Assembly (NCBI RefSeq): GCF_041821025.1
Contig: NZ_JBGUAY010000001.1
Span: 310,001-374,000 of the forward strand
Direction of reading: 5' to 3'
DNA length: 64,000 nt
DNA from: Egicoccus sp. AB-alg6-2
GTDB taxonomy: Bacteria > Actinomycetota > Nitriliruptoria > Nitriliruptorales > Nitriliruptoraceae
Below the pieces are notes generated by a model. The model worked only from the letters and a program-made list of their open reading frames with translations. It was not told the origin of the DNA and did not search any database. Made by a program: the position numbers and the translations under genes. Shown piece after piece: positions 1 through 64,000 of the stretch. The stretch's first letter is position 1, and every line of letters begins with the position of its first letter.

Positions 1-1080
1 CAGGCCTCGCCCGTCCCCGTTGCCGTGCTCGTCGGTCCGCTCGGCGAGGCCGCCGACGCCGGTGGCGCCGCGGCGCTGCTCTGGTTGGCCGCGGACGTGC
101 GCGCCGCCTCGGCCGATGCGCTGGTCGGTCCGCTGGACCCGATCACCTTCGACGAACGCGGGGACACCCCGACGTCGGAGGACCTCGAGGCACTGCTCGC
201 CGCCGCGGGTGGCGACGCCGACCTGCTCGACCGGTTGCGCACCGAGGGGCTGGATCCCGGCGCACTGGCCCAGGCCGGTGTCCTCGACATCGAGGCACAG
301 GGACTCGAGCCGCTGCTGGTCGAACTCGACGGGGTCACCCTCGACGCGGGTGACGGCGCCGAGCAGACGCTCCGCATCCGCGGCGACGAGATCGAGGTCC
401 GGTTCCACAGCCTCGGCCTCGTGCGACGGCTCCTGCACGCCGCCACGACGGCGCCGTTCATCTACCTGCTGCTCACCATCGGCCTCGGCATGCTGCTGTT
501 CGAGGTCTTCCAGCCCGGGTTCGGGGTCGCCGGCATGGCCGGGATCGTCACGATCGGCATCAGCGCGTTCGGACTGAGCGTGCTCCCCGTGGTGTGGTGG
601 GCGGTGGCCCTGGTCGTGCTCGGGCTCCTGCTGTACGCCGTCGACACCGCCATCGCCGGTTTCGGACCGATCACCCTCGCCGCGACCGTCGCGTTCGTGG
701 TCGGTTCGCTCAACTTCTACGCCGCCGATGCCCTGCAGTTGCCGGTGTGGCTGGTCGTGTCGACGGCCCTGCTCGCGCTGGTGTTCTTCGTGTTCGTGAT
801 GACCAGCGTGCTGCGCGCCCAAGCGGGGCCCGAAGGTGTCTCCGTCGACGACCTCGTCGGCCGTCCCGGCATCGTCCGCTCGGTGCTCAACCCCGAGGGG
901 CACGTCTACATCGACGGCGCGCTGTGGCGGGCCCGCTGGACGGGCGAGACCAAGCGGGCCAAGGTCGGCACGCCGGTGCGCGTCCACGCCGTCGAGGGCG
1001 CGGTCGTGCTGGTCGAGCCGTTCACCCCCGCCGCCGGCGAGACGCCCGCCGTCCACGGCGCGGAGTCCGACGGGAGCTGA
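1..1080 (+). CDS. NfeD-like membrane protein, 3' part only
   Basis: The reading frame is open from the first base, so the N-terminus lies outside the window. The visible part begins with the tail of a Clp/crotonase-like fold (codons ~1-55, with a GPLGEAADAGGAAALLWLAA stretch). It continues through a linker to about four hydrophobic segments between bases ~450 and ~800, and ends in a soluble OB-fold-like domain (VGRPGIVRSVLNPEGHVYIDG). This order of protease-like part, membrane core and C-terminal OB fold is that of long NfeD proteins, which work with SPFH/stomatin proteins in membrane quality control. No catalytic serine is obvious where the family has one, so the protease part may be degenerate; the missing N-terminus prevents a firm statement. 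Confidence 0.75.
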   Translation, partial: QASPVPVAVLVGPLGEAADAGGAAALLWLAADVRAASADALVGPLDPITFDERGDTPTSEDLEALLAAAGGDADLLDRLRTEGLDPGALAQAGVLDIEAQGLEPLLVELDGVTLDAGDGAEQTLRIRGDEIEVRFHSLGLVRRLLHAATTAPFIYLLLTIGLGMLLFEVFQPGFGVAGMAGIVTIGISAFGLSVLPVVWWAVALVVLGLLLYAVDTAIAGFGPITLAATVAFVVGSLNFYAADALQLPVWLVVSTALLALVFFVFVMTSVLRAQAGPEGVSVDDLVGRPGIVRSVLNPEGHVYIDGALWRARWTGETKRAKVGTPVRVHAVEGAVVLVEPFTPAAGETPAVHGAESDGS

Positions 1081-1162
1081 GGAGCGTCGGCGCCGCTCCG
1101 CCCCGGTGCGCGCTGGACGCCGTGTGCGCCAACCAGGTCTAGTCAGACCGGACGGGCCGCCC

Positions 1163-1168
1163 TAGCCT
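1163..1168 (+). promoter_or_regulatory. predicted -10 element of whiB
   Basis: TAGCCT fits the actinobacterial TANNNT -10 consensus. It lies 8 nt before the ATG at 1177, which would make the transcript leaderless or nearly so. The same arrangement precedes several other genes in this window. Confidence 0.4.
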
Positions 1169-1176
1169 GCGCTGGA

Positions 1177-1500
1177 ATGGAACGACAGCAAGGGGGAGAC
1201 TTGCAGCTCGTGGGCGCGACGACGATCTACGTCTCGAAGGAGTGGGAGGAGCGGGCCAGCTGCCGCTCCGAGGACCCGGCGTTGTTCTTCGGCCCGGCCG
1301 GCTTCGAGAGCAAGCACGACCGGTTGCAGCGCGAGAGCGCGGCCAAGGCGGTGTGCTCGGTATGCCCGGCCATGGCCGCCTGCCGGGAGTACGCGGTGGT
1401 GACCGGCGAGGCGTACGGGGTCTGGGGCGGCCTCGGCGAGACCGACCGGCGGGCGCTGATCGCCTCCCGTGGACCGCGGCCGGCCGCACACGCGGTCTGA
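1177..1500 (+). CDS. WhiB-family iron-sulfur transcription factor
   Basis: WhiB-like proteins are small actinobacterial regulators that carry a [4Fe-4S] cluster and act with the principal sigma factor. The four cluster cysteines are visible at C29, C60, C63 and C69 (C-x30-C-x2-C-x5-C). They are followed by the family turn GVWGGL near residue 81, and DPALFF follows the first cysteine as usual. At 107 residues it is a typical short member. The start is uncertain: ATG 1177 suits a leaderless transcript, but AGGGGGAG just before TTG 1201 could drive a start eight codons later. It is monocistronic and followed by a separate small-gene unit. The Wbl subclass cannot be assigned by eye. Confidence 0.92.
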   Translation: MERQQGGDLQLVGATTIYVSKEWEERASCRSEDPALFFGPAGFESKHDRLQRESAAKAVCSVCPAMAACREYAVVTGEAYGVWGGLGETDRRALIASRGPRPAAHAV

Positions 1501-1603
1501 CGCACGCCGGTCGACCGACGACGGTACGTCGGGTGTTGCCCGTATGCCTCCGGCTGCGGTAGGAAGCAGCCGACACCGCCGCACCGACGCGAAAAGAGGC
1601 GCC

Positions 1604-1741
1604 GTGACCCGCTGGGAGTACGCCACCGCTCCGCTCATCAGCCACGCCCTGCAGCAGATCCTCAACCAGTGGGGCGACGAGGGCTGGGAGCTGGTCGCCG
1701 TCGCCGAGAACGTGGCGTACTTCAAGCGCCCCAAGGAGTGA
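1604..1741 (+). CDS. DUF4177-like small protein
   Basis: A 45-residue protein from GTG 1604, with GAGG five bases upstream. It reads VTRWEYATAPL... then LNQWGDEGWELVAVAEN and ends near YFKRPKE. The aromatic WEY opening and the GDEGWELV turn are the hallmarks of DUF4177-type proteins, which often sit directly before a RidA gene in actinobacteria. It ends two bases before the next start codon, and its last codons carry that gene's Shine-Dalgarno AAGGAG. No function is established for the family. A longer in-frame reading from 1469 is possible, but its upstream part looks non-coding. Confidence 0.75.
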   Translation: MTRWEYATAPLISHALQQILNQWGDEGWELVAVAENVAYFKRPKE

Positions 1742-1743
1742 CC

Positions 1744-2211
1744 ATGGGTGCCCAGCAACGTCTCGAGGAACTCGGGCTCGAACTGCCGTTCGCGCCGGCA
1801 CCGGCGGCTGCCTACCAGCCGTGGGCGCAGCTGCCCGATACGGCCGGCGGCCTGGTCTTCACCGCCGGACAGCTTCCCGTCGTCGACGGCACGCTGCCGC
1901 GCACCGGCAAGCTCGGCGCCGACCTCGACACCGAGGAGGGCGCCGCCCTCGCCCGCACGGCCGCGCTCAACGTGCTCGCCGTCGCGGCTGCGGCGTTCGG
2001 CGACCTCGACCGGGTCCGCGTGGTCAAGGTCACCGTGTTCGTGGCCTCGTCGCCGGACTTCACCGAGCAGCACCTGGTCGCAAACGGTGCCTCGCAGCTG
2101 CTCGCCGACGTCCTCGGAAACGCCGGGGTGCATGCCCGTTCGGCAGTAGGCGTTCCCGTGCTGCCGATGGACAGCCCCGTAGAAGTGGAGGCCATCCTCA
2201 CGGCGCGGTGA
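1744..2211 (+). CDS. RidA/YjgF-family deaminase
   Basis: A 155-residue member of the RidA (YjgF/YER057c/UK114) superfamily, whose founding members hydrolyse reactive enamine/imine intermediates released by PLP enzymes such as threonine dehydratase. Visible features are GGLVFTAGQLP near residue 38, the central VVKVTVFVAS strand, and the C-terminal ARSAVGVPVLPMDSPVEVEA block with the family arginine and glutamate. ATG 1744 has AAGGAG six bases upstream. It is slightly longer than classical RidA (~128 residues) because of an N-terminal extension, so it may belong to a Rid1-7 subfamily with a different substrate. A threonine dehydratase gene is in this window but 55 kb away. Confidence 0.88.
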   Translation: MGAQQRLEELGLELPFAPAPAAAYQPWAQLPDTAGGLVFTAGQLPVVDGTLPRTGKLGADLDTEEGAALARTAALNVLAVAAAAFGDLDRVRVVKVTVFVASSPDFTEQHLVANGASQLLADVLGNAGVHARSAVGVPVLPMDSPVEVEAILTAR

Positions 2212-2256
2212 CCCCGGCACAGGGCGTACCCCGCCCCCCGAGCACGAGGTCGACGC

Positions 2257-2673
2257 ATGCCCCAGCAGCCGGATCCCGCCCATCAGCGCCCCGACGGCGT
2301 CGACGACGCCACCGTCGCGGCGACGGGAAAGATCGGCGAAGCGTTCGAGTGGGTGGTCCGCGCCCGGGGAACCCTCTACACCTTCCATCAGCAGATGGGT
2401 CGCGCCGACCTCCTGCTCGGCGAGGGAATCGAACTGCTGCGTGATGCCGGCCACGTCGAACTCGCCGACACCCTGTCGCGGGAGTGGTTGGGGCGAAACG
2501 CGATCGAGGACCGGTGGACGTTCGAGATCGTCGAGGACTTCGACCGCACCTACTTCGACGCCGCCACCGCCGGTGAACGCCGCGTCCGCGACGAACTGGT
2601 CGGTGGACGCCACCACGTGCACGAGGCCGAGATGAAGGCGGACCGTCGTCAGGACGGACCCGAGGGAGACTGA
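2257..2673 (+). CDS. conserved hypothetical protein, about 138 aa
   Basis: An acidic, soluble protein without signal peptide or membrane segment. The central part (GEAFEWVVRARGTLYTFHQQM, then LLLGEGIELLRDAGHVELAD) looks like a helical bundle. It ends in a histidine-containing, charged tail (GGRHHVHEAEMKADRR). The sequence resembles uncharacterised actinobacterial proteins, but I cannot name a family. ATG 2257 has GAGG nine bases upstream. The last 25 bases overlap the 3' end of selB on the opposite strand, so the two transcripts are complementary there. Confidence 0.7.
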   Translation: MPQQPDPAHQRPDGVDDATVAATGKIGEAFEWVVRARGTLYTFHQQMGRADLLLGEGIELLRDAGHVELADTLSREWLGRNAIEDRWTFEIVEDFDRTYFDAATAGERRVRDELVGGRHHVHEAEMKADRRQDGPEGD

Positions 2674-4550
2674 GCCGCGAGCGCACGGCCGCGGTCGGTG
2701 AGCTGTCGCAGACGACCGTCGAACCGGGTCAGCCCCGCTGCATCGAGGTGTTCGAGCAGGGGGATGGCGAAGCGGCGCGTGGTGCCCCACGCCTGCTTCG
2801 CCTGCGCGGCGGTGAAGGGGCCGGAGGCGGCCTCCAGTCCAGCCAGCTTCACCACCGCCAGGCCGATCGTCGGACGCGCGAACGCCAGGCCGCCGGTGCG
2901 CACGATCGTGCCCCGGTTGACGAGGGCGGTCAGCAGCCGGTGGTCCACCTGGTGCCGCTGCGCGAGCACCTCCAGCGGCTCCGGGGCGAACGGCGCGCCC
3001 GCGAGGTCCCGCAGCAGCGCCTCCGCACGACCCGACACCGCGTCGGCGGCTGCTTCCGCGTGCGCGCGAAGCGCCAGCCCGCCACCGGTCCGCACCAACT
3101 GCCCGTTGCCGACGAGGCGGTCGAGGACGGCCTCCGCGAGCGGGCGTGGTGCTCCAGCCCCGGCCAGGGCCGCAACGGCGGCGCCACGGTCGACGGCTGC
3201 GGTGCCCAGTCGCGACGTGAGGGCCTGCTCCCAGGCCGCCCAGCGCGGTTCGAGCACGACGTGGTCCCCGACCTCGACGACCGTGTCCGGCAGCGGTGTC
3301 CCTGCCGGGAGTCCGGCCGCCGCGCGGAGCCGCACCGCGTCGCACCAGCCGCCCTCGGTGAGCCTGAGCAGCGCCGTCACGCGCTCCGCGGGTGCGGCCA
3401 GCGCCGCGACGCGCACGGCGTCCCCATGGCGCCGGCGCGCCTCGCCGCCCCGAGGTCGGCTTTCGGCGATCGGATCGGCGACGATGCCGCCGGCGACGGT
3501 CGCACGCCGGCCGGCTTCGCGCAGCACGACCCGGTCACCACCGACGAGCGGCAGGGGCGAGGACAGCCGCACCCGCACGGCGCCGCTCCCGGGACCGTCG
3601 ATGGCGCCGGTCCACGGCGCCACCCGGCAGCCGACCGCCGCCGTTCCGGCGTGCAGCGTCCAGGCACCCGCGCGGTCCAGTCGCTGCCCGTCCAGGACAC
3701 GCAACCACAGGTCCGCCTGCGACGTCGACCGCCACGGACCGGAGGCGGCGACCACGTCGCCACGCCCCACGCCGTCCCGGTCGACCCCGACCAGATCCAG
3801 GGCCACCCGCATGGCCGGGAACGCGTCCTCGATCGGCCGGCCCAGGGATTCGAGGCGACGGACGCGTCCGCGCGCGCCGCCGGGGAGCACTTCGACGGAC
3901 GCGCCGACCGCGAGCCGGCCGCCGGTCAGCGTCCCGGTCACCACCGTCCCGACCCCCGGCGGCGAGAAGGCGCGGTCGACCCACAACCGCGGTCGGCCGA
4001 CGTCGGCGAGGGGCTCGGAGGAACTCGCCCACGCCGCCAGCACCTGCCGCAGTTCGTCGAGGCCCCGGCCGGTCACCGCATCGGTGTGTACCAGCGGCGC
4101 CTCGGCCAGCGACGTCCCGGCCAGTCGCGCGACGACCTCGTCCGCGACCTCCTCGGTCCGGTCGTGCCCGGCGAGGTCACACTTGGTGAGGGCCACCGCG
4201 ACCGCCCCGACGCCCAGCAGGTCCAGCACGTCGCGGTGCTCCGACGACTGCGCCGACCAGCCGTCGTCCGCGGCGACGACGAACAGCACGGCGGGCACGG
4301 CCGCCGCGCCCGCCAGCATCGTCCGCACCAACCGCTCGTGCCCCGGGACGTCGACGAACGCCACGGTCGCGTCGTCGAGGTCCGTCCAGGCGAAGCCCAA
4401 CTCGATCGTCAGGCCGCGTCGGCGTTCCTCCTCGAGGCGATCGGGCTCCATCCCCGTCAGAGCACGCACCAGCGTCGACTTGCCGTGGTCGACGTGACCG
4501 GCCGTCGCCACCGTCCGGTGCACCTCACCACCCCCGACGAACGAGGTCAT
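2649..4550 (-). CDS. selB: selenocysteine-specific elongation factor SelB
   Basis: SelB is the dedicated GTPase that carries selenocysteinyl-tRNA to the ribosome at UGA codons marked by a SECIS element. The N-terminal G domain is complete: GHVDHGKST, the DVPGHE motif and TKCD, followed by translation-factor beta-barrel domains. The C-terminal third is the winged-helix part that binds SECIS RNA (ending ...LLEHLDAAGLTRFDGRLRQL). Up to 633 residues is normal. ATG 4550 lies in a 28-bp tandem repeat and overlaps the stop of a 19-codon micro-ORF (ATGA). GTG 4523, preceded by GGGGG, would begin closer to the family consensus and may be the main start. selA is directly upstream; selD and tRNA-Sec are not in the window. 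Confidence 0.95.
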   Translation of the reverse strand: MTSFVGGGEVHRTVATAGHVDHGKSTLVRALTGMEPDRLEEERRRGLTIELGFAWTDLDDATVAFVDVPGHERLVRTMLAGAAAVPAVLFVVAADDGWSAQSSEHRDVLDLLGVGAVAVALTKCDLAGHDRTEEVADEVVARLAGTSLAEAPLVHTDAVTGRGLDELRQVLAAWASSSEPLADVGRPRLWVDRAFSPPGVGTVVTGTLTGGRLAVGASVEVLPGGARGRVRRLESLGRPIEDAFPAMRVALDLVGVDRDGVGRGDVVAASGPWRSTSQADLWLRVLDGQRLDRAGAWTLHAGTAAVGCRVAPWTGAIDGPGSGAVRVRLSSPLPLVGGDRVVLREAGRRATVAGGIVADPIAESRPRGGEARRRHGDAVRVAALAAPAERVTALLRLTEGGWCDAVRLRAAAGLPAGTPLPDTVVEVGDHVVLEPRWAAWEQALTSRLGTAAVDRGAAVAALAGAGAPRPLAEAVLDRLVGNGQLVRTGGGLALRAHAEAAADAVSGRAEALLRDLAGAPFAPEPLEVLAQRHQVDHRLLTALVNRGTIVRTGGLAFARPTIGLAVVKLAGLEAASGPFTAAQAKQAWGTTRRFAIPLLEHLDAAGLTRFDGRLRQLTDRGRALAAQSPSGPS

Positions 4551-4602
4551 CCATCGCGCGACCCGAGCACGAGGTCATCCATCGCGCGACCCGAGCACGA
4601 GG

Positions 4603-4632
<30 letters not shown>
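4543..4632. repeat. 28-bp tandem repeat, about 3.2 copies, at the selA-selB junction
   Basis: Three perfect 28-bp units occupy 4543-4570, 4571-4598 and 4599-4626, and a partial fourth continues into selA. Each unit contains the minus-strand junction ATGGATGA, where a stop and a start overlap. A single unit would give the usual 4-base ATGA overlap of selA and selB, so the extra copies look like a recent local duplication. 28 is not a multiple of three, which shifts the frame at each unit. Confidence 0.95.
4547..4606 (-). CDS. 19-codon micro-ORF between selA and selB
   Basis: The tandem repeat creates a short frame that starts with an ATG overlapping the selA stop (ATGA at 4606-4603). It encodes MTSCSGRAMDDLVLGSRDG and ends with a TGA overlapping the selB ATG (ATGA at 4550-4547). 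Two added 28-bp units give 56 bases, one short of 19 codons, so the chain of overlaps is kept exactly. It has no resemblance to a functional protein; a role as a coupling leader for selB is an inference. Confidence 0.5.
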
Positions 4633-5973
<1,341 letters not shown>

Positions 5974-6085
5974 CCCCACTCCTCGTCGGGTCGCGCTGGC
6001 GCGCCGTGCAAGCGCACAGCCAACCACACCGACCGGTCGGCGCCCGCCCTGCTGCCCGCCGGGCGGCTCGTCCTCGTGTCGGGTG

Positions 6086-9037
6086 TCAGCCATCCTCGTC
6101 GCGGGCACGGCGACGGGCGTCCAGCAAGCGCGACGCACCGCCCTCGCGTGGCGGAGGCGGTGGTCCCACCGGATCCGGGTCGACCCGCGGTGTCACGACC
6201 TCCCCGGCCGGCGGTCGCCCGCGCGGCGGGGACGCGGGTTCCGGGGATCGACCCTGGTCCGTGTCCGCCGTCGGTCGGGCCACGGCCGACGTCACGGGTA
6301 CGGCCGTCTCGGCCGCCTCGGCCCGCTTGGCGCGCCGAGCGTCGGCCAGTGCGGTCACCCCGGTGGGCGCAGCCTGCGGTGGCCGCGGCGTGCGCGAGAA
6401 CAGGCGCCGCAGGTCCCCCCGCTCGAGCCGCAGACGGCGCAGCCCGACGTCCACCGGCAGGGTCAGCAGCGCGAGCAGGAGCAGCCAGCCGGTCAGGTCA
6501 CGGGGCGTACTTCCCGGGGTCGTGCCCTCGCGCGCGAAGATCGTCGCCGGGTCGGGGTCGTAGCGTCCGAGGTCGCCGACGAGGGCGGCCGTCGCCTGCG
6601 CGCTCCCGGTACTGGCGGCGTACTCGGCGGGGTAGGAGCGCACCGCCGTGACGGTCCTGCGTGCCGTCTCGGTGCCGGCGCGCTCCACCAGGAACGTCAC
6701 CGCGTGCACGCCGTCCCCGCCGGCCGGGATCGTCGCCCCGAACGCGTCCAGGGCCGTTCGCGCCAGCGGCACCTCACGGCGGGTCCCGTCCGGATCGACG
6801 ACGACGGCGGTGACGGCGACGTCGCCGGGAAACGGTTCGCCGCTGCCGAGCCGCAGTTCGAGTCCGTCGCTCGTCACGTCGGCCTCGGCGGCGACGTCGC
6901 CGGCCTCGCCCCCGGGGAGGGTCGAGCGCACCAGCGCCCCCCACAGGTCCCGGGCCCCGTCCCAGCCGCTCCACGGTGCGGACCAACGCGGCGTCGCGTC
7001 CGAGGTCCAGGCCGCCACGGTGCCGAGCCCCGCCTGCCAGGTGGCCAGCAGCGGGTCGCGTTCGTCGCCGATCCGCAGCAGGGTGCGTGCGTTCGGCTTC
7101 GAGGTGGTGGCGACGTAGCCGAGCAGCGGTGGGGACTCGGTCAGCGTGGCGGTCACCGCGTCCACTGCCGTCACGATCGGGGTGAAGCGGCCCTCCTCGA
7201 TGAGCGGCCGTGACACCAACTGCACCTCGCTGGCCAGCACCGACGGGATGGAGGCGAGGTCGCGACCGGGGTAGAAACGTCCACCGCCGGCCTCGGCCAT
7301 GCGCTCGAGCACCTCGCCGGTCCCCTCGCCGGTTCCCACCACCGACAGCGTGATCCCGGCCTCGGCGGCCTCGGCGGCGACCTCCTCGAGGCCCATCTCG
7401 TTGGTGAACCCGTCGGTGAACAGCACGATGTGGCGCAGCCGGGCATCGGCGTCCTTGAGGCCGGCGATCGCCTCCTCGAGTGCGGCGCCGATCGAGGTGT
7501 CGCCGTCGGGATACAGGCTTCCCAGGGCGTCCTCGACGATGGCGGCCGACGGCAACTGCTGCAGCGGCAACACCCACTCGGCCTCGGTGTGGAAGGCGAG
7601 CACCCCCACCGTGTCCTGCGCGTCGAGGTTCTCGATCGCCCGCGCCACCGCCTCGCGCGAGATGTCGGTCTTGTTGGGGCCGGCCTCGGTCGCCGACGGG
7701 CCGCCGCCGAACCCGTCGGGGCGACAGTGGCAGGCACCCATCGAGCCGGAGACGTCGACCACCAGCGCCTGGGCCACCGACGGCCGGCGCTGCGGGTCCT
7801 GGATCCGTGCGAAGACCGGCAGCAGTTCCTCGAGGCGGGTGCCGTCGTAGCCACCGACGCCGTAGGACTGCTCGCCGCCGACGACCGTGAGGCCGCGGCC
7901 GGCGTCGCGCACGTACGCGTCGAGAGCGACGGCGCCGGCCTCGCCGACCTGGTCGGCGTGGACGTCGACGAGCACGGTCGCGTCGTGGCCGAGCAGGCGG
8001 TCCAGCGGCGGGAAACCGGCGCCGATCGCATGCCGGGTGACCGGCAGACCGCCCGCCTCGAGCAGTCGCACCAACTCGTCGGCCTCGCCGGCGCCGTCGG
8101 AACCGTCGACGACCAGGACGCTGGCCGGACCCTCGATCTGGACGCCCGCGACGCCGAGGTCGTTGCGGGACTCGACGCTGGCGGCCGACTCCAGCCGGGC
8201 CTCGTAGCGGATCGCACCTCCCGCCTCGGAGGTCTCGTCCCCGGAGGCGGCGACCCGGGGCACGCGAACCTCGCTGCGTCCCGGCGGCAACTGGCGCGCC
8301 TCCCGGTGGATCTCCTCACCGTCCGCGGTGACGACGACCGTGGCGCCGGCGGGTGCCTTGCCGGTGTTGGTGACCACGACGGTCACGTCGTACGCGTCCC
8401 CGATGCGGACGCGCGAGGGAACGCGGACCCCCTCGACGAGGACGTCGGCGGAACCCCCGTCCCCGCCCAGCGGGACGATGTCGACCGGGATCCCCGACTC
8501 CTCGAGTTCGCGGATCGCCTGGGCCGCGTCACCGCGGGTCGCGAAGCCGTCGGTCAGCAGCACCACCCGCCGGCGTTGCTGCGATCCCGCGACGCCCTGG
8601 GCCAGACGCAGGCCGCGGGCGAGGTCGGTCTCGGTCCCGTCGACCCGCACCGTGAGGGGGCCGCCCGGCGCCTGTTCACGCAACCCGTGCTCGACCTGGG
8701 CGTCACGCCCGACCGCCGCCACGGCGAGCCGATCCCCGCGGGCCTGGCCCGCGACCGCCGCGTCGATCCAGGCGTGCGCCTCCTCGCGGGCCGCCGTCGT
8801 GGAATCGGAGGCATCCACCACCACCACCACGTCCATGCCGCGACCGGCCGCGTCCCAGCGTGGTTCCGTCAGGGCGAGGACCAGCAGGCCCACCGCGAGA
8901 CCGCGCAGTGCCGTGGCACGGCGCAGCGCCCGGTCGCGTGTGCCGGCGCGCCGCCATCCCAGCCACAACACCGCCGGGACGACGGCCAGGGCCGCCAGCC
9001 AGGCGGGCGCGTCGAGGTGCAGCGGCCACCAGCTCAC
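6086..9037 (-). CDS. large membrane protein with two vWA domains and a glutamine-amidotransferase-like domain
   Basis: A protein of about 983 residues starting at GTG 9037, which overlaps the upstream stop by GTGA. Two N-terminal membrane helices (LAALAVVPAVLWLGW and GLAVGLLVLALTE) precede a first von Willebrand A domain with MIDAS motif DASDS near residue 75. A class-I-amidotransferase-like region follows (YGVGGYDGTRLEELLPV). A second vWA domain has DVSGSMG near residue 427, then an immunoglobulin-like part and a membrane helix near residue 845. The C-terminal tail is charged and Pro/Arg-rich. Proteins of this build accompany MoxR ATPases and DUF58 proteins in actinobacteria and planctomycetes. 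It is probably the extracytoplasmic metal-binding adhesion or assembly component of the operon. An insert after the second MIDAS (GACHCRPDGFGGGPS) is unusual. Confidence 0.85.
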   Translation of the reverse strand: MSWWPLHLDAPAWLAALAVVPAVLWLGWRRAGTRDRALRRATALRGLAVGLLVLALTEPRWDAAGRGMDVVVVVDASDSTTAAREEAHAWIDAAVAGQARGDRLAVAAVGRDAQVEHGLREQAPGGPLTVRVDGTETDLARGLRLAQGVAGSQQRRRVVLLTDGFATRGDAAQAIRELEESGIPVDIVPLGGDGGSADVLVEGVRVPSRVRIGDAYDVTVVVTNTGKAPAGATVVVTADGEEIHREARQLPPGRSEVRVPRVAASGDETSEAGGAIRYEARLESAASVESRNDLGVAGVQIEGPASVLVVDGSDGAGEADELVRLLEAGGLPVTRHAIGAGFPPLDRLLGHDATVLVDVHADQVGEAGAVALDAYVRDAGRGLTVVGGEQSYGVGGYDGTRLEELLPVFARIQDPQRRPSVAQALVVDVSGSMGACHCRPDGFGGGPSATEAGPNKTDISREAVARAIENLDAQDTVGVLAFHTEAEWVLPLQQLPSAAIVEDALGSLYPDGDTSIGAALEEAIAGLKDADARLRHIVLFTDGFTNEMGLEEVAAEAAEAGITLSVVGTGEGTGEVLERMAEAGGGRFYPGRDLASIPSVLASEVQLVSRPLIEEGRFTPIVTAVDAVTATLTESPPLLGYVATTSKPNARTLLRIGDERDPLLATWQAGLGTVAAWTSDATPRWSAPWSGWDGARDLWGALVRSTLPGGEAGDVAAEADVTSDGLELRLGSGEPFPGDVAVTAVVVDPDGTRREVPLARTALDAFGATIPAGGDGVHAVTFLVERAGTETARRTVTAVRSYPAEYAASTGSAQATAALVGDLGRYDPDPATIFAREGTTPGSTPRDLTGWLLLLALLTLPVDVGLRRLRLERGDLRRLFSRTPRPPQAAPTGVTALADARRAKRAEAAETAVPVTSAVARPTADTDQGRSPEPASPPRGRPPAGEVVTPRVDPDPVGPPPPPREGGASRLLDARRRARDEDG

Positions 9038-10989
9038 GACGGCACCTTCGTGCGTGCGCGCGGTGTCGCGGATTCCGCGTCCGGTTCCAGCGCCCGGCGG
9101 ACCTTGTCGCGGCGGATGTCGCGGCGGCCGGCCAGCCACTGCCGGCCACCCTGACTCCACGCCCACTCGAGCAGCAGCAGGAACAACGCGGTCAGGACCA
9201 GGGGCCAGACCACGGTGCGCAGCCCTTCGCCGATCTGCGCCTCGCCGCCCGCGGCGGGCGAGCCGGGTTCGGGGCGTGGCTTCGACAGGTCGCCTTCGTC
9301 CAGCGCGGTGGTGACCGGCAGCATCAGCGGGGCGCCCGTCTCGGCGTCCTCCGACCCGGTGAAGCTGATCTGCCACGTGCCGACGGTGTCGACCAGCAGG
9401 GTCGGCGCGCCAGGGTCGATGCGCAGCGTGTCGCCACCGGGGGCGGTCGCCGCGATCGAGGTCGTCCCGACCGGGGCTTGCAGGGCCACCACCGAGCCCG
9501 CCGGCACGGCGCCGATCCCGGCGCTGCCGCCGGTCAGCCATCGGGTCGCGTTGGCGACCAGCAGCGGCCACGCGGGGCGCAACGGCAGGTCGGAGACGAG
9601 CAGGTCGAACGGGACGACCACGGCCGGGGCGTCGCCGATGCGGCCGGCGAAGAGCAGGCCGGCATCGGTCGCCGACGCCAGCGCGGTCAGTTGTGGTGCA
9701 TCGAGCACGGCGGTGGTGGCGACGGCGAGGCCCGTGAGGTCCACGTCGGCGAGCAGCGCGTGGTCGGTGGCCTGGTAGGTCAGCGCCGGCAGCGCCGCCT
9801 CCCCCGTCGAGGCGACGCCGGCCGGCCACCGGGTCGGGGCGACCAGCAGCGTGGGCACCGTCAGCGTCTCGGGCGCGGCGACGCGGTCGACGACCAGCAC
9901 GTCCACCGCGGTCAACTCGTCGGGCACGCTCGCCGAGGTCTCCACGCGCAACCCCGGCACCGACCCGAGCGCCGCCTGCAGGTAGGTGTTGCCGGGCGTG
10001 GCGAGCAGGACGCGCAGGTCCCGGCTCTCGCTCAGCACCGTCGTGGCGACGTCGTCGAATCGCAGTGCGTCGGGCACGACGCCGGTGACGTCCTCGCGCA
10101 GGGCGAGCCGAGCGGTCAGCGTCGCTCCCTCGTCCCCGGCGACGGCGGGCACGGTCACCACCACGTCCTCGGTGGTGCGCGGCGCGAGACGCAGGGACTG
10201 CTCGAGCACGACCGCCCCGTCGACCTCCAGCACGAGGCGGCCGGTGACCGCGGTCTGGGCGAACGAGCGCACCTGCGCCAGGACCTGGTGCTCGCCGCTG
10301 CCGAGCGGCGCGGAGGCGATCCGGGTGATCGCGACGTTGGGCCGGTCCCTGCCCACGGCGCTCACCGTCAGGCCGGGCGGCGCCACCGCCATCGCGTCGG
10401 CGGGGACCATCGCGTCGGTGACCAGGTGCACGACGGTGCGCTGGCCCGGCCGCTGCAGCGAGGTCGCCAGCGTGAAGGCGTCGGCCAGGTCGGCCGGAGC
10501 GTGCCGGGGCACGATCCCCGCCAGCGTGCGCGCGACCTCGCGGGCGTCGGTCGAGCCCGACAGGGCGATGCGGGCGCGCGGGCCGGCGTCGATGACCGAC
10601 ACCTCCTGGCCCGGTGCCAGGGACGCGGTCAGTTCGGTCGCTTTGCGCCGGGCGAGCTCCGCCCGGCTGGTGCCGCCCTCGTCGGTGAGCATCGAACCCG
10701 AGTTGTCCATGACCAGGATCGTGTGGTCGCCCAACGCCACGGGAACCGGGACGGCCGGTCGTGCGAGCGCGAAGGCCAGCGCGAGCAGCGCCAGCAGGAC
10801 GAGCCAAAAGGTCGCGTCCCCGCGGAAGCGCTGCCACGGCGTCGCGGCCGTGGCGGGGCGGTCGACGGCACGCCACAGGAAGGTGGAGCCGACGACCACC
10901 CGGCGGCGCCTCGGCCGCAGCAGGTACCACGCGACCAGTGGCGCGGCCGCGGCCGCCGCGAGCAGTCCGAGGGGCGCGAGCAGTCTCAT
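9034..10989 (-). CDS. BatA-like vWA-domain membrane protein
   Basis: 651 residues from ATG 10989, which overlaps the DUF58 stop (ATGA). The N-terminus is typical of BatA/aerotolerance proteins: a first helix (LLAPLGLLAAAAAAPLVAWYLL), an Arg-rich loop with STFLWRAV, then a second helix (FWLVLLALLALAFALARP). A vWA domain follows with MIDAS VMDNSGSM near residue 97. The remainder is a long extracytoplasmic region, and a final membrane helix (VVWPLVLTALFLLLLEWAW) precedes a basic tail. The family works with MoxR AAA+ ATPases, which are thought to remodel vWA clients. Its stop overlaps the next gene by GTGA, so translation of the two is probably coupled. Confidence 0.87.
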   Translation of the reverse strand: MRLLAPLGLLAAAAAAPLVAWYLLRPRRRRVVVGSTFLWRAVDRPATAATPWQRFRGDATFWLVLLALLALAFALARPAVPVPVALGDHTILVMDNSGSMLTDEGGTSRAELARRKATELTASLAPGQEVSVIDAGPRARIALSGSTDAREVARTLAGIVPRHAPADLADAFTLATSLQRPGQRTVVHLVTDAMVPADAMAVAPPGLTVSAVGRDRPNVAITRIASAPLGSGEHQVLAQVRSFAQTAVTGRLVLEVDGAVVLEQSLRLAPRTTEDVVVTVPAVAGDEGATLTARLALREDVTGVVPDALRFDDVATTVLSESRDLRVLLATPGNTYLQAALGSVPGLRVETSASVPDELTAVDVLVVDRVAAPETLTVPTLLVAPTRWPAGVASTGEAALPALTYQATDHALLADVDLTGLAVATTAVLDAPQLTALASATDAGLLFAGRIGDAPAVVVPFDLLVSDLPLRPAWPLLVANATRWLTGGSAGIGAVPAGSVVALQAPVGTTSIAATAPGGDTLRIDPGAPTLLVDTVGTWQISFTGSEDAETGAPLMLPVTTALDEGDLSKPRPEPGSPAAGGEAQIGEGLRTVVWPLVLTALFLLLLEWAWSQGGRQWLAGRRDIRRDKVRRALEPDAESATPRARTKVPS

Positions 10990-11951
10990 CGGACCAGCCC
11001 GAGTGCCGGCAGTTCCGCCAGCAGCAGCCGGGCGAGGTCGACGTCGGTGGGCACCAGCACGTGGGCGGCGCCGATCGTCGTACACGCGGCCTCGACGGCG
11101 TCGAGGTGGGTCCGCAGGGCCTCGGCGTACGCGGCCACCGTGCCCTCATCCCCGCCGGCCTGGACCTCGGCGCCCGTCTCGGCATCGACCAGGCGCACGT
11201 CCTCGAGCAGGTGGGGCCGCAGTTCCTCGACGTCGAGGACCTGCAGCACGAGCACGTCCAGGCGGCCGCTGCCCAGGGCGCGGATCGTCGCGTCCCAGTC
11301 GTCGTAGAGCAGGTCGCTGATCAGCACGAGTGGACCGCTGGCGGTCGCTCGCGCGGCACGTCCGACCGCGGCGGTCAGGTCGGGCCGGCCGGCCGGTCCT
11401 TCGCCGAAGTCGTCGTCACCGGTCGGCTCCCCCGGAGCCGCCGATGCACCGACGGTCTGACCGGTCGTGGCCTGGGTGCCGGGCACGTGCGCACCGCCGG
11501 TGCCCTGCAGCAGCAGTCCGGCGTGCGCCAGGGCGCCGCTGCCCCGCGTCCAGCCGCCGCCGAGGCGGTCGGCGTTCGCCAGCGGGTCGTGCTCGGCGAG
11601 CCACAACCGCACCCCGTCCCGGGCGCCGAGGACCGACAGTCCGGCCGCGATCTGGTCGGCCACGCGGCGCTTGGGCCCGTACATCGAGGCCGAGCGGTCC
11701 AGCACGACCTGAGCCGAGGCGTCGTCCTCCGCCTCGGTGAGGGTGACCTGCAGACGTCCGTGCCGGCGCGAGGCGGACAAATCGATACGTCGTGGGTCGT
11801 CGCCGGCCACGTACTCCCGCACGTCGGCGAACTCCACGGAGGCGCCGAGCCGGCTGGAGCGGTGGCCGCCGACGAAGCGGCCGCGAACACGCCGACGCGG
11901 CACCAGCTGGTGTCGTCCCAGCTGGGCCACGAGTCGCGGCGTGAGCAGCAT
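10986..11951 (-). CDS. DUF58-family protein
   Basis: A 321-residue cytoplasmic protein. The signature is the N-terminal GSR..G..EFADVREYVAGDDPRRIDLSASRR-type block, here as HRSSRLGASVEFADVREY followed by DDPRRIDLSAS. A vWA-like fold then carries DRSASMYGPKRR near residue 85. DUF58 proteins are nearly always encoded beside a MoxR ATPase and form a three-part set with it and vWA membrane proteins. The domain is shorter than membrane-anchored DUF58 proteins and has no transmembrane segment. A Gly/Ala-rich insertion occurs near residues 160-185. Its stop overlaps the start of the next gene. Confidence 0.9.
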   Translation of the reverse strand: MLLTPRLVAQLGRHQLVPRRRVRGRFVGGHRSSRLGASVEFADVREYVAGDDPRRIDLSASRRHGRLQVTLTEAEDDASAQVVLDRSASMYGPKRRVADQIAAGLSVLGARDGVRLWLAEHDPLANADRLGGGWTRGSGALAHAGLLLQGTGGAHVPGTQATTGQTVGASAAPGEPTGDDDFGEGPAGRPDLTAAVGRAARATASGPLVLISDLLYDDWDATIRALGSGRLDVLVLQVLDVEELRPHLLEDVRLVDAETGAEVQAGGDEGTVAAYAEALRTHLDAVEAACTTIGAAHVLVPTDVDLARLLLAELPALGLVR

Positions 11952-11968
11952 GGCTCCTCCGGCCCCGG

Positions 11969-12961
<993 letters not shown>

Positions 12962-12979
12962 GCTTGCTCCTCGGTGCGC

Positions 12980-14662
12980 TCAGCGTGCGAGCTGGTCGAA
13001 GTAGTCCCGCACGAGGTCGCGACGTCCCACGGGGAAGCCGGGACGCTCGATCGTGCGGGTGGCGAGGTCGCGGTAGGTACCGAGGACGTCGAGGTAGGGC
13101 ACGAGCGCGTCACTGACCTCGCCGGGCCCGAGCCCCTTGCCCACCTGGGCGTCGGGACCGACGCCGGAGTCCTGGCCGCCGAGGTGCCACTCGTCGTCCT
13201 CGCCACCGACCCGCGGTGGCGCGAAGACGGTGTCGAGCTCCGGCCCGTCGCCGTGGGCGCCCTGACCGGTGGGGTCCTGGACCTGGCCGTTGCCGGTCAT
13301 GCCGTCGCCGGGCTGGCCACCCGGCCCACCCTGGCCCCCACCGCCGCCACCGCCCTGTCCCTGGCCTTGTCCCTGGCCTTGTCCCTGGCCTTGTCCCTGG
13401 CCTTGTCCCTGGCCTTGTCCCTGGCCTTGCCCTTCGCCTTGCCCTTGGCCCTGCCCTTGCCCTTGCCCTTGGCCCTGTCCCTGTCCTTGGCCTTGTCCTT
13501 GTCCCTGCCCTTGCCCCTGGCCGCGCGCGGCGTCCCGCAGGTTGCCCTGGGCCTGCCCGAGCACCCCGTCGGTCGCCTCCAGGGCGCCCTGACCGGCCGC
13601 CGATGCGACCGCGGACCCGACGGCGCCCGACGCGGACGAGATCGCACCGCCGGCGGCGACCTGGTCGCCGGCGTCGAGGGCCTCGGCCGCGTCCGCGAGG
13701 GCGTCGGCGATCTCGGGTTGGCCGGCGGCGATGGCTTCGGAGAGTTCCCTCAGGCGGTCGGCGAGGGCCCCCGGGTCCGGCACGTCGCCGGCGGCGAGTG
13801 CACCCGCGAGGGCGTCGAGCTGCGCACGGACCGAGTCCCCGGCGGCCAGCGGCTCGCGGCCGAGCTCCCGTGCGAGACCGTCGAGGGCGGCCCGTTGCCC
13901 GTTGCGGTCGGGGTCGAGTTCGCGGGCCAGCTCGGCGCGCGCCGCGGCCAGCTCCTCCAGCGCCTGCTCCAGGGTGCGGCCGTCGAGCTGCTCGGCGACC
14001 TCCTGCAGGCGCTCGGCCGCCGCCGCACCCGGCTCGCCCAACTCGGCGAGCTCGTCGGCGGCCCGTTCCAGGTCCTCGGTGACGCGCTCGACGGCGGCGG
14101 CCTCGCGCGCACGCCGATCGCGCTCACCGGCGTGGGGGTCGGGCGCGGCGGCCAGCGCGGCCACGGCGAGCACCAGCACGAGGGCGGCGACCAGCCACCG
14201 TCCCTCGGGGCGATGGGCGGGAGGCAGCGTGCGCACGCCCGCGGCGGCGGCGTCGGCCTCGACGAGTTGTCGTCGCGCCAGCCCGTCGAGACCTCCGCGT
14301 TCCTGTCCGACGGTGCGCAGCTCCAGGGCCGTCCGGTAGCGGTCCTTGGCGCCCAGGAGGCCGTCGACGGCGGCGGCGGCGACCTCGCCCGGGACCGGGC
14401 GCAGCGCAACCGCGGCCAGCGCGACGACGACGGCGGCCGCACAACCGGCGAGCACGAGCGTGGTCACCGGTGGCAACAGCACCAACCAGGCGAGCAGGCT
14501 CCAGACGAGGGCGACACCGGCTCCGACCGTGACGACCGGCCCGACCCGGTCGGCCAGCCGCACCCGCCGGATCCGGCGGCGGCCGCGCGCGACCAGGGCG
14601 TCCAGGCCGGGGGTCCGCGGAACGGGAAGGGTGTCGTCACGGACGGTCGTCGGTGTGCGCAT
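12980..14662 (-). CDS. membrane protein with long Gly-Gln repeat tract (DUF4175-like)
   Basis: 560 residues from ATG 14662, one base after the upstream stop. It has two N-terminal hydrophobic helices (VVTVGAGVALVWSLLAWLVLL and LVLAGCAAAVVVALAAVAL) and a cytoplasmic stretch. A further helix follows (RWLVAALVLVLAVAALAA). Next comes an Ala/Glu/Leu-rich helical region likely to be coiled coil (residues ~185-400). A nearly pure (Gly-Gln)n tract of over 50 residues then leads to a Gly-rich linker and a folded-looking C-terminal end (EVSDALVPYLDVLGTYRDLATRTIERPGFP). The layout recalls DUF4175-type proteins found near MoxR/vWA genes, but that assignment is tentative. Length variation of the tract is likely by slippage. 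Confidence 0.75.
   Translation of the reverse strand: MRTPTTVRDDTLPVPRTPGLDALVARGRRRIRRVRLADRVGPVVTVGAGVALVWSLLAWLVLLPPVTTLVLAGCAAAVVVALAAVALRPVPGEVAAAAVDGLLGAKDRYRTALELRTVGQERGGLDGLARRQLVEADAAAAGVRTLPPAHRPEGRWLVAALVLVLAVAALAAAPDPHAGERDRRAREAAAVERVTEDLERAADELAELGEPGAAAAERLQEVAEQLDGRTLEQALEELAAARAELARELDPDRNGQRAALDGLARELGREPLAAGDSVRAQLDALAGALAAGDVPDPGALADRLRELSEAIAAGQPEIADALADAAEALDAGDQVAAGGAISSASGAVGSAVASAAGQGALEATDGVLGQAQGNLRDAARGQGQGQGQGQGQGQGQGQGQGQGQGQGQGEGQGQGQGQGQGQGQGQGQGQGQGQGQGGGGGGGQGGPGGQPGDGMTGNGQVQDPTGQGAHGDGPELDTVFAPPRVGGEDDEWHLGGQDSGVGPDAQVGKGLGPGEVSDALVPYLDVLGTYRDLATRTIERPGFPVGRRDLVRDYFDQLAR
13354..13522. repeat. Gly-Gln-encoding degenerate hexanucleotide/12-bp tandem repeat
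   Basis: A run of GGNCAR hexamers on the minus strand, including several perfect 12-bp units (seen on the plus strand as ccctggccttgt). It encodes alternating Gly and Gln with a single Gln-to-Glu change. Plus-strand readings through it give artificial PWPC and LVPG repeats. Synonymous variation in the second half suggests that the protein repeat, not just the DNA repeat, is maintained. Confidence 0.9.
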
Positions 14663-14663
14663 G

Positions 14664-15653
14664 TCAGGCCTCCCGGACGCCGTCGCGCGGCCCCAGCGCC
14701 CGCGTCGCCGACCACAGCGCGAGGCCGCCGAGCACCGCGTAGACCGCCAGCGTGATGGGCCACACGGTCGGACGGGCCGGCTCGACGAGATCGCCCTCGA
14801 CGAACCCGCCGCCGAACGCGGGGTCGACCATGACGCCACCGCCGATGCCGACCCCACCGAAGGCCGCGTCGCCCGGCAGTGCGGCCGCGAACGGGGTCAA
14901 CACCGAGGGCAGGCCGCCCGCGAAGGAGGACCGCGTCGACGACCCCGTCGCGTCGGCGAGCGCGTAGAACGGGTTGGCGTACATGGCGACGGGCCGGTAA
15001 CCCTCGCGCAGGTCGAAGTCCCGGGCGGCGAACTCCGCGAACGCGGCGATCAGCGTGCCGATGACCAGGCACAGCACCAGGCCGTAGGTGAGCACGACCG
15101 CTCCGGTGGTGCGTCGGGTCCTGGCGGACACGCCGATCGCCATCGCCGCGATGCAGATCGCGACGACCAGCACCACCAGCAGCCCCTTCAGCAGGTCGCC
15201 CAGCGTCGCACCGCCCAGCACGAACGCGGTCGCGGCGAGCGGGGCCGTCACCAGCACCAGCAGCACGGTCCAGGCCGACGAGGCGCCGAGCTTGCCGAGC
15301 ACGATGCCCCACGGGCGCAGCAAGGTGATCCGCAGCAGTCCCAGGGTGCGTCGCTCGCGCTCCCCGGCCAGTTGCGCCGCCGCGTATCCCGGCGCCACGA
15401 ACAGGACCAGTCCGAGCACCCCGGCGAGCAGGTTCTCGAGCAGGAAGCGGCCGAGGACCGGTCCGCTCGCGGTGACCGGCGCCCATCCGTTCATGGCCTG
15501 CTGTTCGAGGTAGCTGGTCGCCAGCCATCGTGCCAGCAGCAGCAGTCCGCCCAGCAGGCCGAGATAGGCGGTCAGTACGACCGCCGCCCGCGGCCCACGC
15601 CAGCGCTCGAGCAACTCGCGGCGCAGCACCGGGTTGAGCGTCGGCGCCCTCAT
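14664..15653 (-). CDS. ABC-2-type transporter permease
   Basis: 329 residues with six or more hydrophobic segments. It starts with the short cytoplasmic lead MRAPTLNPVLRRELLERWRGPRA-like typical of ABC-2 permeases of the NatB/GldF type. The motif GERERRTLGLLRITLLRPWGIVLGK in the first cytoplasmic loop is the expected coupling region (a TLDLLLLTPLSP-like sequence). A Gly-rich extracytoplasmic loop (FGGVGIGGG) lies before the last helix. The ATPase gene is 19 bases upstream and is surely its partner. The substrate is unknown; the operon context suggests an envelope component rather than a nutrient. Confidence 0.88.
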   Translation of the reverse strand: MRAPTLNPVLRRELLERWRGPRAAVVLTAYLGLLGGLLLLARWLATSYLEQQAMNGWAPVTASGPVLGRFLLENLLAGVLGLVLFVAPGYAAAQLAGERERRTLGLLRITLLRPWGIVLGKLGASSAWTVLLVLVTAPLAATAFVLGGATLGDLLKGLLVVLVVAICIAAMAIGVSARTRRTTGAVVLTYGLVLCLVIGTLIAAFAEFAARDFDLREGYRPVAMYANPFYALADATGSSTRSSFAGGLPSVLTPFAAALPGDAAFGGVGIGGGVMVDPAFGGGFVEGDLVEPARPTVWPITLAVYAVLGGLALWSATRALGPRDGVREA

Positions 15654-15672
15654 CGGCTCGCTCCCTGGTCGA

Positions 15673-16668
15673 TCATCGGATGACCCCTTGGGTGACGGAC
15701 AGGAACAGGCGCTCGAGTCCGCCGCGGTCCTCCCGGAAGTCGGCTACCCGTACGCCGGCGGCGACGAGTGCGACGAGCAGGTCGGCGGCCGCATCCTCGC
15801 CGCCGGCGACCTCGCAGCGCAGGCGTCCGTCGGCGAGGCTGGTCAGGACGCCGCTGGCGCCGGCGACCTGCGCCGCCGCGGCGAGGGCCTCCTCGCCGCC
15901 GAGTACCCGCACCGTCACCGTGTGGGCGGTCTGGACCGCGCCGCGGATCTCGTCGGGGGTCCCTTGGGCGAGGACCTTGCCGGCCTCGACGATCGCAACG
16001 CGGTCGCAGAGCTCGTCGAGCTCGGCCAGGATGTGCGAGCTGATCACGATCGTCACGCCCTGGACGGCCAGTTCCTTGACGATCTCGCGCAGTTCGACGC
16101 GTGCGCGCGGGTCCAGCCCGGAGGCCGGCTCGTCGGCCACCAGCACCTGGGGGTCGTGCACCAGGCCCCGTGCCAGCGACAGGCGTTGCTGCATGCCGCG
16201 CGAGAGCCCGGCGACGTCGGTGTCCGCCTTGTGCCCGAGCTCGACCAGCTCGAGCAGCGCCGCGACCTGCTCGGCGCGCTGCTCGCGCGGCACCTCGTAG
16301 GCGTGGGCGAAGAAGTCGAGGTACTCCGCGCAGCTGAGGCCGTCGTAGAGTCCGAACGTGTCGGGGACGTAGCCCACCTTGCCGCGGACGGCGCGTGGCT
16401 CGGTCACCGGGTCGTGCCCCAGGACGTCGATCGTGCCCGCGTCGGGACGCAGCAGGGTCACGGTCGCCAGCATCGTGGTGGTCTTCCCGGCGCCGTTGGG
16501 CCCGACGAGTCCGAAGACCCCGCCCTGGGGGACGTCGAGGTCGAGCGCGTCGACCGCGTTCAGGCTGCCGTAGCGCTTGGTGAGCCCGCGCACCGTGACG
16601 GCTGCGGGGGCCGACGGCGGCGGAGGTGGCGGCGGTGCGGCGGCCTCGTTGACGAACGGCACGCTCAT
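15673..16668 (-). CDS. ABC transporter ATP-binding protein
   Basis: 331 residues. Walker A GPNGAGKTTT, signature GLSRGMQQRLSLARGLVHDP, Walker B VLVADEPASGLDPRAR and the switch histidine in VISSHILAELD are all intact. The signature has SRGMQQ rather than LSGGQ, as in the CcmA/GldA group that pairs with ABC-2 permeases. A Pro-rich N-terminal tail precedes the domain (AAPPPPPPPSAP). ATG 16668 overlaps the stop of the upstream gene (ATGA). The C-terminal 90 residues form a regulatory domain usual for this subfamily. Confidence 0.93.
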   Translation of the reverse strand: MSVPFVNEAAAPPPPPPPSAPAAVTVRGLTKRYGSLNAVDALDLDVPQGGVFGLVGPNGAGKTTTMLATVTLLRPDAGTIDVLGHDPVTEPRAVRGKVGYVPDTFGLYDGLSCAEYLDFFAHAYEVPREQRAEQVAALLELVELGHKADTDVAGLSRGMQQRLSLARGLVHDPQVLVADEPASGLDPRARVELREIVKELAVQGVTIVISSHILAELDELCDRVAIVEAGKVLAQGTPDEIRGAVQTAHTVTVRVLGGEEALAAAAQVAGASGVLTSLADGRLRCEVAGGEDAAADLLVALVAAGVRVADFREDRGGLERLFLSVTQGVIR

Positions 16669-19139
16669 GCTGCTCCCTCCGCGCCGAGGCCCCGCTGCCC
16701 GAAGGGCAGGAACCCGACGTTGCGCGCCCGGACGAGCACGTCACCGAGCGGCGAGACCACCCGCGCCGGGTCGGCGCGGTCGTCGGCGTCGAAGACCGTG
16801 TCGGCGGCCACCCAACGGGCCTCGACGCGGTCGTAGATCTCGAACCCCGACTCCGGGGGGCCGTCGTCGCCGGGCTCGGCGTCCGAGATGCGCTCGGCCA
16901 CCTGGCACGAGCCGTCCTCGAAGCAGGCCTCGACGCGCGTGTCGTCGCCGCCGCACTCACGCGAGTTGGGCGGGCAGGCGACCTGGTCGCCGCAGCGTTC
17001 CTCGGGTTCGGACTCGTTGCCGTCCGCGTCGATCTCGGTCACCTCGAAGCAGCCGTTGCCCCAGGGGTCGGCCATGCCCATGTCCATCGGGCGCACGGCG
17101 CCGCCCTCGTCGAGCGTCGACACCAACGTGCCGATCGCCTCGGGGTCCGGCAGGCGGAACCGCAGCACCGCCTCGGACTCGCCGTCCACCGACAGCGGGT
17201 GCTGCCGCCACGGCGTCCACACGCCTCGGCGCAGGAGGTCGCGACGCACCTCGTGGGGCAGCACGGTGTCACCGTGGTGCTCGGGAGTGACCCCCACCGC
17301 GACGAACGAGCCGCGATCGTCGACCTGGCCGCGCACGCGGGGGGAGGTCAGGCCGAGGTCGTCGGTGGTGGCGGCGGTCACCCAGACGGTGCCGGGACTG
17401 CGGTCGAGCACGTTCCAGGCCAGCAACCGCTCGGCGACGCCCGGACCGGGCACCTCGCCGTCGACCTGGCGGCCCCGGTCACCGAGCATCCGCATCCCGC
17501 GGTCACCGGGGGCGCGGGGAAGGGCCGCTTCGAGATCGTCGACCGTGATCGTGCGCTCCTCGCCGGGGGCGAGGGTGCCGACTTCAGCGACGGCGGTGGC
17601 GGCCAGGACGGTGACGGCCTCCAGCGTGGCGTCGGTGCGGTTGGCGAGCGTCACCTCGAGCACGCCGTCGTCGAACGTGGCGGCGACGTCCATCGGGGGT
17701 GCGACGGCGGCGGGCCCGTAGGCGATCGCGGTCGTGGTCTGCAGTGCCTCGAGGTGGGTACTGAAGGTGGTGTCCTGGCCGTCGAAGGCGTTGAACGAGA
17801 GGGTCTCGGTCCAGAAGGAGCCCACCATGCCGTCGCGTTGGCCCGGATAGACGATCTGCTGCGTGCCGCGGGAGGGCGCCTGCAGGCTCAGCGCAGTCAC
17901 CTCCTGCCCGACACCGTCGAGCCACCAGGCCGCACGCGTCACCGGGGTGGAGGAGGGCCCGCCGCTGGTGGCGGTCAGCGCCGCGATCGCGGTGAACACC
18001 AACGTCACCGCGGGAACGGTGACCCAGGTCAGCTCGCGGCGACCGAGGCGACGGACCACGAGCGCGTTCACCGGTCCGACGAGCAGGAGGTAGACCAGCA
18101 GGAACAGCAGGGCGCCGGTCATCCCCGGCAGGGTCGAGACGCCGCCGAACAGCCGGTTGCCGAGGTCGCCCTCGTCGAACGAGCCCAGCGGCATGCCGAG
18201 GTCGGCGCGCGGGTGGAAGATCTGGCTCCAGACGTCCGCCTGGTCGCCGGGACCGCCCTCGCCGGGAGCGCCCGCGACGGCGATGACGCGGCCCCGTCCG
18301 GCGGGGACGGCGGCGATCCACGTCTGGCTGCCTCCGCCGGACACGCCGAGGTCGGCCGGGGAGGCCGACCACGCGGCCTCGGTGGGCGTCAAGGCCACGC
18401 CGCCGTCGCCCGCGTCGGTGAGGCCCTCGATCGGGGTCCAGGGCAGTGGCAGCGTCCCGTCGCCGGGCCGCAGCGAGACGACCAGGTCCAGGCCGGTGGC
18501 TGCCGCGACCGCGAGCGCGTCGCGCTGGTCGTCACTGAGCGCGGCCAACTGCGTCGCGGACACCACGAGCGCGTCGAGTGCGTCGAGTGCGCGAGGTCCG
18601 AGGTCGATGACGGCGGGATCGACCCGCACCCCACGCACCGGACGGTCCAGGCCGGCGACGTTGAGCGGACGTGGCAACGCGGGCTCGGCCGCGATCCCAC
18701 CGACGACCACGTCCTCACCGGCACCGCCGCCCGCCCGCGGCAGGGTGATGCGGGTGCCGGCCGAGGAGACGAAGGACGCCTGCACCTCGTCGGCCGGGGG
18801 CAGGAGCAGGTGGAACACCTTGGTGGCGCCGGCGGACACCTCGACGTCGCGAACGGCACCACCACGCGAGGCGCCGAGGCCGCCGACCTCCAGCCGCCCG
18901 GCGATCGGGACCTGTGGCGAGAACTCGACCTCGAGCAGGGTCCAGGCGCCGGAGCCGGTTCCGCGACCGAAGCCCGCCGTGACGGTGGCGCCGAGGTCGA
19001 TGCGCCGCAACTCGGGTTCCTGCGCCGCCGCCGAGGACCACGGGACGACGGCCGCGAGCACGGCGAGCGCGACCACGGCGGCCAACCGCCGTGTCGACGC
19101 TGCGTGCACGCCGGACCAGATCCTCGACCCAGATCGCAC
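16665..19139 (-). CDS. large exported/membrane-anchored protein of unknown function
   Basis: First gene of the eight-gene operon, about 824 residues from GTG 19139 (AAGGGG five bases upstream; GTG 19109 is an alternative). It has a signal peptide (RRLAAVVALAVLAAVVPWSSAAAQ), an extracytoplasmic N-terminal domain of about 300 residues, and two closely spaced helices near residues 335-395 (ALLFLLVYLLLVGPVNALVV, then VTLVFTAIAALTA). A second large beta-rich domain follows. The C-terminal 130 residues contain a cluster of cysteines (CFEVTEID, CGDQVACPPNSREC, CFEDGSCQV). No named domain was recognised. It may supply the substrate-facing part for the coupled ABC transporter. Confidence 0.72.
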   Translation of the reverse strand: MRSGSRIWSGVHAASTRRLAAVVALAVLAAVVPWSSAAAQEPELRRIDLGATVTAGFGRGTGSGAWTLLEVEFSPQVPIAGRLEVGGLGASRGGAVRDVEVSAGATKVFHLLLPPADEVQASFVSSAGTRITLPRAGGGAGEDVVVGGIAAEPALPRPLNVAGLDRPVRGVRVDPAVIDLGPRALDALDALVVSATQLAALSDDQRDALAVAAATGLDLVVSLRPGDGTLPLPWTPIEGLTDAGDGGVALTPTEAAWSASPADLGVSGGGSQTWIAAVPAGRGRVIAVAGAPGEGGPGDQADVWSQIFHPRADLGMPLGSFDEGDLGNRLFGGVSTLPGMTGALLFLLVYLLLVGPVNALVVRRLGRRELTWVTVPAVTLVFTAIAALTATSGGPSSTPVTRAAWWLDGVGQEVTALSLQAPSRGTQQIVYPGQRDGMVGSFWTETLSFNAFDGQDTTFSTHLEALQTTTAIAYGPAAVAPPMDVAATFDDGVLEVTLANRTDATLEAVTVLAATAVAEVGTLAPGEERTITVDDLEAALPRAPGDRGMRMLGDRGRQVDGEVPGPGVAERLLAWNVLDRSPGTVWVTAATTDDLGLTSPRVRGQVDDRGSFVAVGVTPEHHGDTVLPHEVRRDLLRRGVWTPWRQHPLSVDGESEAVLRFRLPDPEAIGTLVSTLDEGGAVRPMDMGMADPWGNGCFEVTEIDADGNESEPEERCGDQVACPPNSRECGGDDTRVEACFEDGSCQVAERISDAEPGDDGPPESGFEIYDRVEARWVAADTVFDADDRADPARVVSPLGDVLVRARNVGFLPFGQRGLGAEGAA

Positions 19140-19341
19140 CCCGACCCCTTGCTCCACGTGCGCGTCCCGCCGGCGCCTCGTCGGCTTGGACGCCTCGAAC
19201 CCCGTCCCGGTTGCGCGACCGGGACGTGATCGTCGCACACCGCACACCGGTCGGACCGCTGGTGCGGCGGTCGCCCGGCTCACGTGCGCCGTGCGAGACT
19301 CCCTCCTCCGGGAACGATCTCCGACGGAGGGCAGCGCACCC
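19140..19341. promoter_or_regulatory. divergent promoter region between the eight-gene operon and the Nudix gene
   Basis: 202 bases that must hold start signals in both directions. No clear TANNNT -10 at a suitable distance was picked out. A GGAGG Shine-Dalgarno for the Nudix gene is present near 19327. Confidence 0.4.
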
Positions 19342-20193
19342 ATGGGGAAGGCCGAGCGAGAGACACCGGCGGGGCGCGTCGGCGGCGCGTCTCCCGAGGC
19401 CGTCGACGCGGCCAGCGTCCTGCTGCTGCGCGACGCCCGAGACGGCGCCGGCCTCGAGGTGTTGATGCTGGAGCGTCACCTGCGGGCGGACTTCGCGGGC
19501 GGCGCGCTCGTCTTCCCCGGGGGCAAGGTCGATGCCACCGACTGCGGCTTGGACGCCGCACGCTGGATCGGCGACAACCCCGCCCGCTGGCGGCAGCGGC
19601 TGGGCGCGACGTCGTCGGCCGCCGCTCAGGGCCTGCTGGTCGCCGCCGTGCGCGAGACCTTCGAGGAGGTCGGGGTCTTCCTGGGCCGACGTGAGGACGG
19701 CGCGCCGGTCACCGACGAGGACCTGCGATCGCGCTCCTTCGTCGCCGCCCGCCACCGTCTTTGCGACCGGACCCAGGCCTGGGACTGGCGCCGCTGGCTC
19801 GAGGACGAGGCGCTGGTGCTCGACCTGCGCCGGCTGCGGTTCTACTCCTGGTGGGTGACGCCCGAGGGCCAGCACCGCCGCTTCGACACGCGGTTCTTCG
19901 TCGCCAAGCTGCCCTCCGGCCAGACCCCGACGGCCGACGACGTCGAGAGCACCGAGGTGAGCTGGATCCGCCCGCGTGAGGCCATCGAGGCCCACGAGCG
20001 CGGCGACGCCGTGGTGATCTTCCCGACGCGGCGCAACCTGCTCCAGCTCGACGAGTTCGCCTCGGTGGACGAGGCGTGGGCGGCCGTCACCGCCGACGCG
20101 GTCGACCAGCGGCGGATCCAGCCCACGATGGTGCGGGACGGCGACGAGATCCTGGTGCAACATCCCGACGGGGGTCCCGCCGAGCCGATCTGA
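19342..20193 (+). CDS. Nudix hydrolase (NUDT19-like)
   Basis: 283 residues. The Nudix box is recognisable in split form, as in the NUDT7/NUDT19 group: GGALVFPGGKVD near residue 55, then AAVRETFEEVGVFLGRR (RETFEEVG) near residue 108. Between them lies an insertion of about 45 residues, characteristic of this subfamily, whose animal members hydrolyse CoA or acyl-CoA. The C-terminal half (FYSWWVTPEGQHRRFDTRFF) also fits that subfamily. The start is ATG 19342, with a GGAGG site about ten bases upstream. It is probably monocistronic, being followed by a small hairpin and a structured intergenic region. Confidence 0.87.
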   Translation: MGKAERETPAGRVGGASPEAVDAASVLLLRDARDGAGLEVLMLERHLRADFAGGALVFPGGKVDATDCGLDAARWIGDNPARWRQRLGATSSAAAQGLLVAAVRETFEEVGVFLGRREDGAPVTDEDLRSRSFVAARHRLCDRTQAWDWRRWLEDEALVLDLRRLRFYSWWVTPEGQHRRFDTRFFVAKLPSGQTPTADDVESTEVSWIRPREAIEAHERGDAVVIFPTRRNLLQLDEFASVDEAWAAVTADAVDQRRIQPTMVRDGDEILVQHPDGGPAEPI

Positions 20194-20270
20194 CACGGCG
20201 CAGGCGCACGCCCGACGGCCGCTCAGCCAGGCCAACGACGGTGGATTGGTCCCTGGCGGGGCGCGCAGTT

Positions 20271-20287
20271 CGCACGAAAACCGTGCG
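20271..20287 (+). terminator. small hairpin after the Nudix gene
   Basis: CGCACG and CGTGCG form a 6-bp stem with an AAAAC loop, 78 bases after the Nudix stop. No T-run follows, so intrinsic termination is only possible, not certain. Confidence 0.3.
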
Positions 20288-20336
20288 GTAGGCGTGACGC
20301 CGTGCACGCACCCCCTTCCGTCGGACACCGGCCGGC

Positions 20337-20354
20337 GGTAACCTTCCCGTTACC
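20337..20354. promoter_or_regulatory. inverted repeat GGTAAC-N6-GTTACC upstream of the MBL-fold gene
   Basis: A perfect 6+6 palindrome with a 6-base spacer, centred about 130 bases before the start of the metallo-beta-lactamase-fold gene. It has the size of a transcription-factor operator. No regulator is known for it. Confidence 0.4.
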
Positions 20355-20399
20355 TCCTTCTGAGGGAGACGGAGCGGGAGCCGTCAGGGCGGGAGAGGT

Positions 20400-20429
20400 G
20401 AGCGGCGGTCCGGAGACGGGCCGCCGCTC
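20400..20429 (+). other. strong GC hairpin before the MBL-fold gene
   Basis: GAGCGGCGG and CCGCCGCTC form a perfect 9-bp stem around a 12-base loop. It ends 31 bases before the predicted -10 of the next gene. It could terminate read-through transcription or be the 3' end of a short RNA from this interval. Confidence 0.45.
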
Positions 20430-20460
20430 CCGTGTGTCCGGCCCGAGCCGCAGCGCTGCG

Positions 20461-20466
20461 TAGGCT
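20461..20466 (+). promoter_or_regulatory. predicted -10 element, leaderless MBL-fold gene
   Basis: TAGGCT lies 8 bases before ATG 20475 and no Shine-Dalgarno is present, which suggests a leaderless mRNA. Confidence 0.45.
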
Positions 20467-20474
20467 TCCCACCC

Positions 20475-21356
20475 ATGAGCGATCGCCCTGCCGCCCCCGT
20501 CGATCCGCGCACCGACTGGGGACTCCCGGCTCCCGGTGGCATGCCCCCCGTCGCGGCACTGGACGAGGTGACGACCCGGGTGCTCGCGCCCAACCCTTCG
20601 CCGATGACCCTCGACGGGACCAACACCTACCTGTTGGCCGCGCCCGCGAGCGGGGTCGCCGTCGTGGTCGATCCCGGTCCCGAGGACGTCGAGCACCTGC
20701 GGCGCGTGGAAGCGGCGCTCGGGGCGCTCGACGCCGAGGTCGGACTCCTCGTCGTTACCCACCACCACCACGACCACGCCGCTGCCGCCGCGGGGTGGTC
20801 CTTGCACTTCGGCGCGACCGTGGCGGCCGCCGACCGCGAGCTCGCCGGCCCGGACGGCCGGCTCCTGGCCGACGGCGACGTCGTCGACGTCGCCGGGCTC
20901 GCGCTGGAAGTCGTCGCCACGCCGGGGCACACCGCGGACCACGTGTCGCTGCGCACGCCGACGGGGGCCGTCCTGACCGGCGACCACGTGCTCGGTCGGG
21001 GCACCTCGGTGGTGGCGCATCCGGACGGGAACCTGGCCGCCTACCTGCACTCGTTGCGGCGCACCATCGCGCTGGGACCGGACGCGCTCTACCCCGGGCA
21101 CGGCCCGGAACTCACCGTGGACGCACAGGCCGTGTTGCGCTACTACGCCGAACACCGAGCGTTCCGGCAGGCACAGCTGGTGGCCGCGCTCGACGAGGGT
21201 CCGGCCACCGCGGCGCAACTCGTCGCCCGCATCTATGCCGACGTGGATCGCCGCCTGTGGCCGGCCGCGGAGGCGTCGACGCGCGCGGCGCTGGAGCTGC
21301 TGCACGCGCGGGGCGAGATCGCCTGGCACGACGGGGTCGCGACCGTGCTTCCCTGA
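20475..21356 (+). CDS. MBL-fold metallo-hydrolase (LACTB2-like)
   Basis: 293 residues. The metal-binding signature THHHHDHAAA near residue 96, the later GHTADH and GDHVLG motifs, and the final GHGPE histidine complete a two-metal metallo-beta-lactamase site. A C-terminal winged-helix domain (TAAQLVARIYADVDRRLWPAAEASTRAALELLHARGEI) places it with the LACTB2/RNase-like group, not with antibiotic-hydrolysing enzymes. Bacterial members are usually called hydroxyacylglutathione-hydrolase-like, and their substrates are rarely known. The actinobacterial homologues I recall often lie beside a Nudix gene of this type, as here. Confidence 0.9.
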   Translation: MSDRPAAPVDPRTDWGLPAPGGMPPVAALDEVTTRVLAPNPSPMTLDGTNTYLLAAPASGVAVVVDPGPEDVEHLRRVEAALGALDAEVGLLVVTHHHHDHAAAAAGWSLHFGATVAAADRELAGPDGRLLADGDVVDVAGLALEVVATPGHTADHVSLRTPTGAVLTGDHVLGRGTSVVAHPDGNLAAYLHSLRRTIALGPDALYPGHGPELTVDAQAVLRYYAEHRAFRQAQLVAALDEGPATAAQLVARIYADVDRRLWPAAEASTRAALELLHARGEIAWHDGVATVLP

Positions 21357-21442
21357 GCCGGTCACGAGCGGCCACCGACGTGTCAGGGTCACCGACGCAG
21401 GGTCGTGACCGGCCGCGGAGCGGACCGGGTCCGGCTGATTGC

Positions 21443-22459
21443 ATGCGGATGCGCCCGCTGTCGGTCTCCCGGGCGCAGGAACGAGACGGTCTGAGCAGCA
21501 TCCGCGGGCGTATCGCCGTCATGGCCGCCCTGGCCATGACGGTTCCCGCGTGCGCGGGTGAGGCCGAGATCCCGGAGTTGACCGCCCGTCCGGTTCCCGC
21601 TCCCGCCGAACTCGACCTCGTCCCGGCACTGCCGGACTGGCGAGGGTCGCAGCCGGCCCCGCCGGACGCTGCGTCGACGCCCGCCCCTGCCGGCGAGCCG
21701 TCGCTGGATCCAGCCGAGGAGCCAGGGAGCGTCACTCCGTCGTACGACGCCCAGCGGGCCGCCTTCCTGTACGCCCACGTCGAGGACGTCGAGGAGGCGG
21801 ACCACCTCGCCTACGACCTCGTCGGCGACGGCGTGCCCGAACTGGTGGTGGTGGCGCGCGCGGGTGCCGCGGGCCTGGACGTGACCCTGGCGGCCTGGAA
21901 CGGGGAGGACTACGCGGCGGTGGGAAACGTCACCGTCCCTGCCGCGCCGGAGCGGCTGGGCACCCCGGTCGCCCGTGACCTGACCGGCGACGGGCGTCAC
22001 GAGGTGGTGGCGCCGTTCGTCGACGAGGCGGGGGCCGCCGCAGTGACGTTGCGGGTCGCCGAGGACGGCGCCCTGCTGGTGTTCGACGCCTGTCCGATCG
22101 ACGCGCCGCAGCAGCACCGACTGCGCCTGAAGGCCTCGCGGGACGCCACCGAGGTGACGTTCACCTGCGACGGCGCACGCGACGGCGCGCGCGCCGAAGC
22201 CGCCGCGACGGTGCTGCGATGGCGGGACGGCCTGTTCGTCGCCATGCCGGAGGACGCCGACGCGCCGGCGGTGTCCGAGGCGCCCGACCAGCGTCCCGGC
22301 CCGCCGGGACACACCCCGCCAGGCCAGTCGGACGACCGGGGTCGGGAGATCGCCCCCGGGCAGCGACCCATGGACGACGACGGGGACGAGCCGGGCCGCC
22401 GGCGTGGCCATGGCCCCGCCGACGAGCGCGGGCGCGGCGAGGCCTCCGACCGCGACTGA
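21443..22459 (+). CDS. putative lipoprotein with integrin-like repeats, unknown function
   Basis: 338 residues. A basic N-terminus (SIRGR), hydrophobic stretch AVMAALAMTV and lipobox-like PAC with cysteine 37 suggest a lipoprotein. A Pro/Ala-rich linker (residues ~45-95) follows. The folded domain contains VEEADHLAYDLVGDGVPELVVVARAG and RDLTGDGRHEVVAPF. These are Asp-Gly repeat turns like those in FG-GAP/VCBS beta-propeller proteins, which bind calcium. The C-terminal 80 residues are disordered and rich in Pro, Gly, Asp and Arg. Neither ATG 21443 nor ATG 21521 has a good ribosome site, so the start is uncertain. Confidence 0.65.
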   Translation: MRMRPLSVSRAQERDGLSSIRGRIAVMAALAMTVPACAGEAEIPELTARPVPAPAELDLVPALPDWRGSQPAPPDAASTPAPAGEPSLDPAEEPGSVTPSYDAQRAAFLYAHVEDVEEADHLAYDLVGDGVPELVVVARAGAAGLDVTLAAWNGEDYAAVGNVTVPAAPERLGTPVARDLTGDGRHEVVAPFVDEAGAAAVTLRVAEDGALLVFDACPIDAPQQHRLRLKASRDATEVTFTCDGARDGARAEAAATVLRWRDGLFVAMPEDADAPAVSEAPDQRPGPPGHTPPGQSDDRGREIAPGQRPMDDDGDEPGRRRGHGPADERGRGEASDRD

Positions 22460-22512
22460 CGCGCGCGGGCCGGCGGGTGGGCCGGTCGGATCGTCTGGCG
22501 ACGCCTGTCGGG

Positions 22513-22926
22513 TCAGGCCACGTTGGTGCGTCGCGTGCGAGGGATCCCGGCCTGCTTGAGGACGGCGGCAGGAACGCCCGCTTCCCGCCATGCGGTGTAG
22601 GTGATGCCCTTGCGTTCGGAGTATTCGGCGGCGGATTCGACGAAGCCCTTTTCGAGCGTCTCGAGGTCGACGTCCTCGTCCATACCGACGAGGCGTTCTT
22701 CGAGGTCGAGGCGGCGCTGGATGAGATCGACCCGCTTCGCCGGGTTCGGTTCGGCGTCGATCTTCTGCTGGACCTCGTCGATGCGCGCCTTGACCGTCTC
22801 GCTGTCCATGCGCCGGCCCGGCTTGCGGTCCTGCTCCAACGCCGCGAGATAGTCGCGAACGGCACGACCCTGTTCGCGCCCCTTGGCGAGCGCTGCCTTG
22901 TGGTCGTCACTCATCTTGCGTGCCAT
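22513..22926 (-). CDS. conserved actinobacterial protein of unknown function
   Basis: 137 residues, strongly charged. It starts ARKMSDDHKAALAKGREQGR, has a central helical part probably forming a coiled coil (KARIDEVQQKIDAEPNPAKRVDLIQRRLDLEERL) and ends with the well-conserved motif KGITYTAWREAGVPAAVLKQAGI. I recognise this as a widespread uncharacterised actinobacterial family, found in Streptomyces among others. The basic N-terminus and the short helix-turn-helix-like C-terminal motif (GVPAAVLKQAGI) would be compatible with nucleic-acid binding, but that is only an inference. Confidence 0.75.
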   Translation of the reverse strand: MARKMSDDHKAALAKGREQGRAVRDYLAALEQDRKPGRRMDSETVKARIDEVQQKIDAEPNPAKRVDLIQRRLDLEERLVGMDEDVDLETLEKGFVESAAEYSERKGITYTAWREAGVPAAVLKQAGIPRTRRTNVA

Positions 22927-22988
22927 GAAGCGATCCTTTGGCGACCCCCGTACGAGTCTGCCAGGAGGACGATAGCACGCGACCTATT

Positions 22989-24785
22989 TCAGCTGATCAG
23001 GTCCCGAGCCGGCGCTCCATGCATCGGGATGGCGCTCGGGAGACGCAGGACGAACTTGCTTCCCGTGGCGCCAGCGGCATCTTCGAGTTCGAGACTGCCG
23101 TGCATCGCCTGCGCCAGCCGGCGGGCGATGAACAGCCCCAGACCGACACCGCCGGTGCGCATCGTCAGCGGATCCTCGAGGCGATGGAACTGCTCGAAGA
23201 CGTGCTCGCGATGCTCCCGTGGGATGCCCGGACCCGAGTCGATGACGCGAATGCAGATGTCGTCGTCGAGCTGTTCGAGCGTCACCTCGACCGGCGTGTC
23301 CTCGGGTGAATAGCGGCAGGCGTTGTCGACCAGCGCGTTGACGATCTGCCGGGTGCGCTCGGGGTCGGCGAGGGCTTCTCCTGTGCCCGGTGCGGCCGTA
23401 AAGGCGAGCGTTCGGGTCGGTTCTCGGTCGGCGAAGGAGGCGACGGTGGCCTCGAGCACGGGCTGCAGGTCGACCGGTGCCGGGTGCACCAGATCGTCGA
23501 GGTCGTGTTGGTCCAACCGGGTGACCAGCAGCAGGTCCTCGACCACCGCGGCGAGGTGGTCGGAACGTTCGACGATGTGTTCGAGTGCATCCTGTCGGCT
23601 GGACGCATCGAGTTGGTCGCCCTTGCGCAGGAGCACGGAGGCAAAGCCGCGGATGGGCGTCAATGGCGTGCGCAGTTCGTGCGACACCCTCGCCACGAAG
23701 TCGCCACGCAGCCGCTCGAGTTCGCGCTGCCGTGAGACGTCACGGACGACGATCACGTCGCCGATGCAGCGGCCCCGGTCGTCGAAGATGAGCGAGTGGT
23801 TCTCGCGCACCGCATGCGCGCGGCCGTCGACATGACGGATCCGGGCGTCGAGGGCGCGATGCTGCGCGCCGCGATGGGCGCTGTCGATGAGCCAGCGCCC
23901 CGTGACGCGGGTCTCGCCCTCGCGCAGGGACTCGGTCAGGACGCGCGACACCGGACGGGACACCACCCGCTCGGCGGAGAGCCCGGTGAGCTCCTCCATG
24001 GCCGTGTTCCAGACCTGGATCGTCCCGTCACGGTCGAGCAGGATGATGCCGTCGGTCGTGCCGTCGACGACCCGGGTCAGGCGGTCGCGGTCCACACGGA
24101 CGCGCCCGAGCAGGTCGGCGGTGCGGCGGGCACCACGGGCGGCCAGGTAGACCGCCGCGGCGGGGACGAGGACGAAGCCGGCCAGCGCCGGCTCGAGGAC
24201 GAGCAGTGCGGCCAGCACGACCCCGATCGCGGCGGTGCCGAGCGAGAAGCTTGCCGAGAGCGGGAGCTGCTCGACCAGGCCCTCCCGGGCGTTCGGCTCC
24301 GCGATCGACAGCAGGCCGAGCATGGCGACGGCGTTGACGGCCACGTAGACGGCCATCCCCAGCAGGGCGAACAACACCGGCCGCCCGTTGACCAATGGAC
24401 CGATCGGGGGTGCGAAGTGCACGATGGTGGCCGCCAGCGCGGCGCCCACCATGGCCTGGGCGGTGTTGAAGCTGACCTTGATGAGGTCGGGGACGCGCGA
24501 GGCCTGTCCGGCCATCATGCCAAGCCCCGTCGCCACGACGGCTTCGGTGGGGGCGACCAGGAGCAGGCCGGCCGTGATGGCGACCTCGACGAGGGTGATG
24601 GCGACGTCGGAGTGCTCGAAGGTGAAGCGCAGCTCCACGCGTTCGGCGACGGCGACGCCGACCACCAGCGCGAACAGCGGCACGAAGTCCGGCGCCGCGG
24701 CATTCGTGAGCACGATGACGCCGCCGAGGGACGCGACCCCCAGCAGGACGCAGAACGCGACGTAGCGCTCGAGCTTGGCGCTGAT
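22989..24785 (-). CDS. multi-pass membrane sensor histidine kinase with PAS domain
   Basis: About 598 residues. It has an N-terminal integral membrane sensor of seven to nine hydrophobic segments (from YVAFCVLLGVASLGGVIVLT to FVLVPAAAVYLAARG), then a PAS domain (DGTTDGIILLDRDGTIQVWN). HisKA carries the phospho-acceptor in SHELRTPLTPIRGF near residue 371, and HATPase_c has NALVDNACRYSP, DSGPGIP and GGVGLGL. No ATG, GTG or TTG exists in frame between the upstream repeat protein and residue 25 of this model. The only well-placed ribosome site, GAGGGG, is 8 bases before an ATC at 24785. Otherwise GTG 24713 would remove part of the first helix. No response regulator gene is adjacent. It probably shares a transcript with the GISWT protein 107 bases upstream. 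Confidence 0.85.
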   Translation of the reverse strand: MSAKLERYVAFCVLLGVASLGGVIVLTNAAAPDFVPLFALVVGVAVAERVELRFTFEHSDVAITLVEVAITAGLLLVAPTEAVVATGLGMMAGQASRVPDLIKVSFNTAQAMVGAALAATIVHFAPPIGPLVNGRPVLFALLGMAVYVAVNAVAMLGLLSIAEPNAREGLVEQLPLSASFSLGTAAIGVVLAALLVLEPALAGFVLVPAAAVYLAARGARRTADLLGRVRVDRDRLTRVVDGTTDGIILLDRDGTIQVWNTAMEELTGLSAERVVSRPVSRVLTESLREGETRVTGRWLIDSAHRGAQHRALDARIRHVDGRAHAVRENHSLIFDDRGRCIGDVIVVRDVSRQRELERLRGDFVARVSHELRTPLTPIRGFASVLLRKGDQLDASSRQDALEHIVERSDHLAAVVEDLLLVTRLDQHDLDDLVHPAPVDLQPVLEATVASFADREPTRTLAFTAAPGTGEALADPERTRQIVNALVDNACRYSPEDTPVEVTLEQLDDDICIRVIDSGPGIPREHREHVFEQFHRLEDPLTMRTGGVGLGLFIARRLAQAMHGSLELEDAAGATGSKFVLRLPSAIPMHGAPARDLIS

Positions 24786-24892
24786 GCGGACGGCCCCTCG
24801 CGACTGGCGTGGTCTCAGATACGAACCGACCGGCCCACCCCGTGGGATGTGACCGGCCGGTACTTCGGTGTTGCGGTGGCTTGGTGCGTCGA

Positions 24893-25276
24893 TCAGGTCC
24901 AGCTGATGCCGCGCGTCCAGCTGATGCCGGGTGCGGCGGTCCAGCTGATGCCACGGGTCCAGCTGATGCCGGGTGCGGCGGTCCAGCTGATGCCGCGAGC
25001 GTTGGTCCAGCTGATGCCCTGCGCGGCGGTCCAGCTGATGCCACGCGTCCAGCTGATACCGGGTGCGGCGGTCCAGCTGATGCCACGGGCGCTGGTCCAG
25101 CTGATGCCCTGTGCGGCGAGTTGCGCGCCGCTGCTGGTCCAGCTGATGCCGTTGGGTGCCGCCGCGACCTCGTCGGCGGCGCTGGCGCCGATCCCGGCCA
25201 GCATGCTGCCGGCGAGTGCAGCGATGACGACGAGTGCACGCCAGCGGACGACCCGAGTTCCGTTGCGACGATCCAT
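24893..25276 (-). CDS. secreted GISWT-pentapeptide repeat protein
   Basis: 127 residues from ATG 25276, with AAGGAG six bases upstream. A Sec signal peptide (RRNGTRVVRWR then ALVVIAALAGSMLAGIGASA) is followed by about 94 residues containing eleven exact copies of GISWT, starting at residues 43, 57, 65, 73, 79, 87, 95, 103, 109, 117 and 123. The linkers are regular: mostly three residues (SAR, AAP, AAQ, NAR) or a single Arg. The last copy is the C-terminus itself. The mature protein has eleven tryptophans and no cysteine. I do not recognise a named family, although Trp-rich GTSW-type repeats occur at the ends of some actinobacterial exoproteins. It precedes a membrane histidine kinase, so a signal or surface role is conceivable but unproven. 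Confidence 0.8.
   Translation of the reverse strand: MDRRNGTRVVRWRALVVIAALAGSMLAGIGASAADEVAAAPNGISWTSSGAQLAAQGISWTSARGISWTAAPGISWTRGISWTAAQGISWTNARGISWTAAPGISWTRGISWTAAPGISWTRGISWT
24896..25150. repeat. DNA repeats encoding GISWT
   Basis: Eleven copies of a 15-bp core (plus strand ggtccagctgatgcc, with slight changes at the ends), spaced by 3, 9 or 27 bases. The Gly-Ile-Ser-Trp codons are nearly invariant, one copy using ATA-like gatacc on the plus strand. This suggests recent expansion or gene conversion. The unequal but triplet-sized spacers and intact reading frame show it is coding, not a CRISPR array. Confidence 0.92.
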
Positions 25277-25329
25277 CGCGTGCTCCTTGTCCTTGCCCCC
25301 GAATGACGCGAGGGCACTCCCCGGCAGGA

Positions 25330-25364
25330 AATCTAACGCAGCGTACAGTGTCGTCACACTGCGT
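25330..25364 (-). promoter_or_regulatory. promoter with nested palindromic operator for the GISWT gene
   Basis: On the minus strand TAGATT (25335-25330) is a good -10, about 54 bases before the start codon. Between it and the -35 region lie two nested inverted repeats: CAGTGT-CGTC-ACACTG (25346-25361) and ACGCAG/CTGCGT (25336-25364). A repressor bound here would block the promoter. Confidence 0.5.
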
Positions 25365-25437
25365 GACCGTTAAGATTGACCGCCCAGGTTGGCATTTCGG
25401 CGTCTTGCACCGCGGGAAGTCGCCGTGTAGGGCATGT

Positions 25438-27216
25438 CTAGCGCCAAACGAGCGGCACCGCCACCAGAATCGTGGCGAGGCTGATGACGGCCATCGGCAG
25501 GCCGAGCCGCCAGTAGTCGCCGAAGCGGTAGCCACCGAGGCCGTAGACGATCGTGTTGGTCTGGTAGCCGATCGGCGTCAGGTAGGACGACGACGCGGCG
25601 AGGGCCACGGCGACCGCGAACCCGGTCGGCTCGGCGCCGACACGCTGTGCGACGTCCAACGCGATCGGCAGCATCAGGGCGGCAGCGGCGACGTTGGTGA
25701 GCAGCTCGGTCAGCACCATGGTCCCGATCGCCACCAGTGCCAGTGCCACCATCGGACTGGTCGTGACGGCCGCGCCTTCGATCGCGGCGGCCAGCGCCTC
25801 CGACAGGCCGGATGCGGCGATCGCCTGGCCGAGCCCGATGGCGGCCGCCACGATCAGCAGCACGTCGAGGTCGAGCGCGTCGATGGCGCGGGTGAACCGG
25901 ATCGCGCGGGTGGCAACAAGCACGGTGCATGCGAGCAGGATGGCGCTGAGGACCGGCAGGGCGCCGGTCGCCGCCAGCACGACCATGGCCGAGAACGTCG
26001 CCAGCGTCAGCCAGCGGTAGCGCGGCGACGACATGCCGTCGGCCCGGTCGTCGTGGGGAACGAGCAGGGCGAAGTCCCGGTGCCCGTTCCAGCGCTCGGC
26101 GAACCCGGGATCGCCCAGCAGCAGCAGCGCATCACCGGCCCGCAGTTCCACCGTCCCCAGCTTGCCGTCCACGCGCTCGCTGGCACGGTGCAGGGCGATG
26201 ACGGCGCCGCCGTAGCGCCCCCGGAACGACACCTCCTTCAACGTCGATCCCACCAGCGCCGACGTCGACCCGACGACGCACTCGGTCAGTCCGTGGCCGT
26301 CGCCGTCGAGGACCTCGATCTGTGCGCGCTCGGCTTCGACGAGGCCCGGCCGGGTCAGGAGGTCGCGCACGGCGGCGATGTTGCCCACGAAGACCAGTTC
26401 GTCCCCCCCGTGGAGCACCGTGTCGGGCGCGGCGGGTCGCTGGCCGTCGGGATGGCGACGAACTGCGGCGAGGAAGGTGCCGGGCAGGTCGCGCAGGTGC
26501 GCCTGCGCCACCGTGCGCCCGTCCACGGGCCCCGACGGTAGGACCTGCAACCGCAGCGTGTAGTCGCGCTCGTGGGCGGCGAGGAGTTCATGCGGCGTGC
26601 GGCGGTCCGGCAGCAGCCGTGGCGCCAGCACCACCAGCGCCGTGCCACCCACGACCGCCAGGGGCAGGCCGGCCGGGGTCAGTTCGAAGAAGCGCAGCCC
26701 GGGCTCGCCGGCCGCCTGCAACATGCCGGAGATCACCAGGTTGGGTCCCGTCCCGATCACCGTCAGCGTCCCGCCGAGGATGGCGGCGAACGACAGGGGC
26801 ATCAGCAGCTTGGTCGCGGCCACCCCGTTGCGTTCCGCCCAGCCGCGGATGACCGGTGCCCCCGCCGCGACCAGTGGGGTGTTGTTCAGGAATCCCGACA
26901 GGCCGATGACCGGGGGCACGAACCGCAGCAGCGCCCCGTGCGCGCCCCCGGACCCGTCGCCGAGGAATCGTCCGATCACGCCGTCGATGCCGGCGTGGTC
27001 CCGTACGGCCCGCGCGACGACGAAGAGCCCGGCGATCGAGATCGTGGCGGGGTTGGCCAGCCCCAGGAATGCCTGCTCGGCCGGGAGGATGCCGACCAGG
27101 ACGCACGCGACGAGTGCGCCGACCATGGCGGCAGCCGGCGCCACCACCTCGCGGACCAGCGCCAGGACCAGCACGAGGAGGATGGCGGCTGCCAACCAGC
27201 CCTCGAGGCCGATCAC
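25438..27216 (-). CDS. SLC13/DASS-type anion permease with two RCK_C domains
   Basis: 592 residues from GTG 27216, which overlaps the cysNC stop (GTGA). About ten membrane segments surround two cytoplasmic TrkA-C/RCK_C-like domains (residues ~190-380: [23 protein letters not shown] and [22 protein letters not shown]). The two pore signatures of the family are visible: [12 protein letters not shown] near residue 107 and [17 protein letters not shown] near the end. Such permeases carry dicarboxylates, phosphate or sulfate. Translational coupling to the sulfate-activation genes argues strongly for sulfate or thiosulfate uptake. It appears to be the last gene of the cysDNC transcript. Confidence 0.88.
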
Positions 27217-29135
27217 CGGACGTCGGTGAAGCCGCGATCGGCCAGCAGGCGGAGCACGGCCTCGACGCACTGCTCGAGCGTGAGCGAGCCGGTGTCGAGG
27301 TGGAGGTCGGGTGCCTGGGGTGCCTCGAACCTGCTGGTGACGCCGGGCAGGTGGGCCAGCTCGCCCCGGTCGGCCGCCGCGTACAACCCGTTCGGGTCGC
27401 GTGCACGCCGGACGGCGTCCGGCGCGTCGAGGAACACCTCGAGGTGGCGGTCGGCGCCCAGCAGGTCGCGGATGCGGGCGCGGACCTCGGCCTGCGGGGC
27501 CTGGACGGCGATGAGGGTGATCAGCCCGTGGCGTGAGGCGAGCGAGGCGATCTCGGCGGCACGGCGCAGGTTCTCGGAGCGGTCCTCGTTGGAGAAGCCG
27601 AGGTCACGGCTGATGCCGAGGCGGAGGTTCTCGCCGTCGAGCCGCAGCACGCTGCGGCCGCGGTCGAACAGGCGACGCTCGACCGCTGCGGCGATCGTCG
27701 ACTTGCCGGTGCCGGTCATGCCGGTCAGCATCACCGTCACGGGCCGCTGGAGCAGCCGCGCTTCGCGTTCCGTCGAGGTGATCTCCGAGCGGTGTCGCGC
27801 GAGGCCGGCCGGTGGGGTGCGGTCCCATCCGGAGGCAGCGCCCACGATCATCCCGGCGGCGACCGTGCGGTTGGTCAACCGGTCGACGAGGATGAACGAG
27901 CCGGTGGTGCGGTTGTCGCCGTAGGGGTCGAACAGCAACTCGCGGTCCGCCGACAGCACGCAGCGGGCGACGTCGTTGAGCTGGAGCCGTTCGGCCGGTT
28001 CGTGCTGCAGGGAGTTGACGTCGATGCGGTGCGTGATCGCGGTCAGGGACGCGTTGGAGACCCCGTTGACCGACAGCAGCACGTACTGGCGACCCGGAAC
28101 GGCCGCTTCCTCGGCCATCCACACCAGTCGGGTGTCGATCTCGTGCGCGCGCTCGGGCGGATGCGCGGCATCCACCAGCAGGTCCCCGCGCGAGACGTCG
28201 ATCTCGTCGGTGAGGGTGAGCGTCACGGCCTGGCCGGGGCGGGCTTCCTCGAGGTCGCCGTCGAAGGTGACGATGCGCTCGATGCGCGACCGCATCCCCG
28301 ACGGCAGGGCAAGCACCTCCTGGCCGGGTCGCACCACCCCGGCCGCGATCGTGCCGGCGAAGCCACGGAAGTCCAGGTCGGGCCGCTGTACCAGCTGGAC
28401 GGGGACGCGTACCCGCTCCAGGTCCTCGTCGGCCGCGACGTCGACGGTCTCGAGGTGCTCCAGCAACGGCGGCCCGTCGAACCAGTCCATGCGGGACGAG
28501 CGTTCCACGACGTTGTCGCCGACCAGGGCCGACATGGGCAGGAAGTAGGGCGCCGGCAGGTCGAGCTCGGTCGCGAACGCCCGGTAGTCGCGGCAGATGT
28601 CCTCGAACCGGTTGCGCTCGAGGCCGACGAGGTCCATCTTGTTCACCGCGACCACGACGTGCCGGATGCCGAGGAGCGAGGCGAGGTAGGAGTGTCGTCG
28701 GGTCTGGTCGAGCACCCCGTGGCGGGCGTCGACGAGAATCACCGCAAGCTGCGCCGTCGAGGCACCGGTCACCATGTTGCGGGTGTACTGCAGGTGGCCG
28801 GGCGTGTCGGCGATGATGAACTTGCGTCGCGCGGTGGAGAAGTAGCGGTAGGCGACATCGATCGTGATGCCCTGCTCCCGCTCGGCCTTCAAGCCGTCCA
28901 TCAACAGCGCGAGGTCGACCTGGTCGCCGGTCGTGCCGGAGGTGACCGAGTCGGATTCGAGCGCGGCGAGGTGATCGGCGTAGATCATGTTGGCGTCGTG
29001 CAGCAGCCGGCCGATGAGCGTGGACTTGCCGTCGTCGACGGACCCGCAGGTCAGCAACCGCAACAGGTCCTTGCGCTCGTGTTCGGCGAGGTAGGCCTCG
29101 ATGTCGCTGGCGATCAGGTCGGACTGGTGTGCCAT
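27213..29135 (-). CDS. cysNC: bifunctional sulfate adenylyltransferase large subunit / APS kinase
   Basis: 640 residues. The N-terminal CysN part is a translation-factor-type GTPase: GSVDDGKST near residue 31, [12 protein letters not shown] near 107 and NKMDLVG. It drives ATP sulfurylase with CysD. The C-terminal CysC part starts near residue 465 with P-loop GMTGTGKST, followed by [16 protein letters not shown] and the [13 protein letters not shown] lid, and phosphorylates APS to PAPS. ATG 29135 has GGAGGG six bases upstream. It follows cysD by 26 bases and overlaps the permease gene. A second APS kinase domain is encoded at the other end of the cluster. Confidence 0.95.
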
Positions 29136-29161
29136 GTTGCGCCCTCCGGGGAGCACGATCG

Positions 29162-30109
29162 CTAGAAGTAGCCCTCGCGCTTCTTCTGTTCCATCGAGCC
29201 CGACTGGTCGTGGTCGATGACCCGGCCCTCCCGTTCGGAACGGGTCGCGAGCAGCATCTCCTGGATGATGTCGGGCAACGTGGTCGCCCTCGACTCGACC
29301 GCACCCGACAGCGGGTAGCAGCCCAGGGTGCGGAACCGGATCCAGCGCTCGACCGGCTTCTCGCCCGGTTCGAACCGGAAGCGGTCGTCGTCGACCATGA
29401 TGATCGTGCCGTCGCGTTCCACCGTTGGTCGCGGCGCGGAGTAGTACAGCGGGACGATCGGAATCTGCTCGAGCCAGATGTACTGCCAGATGTCGAGCTC
29501 GGTCCAGTTGGACAGCGGGAACACGCGGATGGACTCACCCGGGTTCACCCGGCCGTTGTAGAGGTTCCACAACTCGGGACGCTGGTTCTTCGGATCCCAC
29601 CGGTGGTGCTTGTCCCGGAACGAGAACACGCGTTCCTTCGCGCGCGAACGCTCCTCGTCGCGCCGTGCGCCGCCGAAGATGCCGTCGTAGCGGCCCTCGG
29701 TCAGCGCCTGCTTCAGCGCCTGCGTCTTCATGACGTCGGTGTAGTTGCGCGAGCCGTCGTCGAAGGGGTTGATGCCCGACGCCGCGCCCTCGGCATTGGT
29801 GTGCACGAGCAGTTCGACACCGAGTTCGGCAGCGGTGCGGTCCCGGAAGGCGATCATGTCGCGGAACTTCCAGGTGGTGTCGATGTGCAGCAGCGGGAAC
29901 GGCAGCGGGCGGTTCCCGCCCGAGCCACCGAACCGGCCGGGGAAGAACGCCTTGCGGGCCAGGTGCAGCATGACCGACGAGTCCTTGCCGATCGAGTACA
30001 GCATCACGGGCCGCTCGCACTGCGCCACCACCTCGCGCAGGATGTGGATCGACTCGGCCTCCAGCTGCCGCAGGTGGGTCAGGCCACCGGGCGAGGAGCG
30101 CGTGTCCAT
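29162..30109 (-). CDS. cysD: sulfate adenylyltransferase small subunit
   Basis: 315 residues, the catalytic ATP sulfurylase subunit that makes APS from ATP and sulfate in complex with CysN. The PP-loop [17 protein letters not shown] near residue 39, [12 protein letters not shown] and the substrate loop [17 protein letters not shown] are textbook. The C-terminal [11 protein letters not shown] and KKREGYF are also typical. ATG 30109 is preceded by a 286-base region with an AT-rich palindrome and a strong hairpin, so cysD is probably the first gene of cysD-cysNC-permease. Confidence 0.96.
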
Positions 30110-30241
30110 GGCGTTGGTCCGTCGGTCGACGACAGCGGAGCCGACGACGGTAAGTCGCCTCCTCGTACGCCGCGATCCGGCCCGGGAGTTCAGTGGGAAC
30201 TCCGTCCAAGCGAAGAACGTCGACCCGCCTGGCGCACATGG

Positions 30242-30280
30242 AAGAGCCCCCGACAGACGGGGGGACCGCCGGGGGCTCTT
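30242..30280 (-). terminator. hairpin in the cobA-cysD interval (terminator or attenuator)
   Basis: AAGAGCCCCC and GGGGGCTCTT form a perfect 10-bp stem. It lies 114 bases after the cobA stop and 132 bases before cysD. Its place downstream of the AT-rich palindrome would make it an attenuator if that palindrome marks the cysD promoter. Otherwise it simply ends the upstream sulfite-reductase transcript. Confidence 0.55.
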
Positions 30281-30343
30281 GTCGCGGAGGGAGCGAAGGA
30301 TCGCGCCAACCGCCCTGACAGTTGATCACGGATCGGCCCGAAA

Positions 30344-30369
30344 GAAAATACCTGCGCGGGACTATTTTC
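30344..30369. promoter_or_regulatory. AT-rich inverted repeat upstream of cysD
   Basis: GAAAATA-N12-TATTTTC, a perfect 7+7 palindrome that stands out in a very GC-rich region. It lies 27 bases after the cobA stop. Its size suits a dimeric regulator or an operator over a -10 element for the cysDNC transcript. Confidence 0.5.
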
Positions 30370-30395
30370 CCTGACTAGTGCGGCAACCGTGCGCG

Positions 30396-31232
30396 TCAGC
30401 CCACCAGCGAGGCGGACGCGAGCCCGATGCCCATGCGTTCGCGCAGGGCGACGACGTCGCCGACGACGATCGTCGCCGGGGACCCGATGCCGGCGGCGGC
30501 GACGTCGTCTGCCGCATGAGCCAGGTCGCTGACCACGTGCTGCTGGCGGGAGGTGGTCCCCCAGCGCACCACGCCGACCGGGGTGTCCGCGAGGCGGCCG
30601 TGGTCCCGCAACTGGCGGCAGATCTCGGGCAGCGCACGGACGCCCATGAGGAACACCAGCGTGCCGGGAAAGGCGGCGAGCGCCGGCCAGTCGAGCTGGC
30701 TCGACGGCTTGGCGGGATCCTCGTGCCCCGTCACGAACGCCACGGCCGGCGCGACCCCGCGATGGGTGACGGGGATGCCGGCCGCGCCGGGCGCCGCCAC
30801 GGCGCTGGTGACGCCGGCGACCACCTCGACGGGCACGCCGGCCTCGTGGCAGCGGATCGCCTCCTCGCCGCCGCGTCCGAACACGAACGGATCGCCGCCC
30901 TTGAGCCGGACCACCGCCCGGCCCTCACGCGCGGCCAGCACCAGCAGCGCCGAGATCTCCGCCTGACTCCAGCCCTGACGGCACCGCTCGCCGGGGGCCC
31001 CGTCCCGCGGCCCGAGTTCGGCGGGATCGGCCTTGCCGACGGCGATCCGCTCGGCCGTCGCGGGAACCAGGCGCAGCGCCTCGGGCGGTGCGAGTCGGTC
31101 GTAGGCGACCAGATCGCAGGTCTGCAGCAGGCGGACCGCCCGCAGCGTCAGCAGTCCGGGATCGCCGGGGCCGGCACCGACGAGATGCACGGTGCCCGGC
31201 GTGGCGGCCGGCAGTTCGAACGGCGGGTTCAT
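30396..31232 (-). CDS. cobA: uroporphyrinogen-III C-methyltransferase
   Basis: 278 residues. It methylates uroporphyrinogen III twice with SAM to give precorrin-2, the branch point to sirohaem and cobalamin. The SAM-methyltransferase signatures VHLVGAGPGDPGLLTLRA near residue 15, VVRLKGGDPFVFGRGGEE near 105 and GIPVTHRG are intact. ATG 31232 overlaps the stop of sirC (ATGA). Next to a sirohaem sulfite reductase the expected product is sirohaem. It lacks the CysG fusion; the dehydrogenase is the separate gene upstream, and no ferrochelatase was seen, so insertion of iron may depend on a gene elsewhere. Confidence 0.93.
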   Translation of the reverse strand: MNPPFELPAATPGTVHLVGAGPGDPGLLTLRAVRLLQTCDLVAYDRLAPPEALRLVPATAERIAVGKADPAELGPRDGAPGERCRQGWSQAEISALLVLAAREGRAVVRLKGGDPFVFGRGGEEAIRCHEAGVPVEVVAGVTSAVAAPGAAGIPVTHRGVAPAVAFVTGHEDPAKPSSQLDWPALAAFPGTLVFLMGVRALPEICRQLRDHGRLADTPVGVVRWGTTSRQQHVVSDLAHAADDVAAAGIGSPATIVVGDVVALRERMGIGLASASLVG

Positions 31233-31873
31233 CGGCCACCCTTCCCGACGGTCGCCACGATCCGTTCGCGGGCGGTGTCGCCCCGGCCGGCGCGCACCAG
31301 CGCGGCCAGGCCGTCGAGGTCCTCCAGCGCCTGCGACCACTTCGCCGCCCACGCGTCGAACGCGACCTCGCGGGGCAGGACCTGCCGCCGGGCATCCTCG
31401 ATCACCTCGACCAGCGTGGCGTACTCCGCACCGAACCGCTCCTGCAGTTGCTGCCGTAGCCGCTTGGCCAGCGCGGGCGCCCGACCGGCGGTCCCGATCG
31501 TGATCGCGAGGTCGCCGCGACGGACGACGGCCGGCGTGGCGAAGTCGCAGCGCGGCTTGTCGTCGAGCGTGGACAACAGGACGTGATGGGTGCGGGACTC
31601 GGCCCAGATGGCGGCGACCGGGGTGTCGTCCTCTCGGGTGTTGTAGGCGACGAACGCACCGGCGAGGTCGCCCGGTTGCCAGCCACGTCGCTGCAGCGTG
31701 ACGAGACCCTCGGCCGCCGCCACCTCGATGCCGCTCGAGGGTGCCGGGGTGACGACGACGACCTCGGCGCCCGCGTGGACGAGTCCTCGGACCCGCGCGT
31801 CCGCTTCGGGTCCGCCGCCGACGACCACGCAGCGGCGACCCGTGACGTCGAGGGAGACGGTGAGATCGAACAC
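31229..31873 (-). CDS. sirC: precorrin-2 dehydrogenase (sirohaem synthase N-terminal type)
   Basis: 214 residues. The NAD-binding glycine motif VVGGGPEADARVRGL near residue 18 and the segment DDKPRCDFATPAVVRRGDLAITIGTAGRAPALAKRLR are those of the CysG N-terminal/Met8 family. It oxidises precorrin-2 to sirohydrochlorin. CysG/Met8 usually has NLCNFA where this protein has PRCDFA, so the chelatase activity of the bifunctional enzymes should not be assumed. It lies 3 bases after the APS reductase gene and overlaps cobA. Confidence 0.88.
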   Translation of the reverse strand: MFDLTVSLDVTGRRCVVVGGGPEADARVRGLVHAGAEVVVVTPAPSSGIEVAAAEGLVTLQRRGWQPGDLAGAFVAYNTREDDTPVAAIWAESRTHHVLLSTLDDKPRCDFATPAVVRRGDLAITIGTAGRAPALAKRLRQQLQERFGAEYATLVEVIEDARRQVLPREVAFDAWAAKWSQALEDLDGLAALVRAGRGDTARERIVATVGKGGR

Positions 31874-31876
31874 GGC

Positions 31877-32731
31877 TCAGCCCGGCGTCGTCGTCGTGCG
31901 CACGACGCTGCCGTCGTCGGCCAGGTGGATGCCGCATTCGGTCTTGCCGTCGAATCCCGACCAACGCCCGGCGCGGGGATCCTCGCCCGGCGCCACCCTG
32001 GCGGTGCAGGGTTCGCAACCGATCGAGGGGTAGCCCTGCCCGGTCAGGGGATGCCGCGGGAGGCCGTGTCTGCGCAGGTGGTCGTCGACGTCGAGATCGG
32101 TCCATCGCGCCAGCGGCGCCACCTTCACCAGCCAGCGGTCGTCGTGCTGTCGGGCCTCGACGATCGGGGTCGCCGCCCGTTCCGGTGTCTGCGATCGGCG
32201 CACGCCGGTGGCCCATCCGTCGAAGGAACGCAGCGCGGTGCGCAGCGGCGTGGTCTTCCGCATCGCGCAGCACGCATCGGGGTCGCGGCTCCAGAGCGCG
32301 TCCCCGTACCTGGTCGCCTGCTGCGCGACCGACAGCTCGGGTCGCAGGTCCACGACCGACAGGCCGAGGTCGACGGCCAGTTCGCGCCGGAACCGCAGCG
32401 TCTGGTCGAAGTGCAGCCCGGTGTCGAGGAACAGCACCGGGACCTCGGGGGCGACCCGCGACAGCAGGTGCAGCAGCACCGCCGACTCGGCGCCGAACGA
32501 CGAGGTGACGACGAAGCGGGGCAGCACGCCGGCCGCCCACGCCAGGATCCGTTCGGCCGGTTTGTCCTCGAGCGTGTCCGCAGCCTCCGCGGCGAGCAGT
32601 CGGACGAAGGCGGAGTCGTCGTCGGGGCCGATGGCGCGGAAGCGGTCGTCCGGGCGTGGGCGGTCCCCGTCCATGGCCGTCGCGACGGAGGCGTCGACCG
32701 CGGCGCGGTCGTCGGGACGCAGGGCGTTCAT
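31877..32731 (-). CDS. cysH: adenylyl-sulfate (APS) reductase, [4Fe-4S] type
   Basis: 284 residues. The PP-loop region FVVTSSFGAESAVLLHLLS near residue 72 binds the nucleotide, and FLDTGLHFDQTLRFR follows. Cys pairs in DPDACCAMRKTTPLR and GCEPCTARVAPGEDPRAGRW form the CC-x~80-CxxC signature of the iron-sulfur enzymes, which prefer APS over PAPS. The catalytic C-terminal cysteine is in KTECGIHL. Reduction at the APS level makes the two APS kinases of the cluster unnecessary for assimilation. ATG 32731 overlaps the sulfite reductase stop. Confidence 0.93.
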   Translation of the reverse strand: MNALRPDDRAAVDASVATAMDGDRPRPDDRFRAIGPDDDSAFVRLLAAEAADTLEDKPAERILAWAAGVLPRFVVTSSFGAESAVLLHLLSRVAPEVPVLFLDTGLHFDQTLRFRRELAVDLGLSVVDLRPELSVAQQATRYGDALWSRDPDACCAMRKTTPLRTALRSFDGWATGVRRSQTPERAATPIVEARQHDDRWLVKVAPLARWTDLDVDDHLRRHGLPRHPLTGQGYPSIGCEPCTARVAPGEDPRAGRWSGFDGKTECGIHLADDGSVVRTTTTPG

Positions 32732-34476
32732 GTCGTGCCTCCGCGGACGCCGGTTGCCTGCCGCTGGTGCTCGAAGTCGGCGGCGTCGAAGCGGGCCCGG
32801 AGTTCGGTCACGCCGACGCGGTTGGTCCAGTCCCCGAAGGACTCCCCAGCGTTGCGTTCGGTGTGCCAGGCGGCCAGCACCGGTTCGAGCAGGTCGACGA
32901 CGCCGTCCAGGCTGACGCGGTCGGCGAACACCTCGTTGAGGCGGGTGCCGACGTCGTCGCCCCCGAGCTGGACCGTGTAGTGGTCCTTGCCGCGGCCCAC
33001 CACGCCGATCTCGGTCGAGTAGGGCCGGGCGCAGCCGTTGGGGCAGCCGGTGACCCGGACCTGTGGCGCGTCGCCACCGATGCCAAGCTGCTGCAGCCGG
33101 GCGTCGAAGCCGGCCAGGAAGTCGGGCATGGCGCGTTCGGCCTCGGCGAGGGCGAGGCCGCACGTCGGCAGCGCCGGGCACGCGAGCGCCTTGCGGGTGA
33201 CGGTCGGCAGGTCGCCGGTCAGCGCGACCCCGTGCCGGCGCAGCGTGGCCTCGACGTCGTCGCGGATCGCCGTGGTGATCCCGGTGAGCAGCAGGTTCTG
33301 GGCGGGAGTGAACCGCACGCCCAGGCCGTGGCGTTCGACGAGCGTTCGGATCGCGGTTCGCAGTCGGACCCGGTCGGTGTCCTGGATCCGTCCGGAGGTC
33401 ACGTGGACCCCGAGGAAGTGGTTGCCGTCGGCCTGCTCGTGCCAGCCGAGGTGGTCCGAGGTCGCGTCCCAACGGGCCGGGGTCGGCGCGTCGAACGTGA
33501 ACGTGACCCGGTCCTCGACGGCGGCACGGAACTTGTCCACCCCCCAGTCGTGCACGAGGTACTTCATCCGTGCGTGCTTGCGGTCGGCACGATCCCCGTG
33601 GTCGCGCTGGACCTCGATGACCGCCTTGACCGCGGCGACGAGGTGTTCGGGTGCGACGTCGCCGAGCGGGTCGGCCAGCCGCGGGAAGGTGGCCGGCTTG
33701 TTGTGGGTCATCCCCAGACCGCCACCGACGAGCAGCGTGAACGCCACGATCACGCCGGCGGCATCGCGGACGGGGACGATCCCGACGTCGTTGGTGTAGG
33801 CGTCGACGCAGTTGTCCCCGGTGTGCGCGAAGCCGATCTTGAACTTGCGGGGCAGGTACGTGGGCCCGTAGAGCGGGTCGAGGTCGCCGTCGACCGCGTC
33901 TGCGGGATCGACGGCCTCCTCGACCGCGGACACCGCGCGCTCGCCGTCGAGCCACAGGTCCCAGTACGCCTGCGTGCGGGGTCGTACGGCGCGGGCGAGG
34001 GCGCGCGCATACGGCAGCAGGTCGTCGCGACCCGGCAGCGGCGCGGGGCAGGCCATCACGTTGCGGGCCACGTCGCCGCAGGCGGCGATGGTGGTCAGCT
34101 CCGAGTCGTTGAGGGTGCGGATCAGCCGCTGGACGTCGAGCTTGCCGACCTTGTGCCACTGCAGGCCCTGCCGGGTGGTGATGCGCAGGGTGCCGTCGGC
34201 GACCTCGTCCGCGAGCCGGTCGCAGGCGAGGTACTGCGCCGCCGTCGTGGCTCCCGCCGGGATGGAGGCGCGCACCATCATGGTGATGGCCTTGCCGAGC
34301 CCCGCACGCTGGCGTTCCCGGCGCACGTCGCGGTCGTCCTGCTGGTACATCCCGTGGAACTTGAGGAGCTGGGTCGACTCGGCCGAGACCCCCGGCGTGC
34401 TCGTGTCGGCGAGCTCGGCGGCGAGGTCGCCGGCCAGCCAGTTGCTGGCGGCCTTGATGCGTTCGACGTCGGCCAC
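32728..34476 (-). CDS. assimilatory sulfite reductase (sirohaem, probably ferredoxin-dependent)
   Basis: 582 residues. It reduces sulfite to sulfide with six electrons. The cluster/sirohaem ligands are visible as CPALPTCGLALAEAER and, about 40 residues on, GCPNGCARP (C-x5-C and C-x3-C). The N-terminal KFHGMYQQDDRD and LRITTRQGLQWHKV segments are those of the NirA/CysI family. Length and the absence of a flavoprotein gene suggest the ferredoxin type (Sir/NirA) rather than CysIJ. A nitrite reductase could look alike, but the overlap with cysH settles the assignment. Confidence 0.93.
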   Translation of the reverse strand: MADVERIKAASNWLAGDLAAELADTSTPGVSAESTQLLKFHGMYQQDDRDVRRERQRAGLGKAITMMVRASIPAGATTAAQYLACDRLADEVADGTLRITTRQGLQWHKVGKLDVQRLIRTLNDSELTTIAACGDVARNVMACPAPLPGRDDLLPYARALARAVRPRTQAYWDLWLDGERAVSAVEEAVDPADAVDGDLDPLYGPTYLPRKFKIGFAHTGDNCVDAYTNDVGIVPVRDAAGVIVAFTLLVGGGLGMTHNKPATFPRLADPLGDVAPEHLVAAVKAVIEVQRDHGDRADRKHARMKYLVHDWGVDKFRAAVEDRVTFTFDAPTPARWDATSDHLGWHEQADGNHFLGVHVTSGRIQDTDRVRLRTAIRTLVERHGLGVRFTPAQNLLLTGITTAIRDDVEATLRRHGVALTGDLPTVTRKALACPALPTCGLALAEAERAMPDFLAGFDARLQQLGIGGDAPQVRVTGCPNGCARPYSTEIGVVGRGKDHYTVQLGGDDVGTRLNEVFADRVSLDGVVDLLEPVLAAWHTERNAGESFGDWTNRVGVTELRARFDAADFEHQRQATGVRGGTT

Positions 34477-34583
34477 GAGTACGGCTCCGAACGGGTGGCG
34501 GGCTGGGAGGGCAGCCGGCAGGTTCGGGGCCCGGCGCGCGGGGCGCGAGGTCAGGGCGTGTCAACCGTGCGAACGCCGTCCCC

Positions 34584-35963
34584 TCAGCGGTCGCCGGTGA
34601 GCCACCCCTCGGTGACCAACAGATCGAGGACCTGCTGGGCGCACGCCTGCGGATCCGCGTCGACGGTGTCCAGGCGCAGGTCGGGCTGCTCGGGCGCGTC
34701 GTAGGGGTCGTCGATACCCGTGAAGCCGGTCAGGGCGCCGGCGCGGGCCTTGGCGTACAGGCCCTTGCGGTCGCGCTGTTCGCAGACCTCGAGCGGTGTC
34801 GCGACGTGCACCAACACGAAGCCGGCGTCCGCCTGCGCCGCCATTGCGGCCACGTCGGCCCGTACACCCGCGTCCGGCGCGATCGGGGCACAGATCGCGA
34901 TGCCACCGTGATGGGCAATCTGTGCCGCCACGTAGCCGATGCGACGGACGTTGGTGGCGCGGTCCTCGCGGGAGAAGCCCAGGCCCGCCGACAGGTGCTT
35001 GCGCACCAGGTCCCCGTCGAGCAGCGTGACACGCCGGTCACCGCGTTCGAGCAGCCGACCCCGCAGGGCGTTGGCGACCGTCGACTTGCCCGAGCCGGAC
35101 AGTCCGGTGAACAGCACCACCAGCCCCCGGTCGTGGCGCGGCGGGTGTGCCGCGCGCAACTCCGCCTCGACGGCCGGGAAGGTCGCGTCGTTTGCGACCG
35201 AGTCACCGCGGCGGATCGCGGCCTCGACGTCCGTACCGATGCGCCCGAGCCGCAGCCGTGTGCCCGCTCCCAGCGCCCGGGCGATGGCGTCACGTCGCGC
35301 GTCGGAGGTGTCGGTCAGCAGACGCGGGGAGCACGGCAGCAGGCTCAGCGTCGTCGCCACCCGGAGCTCGGGCAGAGCGGCGAGCAGCGCCCGGGTGACG
35401 GCCGCGGTGGCGTCGGCGCCGGCGTCGGCGACCTCGAGTTGCACCAGCAGCAACTGGCCCCGACGGTCGGCGACCTCGGTGCGGATCTCCTCGACGTCGT
35501 CGCGGTGCAGGGCACGGTCGGTGACGACGGCCAGCACCGTCTCGTCGTCGGCGAACCGCGCCCGCAACTGCTCCGGCGTGTGGCGCAGGGCCCGGAAACT
35601 CCAACGCGCGGGTCGCGCGACTCCTTCGCACCCGCCTTCGAGCGCGATGGTGGCATCGTCGACCGCACGTCGACGATCGATTCGGAGGGCCGCCATCATC
35701 GTGCCCTCGGGATCACGGAGCGCGACCGTGTCCCCGACCCGCCAGTCCGTCGCCGCCGCGACGGGGACCGTGAGGGGCTCGGGATCGAGCAGTCCGTCGA
35801 GCACGAGCTCGAGGTCGTCGACCTGCGCCGGGAGCAGGTCCCACGACGGCCAGTCGACCGACGCCGCACGCAGGTGGTCGGCCCGCTCGGCGCCGACCCA
35901 CGCCGCGGTCGCCCGGTCGGCGTCGACCAGGTCGGTGTCCGCTCCGGCAGGTCGGTCGGTCAC
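34584..35963 (-). CDS. cysC: APS kinase fused to a degenerate ATP-sulfurylase-like domain
   Basis: 459 residues from GTG 35963 (GGAG five bases upstream). The C-terminal 200 residues are a complete APS kinase: P-loop FTGLSGSGKST near residue 288, LLDGDLVRKHLSAGLGFSREDR, and the ...RDRKGLYAKARAG lid. The first 280 residues resemble the PUA-like and catalytic domains of ATP sulfurylase (WDLLPAQVDDLELVLDGLL, GDTVALRDPEGTMMAAL). However, I find no HxxH-type nucleotide motif, so sulfurylase activity is doubtful. It starts the gene order of the sulfite-reduction transcript, 107 bases upstream. A regulatory or inactive N-terminal domain is the likeliest reading. Confidence 0.87.
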   Translation of the reverse strand: MTDRPAGADTDLVDADRATAAWVGAERADHLRAASVDWPSWDLLPAQVDDLELVLDGLLDPEPLTVPVAAATDWRVGDTVALRDPEGTMMAALRIDRRRAVDDATIALEGGCEGVARPARWSFRALRHTPEQLRARFADDETVLAVVTDRALHRDDVEEIRTEVADRRGQLLLVQLEVADAGADATAAVTRALLAALPELRVATTLSLLPCSPRLLTDTSDARRDAIARALGAGTRLRLGRIGTDVEAAIRRGDSVANDATFPAVEAELRAAHPPRHDRGLVVLFTGLSGSGKSTVANALRGRLLERGDRRVTLLDGDLVRKHLSAGLGFSREDRATNVRRIGYVAAQIAHHGGIAICAPIAPDAGVRADVAAMAAQADAGFVLVHVATPLEVCEQRDRKGLYAKARAGALTGFTGIDDPYDAPEQPDLRLDTVDADPQACAQQVLDLLVTEGWLTGDR

Positions 35964-36054
35964 AGCCACTCCGTGTTCTCGCCCGGCGGGCGCAGCCGGC
36001 GACTGTACTGCCGGGGTGAGGCCCCGGACCCGGCCGGGTGGGCCCTCCGCTGGA

Positions 36055-36060
36055 TAGCGT
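36055..36060 (+). promoter_or_regulatory. predicted -10 element of the epimerase/decarboxylase gene
   Basis: TAGCGT fits TANNNT and would start transcription near 36067, giving a short leader of about 27 bases before ATG 36094. Confidence 0.35.
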
Positions 36061-36093
36061 GTGACGCGAAACCACCGAGGCAGGGTCGCGCAC

Positions 36094-37047
36094 ATGGGCT
36101 TCACGTCGCTCGACGGGCGGCACGTCGTGGTGACCGGCGGGGCGGGGTTCCTCGGCTCGCACCTGTGCACCGCGCTGCTGGCGCGGGGGGCGCGGGTGAC
36201 CGCGATCGACAACCTGGTGACCGGCAGCCTCGACAACGTCGAAGACCTCGTCGGGCGGGCCGGCTTCACCTTCGTCAACTACGACGTGACGCACTTCCTC
36301 CACGTCCCGGGCCGGGTCGACGCGGTCCTGCACTTCGCCTCGCCGGCGTCGCCGATCGACTACCTCAAGCTTCCGATCCAGACCCTGAAGGTCGGCTCCC
36401 TCGGCACCCACAACGCGCTGGGGATGGCCAAGGAGAAGGGAGCCCGGTTCCTGCTCGCCTCGACCTCGGAGGTGTACGGCGACCCGCAGGTGCACCCGCA
36501 GCCCGAGACCTACTGGGGCCACGTCAACCCGATCGGTCCCCGAGGCGTCTACGACGAGGCGAAACGGTTCGCCGAGGCCATGACCTACGCCTACCACCGC
36601 ACCCACGGGATCGACGTCCGGGTGGTGCGCATCTTCAACTGCCACGGACCGAGGATGCGCGTGGAGGACGGCCGGGCCGTGCCCACGTTCATCGGCCAGG
36701 CGCTGCGCGGTGAGCCGCTCACCCTGCACGGCGGCGGCGCGCAGACGCGCTCCATCGTCTACGTCGACGACCTCGTCGAGGGCATCCTGGGCCTGCTCGT
36801 GTCGGGCTACACCGAGCCGGTGAACCTCGGCAACCCCGTCGAGGTGTCGATCCGCGAGCTGGCGGAGCTGGTCCTCGAGCTGGCCGACTCGAGGAGCGAA
36901 CTGGTCGACACCGAGCGTCCGATCGACGACCCGCAGGTCCGTCGGCCCGACATCACCGTCGCCCGTCGCGAGCTCGGTTGGGAACCCGAGGTGGACCTGC
37001 GCGAGGGGCTGGCCCGCACGATCGACTGGTTCCGTTCCCAGCGCTGA
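36094..37047 (+). CDS. NAD-dependent UDP-glucuronate decarboxylase (UXS-type)
   Basis: 317 residues of the extended short-chain dehydrogenase family. The NAD motif [15 protein letters not shown] near residue 10, [26 protein letters not shown] near 85, [16 protein letters not shown] near 128 and catalytic YDEAK near 152 match UDP-xylose synthase closely, as does [16 protein letters not shown]. The enzyme converts UDP-glucuronate to UDP-xylose for cell-surface glycans. A general dTDP-glucose dehydratase or epimerase is less likely given the SPxDY motif. No glycosyltransferase is adjacent. The weak AGGG upstream of ATG 36094 leaves GTG 36061 as an alternative start. Confidence 0.88.
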
Positions 37048-37099
37048 GCGAACGTGACATCATCGGTCGGTACAGGCGCTCGTGCGAAAGAGCCTTCCG

Positions 37100-38575
37100 A
37101 TGCAGGGTGACGACTGGGACGCGGTCCTCGACGTGGCGGTCCCCGCGGCTCGGCGCTGGTTCACCAGGCTGCCCGAACGTCGGGTCCACCCCGACACCAG
37201 CCCCGAGGAGATCCGGGCGGTCGTCGACCGGCCGCTGCCGGACGCCGGGACGCCGGCTCCCGACGTGGTCGCCGAGCTCGCCCGCGACCTCGAACCGTTC
37301 ATCGCCGCCCACGCCTCCGGCCGCTACTTCGGGTTCGTGATCGGTGGCCTGTTGCCGGCCGCCTACGGCGCCGAGCTGCTGGTGGCCACCTGGGACCAGA
37401 ACGCCGGGCTGTACGCCCCGACGCCCGGGGTCACGGTCGTCGAGGAGACCGCAACACGCTGGCTCGTCGAGCTGCTCGGGCTCCCACCGTCGGCCTCGGT
37501 CGGGCTGGTCACCGGCGGTCAGATGGCGAACTTCACCTGCCTCGCCGCGGCCCGCGACCAGGTGCTGCGCGACGCGGGCTGGGACGTCGAGGCCGACGGG
37601 CTCGCCGGCGCGCCACCGGTCCACCTCGTGGCGAAGGCCGGTCGCCACGTGACGATCGGTCGCGCGGCACGCTTCCTCGGTCTCGGCGAGCGCCGCATCG
37701 TCGAGGTGGCCGGCGACGACCAGGACCGGTTCGTCCTCGACGACCTGCGGCAGACGCTGGCGGGGCTGAGCGGGCCGACGATCGTGTGCGCCGAGGCCGG
37801 CAACGTCAACACGGGCGCCTTCGACCGGTTCGACGCCATCGCCGACGCGGCCGAACGGCACCGGGCCGCGGGCAACCCGACCTGGGTCCACGTGGACGGT
37901 GCGGTCGGGTTGCTCGCCGCCGCCTCGCCGACCCACGCGCGGCTGGTGGCCGGCCTGGACCGGCTCGACTCCTGGTCGACCGACGGGCACAAGCTGCTCA
38001 ACGTCGCCTACGACTGCGGGATCGCGGTCTGCCGGCACGAGGCCGCGCACCGTGCGGCGATGAGCGTGCGGGCCGACTATCTCATCCAGGGCGACGGCGG
38101 GCTCCGGGAGGCGATGGACTTCAATCCCGAGTTCTCCCGGCGCGCCCGCGGTGTCGGCATCTACGCCGCCCTGCGTCAGCTCGGACGCGCCGGCGTCGCG
38201 GCGATGGTCGAGCAGGCCACCGCGATGGCCCGGCGGTTCGCCGCCGAACTGGCCGCCAGCGGGCACGCGGAGGTCGTCAACGACGTCGTGTTCAACCAGG
38301 TGCTGGTGCGCTGGCGGCCGCCGGCCGGCGTCGATCCGGACACCTACAACGACGCCGTGGTGGCGGCCGTCCAGCGCGACGGCACCGCCTACGTCAGCGG
38401 CACGACGTGGCGCGGCCACCGGCACATGCGGATCTCCGTTTCGAACTGGGCCACCGGAGCCCGCGACGTCGACCGCACCGTGACGGCGATGCTGCGGTGT
38501 GCGGCGAGCGTGGCCGGCGAAGACGCACCGGCGTCGCGTCACCGGGTCGCGGCGGGCAACCCCAGGTTGGCGTAG
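37100..38575 (+). CDS. PLP-dependent group II amino-acid decarboxylase
   Basis: About 491 residues. The fold-type-I core is clear: GLVTGGQMANFTCLAAARD near residue 135, the aspartate region HVDGAVGLLAAAS, and PLP-lysine motif STDGHKLLNVAYDCG near 303. Relatives decarboxylate tyrosine, DOPA, tryptophan or glutamate; the substrate cannot be chosen by eye. GTG 37082 is an alternative start. The last 37 bases overlap metF, which runs in the opposite direction. It lies 52 bases after the epimerase-type gene and might share its transcript. Confidence 0.88.
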   Translation: MQGDDWDAVLDVAVPAARRWFTRLPERRVHPDTSPEEIRAVVDRPLPDAGTPAPDVVAELARDLEPFIAAHASGRYFGFVIGGLLPAAYGAELLVATWDQNAGLYAPTPGVTVVEETATRWLVELLGLPPSASVGLVTGGQMANFTCLAAARDQVLRDAGWDVEADGLAGAPPVHLVAKAGRHVTIGRAARFLGLGERRIVEVAGDDQDRFVLDDLRQTLAGLSGPTIVCAEAGNVNTGAFDRFDAIADAAERHRAAGNPTWVHVDGAVGLLAAASPTHARLVAGLDRLDSWSTDGHKLLNVAYDCGIAVCRHEAAHRAAMSVRADYLIQGDGGLREAMDFNPEFSRRARGVGIYAALRQLGRAGVAAMVEQATAMARRFAAELAASGHAEVVNDVVFNQVLVRWRPPAGVDPDTYNDAVVAAVQRDGTAYVSGTTWRGHRHMRISVSNWATGARDVDRTVTAMLRCAASVAGEDAPASRHRVAAGNPRLA

Positions 38576-39408
38576 ATCTCGCGCGTCGCGGTGGAGCTGT
38601 TGAGCGTGTAGAAGTGCAGGCCCGGCGCGCCCGCGTCGAGCAGGTCCCGGCACAGCTGCGTCGCCACCTCGATGCCGATTCGTGCCACCTCGGCCGCGTC
38701 GTCCTCCACCGCGTGCAGCCGGTCGCCGAGCTCGGTGGGGAACGCCGCTCCCGACAGCTGCGCGAACCGCTCGATCTGGCGCACGTTGGTCACCGGCATG
38801 ACCCCGGGCACGATCGGGGTGTCGCACCCGTGCGACCTGACGGCGTCGACCATGGCGAGGTAGGCGTCGACCGTGAAGAAGAACTGGGTCACGCCGAAGT
38901 CGGCCGCCGTGAGCTTGGTGGCGAGGTGCCGACGGTCCTCGGCCAGGACCCGCGACGACGGATGGCCCTCGGGATGCGCGGCGACCCCGATCGCGAACTG
39001 GCCGCCGCCGACCTCGCGCGCCAGTTCCACGAGATCGATGGCACGCTCCAGCTCCCAGAACGGCTCGACGTCCTGCGGCGCGTCCCCCCGCAGCGCGAGG
39101 ATGTTCTTCACGCCCGCGTCGCGGTAGCGGGCGAGGATGTCGGCCAGCTCGTCGCGGGTGTGACACACCGCCGTGAGGTGCGCCATCGGGGTCATCGTGG
39201 TGTGTTCGAGCATGTCCACCACGATCTGGTGCGTCCGCTCGCGGGTGGACCCACCGGCGCCGTAGGTCACCGACACGAACGAGGGCCCGAGCGGCTCTAG
39301 CTCGTTGAGGGTGGCGCGCAGCTTCGCCTCGCCGGCGTCGGTGCGCGGCGGGAAGAACTCGAACGAGTACGTCGGGCCGGCCGCGAGCAGCTCATCGATG
39401 CGTGGCAC
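38539..39408 (-). CDS. metF: methylenetetrahydrofolate reductase
   Basis: 289 residues. MetF reduces 5,10-methylene-THF to 5-methyl-THF, the methyl donor for methionine synthase. The catalytic region SFEFFPPRTDAGEAKL near residue 15, SVTYGAGGSTRERT near 46, ILALRGDAPQD near 103 and QFFFTVDAYLAMVDAVR near 176 are standard. GTG 39408 follows a GGAGG site. A TAGGCT -10 lies about 48 bases upstream. The partner metH is about 5.5 kb away on the same strand, but is a separate transcription unit. Confidence 0.95.
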   Translation of the reverse strand: MPRIDELLAAGPTYSFEFFPPRTDAGEAKLRATLNELEPLGPSFVSVTYGAGGSTRERTHQIVVDMLEHTTMTPMAHLTAVCHTRDELADILARYRDAGVKNILALRGDAPQDVEPFWELERAIDLVELAREVGGGQFAIGVAAHPEGHPSSRVLAEDRRHLATKLTAADFGVTQFFFTVDAYLAMVDAVRSHGCDTPIVPGVMPVTNVRQIERFAQLSGAAFPTELGDRLHAVEDDAAEVARIGIEVATQLCRDLLDAGAPGLHFYTLNSSTATREIYANLGLPAATR

Positions 39409-39456
39409 ACGTCCTCCGAGTCCGGCCGCGGCGGCCGGCCGCGATGCGGGTCGCGG

Positions 39457-39462
39457 AGCCTA
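39457..39462 (-). promoter_or_regulatory. predicted -10 element of metF
   Basis: TAGGCT on the minus strand, 48 bases before GTG 39408, leaving a leader of about 42 bases with the GGAGG site. No SAM or cobalamin riboswitch motif was recognised in 39409-39624. Confidence 0.4.
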
Positions 39463-39624
39463 CGTCGACCTGCCCGCCCGGTGAACGCCAGCCGGGGAAA
39501 CCGTGCGCCGCGGTGATGCCACGGCGCGGCGGTGCGCTCGGAGCGAGGTCGGCCTCTGGCTGGCCGCACCGCCGCGGCCTGCCATCACGGGGCGGGCACC
39601 TGCGCACCGGCCCGGGACGCACGC

Positions 39625-42300
39625 TCAGGTCGCGGCGAGCTTGAGTCGGACGTCGACACCGACCACGCCCCGCCCGTCGGGACGGACGAAGATCGGGTTG
39701 AGGTCGAGTTCGGCCACCTCCGGCAGATCCTCGACCATCGCGTTGATCCGGAACAGCAGGTCCTTGAGTGCCGGGACGTCGGCCGGGGGAGCGCCCCGGT
39801 AGCCGGTCAGCAGTGGTGCCATCCGCAGGTCGGCGAGCATGTCGTCCACGTCGCGGTCGGTCAGCGGCGTGATGCGCACGCTGACGTCGCGCAGCAGTTC
39901 GACGAGCGTGCCGCCCATGCCCGCCATCACGATCGGCCCGAACGAGGGATCGTGGGTGACCCCGACCACCATCTCGAGGCCCTCGCCGACCATCTCCTGG
40001 ACGAGAAACGCGTCGGCGTGCTCACCGAGGTCGGCGTCGATCAGCGACTGCCGGATCCGGCTGATGGCCTCGGCCACCGCCTCCGGGGAGCTCAGGCCGA
40101 GCTCGATGCCGCCGACGTCGGTCTTGTGGATCGGTGCGGCCACCTTCACGGCCACCGGCGCGGCGAACTCGGCTTGGGTCCGCGCCCCCTCCTCGGGGGT
40201 CGCGACCACGCGTGAACGGGCCAGCGGAACCCCGTAGGCGCGCAGCAGCGCCTCGGCGTCCTCGGAGGACAGCCAGGCCGCCGTCGGGTCGTGGGCGTCG
40301 GCGAGGGCGCGGTCGACGATGCGGCGCGCCGCCTCGCGGTCCATCCCGTCCGGTTCGACGACCTCACCCAGCGGGCGACGACGCCACGCCGAGTAGGTCG
40401 CGACCCGGCCCATCGCACGCGCGGCGGCCTCGGGGAAGGCGAACGAGGGGATCTCGGCCTCGGCCAGCTCGGGCGGCATCCCGGTCGCGGACATGAACAC
40501 GCTCACGACCGGCGTGCCCGCGGCCAGCTTGGACTTGGCCTCGATCAGTGACCGTGCGACGTCCTCGGTCGCGGTCGTGCCGGTCGGGATGAAGATCACG
40601 AACACCATGTCGATCTCGTCGGCGTTGCCGAGGACCTCCAGGGCACGTTCGTAGGCGGCGGGGGTCGCCGAGGCGATCATGTCGACCGGGTTGCCGACGC
40701 CGGCCTCGGCGGGCAGGAACGTCCGCAACTGCTCGATGGTCCGGTCCGAGAGCGGCGGGACCTCGAGCCCGTTCGCCTCGAGGGCGTCCGCCGCGAGGAT
40801 GCCCGGGCCGCCGGCGTTGGTGAGGATCGCGACCTTGTTGCCGCTGGGCAGCCCCTGGCTGGACAACAGCGTGGCGACGTCGAACATCTCCTCGAGCGTG
40901 TCCGTGCGGATCACGCCGGTCTGCCGGAACAACGCCTCGACGGCCGTGTCCCCCGAGGAGATGGCGGCCGTGTGGCTCGACGCGGCCCGCACCCCGGCGG
41001 AGGTCCGGCCCGACTTCACCGCCACGATCGGCTTGCGACGCGACACCCGGCGGGCGATCCGCGAGAACTTGCGTGGGTTGCCGAACGACTCGAGGTACAT
41101 CAGGATCACGTCGGTGTCGGGGTCCTGCTCCCAGTACAGCAGCAGGTCGTTGCCCGAGATGTCGGCCTTGTTGCCGACCGACACGAACGTCGAGATCCCG
41201 AGGCCGAGGTTGTCGACGTGCTCGAGCACGGCCAGGCCGAGCGCTCCCGACTGCGACGACATCGAGACCCGGCCCGCCTGTGGGAAGGTCTGCGAGAAGG
41301 TGCCGTTCATCCGCACGTCGTCGTTGCCGTTGAGCAACCCCATGCAGTTGGGGCCGATGATGCGCAGGCCGTAGCCGCGCGCCCGCTCCATCAGGTCGGC
41401 CTGCCGTTCCTCGCCCTCCTCGCCCACCTCGGAGAAGCCGGCCGAGATGACGCAGACGGCCTTGACCCCCAGTTCGCCGGCCTCGTCGACGAGGTCGTTG
41501 ACGAACCGTGACGGCACGCACACGAACACGAGGTCGGGCACCTCGGGGCAGTCGGACAGGCTCGGGTAGGCCGCGACCCCCTGCACGTAGGGGGCGTTGG
41601 GGTTGACCGGGTACACCACGCCGGTGAACCCGCCCTCGAGGATGTTGTCGAAGACCAGGCCGCCGATCGAGGTCTTGTTGCGCGAGGCGCCGACGACGGC
41701 GACCTTCTCGGGCCGGAAGAAACGGCGCAGACCGGCCTCGGCGGCCTCGCGTTCGGACTCGGCGACCACGTTGAGGAACTGCTCGGAGATCGCCACCTCG
41801 AGGTCGCTGCGCACCACGCCGCCGAAGTCCCGGTCGGAGCGGTATTCCAGGCCGAGTTCGCGCACCAGGTTCAACATGCGGGTGTTGTCGGACAGGATGT
41901 CGCCGGAGAGGTGGGTGATGCCGGCGTCGGCGGCGGCCAGCGCGAGCTCGCGCACCAGTGCCGTGCCGACACCGCGGCCCTGGTGGGCGTCCTCGACCAG
42001 CGCGGCGAACTCGGCCGAGTCGAGCCGGTCGGGGTCGCGCTCGTAGCGGGCGACGCCGATCATCTGCTCGTTCTCGCGACGCCCGCGGGTGGCGATCAGG
42101 GCGTACTGCATCTTCGGGTCGAGATCGGTGAAGCGGGCCACGTTCGACTCGTCGAGGTTGAACGAGCCCAGGAAGCGTGCGCGCCGTGAGTCAGCGGACG
42201 TGCGCCCCCACATCCCGAGCAGCAGGCCCTTGTCGTCCGGCGTGATCGGCCGGATGCGGACGGTGGTGCCGTCGGGCAGGACGTGGTCGTGGGGCTGCAT
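39625..42300 (-). CDS. GNAT acetyltransferase / NDP-forming acyl-CoA synthetase fusion
   Basis: 891 residues. An N-terminal GNAT domain (residues ~10-170; acetyl-CoA loop DAHQGRGVGTALVREL) is joined to an ADP-forming acyl-CoA synthetase module. This has a CoA-binding domain (FRPEKVAVVGASRNKTSIG near 195) and a ligase domain with the phospho-histidine in SSHTAAISSGDTA near residue 441. A C-terminal ATP-grasp domain carries AVKVAAPIHKTDVGGI. E. coli Pka/PatZ lysine acetyltransferase has the same parts in the opposite order. The phosphorylatable His is present, so true acyl-CoA synthetase activity is possible. ATG 42300 has GAGG six bases upstream. It is likely an acetyl-CoA-responsive lysine acetyltransferase that controls metabolic enzymes. 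Confidence 0.9.
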   Translation of the reverse strand: MQPHDHVLPDGTTVRIRPITPDDKGLLLGMWGRTSADSRRARFLGSFNLDESNVARFTDLDPKMQYALIATRGRRENEQMIGVARYERDPDRLDSAEFAALVEDAHQGRGVGTALVRELALAAADAGITHLSGDILSDNTRMLNLVRELGLEYRSDRDFGGVVRSDLEVAISEQFLNVVAESEREAAEAGLRRFFRPEKVAVVGASRNKTSIGGLVFDNILEGGFTGVVYPVNPNAPYVQGVAAYPSLSDCPEVPDLVFVCVPSRFVNDLVDEAGELGVKAVCVISAGFSEVGEEGEERQADLMERARGYGLRIIGPNCMGLLNGNDDVRMNGTFSQTFPQAGRVSMSSQSGALGLAVLEHVDNLGLGISTFVSVGNKADISGNDLLLYWEQDPDTDVILMYLESFGNPRKFSRIARRVSRRKPIVAVKSGRTSAGVRAASSHTAAISSGDTAVEALFRQTGVIRTDTLEEMFDVATLLSSQGLPSGNKVAILTNAGGPGILAADALEANGLEVPPLSDRTIEQLRTFLPAEAGVGNPVDMIASATPAAYERALEVLGNADEIDMVFVIFIPTGTTATEDVARSLIEAKSKLAAGTPVVSVFMSATGMPPELAEAEIPSFAFPEAAARAMGRVATYSAWRRRPLGEVVEPDGMDREAARRIVDRALADAHDPTAAWLSSEDAEALLRAYGVPLARSRVVATPEEGARTQAEFAAPVAVKVAAPIHKTDVGGIELGLSSPEAVAEAISRIRQSLIDADLGEHADAFLVQEMVGEGLEMVVGVTHDPSFGPIVMAGMGGTLVELLRDVSVRITPLTDRDVDDMLADLRMAPLLTGYRGAPPADVPALKDLLFRINAMVEDLPEVAELDLNPIFVRPDGRGVVGVDVRLKLAAT

Positions 42301-42589
42301 CGAAGGCCTCGTTGTCGTGGCGTCGGAGTCGTTGGGGAGGTGGAAGCGCGTACGCACCACCGGCCCCGGCCGTGCCGAGGCGTCGGAGACGTTTGTACCG
42401 CCTCCGCGCGACGGACCGCCCGGGGCGTCGGTCCCCGGACCGCGGGCCGTTGGCCCCCAGCCAAGCGGTCCGCAGGGCCGGCGTCGACACCTCCCACCGT
42501 TCGGTCGTGCACCGACGTGGACGCGGGGACCCCTTGTGTCGCGGCGCCCGGGACGGCAGCATGCAGGCAACCCACGTGGAGGATCGTCC
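42301..42589. other. divergent intergenic region, nothing recognised
   Basis: 289 bases between two divergent genes. Apart from the GAGG and GGAGG ribosome sites at its ends, no convincing promoter, hairpin or RNA gene was seen. Confidence 0.4.
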
Positions 42590-43210
42590 GTGTCCGAGCT
42601 CGACCGGCTCGCGGCGGGAGCCGAGGCCAAGCTCGACCGCCTCGACGGCGACCGGATCGAGGACGATCGCGAAGCGACGCCCGACGCCGGACCGGGCAGC
42701 GTCGGCGCCGACGACTTCGGGTTCCACCTCGACGATCCGGCCGGTGACCTGTACGAGGACGACCTCGAGGTCGGCATCCGCGACGACGCGGCGGCCGATG
42801 CCATCGACGCGATCGCCGAGGCGTTCAACGCCCGTGACCTCGAGGCGTTGCTGGAGGTGGTGGCGGCCGACGGCGAGGCGCCGGGACTGCTCGGCGGCGA
42901 TCGCGACAACCTTCCCGACGCGCTCGAGGACCTGTGGGCCCGCCGGCCCAGTGCCTGCCTGGGCCGCGGTGCGGTCGGTGACGCCGACGTCGGGGTGCTG
43001 TGGGAGCACGACGGCACGACCTGGTGGCGACTGGCGGTCGTGCACGTCGACGACGTGACGGACGGACGCGTCGGCGTCCTCGAGTTCAGCGACGACACCG
43101 CGCTGCTCGAACAGGTGCAGTGCGAGATGCCCGACGACGACCTCGAGGAGGGCGCCACCTGGGCGGAGTGGGCGGAGGGCGCCGACGGCGGGGAATCCGC
43201 CGACGCCTGA
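42590..43210 (+). CDS. acidic hypothetical protein, possible NTF2/SnoaL-like domain
   Basis: 206 residues from GTG 42590 with a perfect GGAGG seven bases upstream. The first 70 residues are very acidic and probably disordered. Residues ~75-180 (DAIAEAFNARDLEALLEVV..., then LWEHDGTTWWRLAVVHVDDV and GRVGVLEFSDD) have the helix-then-sheet pattern of SnoaL/NTF2-like folds. The tail is again acidic. No catalytic residue can be assigned. It converges with the flavin reductase gene, five bases apart. Confidence 0.7.
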   Translation: MSELDRLAAGAEAKLDRLDGDRIEDDREATPDAGPGSVGADDFGFHLDDPAGDLYEDDLEVGIRDDAAADAIDAIAEAFNARDLEALLEVVAADGEAPGLLGGDRDNLPDALEDLWARRPSACLGRGAVGDADVGVLWEHDGTTWWRLAVVHVDDVTDGRVGVLEFSDDTALLEQVQCEMPDDDLEEGATWAEWAEGADGGESADA

Positions 43211-43215
43211 CCGGC

Positions 43216-43890
43216 TCACTCGAGGCGGGGGATGGCGGCACCCGGCGGGCTGCCTTCCACGTCGTCCCAGCGCCGTCGTGGCAGGTCGAACAGCGCACCG
43301 AGCCGGGCGTAGCCGCTGCCCGCGAGGCGGCAGACCGGGTCGAGCAGGACCGGGTCGACCCGGCCGTCGCGCCAGACCGAGGGATCCACGTGCAGGTGCA
43401 CGACCTCGCCCACCACGATGTTGCCGTTTCCGGCCGCGACCTCCTCGACCAGTCGGCACTCGAGGTGTGCCTTGGCCTCGGCGACGCGGGGCGCGTCGAC
43501 GACGGCGGCGGGAGCCGGCGTCAGTTGCGCCCACGCGAATTCGTCCTCGTCGGGCGGGAAGTCCGTGGCGGTGAAGTTCATCGCCTCGACGACATCCATC
43601 GTCACGATGTTGACGACGAACTCCCGGCGGGCGCGGATGTTGCGCAGGGTGTCCTTCGTGCCGGACGAGGAGAACACCACGTGGGGAGGGTCGTGCGCGA
43701 CGACGTTGAAGTAGCTGTGCGGAGCGACGTTTCCGATGCCACGGTCGCCGAAGGTGGACACCCACGCGATCGGGCGGGGCACCACCAGCCCGGTCATCAG
43801 GTAGTAGATCTGACGGGGCTCCCAGTCGGCGGGCGAGACCTCCAAGGGCGCATCGAGGTGCGGCGGCGGTCCGGGGTGGGAGCTTCGCAT
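43216..43890 (-). CDS. flavin reductase-like / FMN-binding split-barrel protein
   Basis: 224 residues. YYLMTGLVVPRPIAWVSTFGDRGIGNVAPHSYFNVVAHDPPHVVFSSS-type sequence (residues ~28-75, given here only in outline) is the hallmark of the DUF447/flavin-reductase split barrel. The domain continues with TLRNIRARREFVVNIV and ECRLVEEVAAG..IVVGEVVHLHV. Family members bind FMN and often serve as the reductase of a two-component monooxygenase. No oxygenase gene is nearby. ATG 43890 has AAGGGA five bases upstream, and a TATCGT -10 lies at 43958-43953. Confidence 0.88.
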   Translation of the reverse strand: MRSSHPGPPPHLDAPLEVSPADWEPRQIYYLMTGLVVPRPIAWVSTFGDRGIGNVAPHSYFNVVAHDPPHVVFSSSGTKDTLRNIRARREFVVNIVTMDVVEAMNFTATDFPPDEDEFAWAQLTPAPAAVVDAPRVAEAKAHLECRLVEEVAAGNGNIVVGEVVHLHVDPSVWRDGRVDPVLLDPVCRLAGSGYARLGALFDLPRRRWDDVEGSPPGAAIPRLE

Positions 43891-43952
43891 CCGGGTCCCT
43901 TCGTGTGCCTCGAGCCGGGGTCGACGTGCGTCCGACCGGCCGGGTCCGAACG

Positions 43953-43958
43953 ACGATA
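43953..43958 (-). promoter_or_regulatory. predicted -10 element of the flavin reductase gene
   Basis: TATCGT on the minus strand, 62 bases before ATG 43890; fits TANNNT. Confidence 0.3.
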
Positions 43959-44031
43959 GGCGACCCGGACGCCCGGACGACCGCCCCGTCCGACTTCGCC
44001 GAACGGCCGCGACGCGCCGGTGGCCGGGTGC

Positions 44032-44065
44032 GGCGTGGTGCGGTTCGGTGTCACCACACCACGCC
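44032..44065. repeat. inverted repeat upstream of the CsbD gene
   Basis: GGCGTGGTG (44032-44040) and CACCACGCC (44057-44065) form a 9-bp stem with a 16-base loop, or a dyad binding site. It sits about 118 bases before the CsbD start, in a 292-base divergent interval that otherwise shows no feature. Confidence 0.4.
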
Positions 44066-44182
44066 GGCCGCCCACGGGGGGCGGTCCGGGTCCAGCCGCA
44101 GGCTCGTGCGACGACTCGGACCGAAGGCCGGCTGGTGCCCACCGCGACGGGCACCGCCCGGCGCCGACCAAAGGAGCAGCAC

Positions 44183-44389
44183 ATGAGCGACTCACTCGGT
44201 GACAAGGTCAAGGGTGTGGCCAAGGAGACCGCTGGTCGCGCCACGGGCGACGAGAACCTCGAGCGCGAGGGCGAGGCCCAGCAGAAGAGCGGCCAGAAGC
44301 AGAACGAGGCCGAGCGTCTCGAGCAGGAGGCCGCGGACAAGCGCGCCGATGCCGCCGACGCCAAGGCCGAGCAGATCCGGCGGGACTGA
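44183..44389 (+). CDS. CsbD-family stress protein
   Basis: 68 residues, starting MSDSLGDKVKGVAKETAGRA, with repeats of Lys/Glu/Ala-rich helix through GDENLEREGEAQQKSGQKQNE. This is the CsbD pattern (Bacillus general-stress protein, sigma-B regulon). Function is unknown, but members are strongly stress-induced and intrinsically disordered. AAAGGAG precedes ATG 44183 at good distance. A strong bidirectional terminator follows after 68 bases. Confidence 0.9.
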   Translation: MSDSLGDKVKGVAKETAGRATGDENLEREGEAQQKSGQKQNEAERLEQEAADKRADAADAKAEQIRRD

Positions 44390-44457
44390 CCGCCCACTCC
44401 CAAGCACGCCGGTCGGTGCGCGTTCCGCCTCCTCGGACGCGACCCCTCCGGCAGAGA

Positions 44458-44489
44458 ACAGGGCCACCCGAGAACCCGGGTGGCCCTGT
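44458..44489. terminator. bidirectional hairpin terminator
   Basis: ACAGGGCCACCCG and CGGGTGGCCCTGT form a perfect 13-bp stem with a 6-base loop between the convergent CsbD gene and the small membrane-protein gene. It is the cleanest terminator-type structure in the window; no long T-run follows. Confidence 0.75.
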
Positions 44490-44520
44490 CACGTGTGCGC
44501 GAAGCGTGTCGCCGGGCGCC

Positions 44521-44727
44521 TTAGGTGGTGGTGCCGCGCTGATCGATCGTCGTGCTCTCGCCGCGCGCCTCGTTGATGGCGTTCATCAGCTCCTCGCGAC
44601 CGGTGATGGCGTAGTAGCCACCCACGGCCGCCGCCACGGCGAGGACCGGCAGGCGCAGCGGCGGCGGCAGCATCCGCCAGGCGCGCCGTACCCACGGGAT
44701 CGCGGTGATCAGCAGTCTGGGGTCCAT
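44521..44727 (-). CDS. small membrane protein, 68 aa
   Basis: From ATG 44727 with AGGAGG six bases upstream. It has a short amphipathic start (DPRLLITAIPWVRRAWRML), one hydrophobic helix (LRLPVLAVAAAVGGYYAI) and a polar tail rich in Glu and Thr. The excellent ribosome site and the shared terminator with the stress gene support it being real. No family was recognised. It starts about 145 bases downstream of metH and could be co-transcribed with it or have its own promoter. Confidence 0.72.
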   Translation of the reverse strand: MDPRLLITAIPWVRRAWRMLPPPLRLPVLAVAAAVGGYYAITGREELMNAINEARGESTTIDQRGTTT

Positions 44728-44872
44728 GGTGGCCTCCTGGCGTCGCGGCGGTGGGGGCGTGCGCACGGCGCTGGCTGCGGGGCGACACGCGTCATGGCTG
44801 GCGACGGTAGCGGTCCCGCCGGGCGGTCCGGCCGGCCGAGAGTCGGGGGTGCCGCGCATCCGAGCACGCCCG

Positions 44873-47800
44873 TCAGCGGGCGTTGAAGTACTTCGCCTCG
44901 GGGTGATGGACGATGATGGCAGAGGTCGACTGCTCCGGGTGGAGCATGAACTCCTCCGTCAGCTCGACGTCGATCAGGCCGGGGTCGATCAGCTGGAACA
45001 GCTTGGCCTGGTCCTCGAGGTCCGGACAGGCGGCATACCCGAACGAGTATCGGGAGCCGCGGTAGACCTGGCGGAACAGGTCCTGCTTGGTGGGGCCGTC
45101 GTCGCCGGCGATGCCGAGCTCCTCGCGGATGCGCCGGTGCCACAGCTCGGCGAGCGCCTCGGCCATCTCGACCCCGAAGCCGTGCGCGTACAGGTAGTCC
45201 CGGTAGCGGTCGTCGGCGAACAGCTGTTGCGCCACCTCGCTGATGCGCCGGCCCATCGTGACCACCTGGACGGGCAGCACGTCGACCTCGCCGCTGTCGA
45301 CGGGCCGGAAGAAGTCGGCGATGGCGAGGAAGCGGCCACGCTCCTGACGGGGGAACGTGAAACGGACCAGCTCCTTCTCCAGGGGTGCGTCCGGCTGCCA
45401 CACCACGAGGTCGTCGCCGTCGCCGTTGGCGGGGTAGTAGCCGTAGACGACCTCGGGCGTGACGACCTTGTCCGCCTTGGCGCGGTCGAGCCATTCGCGG
45501 ACCACGGGTCGGGCCGTCTCGTCCAGCAACCGCTGGTACTCGGCCGGGGACGACGTGCCCGGCGTGAAGCCCCACTGGTTGCGGAACAGCGCCACCTCGT
45601 TGAGCAGCGGCCACACCTCGTCGACCGGGATGCCGCGCACGACGCGCGAGCCCCAGAACGGCGGCGTCGGCACCGCGACGTCCGTCGCGACCGTCGACCG
45701 TGGCCGGCCCTGCGCGTCCACGGCGGGCGGCGCCTCCGGATGACGGGTCTTCTTCGGGGTTCGCCGCGGCTTGCGCGCGGTCAGCGCTTCCGGGGGTGCG
45801 ACGCCGTCGCGGCGTGCCGCCATCACCGTGTCCAGGACGCGCAGGCCCTCGAAGGCGTCCTTGCAGTAGAAGACGTCGCCGTCGTACACCTCGCGCAGGT
45901 CGTCCTCGACGTACCCGCGGGTCAGTGCCGCGCCGCCCAGGAGCACGGGCAGCGACGCCATGCCGCGGGCGTTCATCTCCTCGAGGTTGTCGCGCATGAC
46001 GACCGTCGACTTGACCAGCAGCCCGGACATGCCGACCGCGTCCGCGCCCTGTTCCTGCGCAGCGGCGAGGATCGTGTCGATGGGCTGCTTGATGCCGAGG
46101 TTGTGGACCTCGTAGCCGTTGTTGCGCAGGATGATGTCGACGAGGTTCTTGCCGATGTCGTGCACGTCGCCGCGCACGGTCGCGAGCACGATCGAGCCCT
46201 TCGTCGACGATCCGCCACCGGCGGCCTCGATGTGCGGTTCGAGGTGTCCGACGGCGGCCTTCATCGCCTCCGCCGACTGCAGCACGAACGGCAGCTGCAT
46301 CTGCCCCGAGCCGAACAGTTCACCGACGGTCTTCATCCCCGCCAGCAGGATCTCGTTGATGATGGCCAGCGGGGCGTGTGTCTGCAGCGCCTCGTCGAGG
46401 TCGGCCACCATCCCGTCGCGTTCGCCGTCGACGATGCGCCGTTCGAGGCGCTCCTCGACCGTCAGGGCGGCCAGCTCGTCCGCCGAGGCCTTCGTCTCGC
46501 TCTCGCCGTCGAACAGCGCCATCAGCCGGTGCAGCGGGTCGTAGCCGGCGTCGGCCGTCCCGTCCATGCCGGCCGTTCCGCGGCGGTCGTCGATCAGGTC
46601 CAGCGCCACCCGCACCTGCTCGTCGGGGATGCGGTGCAGCGGCAGGATCTTGCCCGGATGCACGATGGCGGAGTCCAGCCCGCGGTCCATCGCCGCCTTG
46701 AGGAACACCGAGTTCAGCACCTGGCGTGCGGCAGGCGAGAGACCGAACGAGACGTTGGAGACCCCGAGCGTGGTGAAGCAGCCGGGCACGGCGCCCTTGA
46801 CCCGCTCGATCGCCTCGAGCGTCTCGAGCGCGTCACGACGCAGGTCCTCCTGGCCGGAGCCGAGCGGGAAGGTGAGACAGTCGAAGACGAGGTCGTGCGC
46901 CTCCAGGCCGTACTCGTCGATGGCGATCCGGGCGATCCGCTCGCACACGTCGACCTTCCAGTCCGCGGTGCGGGCCTGGCCCTGCTCGTCGATGGCGAGG
47001 ACCACGACCGCGGCGCCGTAGCGCTTGGCCAGCGGCAGGAGGCGATCGACCTTGTTGCGGCCGTCCTCGAGGTTGACCGAGTTGATGACCGCGCGACCGC
47101 CGAGACGCAGGAGTGCGGCCTCGACGACCTCGATCTCGGTCGAGTCGATCACCAACGGCAGGGTCGACTGCGTCGCGTACCGGTCCACGATCTGGATCAT
47201 GTCGGGGACGCCGTCGCGGCCGACGTAGTCGACGCAGACGTCCAGCACGTGGGCACCCTCGCGCGTCTGCGACTTCGCCAGCTGGACGGCGGCGTCCCAG
47301 TCCTCGGCCAGGAGCAGTTCCCGGAACGCCCTGGATCCGTTGGCGTTGGCGCGCTCGCCGATGGCGAGGAACGCGTTGTCCTGTGCGAGTGGGACGGCGC
47401 TGTACAGCGACGCGAGCGCCGGCCGGTACTCGACCGTGATCGGCGCGCGTCCGTCGGCGTCCGCGCCAGCGGTCGCATCAGCGGTCGTGAGCCGCCCGGC
47501 GGCGCCGGCGCGGGTGAACGCGGCGCGGTCGAGACGGCGTGGCCGGGGCGCGACGTCGCGGGTCGCCTCGACGACCGCCGCCAGGTGTTCCGGCGTCGTC
47601 CCACAGCAACCGCCGACCACGTTGACGCCGAACTCCTGCACGAACTCGCGCTGTGCAGCGGCGAGTCCCGCCGGGTCCAGCGGGTAGATCGTGCGGCCGT
47701 CTTCGAGGTAGGGGATGCCTGCATTGGGGATGACGCTGATCGGCAGGCGTGAATGGCGCGCCAGCGTGCGGACGTGCTCGCGCATGTCGTCGGGTCCGGT

Positions 47801-48538
47801 GGCGCAGTTCATGCCGAGGACGTCGATCGCCAGGGGGTCCAGCGCGGCGATGGCTGCCAAGGGCTCGGTGCCCAGCAGCATCGTGTTGATGTCCTTCTCG
47901 ACGGTGAACTGCACCATCAGTGGGACCCGCTCGCCCCGTTCGACGAACACGTCGTTGCAGGCCGCCACCGCCGCCTTGATCTGCAGCAGGTCGAAGGAGG
48001 TCTCGACGAGCAGCACGTCGGTGCCACCGTCGAGCAGGCCACGGACCTGCCGTCGGTAGCCGTCCTCCATGGCGGGGACGTCGATGAAGTCCTTCGTGGT
48101 GGCTGGATCCTTGCCGAGCGAAAGGGTGGGTGCGCGGGTGCCGGGGCCGATCGCGCCCACCACCCACCGAGGCCGGTCGGAGGTCGCGAAGTCGTCGGCC
48201 ACCTGCCGGGCCAGGGCTGCCGCGCGGCGGTTGAGGTCCTCGGCCTCGGCACCGAGTCCGTACTCGTCGAGCACCCACGGAGCGCCGCCGAAGGTGTTGG
48301 TCTGGACGGCGTCGACCCCGACGGCGAGGAAGGAGCGGTGCACCTCGGCGACGACGTCGGGCCGCGAGCGCACCAGGACCTCGTTGCAGCCGTCGAGGTC
48401 CTCGCTGCCGAAGTCCTGCGCCGACAGTTCGGCGTTCTGCAACATCGTGCCCATGGCGCCGTCGAACACGACGACGCGTTCGCGCAGCGCCGTCAGGAAC
48501 GGATGCGAGGCGAGCGGGGGCAGCGGGGCGACAGTCAT
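44873..48538 (-). CDS. metH: cobalamin-dependent methionine synthase
   Basis: 1221 residues, all four modules present. These are a homocysteine-binding barrel (zinc ligands GGCCGTTPEH near residue 315) and a pterin domain (FLAIGERANANGSRAFREL near 375). The cobalamin module has DVHDIGKNLVDIILRNNGYEV, with the lower-ligand histidine near residue 796, and the C-terminal activation domain has SFGYAACPDLEDQAKLF. A Pro/Lys-rich linker precedes the activation domain. It transfers the methyl group of 5-methyl-THF to homocysteine. The TACGCT -10 lies 7 bases before ATG 48538 and there is no leader, so no B12 riboswitch can precede it. Confidence 0.97.
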   Translation of the reverse strand: MTVAPLPPLASHPFLTALRERVVVFDGAMGTMLQNAELSAQDFGSEDLDGCNEVLVRSRPDVVAEVHRSFLAVGVDAVQTNTFGGAPWVLDEYGLGAEAEDLNRRAAALARQVADDFATSDRPRWVVGAIGPGTRAPTLSLGKDPATTKDFIDVPAMEDGYRRQVRGLLDGGTDVLLVETSFDLLQIKAAVAACNDVFVERGERVPLMVQFTVEKDINTMLLGTEPLAAIAALDPLAIDVLGMNCATGPDDMREHVRTLARHSRLPISVIPNAGIPYLEDGRTIYPLDPAGLAAAQREFVQEFGVNVVGGCCGTTPEHLAAVVEATRDVAPRPRRLDRAAFTRAGAAGRLTTADATAGADADGRAPITVEYRPALASLYSAVPLAQDNAFLAIGERANANGSRAFRELLLAEDWDAAVQLAKSQTREGAHVLDVCVDYVGRDGVPDMIQIVDRYATQSTLPLVIDSTEIEVVEAALLRLGGRAVINSVNLEDGRNKVDRLLPLAKRYGAAVVVLAIDEQGQARTADWKVDVCERIARIAIDEYGLEAHDLVFDCLTFPLGSGQEDLRRDALETLEAIERVKGAVPGCFTTLGVSNVSFGLSPAARQVLNSVFLKAAMDRGLDSAIVHPGKILPLHRIPDEQVRVALDLIDDRRGTAGMDGTADAGYDPLHRLMALFDGESETKASADELAALTVEERLERRIVDGERDGMVADLDEALQTHAPLAIINEILLAGMKTVGELFGSGQMQLPFVLQSAEAMKAAVGHLEPHIEAAGGGSSTKGSIVLATVRGDVHDIGKNLVDIILRNNGYEVHNLGIKQPIDTILAAAQEQGADAVGMSGLLVKSTVVMRDNLEEMNARGMASLPVLLGGAALTRGYVEDDLREVYDGDVFYCKDAFEGLRVLDTVMAARRDGVAPPEALTARKPRRTPKKTRHPEAPPAVDAQGRPRSTVATDVAVPTPPFWGSRVVRGIPVDEVWPLLNEVALFRNQWGFTPGTSSPAEYQRLLDETARPVVREWLDRAKADKVVTPEVVYGYYPANGDGDDLVVWQPDAPLEKELVRFTFPRQERGRFLAIADFFRPVDSGEVDVLPVQVVTMGRRISEVAQQLFADDRYRDYLYAHGFGVEMAEALAELWHRRIREELGIAGDDGPTKQDLFRQVYRGSRYSFGYAACPDLEDQAKLFQLIDPGLIDVELTEEFMLHPEQSTSAIIVHHPEAKYFNAR

Positions 48539-48545
48539 GCAACAG

Positions 48546-48551
48546 AGCGTA
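48546..48551 (-). promoter_or_regulatory. predicted -10 element of leaderless metH
   Basis: TACGCT on the minus strand, 7 bases before ATG 48538, with no Shine-Dalgarno between. Confidence 0.5.
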
Positions 48552-48608
48552 CGGCGGCCCGCGGAGACGGTCGTGCGGACGCGGGACAACGGTCGATACG
48601 GCGGCCGG

Positions 48609-48614
48609 TAGCGT
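48609..48614 (+). promoter_or_regulatory. predicted -10 element of leaderless hypothetical gene
   Basis: TAGCGT, 7 bases before GTG 48622. It is back to back with the metH promoter; the two -10 elements are less than 60 bases apart. Confidence 0.45.
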
Positions 48615-48621
48615 GCGCGCC

Positions 48622-49044
48622 GTGTTCCGTCGCAAGCCCGACCTGCCGACCGCCCACCACGACGCCTGGTGGGCGTTCCTCGACTGCGCCGAGGTCATCG
48701 AGGGCGGTCGGCGCGTGCTGCTGGGCACCCTGCCGACGGGGCGCGTGGAGCCGGCACCGATCGCGGTCGGCACCGACGCGGTGCGCCAGGCCGTCGCCGA
48801 CGCCCGGGACTGGATGCCGGCATGGCGGCTGGCCGAGGTCGAGCACGAGTGGCACGACTGCGCCCGCGCACTCGACGAGGCGGTCGCCGGTGCCGACGAG
48901 GTGGACGAGGTGGCGGCCTCGACCCGCGAACTCGAGGAACTGCTCGAGGCCTGCCAGTCCGTGATCGACCCGCTGGACACCTTCGCGGATGCCGAGCGTG
49001 CCTTCCGTCGCCGCTGGCGCCTGCCCCGGCACCGCGGGACTTGA
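48622..49044 (+). CDS. hypothetical protein, 140 aa
   Basis: Soluble and Trp/Asp/Glu-rich, opening VFRRKPDLPTAHHDAWWAFLDC with the core WRLAEVEHEWHDCARALDEAV. A helical fold is likely. No family was recognised. GTG 48622 is preferred over GTG 48613 because it lies 7 bases from a TANNNT -10. It is separated by 63 bases from the BMP lipoprotein gene. Confidence 0.65.
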   Translation: MFRRKPDLPTAHHDAWWAFLDCAEVIEGGRRVLLGTLPTGRVEPAPIAVGTDAVRQAVADARDWMPAWRLAEVEHEWHDCARALDEAVAGADEVDEVAASTRELEELLEACQSVIDPLDTFADAERAFRRRWRLPRHRGT

Positions 49045-49107
49045 GGGTGGTGACGGGCGGCCGACTGGCCGGGTGACCGTTCCGCCCGACCGAAAACCGA
49101 TGCCCCC

Positions 49108-50259
49108 ATGCGTCTCACCGTTCCCTTCCGCGCCGCCGCGTTCGCCGTCCTCGTCCTCGCGACCGCGGCCTGCGGCGCCGGCACACCGGCCCCGGCGACG
49201 ACGCCCGCCGCCGCACCCGCGACCAGCGCGGTCGACCTGACACGCGAAGCCGGCGGCGTCACGGCGGACGCCGACCTCGGCGCCCTGTGCCGCGAACGCT
49301 TCGGCGACATCGAGGTCGAACGCGTGCTCCGCGTCGGCCTGATCACCGACTCCGGTGACGTGCGCGACGGCAGCTTCAACCAGTTCGCCTACGAGGGCAT
49401 GCAGGCCGCGGCCCGGTGCTTCGGCTTCGAGACCAGCTACATCGCCAGCGGCACCTCGGAGAACGAGGCCCACCTGCGCGAGCTGGTCGAGGAGGGCATG
49501 GACGCGGTGATCACGGTCGGCTTCCCGCTGGCGGCCGCGACGGCGACGGTGGCCGCGAGCCACCCGGACGTGCAGTTCATCGGGGTCGACCAGGTCACCG
49601 ACTACGACGGTGACAACTACGCCCGGGTCACGTTCAGCGACGACCAGGCCGGCTTCCTGGCCGGTGCCGTCGCCGGCATGCTGACCGGGAGCGGCATCGT
49701 CGGCGTCGTCGCCGGGCCCGACGACATCCCACCGGTCGTCGCCCTCGCCGACGGCTTCGAGGCCGGTGTGGCCTCCCTCGCCGCCGACGTCACCGTGCTG
49801 CGCGAGCACCTCGACTCGTTCTCCGACCAGGAAGGAGGCGCGGCCCAGGCCGACGAGTTCGCCGCGTCCGGAGCCGACGTCATCTACGCACCCGCCGGGC
49901 TGACCGGCAGCGGCGCCATCCTCCACGCCGCGCAACAGGGCCACTGGGTCATCGGCGTCGACCAGGACCAGTATCTGACCACGTTCCAGGGCGGCGGGGT
50001 CACCGGCTCCGACCGCATCGTGACCTCCACCGTCAAGCGCGTGGACCTCGGGGTCTTCCTGCAGCTGGTGGACGTCGCCGCCGGGGCGTTCCGAGGCGGT
50101 CCGGTGGTCATGGATGCCGCGACGGGCGGTGTGACGTATGCGCCGGCTCACGAAGCCGCGATCCCCGAGGACGTACACACCCGTCTCGAGGAGATCCGCG
50201 CCGGTCTGGCGTCCGGCGAACTGCAGGCAGCGTCGTCCCCGGGGGGCGACCGTGGCTGA
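49108..50259 (+). CDS. BMP-family (PnrA-like) substrate-binding lipoprotein
   Basis: 383 residues with a lipoprotein signal (AFAVLVLATAAC, lipid cysteine at 22) and a Pro/Ala linker. Next comes a type-I periplasmic binding fold with the family signatures RVGLITDSGDVRDGSFNQFAYEG near residue 74 and FIGVDQVTDY. Later blocks are DDQAGFLAGAVAG and VIYAPAGLTGSGAI, and HWVIGVDQDQY. Characterised BMP/PnrA/Med proteins bind purine nucleosides. These genes normally sit with ABC permeases; here the stop codon overlaps the start of a GGDEF-EAL gene by eight bases. It may be a sensor subunit rather than a transporter part. Confidence 0.9.
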   Translation: MRLTVPFRAAAFAVLVLATAACGAGTPAPATTPAAAPATSAVDLTREAGGVTADADLGALCRERFGDIEVERVLRVGLITDSGDVRDGSFNQFAYEGMQAAARCFGFETSYIASGTSENEAHLRELVEEGMDAVITVGFPLAAATATVAASHPDVQFIGVDQVTDYDGDNYARVTFSDDQAGFLAGAVAGMLTGSGIVGVVAGPDDIPPVVALADGFEAGVASLAADVTVLREHLDSFSDQEGGAAQADEFAASGADVIYAPAGLTGSGAILHAAQQGHWVIGVDQDQYLTTFQGGGVTGSDRIVTSTVKRVDLGVFLQLVDVAAGAFRGGPVVMDAATGGVTYAPAHEAAIPEDVHTRLEEIRAGLASGELQAASSPGGDRG

Positions 50260-52306
50260 CGGCGAACTTCCTCGGGCCCGCCGCGGCCTGCGGGGTGCCG
50301 TCGGGGGCTGCGGCGCGCGGTTCGGCCGGATCCGGCCGAGCCTGCTGGCCAAGTACGGGCTGACGAGCCTGCTGCTGTTCGTGGCGCTCGGGTCGGTCCT
50401 CGGGCACGTCCTGCAGGCGTCAGCGCAGGGGCGCATCCTCGACAGTGCGCTGCGGGAAGCGCAGGTGGTGGCTCGCCTCGGCGTCCAGAACTCGCTCACG
50501 CCCGAGGAGGTCACGAACGGCCTGACCCCCAGCCGGGTGGACGCGCTCGAACGCGCCTTCGTGGTGAGCCTCTCCGCGTTGGACACCGTCGAGGTGCGGA
50601 TCTGGAACCGTGACGGGCGCATCGTCTTCGCCAGCGAACGCGACACGATCGGTTCGGCACCCGCCCCGTCCACCGGGCTGCGCCAGGCCCTCGACGGCGA
50701 GGCGGTGGCGGTCATCACCGAGGTTGCCGATTCACCCAACCCGTTCCTGCGGCGGCACGGCGTGGTCCTCGAAGCGTTCACGCCCCTGCGGTTCGGTTCC
50801 GGCCCCGGTATCCCGGCCGAGGGCGTCATCGCCGTCACGCTGCCGTACGGCCCGGTCGCCGAGGCGATCCAGAGCGACACCTGGCGCCTGCTCGGCGTGC
50901 TCGCCATCGCCCTCGCCGTGCTGTGGGGGGTGCTGTTCCGGCTCGTCTTCAGCGCGTCGGCGGCCCTGCGCGAGCAGTCGGAGCAGAACGAACACCAGGC
51001 GATGCACGACGGTCTGACCGGCCTTCCGAACCGCAGCCTGTTTGCCGACCGCCTCGACCACGCCGTGGCGCACGCCGAGCGGACCGGTGAACGGCTTGGC
51101 GTCATCCTGATGGACCTCGACCGTTTCAAGGAAGTCAACGACACCCTCGGGCACCACCACGGCGACGTGCTGCTGACCAAGGTGGCCGAACGCCTCCACG
51201 ACACGCTGCGGACGGGGGACACCGTCGCCCGCCTCGGCGGCGACGAGTTCGCGTTCCTGCTGCCCGACGTCGGTGAGGAGGTCGCCATCGACATCGTCGC
51301 GACCAAGATCCGCGACGCGCTCGAGCGCCCGTTCGACATCCTGGGCCTGCCGCTCGAGATCGGTGCCAGCCTCGGGGTCGCGGTCTATCCCGACCATGCC
51401 TCGACGGGGATCGCGCTGGTCCAGAAGGCCGACGTGGCCATGTACACCGCGAAGCGCGAGCACCGCGGCCATGCCGTCTACGACGCGGCCGACGACGGCA
51501 ACAGCCGCGACCGGCTGGCGCTGGCCGGTGAACTTCGGGAGGCCATCGACCGTGGCGAGCTGGTGGTCCACTACCAGCCGAAGGTGTGCCTGCGCACGCG
51601 TCGGATGACCGACGCCGAGGCGCTCGTGCGCTGGGACCACCCGGTGCACGGCCGGATGGCGCCGGACGTCTTCATCCCCGTCGCCGAGCGCAGCGACCTG
51701 ATCGCCGCGCTCACCGAGTACGTCCTGGACGTCGCCCTGCGCGACTGCCGCCGGTGGAACGACCTCGGCACCCCGGCGGGTGTGGCCGTCAACCTGTCGG
51801 TCCGCAACCTGCGGGGCGGCGACCTGGTCGACACGGTGGCGGAGCTGCTGGCCCGCCACGAGGTGCCGGCTGCCTGGCTGACGCTCGAGATCACCGAGAC
51901 CATGATCGCCACCAACCCGGTCCGCGCACGTGACGCCGTGCTCGCGCTTCGTGCCCTGGGCGTTCGTCTCTCCATCGACGACTTCGGAACCGGCTACTCG
52001 TCGCTCGCGCTGCTGCGGAGCATGCCGGTCAGCGAACTGAAGATCGACCGCAGCTTCGTGGCGGACCTGCGCACGTCGAACGACGCCGAGGCGATCGTCG
52101 GCTTCAGCAACGAGCTCGGGCACCGGCTGGACCTCGTCGTCGTCGCCGAGGGGGTCGAGGACGAGGCCACGGCCGAAGCGCTCGCACGGCTCGGATGCGA
52201 CCTCGCCCAGGGCTACTGGTTCGCGCGTCCGTTGCCCGTCGAGGTCCTGCTCGAGCACCTCGACGACGACAGCAGGATCGTCGCAGCGGTCGAGGCCCGG
52301 GTCTGA
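50252..52306 (+). CDS. membrane GGDEF-EAL protein (cyclic-di-GMP synthesis/hydrolysis)
   Basis: 684 residues from GTG 50252 (GGGG six bases upstream), overlapping the BMP gene. A helix (YGLTSLLLFVALGSVLGHVLQ), an extracytoplasmic sensor domain of about 180 residues and a second helix (LLGVLAIALAVLWGVLFRLVF) are followed by GGDEF and EAL domains. The GGDEF domain (MHDGLTGLPNRSLFADRL near 250) has an intact active site, RLGGDEFAF. The EAL domain has DAEALVRWDHP and DDFGTGYSS. Both catalytic motifs are complete, so either activity is possible. The coupling to a BMP lipoprotein suggests the binding protein reports to this enzyme across the membrane. Confidence 0.95.
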   Translation: MADGELPRARRGLRGAVGGCGARFGRIRPSLLAKYGLTSLLLFVALGSVLGHVLQASAQGRILDSALREAQVVARLGVQNSLTPEEVTNGLTPSRVDALERAFVVSLSALDTVEVRIWNRDGRIVFASERDTIGSAPAPSTGLRQALDGEAVAVITEVADSPNPFLRRHGVVLEAFTPLRFGSGPGIPAEGVIAVTLPYGPVAEAIQSDTWRLLGVLAIALAVLWGVLFRLVFSASAALREQSEQNEHQAMHDGLTGLPNRSLFADRLDHAVAHAERTGERLGVILMDLDRFKEVNDTLGHHHGDVLLTKVAERLHDTLRTGDTVARLGGDEFAFLLPDVGEEVAIDIVATKIRDALERPFDILGLPLEIGASLGVAVYPDHASTGIALVQKADVAMYTAKREHRGHAVYDAADDGNSRDRLALAGELREAIDRGELVVHYQPKVCLRTRRMTDAEALVRWDHPVHGRMAPDVFIPVAERSDLIAALTEYVLDVALRDCRRWNDLGTPAGVAVNLSVRNLRGGDLVDTVAELLARHEVPAAWLTLEITETMIATNPVRARDAVLALRALGVRLSIDDFGTGYSSLALLRSMPVSELKIDRSFVADLRTSNDAEAIVGFSNELGHRLDLVVVAEGVEDEATAEALARLGCDLAQGYWFARPLPVEVLLEHLDDDSRIVAAVEARV

Positions 52307-52397
52307 TCCGGGCCGGGCCGCCGCGGGTCGTGCCGGCGGGTGGGACGTGCGAGGATGGGCGTCCGCCCACCGGTACGCGAGCCCGAGGTCGACGCGG

Positions 52398-53441
52398 ATG
52401 CCCGGACCACAGCACCTGACGTATGCCGACGCCGGCGTGGACCTCGACGCCGCCGACCGCAGTGTCCGACTGATCGGCGAGGCGGTACGGCGCACCCACC
52501 GGGCCGAGGTGCTCGGGAACATCGGTGGCTTCGGAGGCCTGTTCCAACTCGACACCAGCCGCTACCGCCAGCCGGTCCTGGTGTCGGGGACCGACGGTGT
52601 GGGCACGAAGGTCGACGTCGCGCGACGCCTCGACCGTCTCGACACGATCGGCCTGGACCTCGTCGCGATGGTCGTCGACGACCTGGTCGTGCCCGGCGGG
52701 GAACCGCTGTTCTTCAACGACTACATCTCGGTGGGGCGGCTCGACCCCGAGCGTGTCGCGGCCATCGTCGGCGGCATCGCCGACGGCTGTGCCCTGGCCG
52801 GGTGCGCGCTGGTCGGTGGCGAGACCGCCGAACATCCGGGACTGCTGGGGCAGGACGAGTTCGACCTGGCCGGCTTCGGCGTCGCCGTCGTCGAGCGCGA
52901 CGCGATCCTGGGTCCGGACCGGGTCCGGTCAGGCGACCTGCTGGTGGCCATGCCGTCCTCGGGCCTGCACAGCAACGGCTACAGCCTCGTGCGACGCATC
53001 GTGGGGGACCGCAACCTGCACCAGCGGCACGGTCTGTCCCGCGAGCTCGGCGAGGAGCTGCTCACGCCCACCCGGATCTACGCCGCCGACTGTCTCGCGC
53101 TCCGCGACGCCGTGGAGGTCCACGCCTTCTGTCACGTCACGGGCGGCGGACTGCCCGGCAACCTGCCGCGCGTGCTGCCCGACGGTCTGTCGGTCCATGT
53201 CGACACCGCCACCTGGGCATGGCCCGAGATCTTCGACTGGCTGCGCGACACCGGCCCGGTCGCCGACGAGGAGATGTGGCGCGCGTTCAACTGCGGTGTC
53301 GGCATGGTCGCGGTGCTGCCCGCCGACGTCGCCGACACCGCCGTCGCCCTGCTGGCCGAGCGCGACCTCGACGCGTGGATCCTCGGCGCCGTCGTCGAGT
53401 CGGTCCCCGACGCACCGCGCGTCCAGCTCAGCGGTCGCTGA
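52398..53441 (+). CDS. purM: phosphoribosylformylglycinamidine cyclo-ligase (AIR synthetase)
   Basis: 347 residues. It catalyses ATP-dependent ring closure of FGAM to AIR in purine synthesis. LTYADAGVDLDAAD near residue 6, GGFGGLFQLDTSRY, VSGTDGVGTKVDVARRL near 66 and DLVAMVVDDLVVPGGEPLFFNDY are diagnostic, as are LVGGETAEHPGL and HVTGGGLPGNLPRVL. It belongs to the same fold as SelD, but these motifs and the lack of the SelD Cys/Sec loop make it PurM. Its last 14 bases overlap the convergent GGDEF-EAL gene. It is not beside purF here. Confidence 0.95.
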   Translation: MPGPQHLTYADAGVDLDAADRSVRLIGEAVRRTHRAEVLGNIGGFGGLFQLDTSRYRQPVLVSGTDGVGTKVDVARRLDRLDTIGLDLVAMVVDDLVVPGGEPLFFNDYISVGRLDPERVAAIVGGIADGCALAGCALVGGETAEHPGLLGQDEFDLAGFGVAVVERDAILGPDRVRSGDLLVAMPSSGLHSNGYSLVRRIVGDRNLHQRHGLSRELGEELLTPTRIYAADCLALRDAVEVHAFCHVTGGGLPGNLPRVLPDGLSVHVDTATWAWPEIFDWLRDTGPVADEEMWRAFNCGVGMVAVLPADVADTAVALLAERDLDAWILGAVVESVPDAPRVQLSGR

Positions 53442-55212
53442 CGCCGAGCGTCGAGGGTGCGGGACGTCCGAGCAGGTAACCCTGGCCACGGACGCAGCCG
53501 TTGGCGGCGAGGAAGTGGCGCTGGGTCTCGGTCTCGATGCCCTCGGCGACCGTGTCCAGGCCGAGGCTGTTGGCCATCGCGATGATGGCGCACAGCAGCG
53601 CGTCGTGTCGCTCGTCGCCGATGTCGGCCACGAACGAGCGGTCGATCTTGAGGATGTCGAAGGGCAGGTTGCGGAGGCGGTGCAGCGACGAGTACCCGGT
53701 GCCGAAGTCGTCGATCGCGAGCTGGACGCCCAGTTCGCGCAGGCGGCACAGTGCGTCGGCCGCGTCGGTGACGCTGCCGTCCAGCGCGCTCTCGGTCAGC
53801 TCCAGCACCAGCGCCTGTGGCGGCAGTCTCGTCGCCGCCAGGGCGTACCGGATGTCGGACGCCAGACGCGGGTCGGTGAGCTGCAGCGTCGACACGTTGA
53901 CCGAGACGGTCGGCGCCTGATCGCCGTGCCGTTCGCGTAGCGCGGCGGCGTACCGACATGCCTCGTCGATGACCCACCGGCCGATGGCGTGGATCGCGCC
54001 GCTGCGCTCGGCGGCCGTGATGAACTCGGCCGGGGACTGCATCCCCTTCTCCGGGTGCTCCCACCGGATCAGCGCCTCGTACCCGTCCAGGCCGCCATCG
54101 GCCAGCGAATGGATGGGCTGGTAGTGCAGCACGAACTCGCCGGCCTCGAGGGCACGCCACAGCTCCAGCGCCGAGGTGAGCTCGTGGTCGGTGACCTGGG
54201 TCCGGTCGCGTCCCGAGCGCTTCGCCTGGAACAGGGCCCCGTCCGTGCGCGCCCGCAGCTGTGAGGGGGTGTCGCCCGGGCACCACTCGGTGACGCCGGC
54301 CGAACCGGTCACGGGGGCCGGCAGCAACGCCCGCAGCTGATCGACCAGCTCGCCCGCGGCGTCGGGGGTCATCCCGGGCAGCATGAAGGCGAACTCGTCG
54401 CCGCCGAGGCGTGCCATCAGCGCGGTGTCCGGAAGCTGGGCCTGCCAGCGGCCCGCGGTGGTCGCGAGCAGGCGATCGCCCGCCACCGAGCCGTGCTGGT
54501 CGTTGTAGCCCTTGAACCCGTCGAGGTCGACCAGGGCGAGCGCCAGCGGGGTGCGGCTCCGCTCGCAGCGCTCGATCTGCTGCTCGAGCGCCCGTTCGAA
54601 CCCGCGCAGGTTCATCACGCCGGTCAGCGGGTCGCTGTTCGCCAGGCTGCGCTGCCACGCGGTCCAGACGCTGAGAACCGCGGCCGCCGTCGTGACGCCG
54701 CCCACGAGCAGCATCTCGGCGGCCATCGGCTGCCCCAGCGAGCGCAGCGCGACCCCGAAGGCCACCATCGAGAACGCGACGTGGGCCGCGACCGCGCGCG
54801 GCGTGAAGAATGCGCCGGCGTACAACCCGATCCAGACGAACAACGCCCCGTAGGCGATCGGGGCACTGCCACCACCCGCGGCGGCGACGCAGCCCCCGAT
54901 GGCCACGGTGCCGACGACCAGCGGAAGATGACAGGTCCACCGCGTCGGAACCGCCGCCCGGGGCTGCCGGCGTCCGACGGCGATGAGCAGGACACCGACG
55001 GCGATCGCCGAGCTGCCGATGAGCGCGAGGACGCCGACCGCCATGTCACGGCGGGCGGCCAGGGCCAGGACGAGCAGGCCGAGGATCCCGCCCGCGATCC
55101 AGAGCATCCCGAGCGACTCCAGCCGCCACCGCACGTCGGACGGCGCCGATCGGGCCCATGGCAGGGCATGCGGCCGCGCCACGTCCGTCTGGGACCCCGA
55201 ACCCACGTTCAC
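53428..55212 (-). CDS. second membrane GGDEF-EAL protein
   Basis: 594 residues from GTG 55212. About six N-terminal helices (from SLGMLWIAGGILGLLVLALAA to MLLVGGVTTAAAVLSVWTAW) form an integral membrane sensor. GGDEF follows, with SDPLTGVMNLRGFERAL and RLGGDEFAFML, then EAL with GYEALIRWEHPEKGM, ELTESALDG and DDFGTGYSSLHRL. Both active sites look complete. The diguanylate-cyclase part is shorter than usual near its end. It converges on purM and faces the other GGDEF-EAL gene. It probably responds to a membrane or small-molecule cue different from that of the BMP-coupled enzyme. Confidence 0.94.
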   Translation of the reverse strand: MNVGSGSQTDVARPHALPWARSAPSDVRWRLESLGMLWIAGGILGLLVLALAARRDMAVGVLALIGSSAIAVGVLLIAVGRRQPRAAVPTRWTCHLPLVVGTVAIGGCVAAAGGGSAPIAYGALFVWIGLYAGAFFTPRAVAAHVAFSMVAFGVALRSLGQPMAAEMLLVGGVTTAAAVLSVWTAWQRSLANSDPLTGVMNLRGFERALEQQIERCERSRTPLALALVDLDGFKGYNDQHGSVAGDRLLATTAGRWQAQLPDTALMARLGGDEFAFMLPGMTPDAAGELVDQLRALLPAPVTGSAGVTEWCPGDTPSQLRARTDGALFQAKRSGRDRTQVTDHELTSALELWRALEAGEFVLHYQPIHSLADGGLDGYEALIRWEHPEKGMQSPAEFITAAERSGAIHAIGRWVIDEACRYAAALRERHGDQAPTVSVNVSTLQLTDPRLASDIRYALAATRLPPQALVLELTESALDGSVTDAADALCRLRELGVQLAIDDFGTGYSSLHRLRNLPFDILKIDRSFVADIGDERHDALLCAIIAMANSLGLDTVAEGIETETQRHFLAANGCVRGQGYLLGRPAPSTLGVSDR

Positions 55213-55329
55213 GCCACCTCGCTGCTGGACGGCCCTTGCCTCACCAGATGCGGTCGGCCGCGCGCCGGCGCAGCCCATCGCGGGTGCGATGGGCGCGCGG
55301 CGAGTGCTTGGTGCGTGAGCGTGCGCGTG

Positions 55330-56403
55330 CTAGCGGGGGAGCCAGAAACCGCGCAGGCCGCCGACGGCTGCCATCCGCCGCTCGGCGACCGTGATGGCCG
55401 CCCGCTCCGTGGACACGCCTTCGGCCCGCGACTCCGCGATGATCTCGTGCAGCGTGCGCGGGATCGCGTCGGCGCGCTGGTGGGCGCGGGCGGCCGAGTA
55501 GCCACCCGGCTCGAGCTCGTCCGAGACGTTGATCACGCCGCCGGCGTTCACGACGAAGTCCGGGGCGTAGAGGATGTCGCGCGCCTGCAGGCGGTCACCG
55601 TCCTCCTCGGTGGCGAGCTGGTTGTTGGCGCCGCCGCACACCACCCTGGCCTGCAGGTGCGGGATCGTGTCGGCGTCGAGCACGGCGCCGAGGGCGTTGG
55701 GCGAGACGATGTCGGCGTCGACGAGCAGCACGTCCTCGACGTCCACGATCTCGACGCCGGGCAGGGAGGCGACGCGTTCACACGCGGCCGACGACACGTC
55801 GGCGGCCGTGATCTTCGCGCCCTCCTCGACGAGGTGACCGACGAGACGGGCACCGACCTTGCCCAGACCCTGCACCGCGACGTGTCGGCCGCCGAGCGCG
55901 TCGGTGCCGAACACGGCCTGCGCGGCCGCCTTCATGCCGAGGTAGACGCCATACGCGGTCAGCACGCCGGAGTCGCCGGAGCCACCGTGGACCTCGTCGG
56001 CGCCGGTTGCCCAGCGGGTCTCGCGCCGGATGACGGCCATGTCGGCCGGCGTGGTGCCGACGTCGCACGCGGTGACGTAGCGGCCGCCGAGGGACTCGAT
56101 CATGCGTCCGTAGGCGCGCAGGAGCGCCTCGGAACGCAGCTGCGACGGGTCGCCGATGATGACGGCCTTGCCGCCGCCGACGTCCAGGCCGGCACAGGCG
56201 GCCTTGTATGACATCGCCCGCGACAGCCGAAGCACGTCGGTGAGGGCCTCGTCGTCGCTCGCGTACGGATAGAAACGGGTGCCGCCGAGCGCCGGTCCGA
56301 GCCTGGTCGAGTGCAGCGCGATGATGCACCGCAGACCGGACTCGTCGTCGCTGCCGAACACCACTTGCTCGTGGCCCTTGAAGCGGGCGAAGGTTCCCTC
56401 CAC
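55330..56403 (-). CDS. branched-chain amino-acid (Leu/Val/Phe) dehydrogenase
   Basis: 357 residues of the Glu/Leu/Phe/Val dehydrogenase family. The catalytic lysines are in GGTRFYPYASDDEALTDVLRLSRAMSYKAACAGLDVGGGKA-type sequence (residues ~42-80, in outline). The NAD motif is VAVQGLGKVGARLV near 177. It deaminates branched-chain amino acids reversibly to keto acids. GTG 56403 lies six bases after AAGGAG; GTG 56406 is too close to it. The order dehydrogenase (minus), hypothetical (plus), bldC (plus) resembles Streptomyces, where this gene is the valine dehydrogenase vdh, although substrate preference here is unknown. Confidence 0.93.
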   Translation of the reverse strand: MEGTFARFKGHEQVVFGSDDESGLRCIIALHSTRLGPALGGTRFYPYASDDEALTDVLRLSRAMSYKAACAGLDVGGGKAVIIGDPSQLRSEALLRAYGRMIESLGGRYVTACDVGTTPADMAVIRRETRWATGADEVHGGSGDSGVLTAYGVYLGMKAAAQAVFGTDALGGRHVAVQGLGKVGARLVGHLVEEGAKITAADVSSAACERVASLPGVEIVDVEDVLLVDADIVSPNALGAVLDADTIPHLQARVVCGGANNQLATEEDGDRLQARDILYAPDFVVNAGGVINVSDELEPGGYSAARAHQRADAIPRTLHEIIAESRAEGVSTERAAITVAERRMAAVGGLRGFWLPR

Positions 56404-56569
56404 CACGTGCTCCTTGCTGTCGTGTCGGCCGTCGTCGCCGGCGGGACGTTCGGTCCCGGACCGGTCGGCGTCGACCTGCTCCCGATGGTCGTGGACGCCT
56501 CGCGGGTCGCGCGTGGAGGTCCGGTTCCAGCCTAACGCCGGGTGCCGTCGCCGCGTGGAGGTGGTCGGC

Positions 56570-56575
56570 TACGTT
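56570..56575 (+). promoter_or_regulatory. predicted -10 element, leaderless hypothetical gene
   Basis: TACGTT exactly 6 bases before ATG 56582, with no ribosome-binding site. Confidence 0.5.
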
Positions 56576-56581
56576 CGGCGC

Positions 56582-57406
56582 ATGGTCCCGGTCGCACAAC
56601 TGCGGGTGTTCACCCCGCTCGAGGCGTTCCCGCCCCGCGAGCGCGAACGCTGGGCCGCCTATGTCGAGGCCGGACGAGGCCTCAATCGGCACGAGCTGGC
56701 CGACGCGGAGGCCGGCGCGACCGCGGCACGGTTGCTGAAGGGACGCGCCGGGCCCGGACGCGACGGACCCCTCGGCGAGGACGCCGCGCTGGTTCGCCGC
56801 GCCGGTGACCGGACGTTGCTCTGCCCGCTCCAGCTCGACCTTCGGGCCGCGATGGCGATGGCCTCGTTCCGGCGCACGGTCCCGGTCGGCCTGATCGACG
56901 CGTTCGTACCCGACCAGCGGGCGCTCGCCCGGCTCGAGGACCTGTCGACCTCCGGTCGGGTGCCCCACATCCTCGACGAGCCGTGGGCCGTTCCCCTGCA
57001 CTGGTTCGTGTGCTTCGCGCCCGAGGAGCGCCGGTATGTCGACCCACCGGAAGGTGCCGGCCCGCGGCTGGGGTACCTGACCACCTGCGACCAGGCCGCC
57101 GATCGCCTCGAACGCGCCATCGAGCTGGTCGAGGCCACCGTCGAGGACGGCGAGGACGTCCTCGCGGCGCTGGCCGGCGTGGCGGCCTGGCTCGACGCGT
57201 TCGATCCCGCGTCGCTGTTGGAGCTCGACTACGGCGCCGTCGCCCGACTGCTTTCTCGCGAGGAGTTGCAGGCCGACAGGACATGCGCCGAGCTGTGGCA
57301 GGCCCTCGACGCCCTCGGCGCCGGTGACCTGCTCGGTGCGGCGGCCTACTACGGCGTCGCGCGCTCGCGATGGACGCACCGGCGCGCCAAACAGCACGCG
57401 AGCTGA
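56582..57406 (+). CDS. conserved hypothetical protein next to bldC
   Basis: 274 residues, no signal peptide or membrane helix. It begins VPVAQLRVFTPLEAFPPRERERWAAYVEAG. Further conserved-looking blocks are DRTLLCPLQLDLRAAMAMASF near 80, VPHILDEPWAVPLHWFVCFAPEERRYV near 132, RLGYLTTCDQAADRLE and TCAELWQALDALGAGD. Homologues occupy the same place between the dehydrogenase and bldC in Streptomyces, as far as I recall. No biochemical role is known. It may be involved in the developmental or stress programme governed by BldC. Confidence 0.75.
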   Translation: MVPVAQLRVFTPLEAFPPRERERWAAYVEAGRGLNRHELADAEAGATAARLLKGRAGPGRDGPLGEDAALVRRAGDRTLLCPLQLDLRAAMAMASFRRTVPVGLIDAFVPDQRALARLEDLSTSGRVPHILDEPWAVPLHWFVCFAPEERRYVDPPEGAGPRLGYLTTCDQAADRLERAIELVEATVEDGEDVLAALAGVAAWLDAFDPASLLELDYGAVARLLSREELQADRTCAELWQALDALGAGDLLGAAAYYGVARSRWTHRRAKQHAS

Positions 57407-57448
57407 CCGGATACCACGGCCCGTGGCGCATGCGCCGGCGTGGCCTAC

Positions 57449-57454
57449 TAGCGT
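57449..57454 (+). promoter_or_regulatory. predicted -10 element of bldC
   Basis: TAGCGT, about 45 bases before GTG 57499, giving a short leader that contains the GGGGAAGGA ribosome site. Confidence 0.4.
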
Positions 57455-57498
57455 TTCGCGCGACTGACGGATCCGACGGGGTGGGGAAGGACGGCAAG

Positions 57499-57702
57499 GT
57501 GGAGCTCGAGGGCGCCGTGCAACAGGACGCCTGGTTGACACCAGGGGAGGTGGCGCGGCTGTTCGGGGTCGATCCGAAGACCGTCACCCGTTGGGCCTCG
57601 GCGGGCAAGCTGTCGCCGCAGCGGACGCTGGGTGGGCACCGTCGGTACAAGGCCGACGAGGTGCGCTCGTTGCTGCAGGAGCTCGGGCCCCAGCCGGCGT
57701 AG
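57499..57702 (+). CDS. bldC: BldC-like MerR-type DNA-binding protein
   Basis: 67 residues from GTG 57499, with GGGGAAGGA seven bases upstream. LTPGEVARLFGVDPKTVTRWASAGKLSPQRTLGGHRRYKADEVRSLL covers nearly the whole protein (residues ~13-60); it is a lone winged helix-turn-helix without an effector domain. VDPKTVTRWA and RTLGGHRRY are nearly identical to Streptomyces BldC, a developmental regulator that binds DNA cooperatively as head-to-tail oligomers. Outside sporulating actinobacteria its role is not established. GTG 57481 is a possible earlier start. Confidence 0.92.
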   Translation: MELEGAVQQDAWLTPGEVARLFGVDPKTVTRWASAGKLSPQRTLGGHRRYKADEVRSLLQELGPQPA

Positions 57703-57709
57703 CCGGCGG

Positions 57710-58705
57710 TCAGTCCGCCGCGTTCAGCGCGGCGGCCAGGACGGCGGGCGCGACGTTGCCGCCCGAGAGCAGCACACCGACGCGGGCGCCACGCAGGTCG
57801 GGGAGACCACCGGCGAGCAACGCCCCGAGTGCGCTCGCGCCCGAGGGCTCGACGACCTGCTTGAGGCGAGTCGCCAGCAGGCGGACGGCGGCGAGCGCGT
57901 CGGCGTCCTCGACCCCTTCGACGCGATCGACGTGGGCCTGGAACAGCGCCAGGTTGCGCGTGCCGATCTCGGGGGTCTGTTGGCCGTCGAGCAGCGTGCG
58001 GGGCACCGCGACCTGCACCACCTCGCCCCGGGCCAGGGCGTCGCGCGCGGCGCGGCGTCCCGCCGGCTCGACGCCCACGATCGTGGCCGACGGGCGTCGG
58101 GTGCGGACCGCCACGGCGGTGCCCGCCAGCAGTCCGCCGCCGCCGACGGGCGCGATCACCGCGTCGAGGTCGGGGACCTCGTCGAGCAGTTCGAGCGCCG
58201 CGGTCGCCTGTCCCGCGATGACGTCGGGGTGGTCGTAGGGCGGGATCACGGTCGCGCCGCGTTCGTCGGCGATCGACTGACCGATGGCGCGGCGGTCCTC
58301 GGTGTAGCGGTCGTAGGTCACGACCTCGGCCCCATAGCCGCGGGTGGCGGCCATCTTCACGGGCGGCGCGTCCAGCGGCATCACGATCGTGGCGTGGACG
58401 CCCAGCAGCCGGGCGGCGAGGGCGACGGCCTGCGCGTGGTTGCCCGACGAGAAGGCCACCACGCCGCGCGAACGGACCTGCGGATCCAGCGCCGCGAGCG
58501 CGTTGTAGGCGCCGCGGAACTTGAACGCGCCGACCCGTTGGAGGTGCTCCGACTTCAGGAAGACCTGGGCCTGACAGGCGGCGTCGAGGGTCGACGACCG
58601 CAGGACCGGCGTGCGGTGGGCCACACCGGCCAACCGTCCGGCGGCGCGTTCGACGTCGTCGAAGTCGACCGGCAGACGGTCGGCTCCCGTCGCGGACGTC
58701 GTCAC
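57710..58705 (-). CDS. threonine/serine dehydratase (PLP fold type II)
   Basis: 331 residues from GTG 58705, which overlaps the upstream stop (GTGA). The PLP-lysine motif KFRGAYNAL near residue 60, substrate loop FSSGNHAQAVA near 85, IAPVGGGGLLAG near 180 and terminal LLSGGNVAP are diagnostic. It deaminates threonine or serine to 2-keto acids through an enamine that RidA proteins clear. The short form without a C-terminal ACT domain indicates the catabolic or serine/threonine dehydratase-racemase type rather than feedback-regulated IlvA. Its partner gene upstream is unknown. Confidence 0.92.
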   Translation of the reverse strand: MTTSATGADRLPVDFDDVERAAGRLAGVAHRTPVLRSSTLDAACQAQVFLKSEHLQRVGAFKFRGAYNALAALDPQVRSRGVVAFSSGNHAQAVALAARLLGVHATIVMPLDAPPVKMAATRGYGAEVVTYDRYTEDRRAIGQSIADERGATVIPPYDHPDVIAGQATAALELLDEVPDLDAVIAPVGGGGLLAGTAVAVRTRRPSATIVGVEPAGRRAARDALARGEVVQVAVPRTLLDGQQTPEIGTRNLALFQAHVDRVEGVEDADALAAVRLLATRLKQVVEPSGASALGALLAGGLPDLRGARVGVLLSGGNVAPAVLAAALNAAD

Positions 58706-59169
58706 GACAGGAACATGAGCTCGTCGCGGATCTGGTCGGCGACGACCCGGCTCGTGGCCGACTGCACCGTGCGCAGGCGGTGGCGACGTTCGTGCCCCTC
58801 GCCGGCGCGGACCCAGTCGAATGCCTCGGCCTTGAGTTGGCGGTCGGCGAACGCGACGAGGTCGGGCCGGTCGACGTAGCGTGCGAGGTCGCGCAGGTCG
58901 CCGAGCGTCCGCAGCCGCTCCTCGGGATCCTCGTCGGTGGCGTAGGCCTCGATGAGCAGGGCCGGCGCGTCGGGATCCTCCTCGAGGCACATGGTGGCCG
59001 CATGCATGGCGAGGTTGAGCTGGCGTTCGTGGTGGGCGGCCCGGACCAACGTCGCGAGGCGGCCGGCCCGTTCGGGTCCGGCCACGTCCTTCTCGATCGC
59101 GGCCATCTCCTTCGCGAGATCACGGGCCCGCTGGTCGGGAGCGACCGGCTTGAACTGCGCGTTGACCAT
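58702..59169 (-). CDS. hypothetical protein, 155 aa, coupled to threonine dehydratase
   Basis: From ATG 59169 with GAAGG seven bases upstream and a TAGGCT -10 at 59221-59216. It is all-helical in appearance and reads VNAQFKPVAPDQRARDLAKE. Later blocks are GRLATLVRAAHHERQLNLAMHAATMCLEEDP, DPEERLRTLGDLRDLARYVD and TSRVVADQIRDEL. It may contain TPR-like helical hairpins. No family was recognised. The stop overlaps the dehydratase start, so the two are probably translated together. Confidence 0.72.
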   Translation of the reverse strand: MVNAQFKPVAPDQRARDLAKEMAAIEKDVAGPERAGRLATLVRAAHHERQLNLAMHAATMCLEEDPDAPALLIEAYATDEDPEERLRTLGDLRDLARYVDRPDLVAFADRQLKAEAFDWVRAGEGHERRHRLRTVQSATSRVVADQIRDELMFLS

Positions 59170-59215
59170 CGTGTCGCCTTCCCGGCGTGCTTCCGCCGTG
59201 TAGCGCTGACGCGGG

Positions 59216-59221
59216 AGCCTA
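59216..59221 (-). promoter_or_regulatory. predicted -10 element for the hypothetical-dehydratase pair
   Basis: TAGGCT on the minus strand, 46 bases before ATG 59169, fits TANNNT. Confidence 0.35.
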
Positions 59222-59279
59222 CTCCCACCGGCCGTCGGCTCAGCCGTGGAGGGCGCGGACCGCGGGCGGAGGGGCGACG

Positions 59280-59648
59280 TCAGTCCGTCGGGTCGCACAT
59301 GGCCCGGGTGTCGTCGCGCAACCGCTCGGCGGCGGCCACGACCGCGGGGTCCTGCAGGGCGCTGTGGTCGCCGTCGCGGACGGCCTGCGCCGCATCGGCC
59401 ACCTTGCGCGCGTCGCCCCGCAGTTCCTCGGGCGCCTGTGCCAACGCCTCCTGGGCGGCGTCGGCCGCCGTCGTGAAGTTGTCGCTCTCGAGGGCGCTGG
59501 CGGCGCGCGCGACGCTGAGGCAGAACCGGGCGCGATCGGTGAGATCCTGCGCGCCCGTACGCACGTCGTCGACGCGTTCCTGCAGGTTGGCGCAGGCCCC
59601 GCTCAACGCGAGCAGGGCCACGATCGTCACGAACGTTCGTCGGAGCAC
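59280..59648 (-). CDS. small lipoprotein, unknown function
   Basis: 122 residues from GTG 59648. The signal peptide [18 protein letters not shown] has a good lipobox (LSGAC, lipid cysteine 19). The mature part is helical: [33 protein letters not shown], then [28 protein letters not shown]. Two cysteines (near residues 43 and 118) could form a disulfide. No family was recognised. A TAGAGT -10 only 6 bases before the start points to leaderless expression. Confidence 0.75.
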
Positions 59649-59654
59649 CTGCCG

Positions 59655-59660
59655 ACTCTA
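59655..59660 (-). promoter_or_regulatory. predicted -10 element of the small lipoprotein gene
   Basis: TAGAGT on the minus strand, 6 bases before GTG 59648, without a ribosome site; leaderless arrangement. Confidence 0.45.
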
Positions 59661-59938
59661 TCGAGTTCAGCAGGACCGAGACGTGCGAACCCTACCCGCC
59701 GGGAGGTGATCCCTTCGCGTCGCCAACCGTGTCGGGCCCGCACCTGGACAGGCGTCCACAAGGCTGGTCACCGCGGCCCGGCCGGGCCGGTGGGGGCAGG
59801 AGGTGGTGGGAGCCATTACCGTGTCGACGTCAGCGTCGGGTTCCCCGCCGGCACCCGGTTCCTCGTCGCAGCACGATCTCGCGACCCGGCGGACGAATCC
59901 CAGCGCGCGCCCGACCCTCTTTCGCGGGAGCACACGTC
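59661..59938 (+). promoter_or_regulatory. upstream region of aceE
   Basis: About 280 bases that should contain the aceE promoter. Visible are the self-complementary GGCCCGGCCGGGCC within 59776-59800 and a GGGAG ribosome site 8 bases before GTG 59939. No clear -10 or operator was identified. Confidence 0.35.
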
Positions 59939-62713
59939 GTGTCCGAGATGCGCGAGCAGCAGCAGTTCGCCTCCAGCCCGATCATCACCGACGGCCTGCC
60001 GGCCCAGTACCCCGACATCGACGAGACCGAGACCACCGAGTGGCTCGAGTCCTTCGACGCGGTCGTCGAGGCCCACGGCAAGGCGCGCGGCCGCTTCCTG
60101 TTGCTGAAGGTGCTGGAGCGGGCACGGCAACGCAACATCGGCATCCCGTCGTTGACGACGACCGACTACCTCAACACCATCCCGCCGGAGCGCGAGCCGC
60201 GGTTCCCCGGCGACGAGGCGATCGAGCGCCGCATCCGCCACCACATCCGGTGGAACGCCGCGGTGATGGTCCACCGCACCAACGTCGAACGCGGCACCGG
60301 GGGCCACATCGGCTCCTACGCGTCCGCGGCGTCGCTGTACGAGGTCGGGTTCAACCACTTCTTCCGCGGCAAGGACCACCCCGGCGGCGGTGACCAGGTG
60401 TTCTTCCAGGGCCACGCCTCGCCCGGCATCTACGCCCGTGCCTACCTCGAGGGGCGCATCGACGAGGCGCGCCTCGACCGGTTCCGCCAGGAGGTCGAGC
60501 CCGGGGGACTCTCGAGCTACCCCCATCCGCGCCTGATGCCCGACTTCTGGGAGTTCCCCACGGTGTCGATGGGCCTCGGCCCGCTCAACGCGATCTACCA
60601 GGCCCGGTTCAACCGCTACCTCGAACACCGCGGGTTCAAGGACACCTCGGACCAGCGGGTGTGGTTCTTCGGCGGCGACGGCGAGACGGCCGAGCCCGAG
60701 ACGCTCGGCGCGCTGGCCGTGGCCAGCCGAGAGGCGCTCGACAATCTCACCTTCGTCATCAACTGCAACCTGCAGCAACTCGACGGGCCGGTCCGCGGCA
60801 ACGGCAAGATCATCCAGGAGCTCGAGGGCGTCTTCCGCGGTGCGGGCTGGAACGTCATCAAGGTCGTCTGGGGCCGCGACTGGGACGACCTGCTCGCCCG
60901 CGACGTCGACGGCGTGCTCGTCAACCGCATGAACGAGGTTCCCGACGGGCAGTTCCAGACCTACACCGCCAAGCCCGGCGACTACATCCGCGACGACTTC
61001 TTCGGCACCGACCCGCGGCTGCGCAAGCTGGTCGAGCACCTCGACGACGACCAGCTGACCAAGCTCTCCCGCGGCGGCCACGACTACCGCAAGGTGTTCG
61101 CCGCCTTCAAGGCCGCGACCGAGACCTCCGGCGCGCCCACCGTCATCCTGGCGCAGACCATCAAGGGCTGGACGCTCGGGCCCGACTTCGAGGCCCGCAA
61201 CGCGGTCCACCAGATGAAGAAGCTGTCGTCCGAGGCGCTCAAGTCGTTCCGCGACCGGCTCGGGCTCGACGTCTCCGACGACGAACTCGAAGGCGACCTG
61301 CCCCCCTACTCGCACCCGGGCGAGGACTCCGAGGAGATCACCTACCTCAAGGAACGGCGCGCCAAGCTCGGCGGCTTCGTGCCGCAGCGGCGCGTCCAGT
61401 TCCAGGTGCCCCAACTGCCCGGCCGTGACGCCTACCAGGCGCTCAAGGAGGGCTCGGGCAAGCAGGAGGTCGCCACGACGATGGCCCTCGTGCGCGTCTT
61501 CAAGGACCTCCTGCGCGACAAGAACATCGGCAAGCGCATCGTGCCGATCATTCCCGACGAGGCCCGCACGTTCGGCATGGACTCGTGGTTCCCGACCGCC
61601 AAGATCTACGACCGGCTCGGCCAGACCTACGAGCCCGTCGACCGGGACCTGCTGCTGACCTACAAGCAGGCCAAGGACGGCCAGATCATCCACGAGGGCA
61701 TCACCGAGGCCGGCTCGGTGGGCACCTTCCACGCCGCGGGTACGAGCTACGCCACCCACGGCGAACCGATGATCCCGCTCTACATCTTCTACTCGATGTT
61801 CGGGTTCCAGCGCACCGCGGACTCGATCTGGTCCGCCAGCGACCAGCGGGCGCGCGGCTTCCTGATCGGCGCCACGGCGGGTGGCACCACGCTCAACGGC
61901 GAGGGGCTGCAGCACCAGGACCGGCACTCGCTGCTGATGGCGCAGTCCAACCCGGCGATCGAGGCCTACGATCCGTCGTTCGCCTACGAGCTCGCGGTGC
62001 TGGTCGAAGACGGCCTGCGGCGGATGTACGGCGACCAGCAGGTCGGCGGCGACGGGACCCCCGGCGAGGACGTCGTCTACTACCTGACCGTCTACAACGA
62101 GCCGGTCGTGCAGCCCGCGATGCCCGAACACGTCGACGAGCAGCAGGTCATCGACGGGCTCTACCGCTTCAAGGAGGGCGAGAAGGGCGAGCACACCGCC
62201 CATGTGCTCGCGTCCGGGACGATCACCAACGAGGCGTTGAAGGCGCAGCAGATGCTGGCCGACGACTGGGACGTGCGCGCCGACGTGTGGTCCGCGCCGG
62301 GCTGGAACCGGCTGCTGCGCGACGGGGTTGCCGTCGAGTCCTGGAACCGCACCAACCCCGAGTCCGAACCCCGGGTGCCGCTGGTCACGCGCATCCTCGA
62401 GGACACCGAGGGGCCCTACGTCGCGGTCTCCGACTGGATGCGTGCCACCCCGTTCCAGATCGCGGACTGGATCCCGGGACCGTTCGCGGTGCTCGGCACC
62501 GATGGCTTCGGGCGGTCCGACACCCGCGAGGCGCTGCGCAAGTTCCACCGCATCGACGCGCCCTCGATCGCCTACTGCGTGCTCGCCGAGCTGGTGAAGC
62601 TCGGCAAGCTCGATACGGCCGTGCTGACCAAGGCGATCGAGAAGTACGACCTGTCCTTCGAGCGGGTCCCGTTCTTCGGACAGCCCGGCGACAGCGAGGA
62701 CATCACCCACTGA
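59939..62713 (+). CDS. aceE: pyruvate dehydrogenase E1 component, homodimeric type
   Basis: 924 residues. It decarboxylates pyruvate with thiamine diphosphate and passes the acetyl group to lipoyl-E2. [18 protein letters not shown] near 92, [24 protein letters not shown] near 113 and the ThDP motif [13 protein letters not shown]...[11 protein letters not shown] near 244-280 are visible. [22 protein letters not shown] near 583 and [15 protein letters not shown] complete the signature. This is the single-chain AceE used by actinobacteria and proteobacteria, not the alpha2beta2 form. GTG 59939 is used; ATG 59948 is possible. E2 and E3 genes are not adjacent. Confidence 0.97.
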
Positions 62714-62749
62714 GCAAGCGTTGTGACCACCGACGACCAGGAGTGATCC

Positions 62750-63190
62750 ATGGCGACCACCCGTACCGCACACGCCGAATGGCAGGGCGACCTGAAGGCC
62801 GGCAGCGGCGACGTCGCGCTCGGTAGCGGGCGCTTCGAGGGCCCCTACACCTTCGTCAGCCGGTTCGAGTCCGGGGAGGGCGGCACCAACCCCGAGGAGC
62901 TGGCGGGCGCCGCGATCGCGTCGTGTTACGCGATGTTCCTCGCCAACGTCCTGGCCCAGGACGGCAACGAGGCCGAGTCGGTACGGACCGAGGCGGTCGT
63001 GGAACTCGACCGCGTCGACGGTGCCCCCACGGTCACCCGTATCGAGCTGCGTGTCGTCGGCAAGGTCCCCGGCATCGACGCCGACGCGTTCACGGCTGCG
63101 GCCGAGAAGGCGAAGGCGGGCTGCCCGATCAGCAAGCTCTACACCGGCGGCTCGGCCGAGATCGTCCTGGACGCCAGCCTCGAGGGCTGA
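62750..63190 (+). CDS. OsmC/Ohr-family peroxidase
   Basis: 146 residues from ATG 62750 with AGGAG seven bases upstream. Two reactive cysteines are in place: IASCYAMFLANVL near residue 63 and AGCPISKLYTGG near 125. The opening ATTRTAHAEWQGDLKAGSG and GGTNPEELAGAA are typical of OsmC. The family reduces organic hydroperoxides by a Cys-Cys mechanism linked to lipoyl groups or thiols. It follows aceE by 36 bases, and co-transcription with a lipoyl-using dehydrogenase would make biochemical sense, but this link is an inference. Confidence 0.93.
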   Translation: MATTRTAHAEWQGDLKAGSGDVALGSGRFEGPYTFVSRFESGEGGTNPEELAGAAIASCYAMFLANVLAQDGNEAESVRTEAVVELDRVDGAPTVTRIELRVVGKVPGIDADAFTAAAEKAKAGCPISKLYTGGSAEIVLDASLEG

Positions 63191-63307
63191 GCCGGGGCCG
63201 GCAAGCGCACGTCGGCGCCGCGGCCGTGGCCGGGGTGTCCCAGTGTGTCCAGGTGGTGCGGTAGAACCGGTCTGCCGCACCACCTCGCCCCGCCGGAGAC
63301 CGAACAC

Positions 63308-63976
63308 GTGGCCGAGCTGACCTACTTCTACGGCACCATGAACTGTGGCAAGTCCACGCTGGCACTGCAGATCCACCACAACGCCGTCATGGCCGGCAAG
63401 CACTGCCTGCTGTTCACCAAGCACGACCGTGGTGGCGGACGGATCAGCTCCCGGATCGGTCTCGCCCAGGACGCGATCGTGGTCGGCGACCACCTCGACA
63501 TCGCCGCGTACGTCCGCTCGGTGACGTCCGGGGGCGAGGCCGTCGACGTGCTCATCTGCGACGAGACCCAGTTCTATTCGCCGGAGCAGATCGAACAGCT
63601 GGCCTGGTTGGTCGACGAGCTCGAGATCGACGTGCAGGCGTTCGGGCTGCTCACCGACTTCGCCACGCACCTGTTCCCCGGGTCGCGGCGGCTGCTCGAG
63701 CTCGCCGACCGTCGGCAGGAACTGCAGGTCGAGGCCCGGTGCTGGTGCGGCGAGCGCGGGACCCACAACGCCCGCACGGTCGGTGGTGCGATCCAGCGGC
63801 AGGGCGAGCAGGTGGTCGTCGGGGACCTTCCACAGGCCTCGCTCGAGACCGGCGACGTGCCCACGGTCGCCTACGAGGTGTTGTGCCGGCGTCACCACCG
63901 CCTGGGCACCACGCGGGCCGAGGCGGACCGGCAACCGGAGAAGGAGCGCGAGCGGACAAGGTTTCCGGTCGCCTGA
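63308..63976 (+). CDS. tdk: thymidine kinase, type II (TK1-like)
   Basis: 222 residues from GTG 63308. It phosphorylates thymidine for salvage. The P-loop GTMNCGKSTLAL near residue 9, Walker B VLICDETQFYS near 81 and lasso region are present. The zinc site is formed by CWCGERGTHNAR near 150 and the terminal VLCRRHH. The lid stretch FTKHDRGGGRISSRIG is typical. It is longer than E. coli Tdk by a charged C-terminal tail (RAEADRQPEKERERTR). It lies 117 bases after the OsmC gene, so it may have its own promoter. Confidence 0.95.
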   Translation: MAELTYFYGTMNCGKSTLALQIHHNAVMAGKHCLLFTKHDRGGGRISSRIGLAQDAIVVGDHLDIAAYVRSVTSGGEAVDVLICDETQFYSPEQIEQLAWLVDELEIDVQAFGLLTDFATHLFPGSRRLLELADRRQELQVEARCWCGERGTHNARTVGGAIQRQGEQVVVGDLPQASLETGDVPTVAYEVLCRRHHRLGTTRAEADRQPEKERERTRFPVA

Positions 63977-63991
63977 TCGCCGCCGAACGGG

Positions 63992-63997
63992 TAGCGT
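63992..63997 (+). promoter_or_regulatory. predicted -10 element for a gene beyond the window
   Basis: TAGCGT near the right edge matches the -10 motif used elsewhere here; the gene it would serve lies outside. Confidence 0.25.
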
Positions 63998-64000
63998 TGT

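Follow-up and report, generated by a model that had tools for sequence, protein, structure and literature searches.

An exported GISWT-repeat protein encoded beside a sensor histidine kinase in Egicoccus: a candidate signalling partner of the kinase

The GISWT gene and its genomic neighbourhood

The stretch of Egicoccus sp. AB-alg6-2 DNA analyzed here (64,000 nucleotides, hereafter the window) carries a minus-strand open reading frame of 127 codons, whose translation begins with MDRRNGTRVVRWRALVVIAALAGSMLAGIGASA, continues with ADEVAAAPNGISWT and ends in GISWT (Table 1). The product starts with a Sec signal peptide (residues 1–33, ALVVIAALAGSMLAGIGASA followed by AD), and cleavage at the likely signal-peptidase site, ASA/AD, would leave about 94 amino acids. 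A first GISWT unit is followed by a 9-residue spacer (SSGAQLAAQ) and by an array of ten further units extending to the C-terminus, which is formed by the last of the eleven exact copies. All other linkers are three residues or one residue long, the one-residue linker being Arg in every case, and the resulting tryptophan-to-tryptophan spacings (6, 8 and 14) are all even. The earlier note, made from the sequence alone, had described the signal peptide, the eleven exact units and the C-terminal end of the repeat correctly, and its view of an exported protein built from repeats is likewise supported.

Table 1. Features of the locus in window coordinates
Feature	Position	Strand	Basis or description
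Tail-only exported protein	24893..25276	(-)	Reading frame preceded by an AAGGAG RBS; G002 and G003 orthologues
Sensor histidine kinase: membrane domain, PAS, HisKA, HATPase_c	22989..24785	(-)	Domain matches
Kinase N-terminal membrane domain, conserved partner	24102..24785	(-)	Predicted ECF S-component fold
137-aa conserved protein, third gene of the block	22513..22926	(-)	Four genomes
Intergenic hairpin between tail gene and kinase gene	24825..24861	(-)	11-bp stem, 1-nt bulge, 5-bp stem

The ribosome-binding site lies 6 nt 5' of the ATG, and two orthologues from other members of the genus share the layout, in which the signal peptide is followed by a single unit, a spacer of 9–17 residues and then the array: that of genome G003 has 142 aa, 72% identity and 13 GISWT/GFSWT units, and that of G002 has 159 aa, 58% identity and 13 GISW/GITW units, mostly in the form GISWVG. 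The leader region of the gene displays a dN/dS of ~0.2–0.33, close to that of the neighbouring kinase gene (0.22–0.27), which points to purifying selection on the leader. Since ribosome-binding site, same-layout orthologues and leader dN/dS all agree, the reading frame is a real gene and not a chance one. At the DNA level, only 3 of the 55 codons of the repeat units differ, all synonymously; copies within one gene are thus being homogenised, and their exactness stems partly from recent homogenisation and not from selection on each residue.

The GISWT protein has no match above cut-off in Pfam or NCBIfam. In the search that gave its orthologues, the many weak matches at E above 0.001 were ignored as products of six-frame composition. 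Two identities were rejected: that of a pentapeptide-repeat protein, since the pentapeptide repeat model gave no Pfam match at E up to 1 and the units recur every 6, 8 or 14 residues without an unbroken 5-residue period, and that of an S8 protease, since the 127-aa protein gave no S8 match and the catalytic domain is not present. Structure prediction of the repeat, which the earlier note had proposed, placed the units in beta strands (AlphaFold, all-beta); the model is of low confidence (mean pLDDT 56) and does not define a reliable fold.

The GISWT gene is located ~100 nt upstream of a histidine kinase gene on the same strand, and this adjacent sensor kinase is the decisive feature that the earlier note missed. 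Tail gene, kinase gene and a gene for a 137-aa protein form a block present in the window, G002, G003 and G010, the last representing another genus. The 137-aa protein, encoded downstream of the pair, is 68–88% identical in these four genomes of two genera and matches no NCBIfam model, nor any Pfam model above cut-off; a CitMHS/TrkA_C transporter gene lies upstream. Neither of the two flanking genes was recognised as a response regulator gene, and neither a leader peptidase or exporter gene of the AgrB or ComA type nor a dedicated processing protease gene was seen beside it. At 24783–24785 (minus strand), where the kinase homologues of G002 and G010 begin with GTG, an in-frame ATC is found in both the window and G003, with no ATG, GTG or TTG nearby; the kinase start given in Table 1 is a tentative one.

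The intergenic hairpin, for which we propose a role as transcript stabiliser or attenuator, has a z-score of -4.1 in the window, -4.7 in G003 and -3.1 in G002. The window value falls to -0.7 when a longer intergenic region is folded, and low z-scores are not general across all tail–kinase pairs; for these two reasons the hairpin was not used as a defining feature of the pair, and the evidence that it might raise production of the tail above that of the kinase is weak. Elsewhere in the window, a predicted membrane protein (reading frame 12980–14857, minus strand) contains a long run of Gly-Gln dipeptides encoded by a 12-bp tandem repeat at 13352–13522.

The kinase sensor domain and its tryptophan-tailed partners

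The N-terminal domain (N-domain) of the kinase was modelled with high confidence (pLDDT 90, pTM 0.86). S-components, ECF complexes and the related NikM/CbiM fill the first 22 places of the VIA list (Z 10 to 15.3), the next unrelated fold following at Z 7.0, and Foldseek returned a probability of 1.00 for RibU. The domain is thus predicted to adopt the fold of ECF-transporter S-components, proteins that bind small ligands from outside. Within it, a beta hairpin (domain residues 51–64) would be the counterpart of the extracellular L1 gate, its placement on the extracellular side following from the cytoplasmic location of the kinase C-terminus. Despite a fold akin to that of RibU, ThiT, FolT and NikM (Z 12–15 over ~160 residues), the domain has only ~10% sequence identity to these proteins and is fused to a kinase or to other signalling output domains. 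No EcfA or EcfT genes were seen among the immediate neighbours of the window kinase, and, judged by this context, its sensor domain is not a transporter subunit.

The N-domain of the window kinase has no Pfam match. Pfam MASE9 (PF20972), likewise a membrane sensor domain of signalling proteins, is matched, if weakly, by 10 of 63 N-domain homologues at E up to 0.001, whereas the listed matches of the window kinase do not include it at this threshold; for MASE9, a pairing with tails was not found described.

A direct search of genome contigs with the GISWT protein found no relatives, and the neighbouring kinase was therefore taken as anchor. With two successive alignments of its N-domain we searched 66 genomes belonging to the class and a 396-genome sample of the phylum, and the loci examined comprised the best-scoring matches of each search together with twenty further paralogues picked before their neighbours were seen. 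A gene for an exported protein with tryptophan motifs at or near its C-terminus lies directly upstream of the N-domain gene at 46 of 65 loci, and at 29 of the 32 loci scoring at least 120 bits; the tail stop codon is mostly positioned 26–178 nt before the N-domain. Twelve of the 46 tails are tail-only proteins, the window protein among them, and at least 32 sit on subtilases recognised by S8 signature motifs, with the D, H and S motifs kept where readable. The tails of these subtilases include GWRW, QTVRW, GVNWR, GRSWI, GTSWS, GAGWS and ARRWA, and in several members the array stops short of the exact C-terminus. The loosely similar GTSW-type tails mentioned in the earlier note find their match in the GTSWS tails of these N-domain-linked subtilases.

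Two control sets drawn from the same class, one of the 30 best HisKA loci and one of the 30 best loci for S8, contained no genuine tryptophan tail, each yielding one antisense chance reading frame. The criterion applied here was based on repeats; it replaced a count of tryptophans (5 in the last 60 residues), which was too loose because shifted frames of GC-rich genes contain many tryptophans. In a reverse test we used a DNA pattern of six tryptophan codons at 5-codon spacing, which is also matched by out-of-frame GGN-type repeats, these being excluded by frame and GC3. Among the 17 in-frame tails of this period, 14 adjoin an N-domain gene; for the remaining three (L192, L193 and L196), no recognisable N-domain gene was found downstream within the stretch examined. 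The three exceptions are subtilases with repeat tails (GWGWN, GRSWV and GATWS, respectively), and at L196 the next gene encodes another subtilase. Conversely, the upstream tail is missing at 19 of the 65 N-domain loci, mostly low-scoring ones, and no tail is visible at the close relative L035 (G019). The pairing is strong, although not absolute in either direction. Two N-domain homologues without an upstream tail, L082 and L086, group together on the tree, and EAL-type regions at their sequence ends suggest a separate domain branch that has no tail partner.

Variation and evolution of the tails

Tail-only relatives vary in motif and in copy number, which ranges from 1 to 13. The G010 protein is a small exported protein with two units, ending in TTQGLSWLGLSWL; the G015 tail consists of SGISWLGAIWT repeats and that of G045 of VRWN repeats, while those of G012 and G023 end in QAWSWFR and QGISWF, respectively. 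In G022, G011 and G027, the precursors have only ~42 aa, with a signal peptide and then a terminal AGW[VI]WIR, and their mature product would be a single peptide of ~12 residues (12–14). Tryptophan spacings in the relatives are 5, 6 and 11. Basic one-residue linkers (Arg or Lys) are found in G000 and G003, in part also in G002, and are absent from G015, G010, G012, G023 and the 42-aa precursors. The related records that carry names are MAGs of Nitriliruptoraceae.

On the N-domain tree, the window kinase and those of tail-only relatives form one group with 99% SH-aLRT support (nine tail-only members and one without a visible tail). Together with two other cases, the tail-only state accounts for 3 changes on the tree, and the S8-fused state is found in the other major branches; genomes such as G002 and G010 hold a tail-only pair plus an S8-tailed pair (L102 and L104). 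Although the root of the tree is not fixed, the simplest reading of this distribution is that the protease was lost and the tail kept. In all these arrangements it is the tail, and not the protease, that is the constant element next to the sensor.

Similarity of tail motifs rises with N-domain identity (Mantel r 0.16, reached in 3 of 2000 permutations), from a mean of 0.20 below 25% identity to 0.67 above 60%, a correlation that is weak and partly reflects shared ancestry. The paralogous pairs of G008 bear different motifs (GRSWI, GKSWAG, GNQWS, KARWY and GNTWY), each largely uniform inside its own array, as expected for insulated pairs.

A candidate ligand for the adjacent sensor kinase

Overall, these results identify the repeat protein as a pared-down form of the exported partner in a widespread pairing of two genes, and suggest a model in which this pairing serves signalling. 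The GISWT protein would leave the cell via Sec and display repeated Gly-x-Ser-Trp motifs outside, where the S-component-like domain of the downstream kinase would recognise them and set kinase activity. In most relatives, the same kind of tail forms the C-terminal portion of secreted S8 subtilases; in the window, the protease is absent and the tail alone remains as a multivalent array, whereas in one related genus a single mature peptide of 12–14 residues would act in a manner resembling a peptide pheromone. Multiplicity of the motif could provide avidity or dose, and for the shortest members signal peptidase alone may plausibly release the short tryptophan peptide. The chief reason to think that the sensor recognises the tail itself is that the tail persists beside it where the protease does not. 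On this evidence, we give about an even chance to the exported motif acting on the adjacent kinase from outside, as its ligand or partner; binding of tail to sensor, the signal output and any role in sensing cell density or self are steps that we infer from it.

The pair could instead be a regulator and its target, the kinase controlling a tailed protein whose job lies outside signalling (adhesion, matrix, substrate binding or protease docking) and whose tail never touches the kinase. This relation is frequent between neighbouring genes, most partners are proteases that plausibly serve a function of their own, and tryptophan-rich repeats are in general suited to binding carbohydrates or membrane interfaces. 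That the tail stays by the sensor without the protease, down to ~12 mature residues, that the membrane sensor domain is the constant partner and that no response regulator is recognised beside the window kinase make this account unlikely, if still a serious contender. A tail that docks its exported protein on the kinase as a fixed co-sensor and not as a diffusible signal, the subtilase reporting, for example, its substrate or cleavage state, and the tail-only forms being remnants or stabilising subunits, would agree with the predominance of S8 proteases with retained catalytic motifs and with the tight gene order. Such an accessory subunit is poorly compatible with copy numbers between 1 and 13, and the tail-only forms are still under selection, as judged by the leader dN/dS; we regard it as rather improbable.

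The remaining alternatives concern the repeat protein by itself and were raised in the earlier note. Cleavage of a precursor at basic linkers to release GISWT peptides, which would be compatible with the tail acting as ligand if it were a processing step, draws on the recurrence of single Arg or Lys linkers in G000, G003 and, in part, G002. It does not hold as a general mechanism, given that G015, G010 and the single-copy members lack such linkers, and no dedicated processing protease gene was seen beside the window gene; we consider it distinctly improbable. For a self-assembling or wall-associated repeat protein unrelated to the kinase, we found no evidence: the predicted beta strands and the even tryptophan spacings are compatible with a one-faced sheet, whereas the model is of low confidence, the spacings of relatives differ, single-copy relatives exist and the linkage to the kinase is conserved. 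This possibility appears very remote.

Among known systems, the candidate ligand–sensor pair most recalls the peptide pheromone–kinase pairs AgrD–AgrC and ComC–ComD of Gram-positive bacteria, in that a small exported peptide gene adjoins the gene of a multi-span sensor kinase (in the window and in relatives), the peptide is variable and the kinase varies alongside, and the mature product may be as short as 12 residues. It differs from them in its Sec signal peptide, in place of an AgrB- or ComA-type leader, in its tryptophan-motif repeats with homologues fused to subtilases, and in a HisKA/HATPase_c kinase with a PAS and an S-component-like domain. Because neither a processing or export gene nor a response regulator is adjacent in the window, we did not file the pair as a peptide pheromone system. 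The S8 subtilases share the catalytic domain of most tail-bearing partners (nearest NCBIfam family mycosin TIGR03921, below cut-off); the window protein lacks this domain, and the repeat tail is not part of those families.

The statement in the earlier note that no free-standing GISWT protein had been described stands insofar as we found no description, whereas the protein is no orphan and represents the tail-only form of widespread tryptophan-repeat tails. We found no description of the tail–kinase pair in the open-access literature, where absence is not proof, and the exported tails found across the phylum are apparently an undescribed set. Whether on a subtilase, as a short peptide or as an array, these tails may constitute a phylum-wide, unrecognised signalling class of specific ligands for S-component-like kinases, with several insulated pairs in some genomes, a generalisation that we put forward tentatively and hold to fall somewhat short of an even chance.

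To our knowledge, no ligand is known for most membrane sensor domains of the MASE type. Should the adjacent tail prove to be the ligand, neighbouring genes would encode signal and receptor together, and what the sensor senses would therefore become directly testable with synthetic peptides such as GSPLVAGWVWIR. The model would, if true, extend peptide signalling by a further route in actinobacterial lineages that have been little studied, connect secreted subtilases with sensor kinases and show a vitamin-uptake fold put to new use as a receptor.
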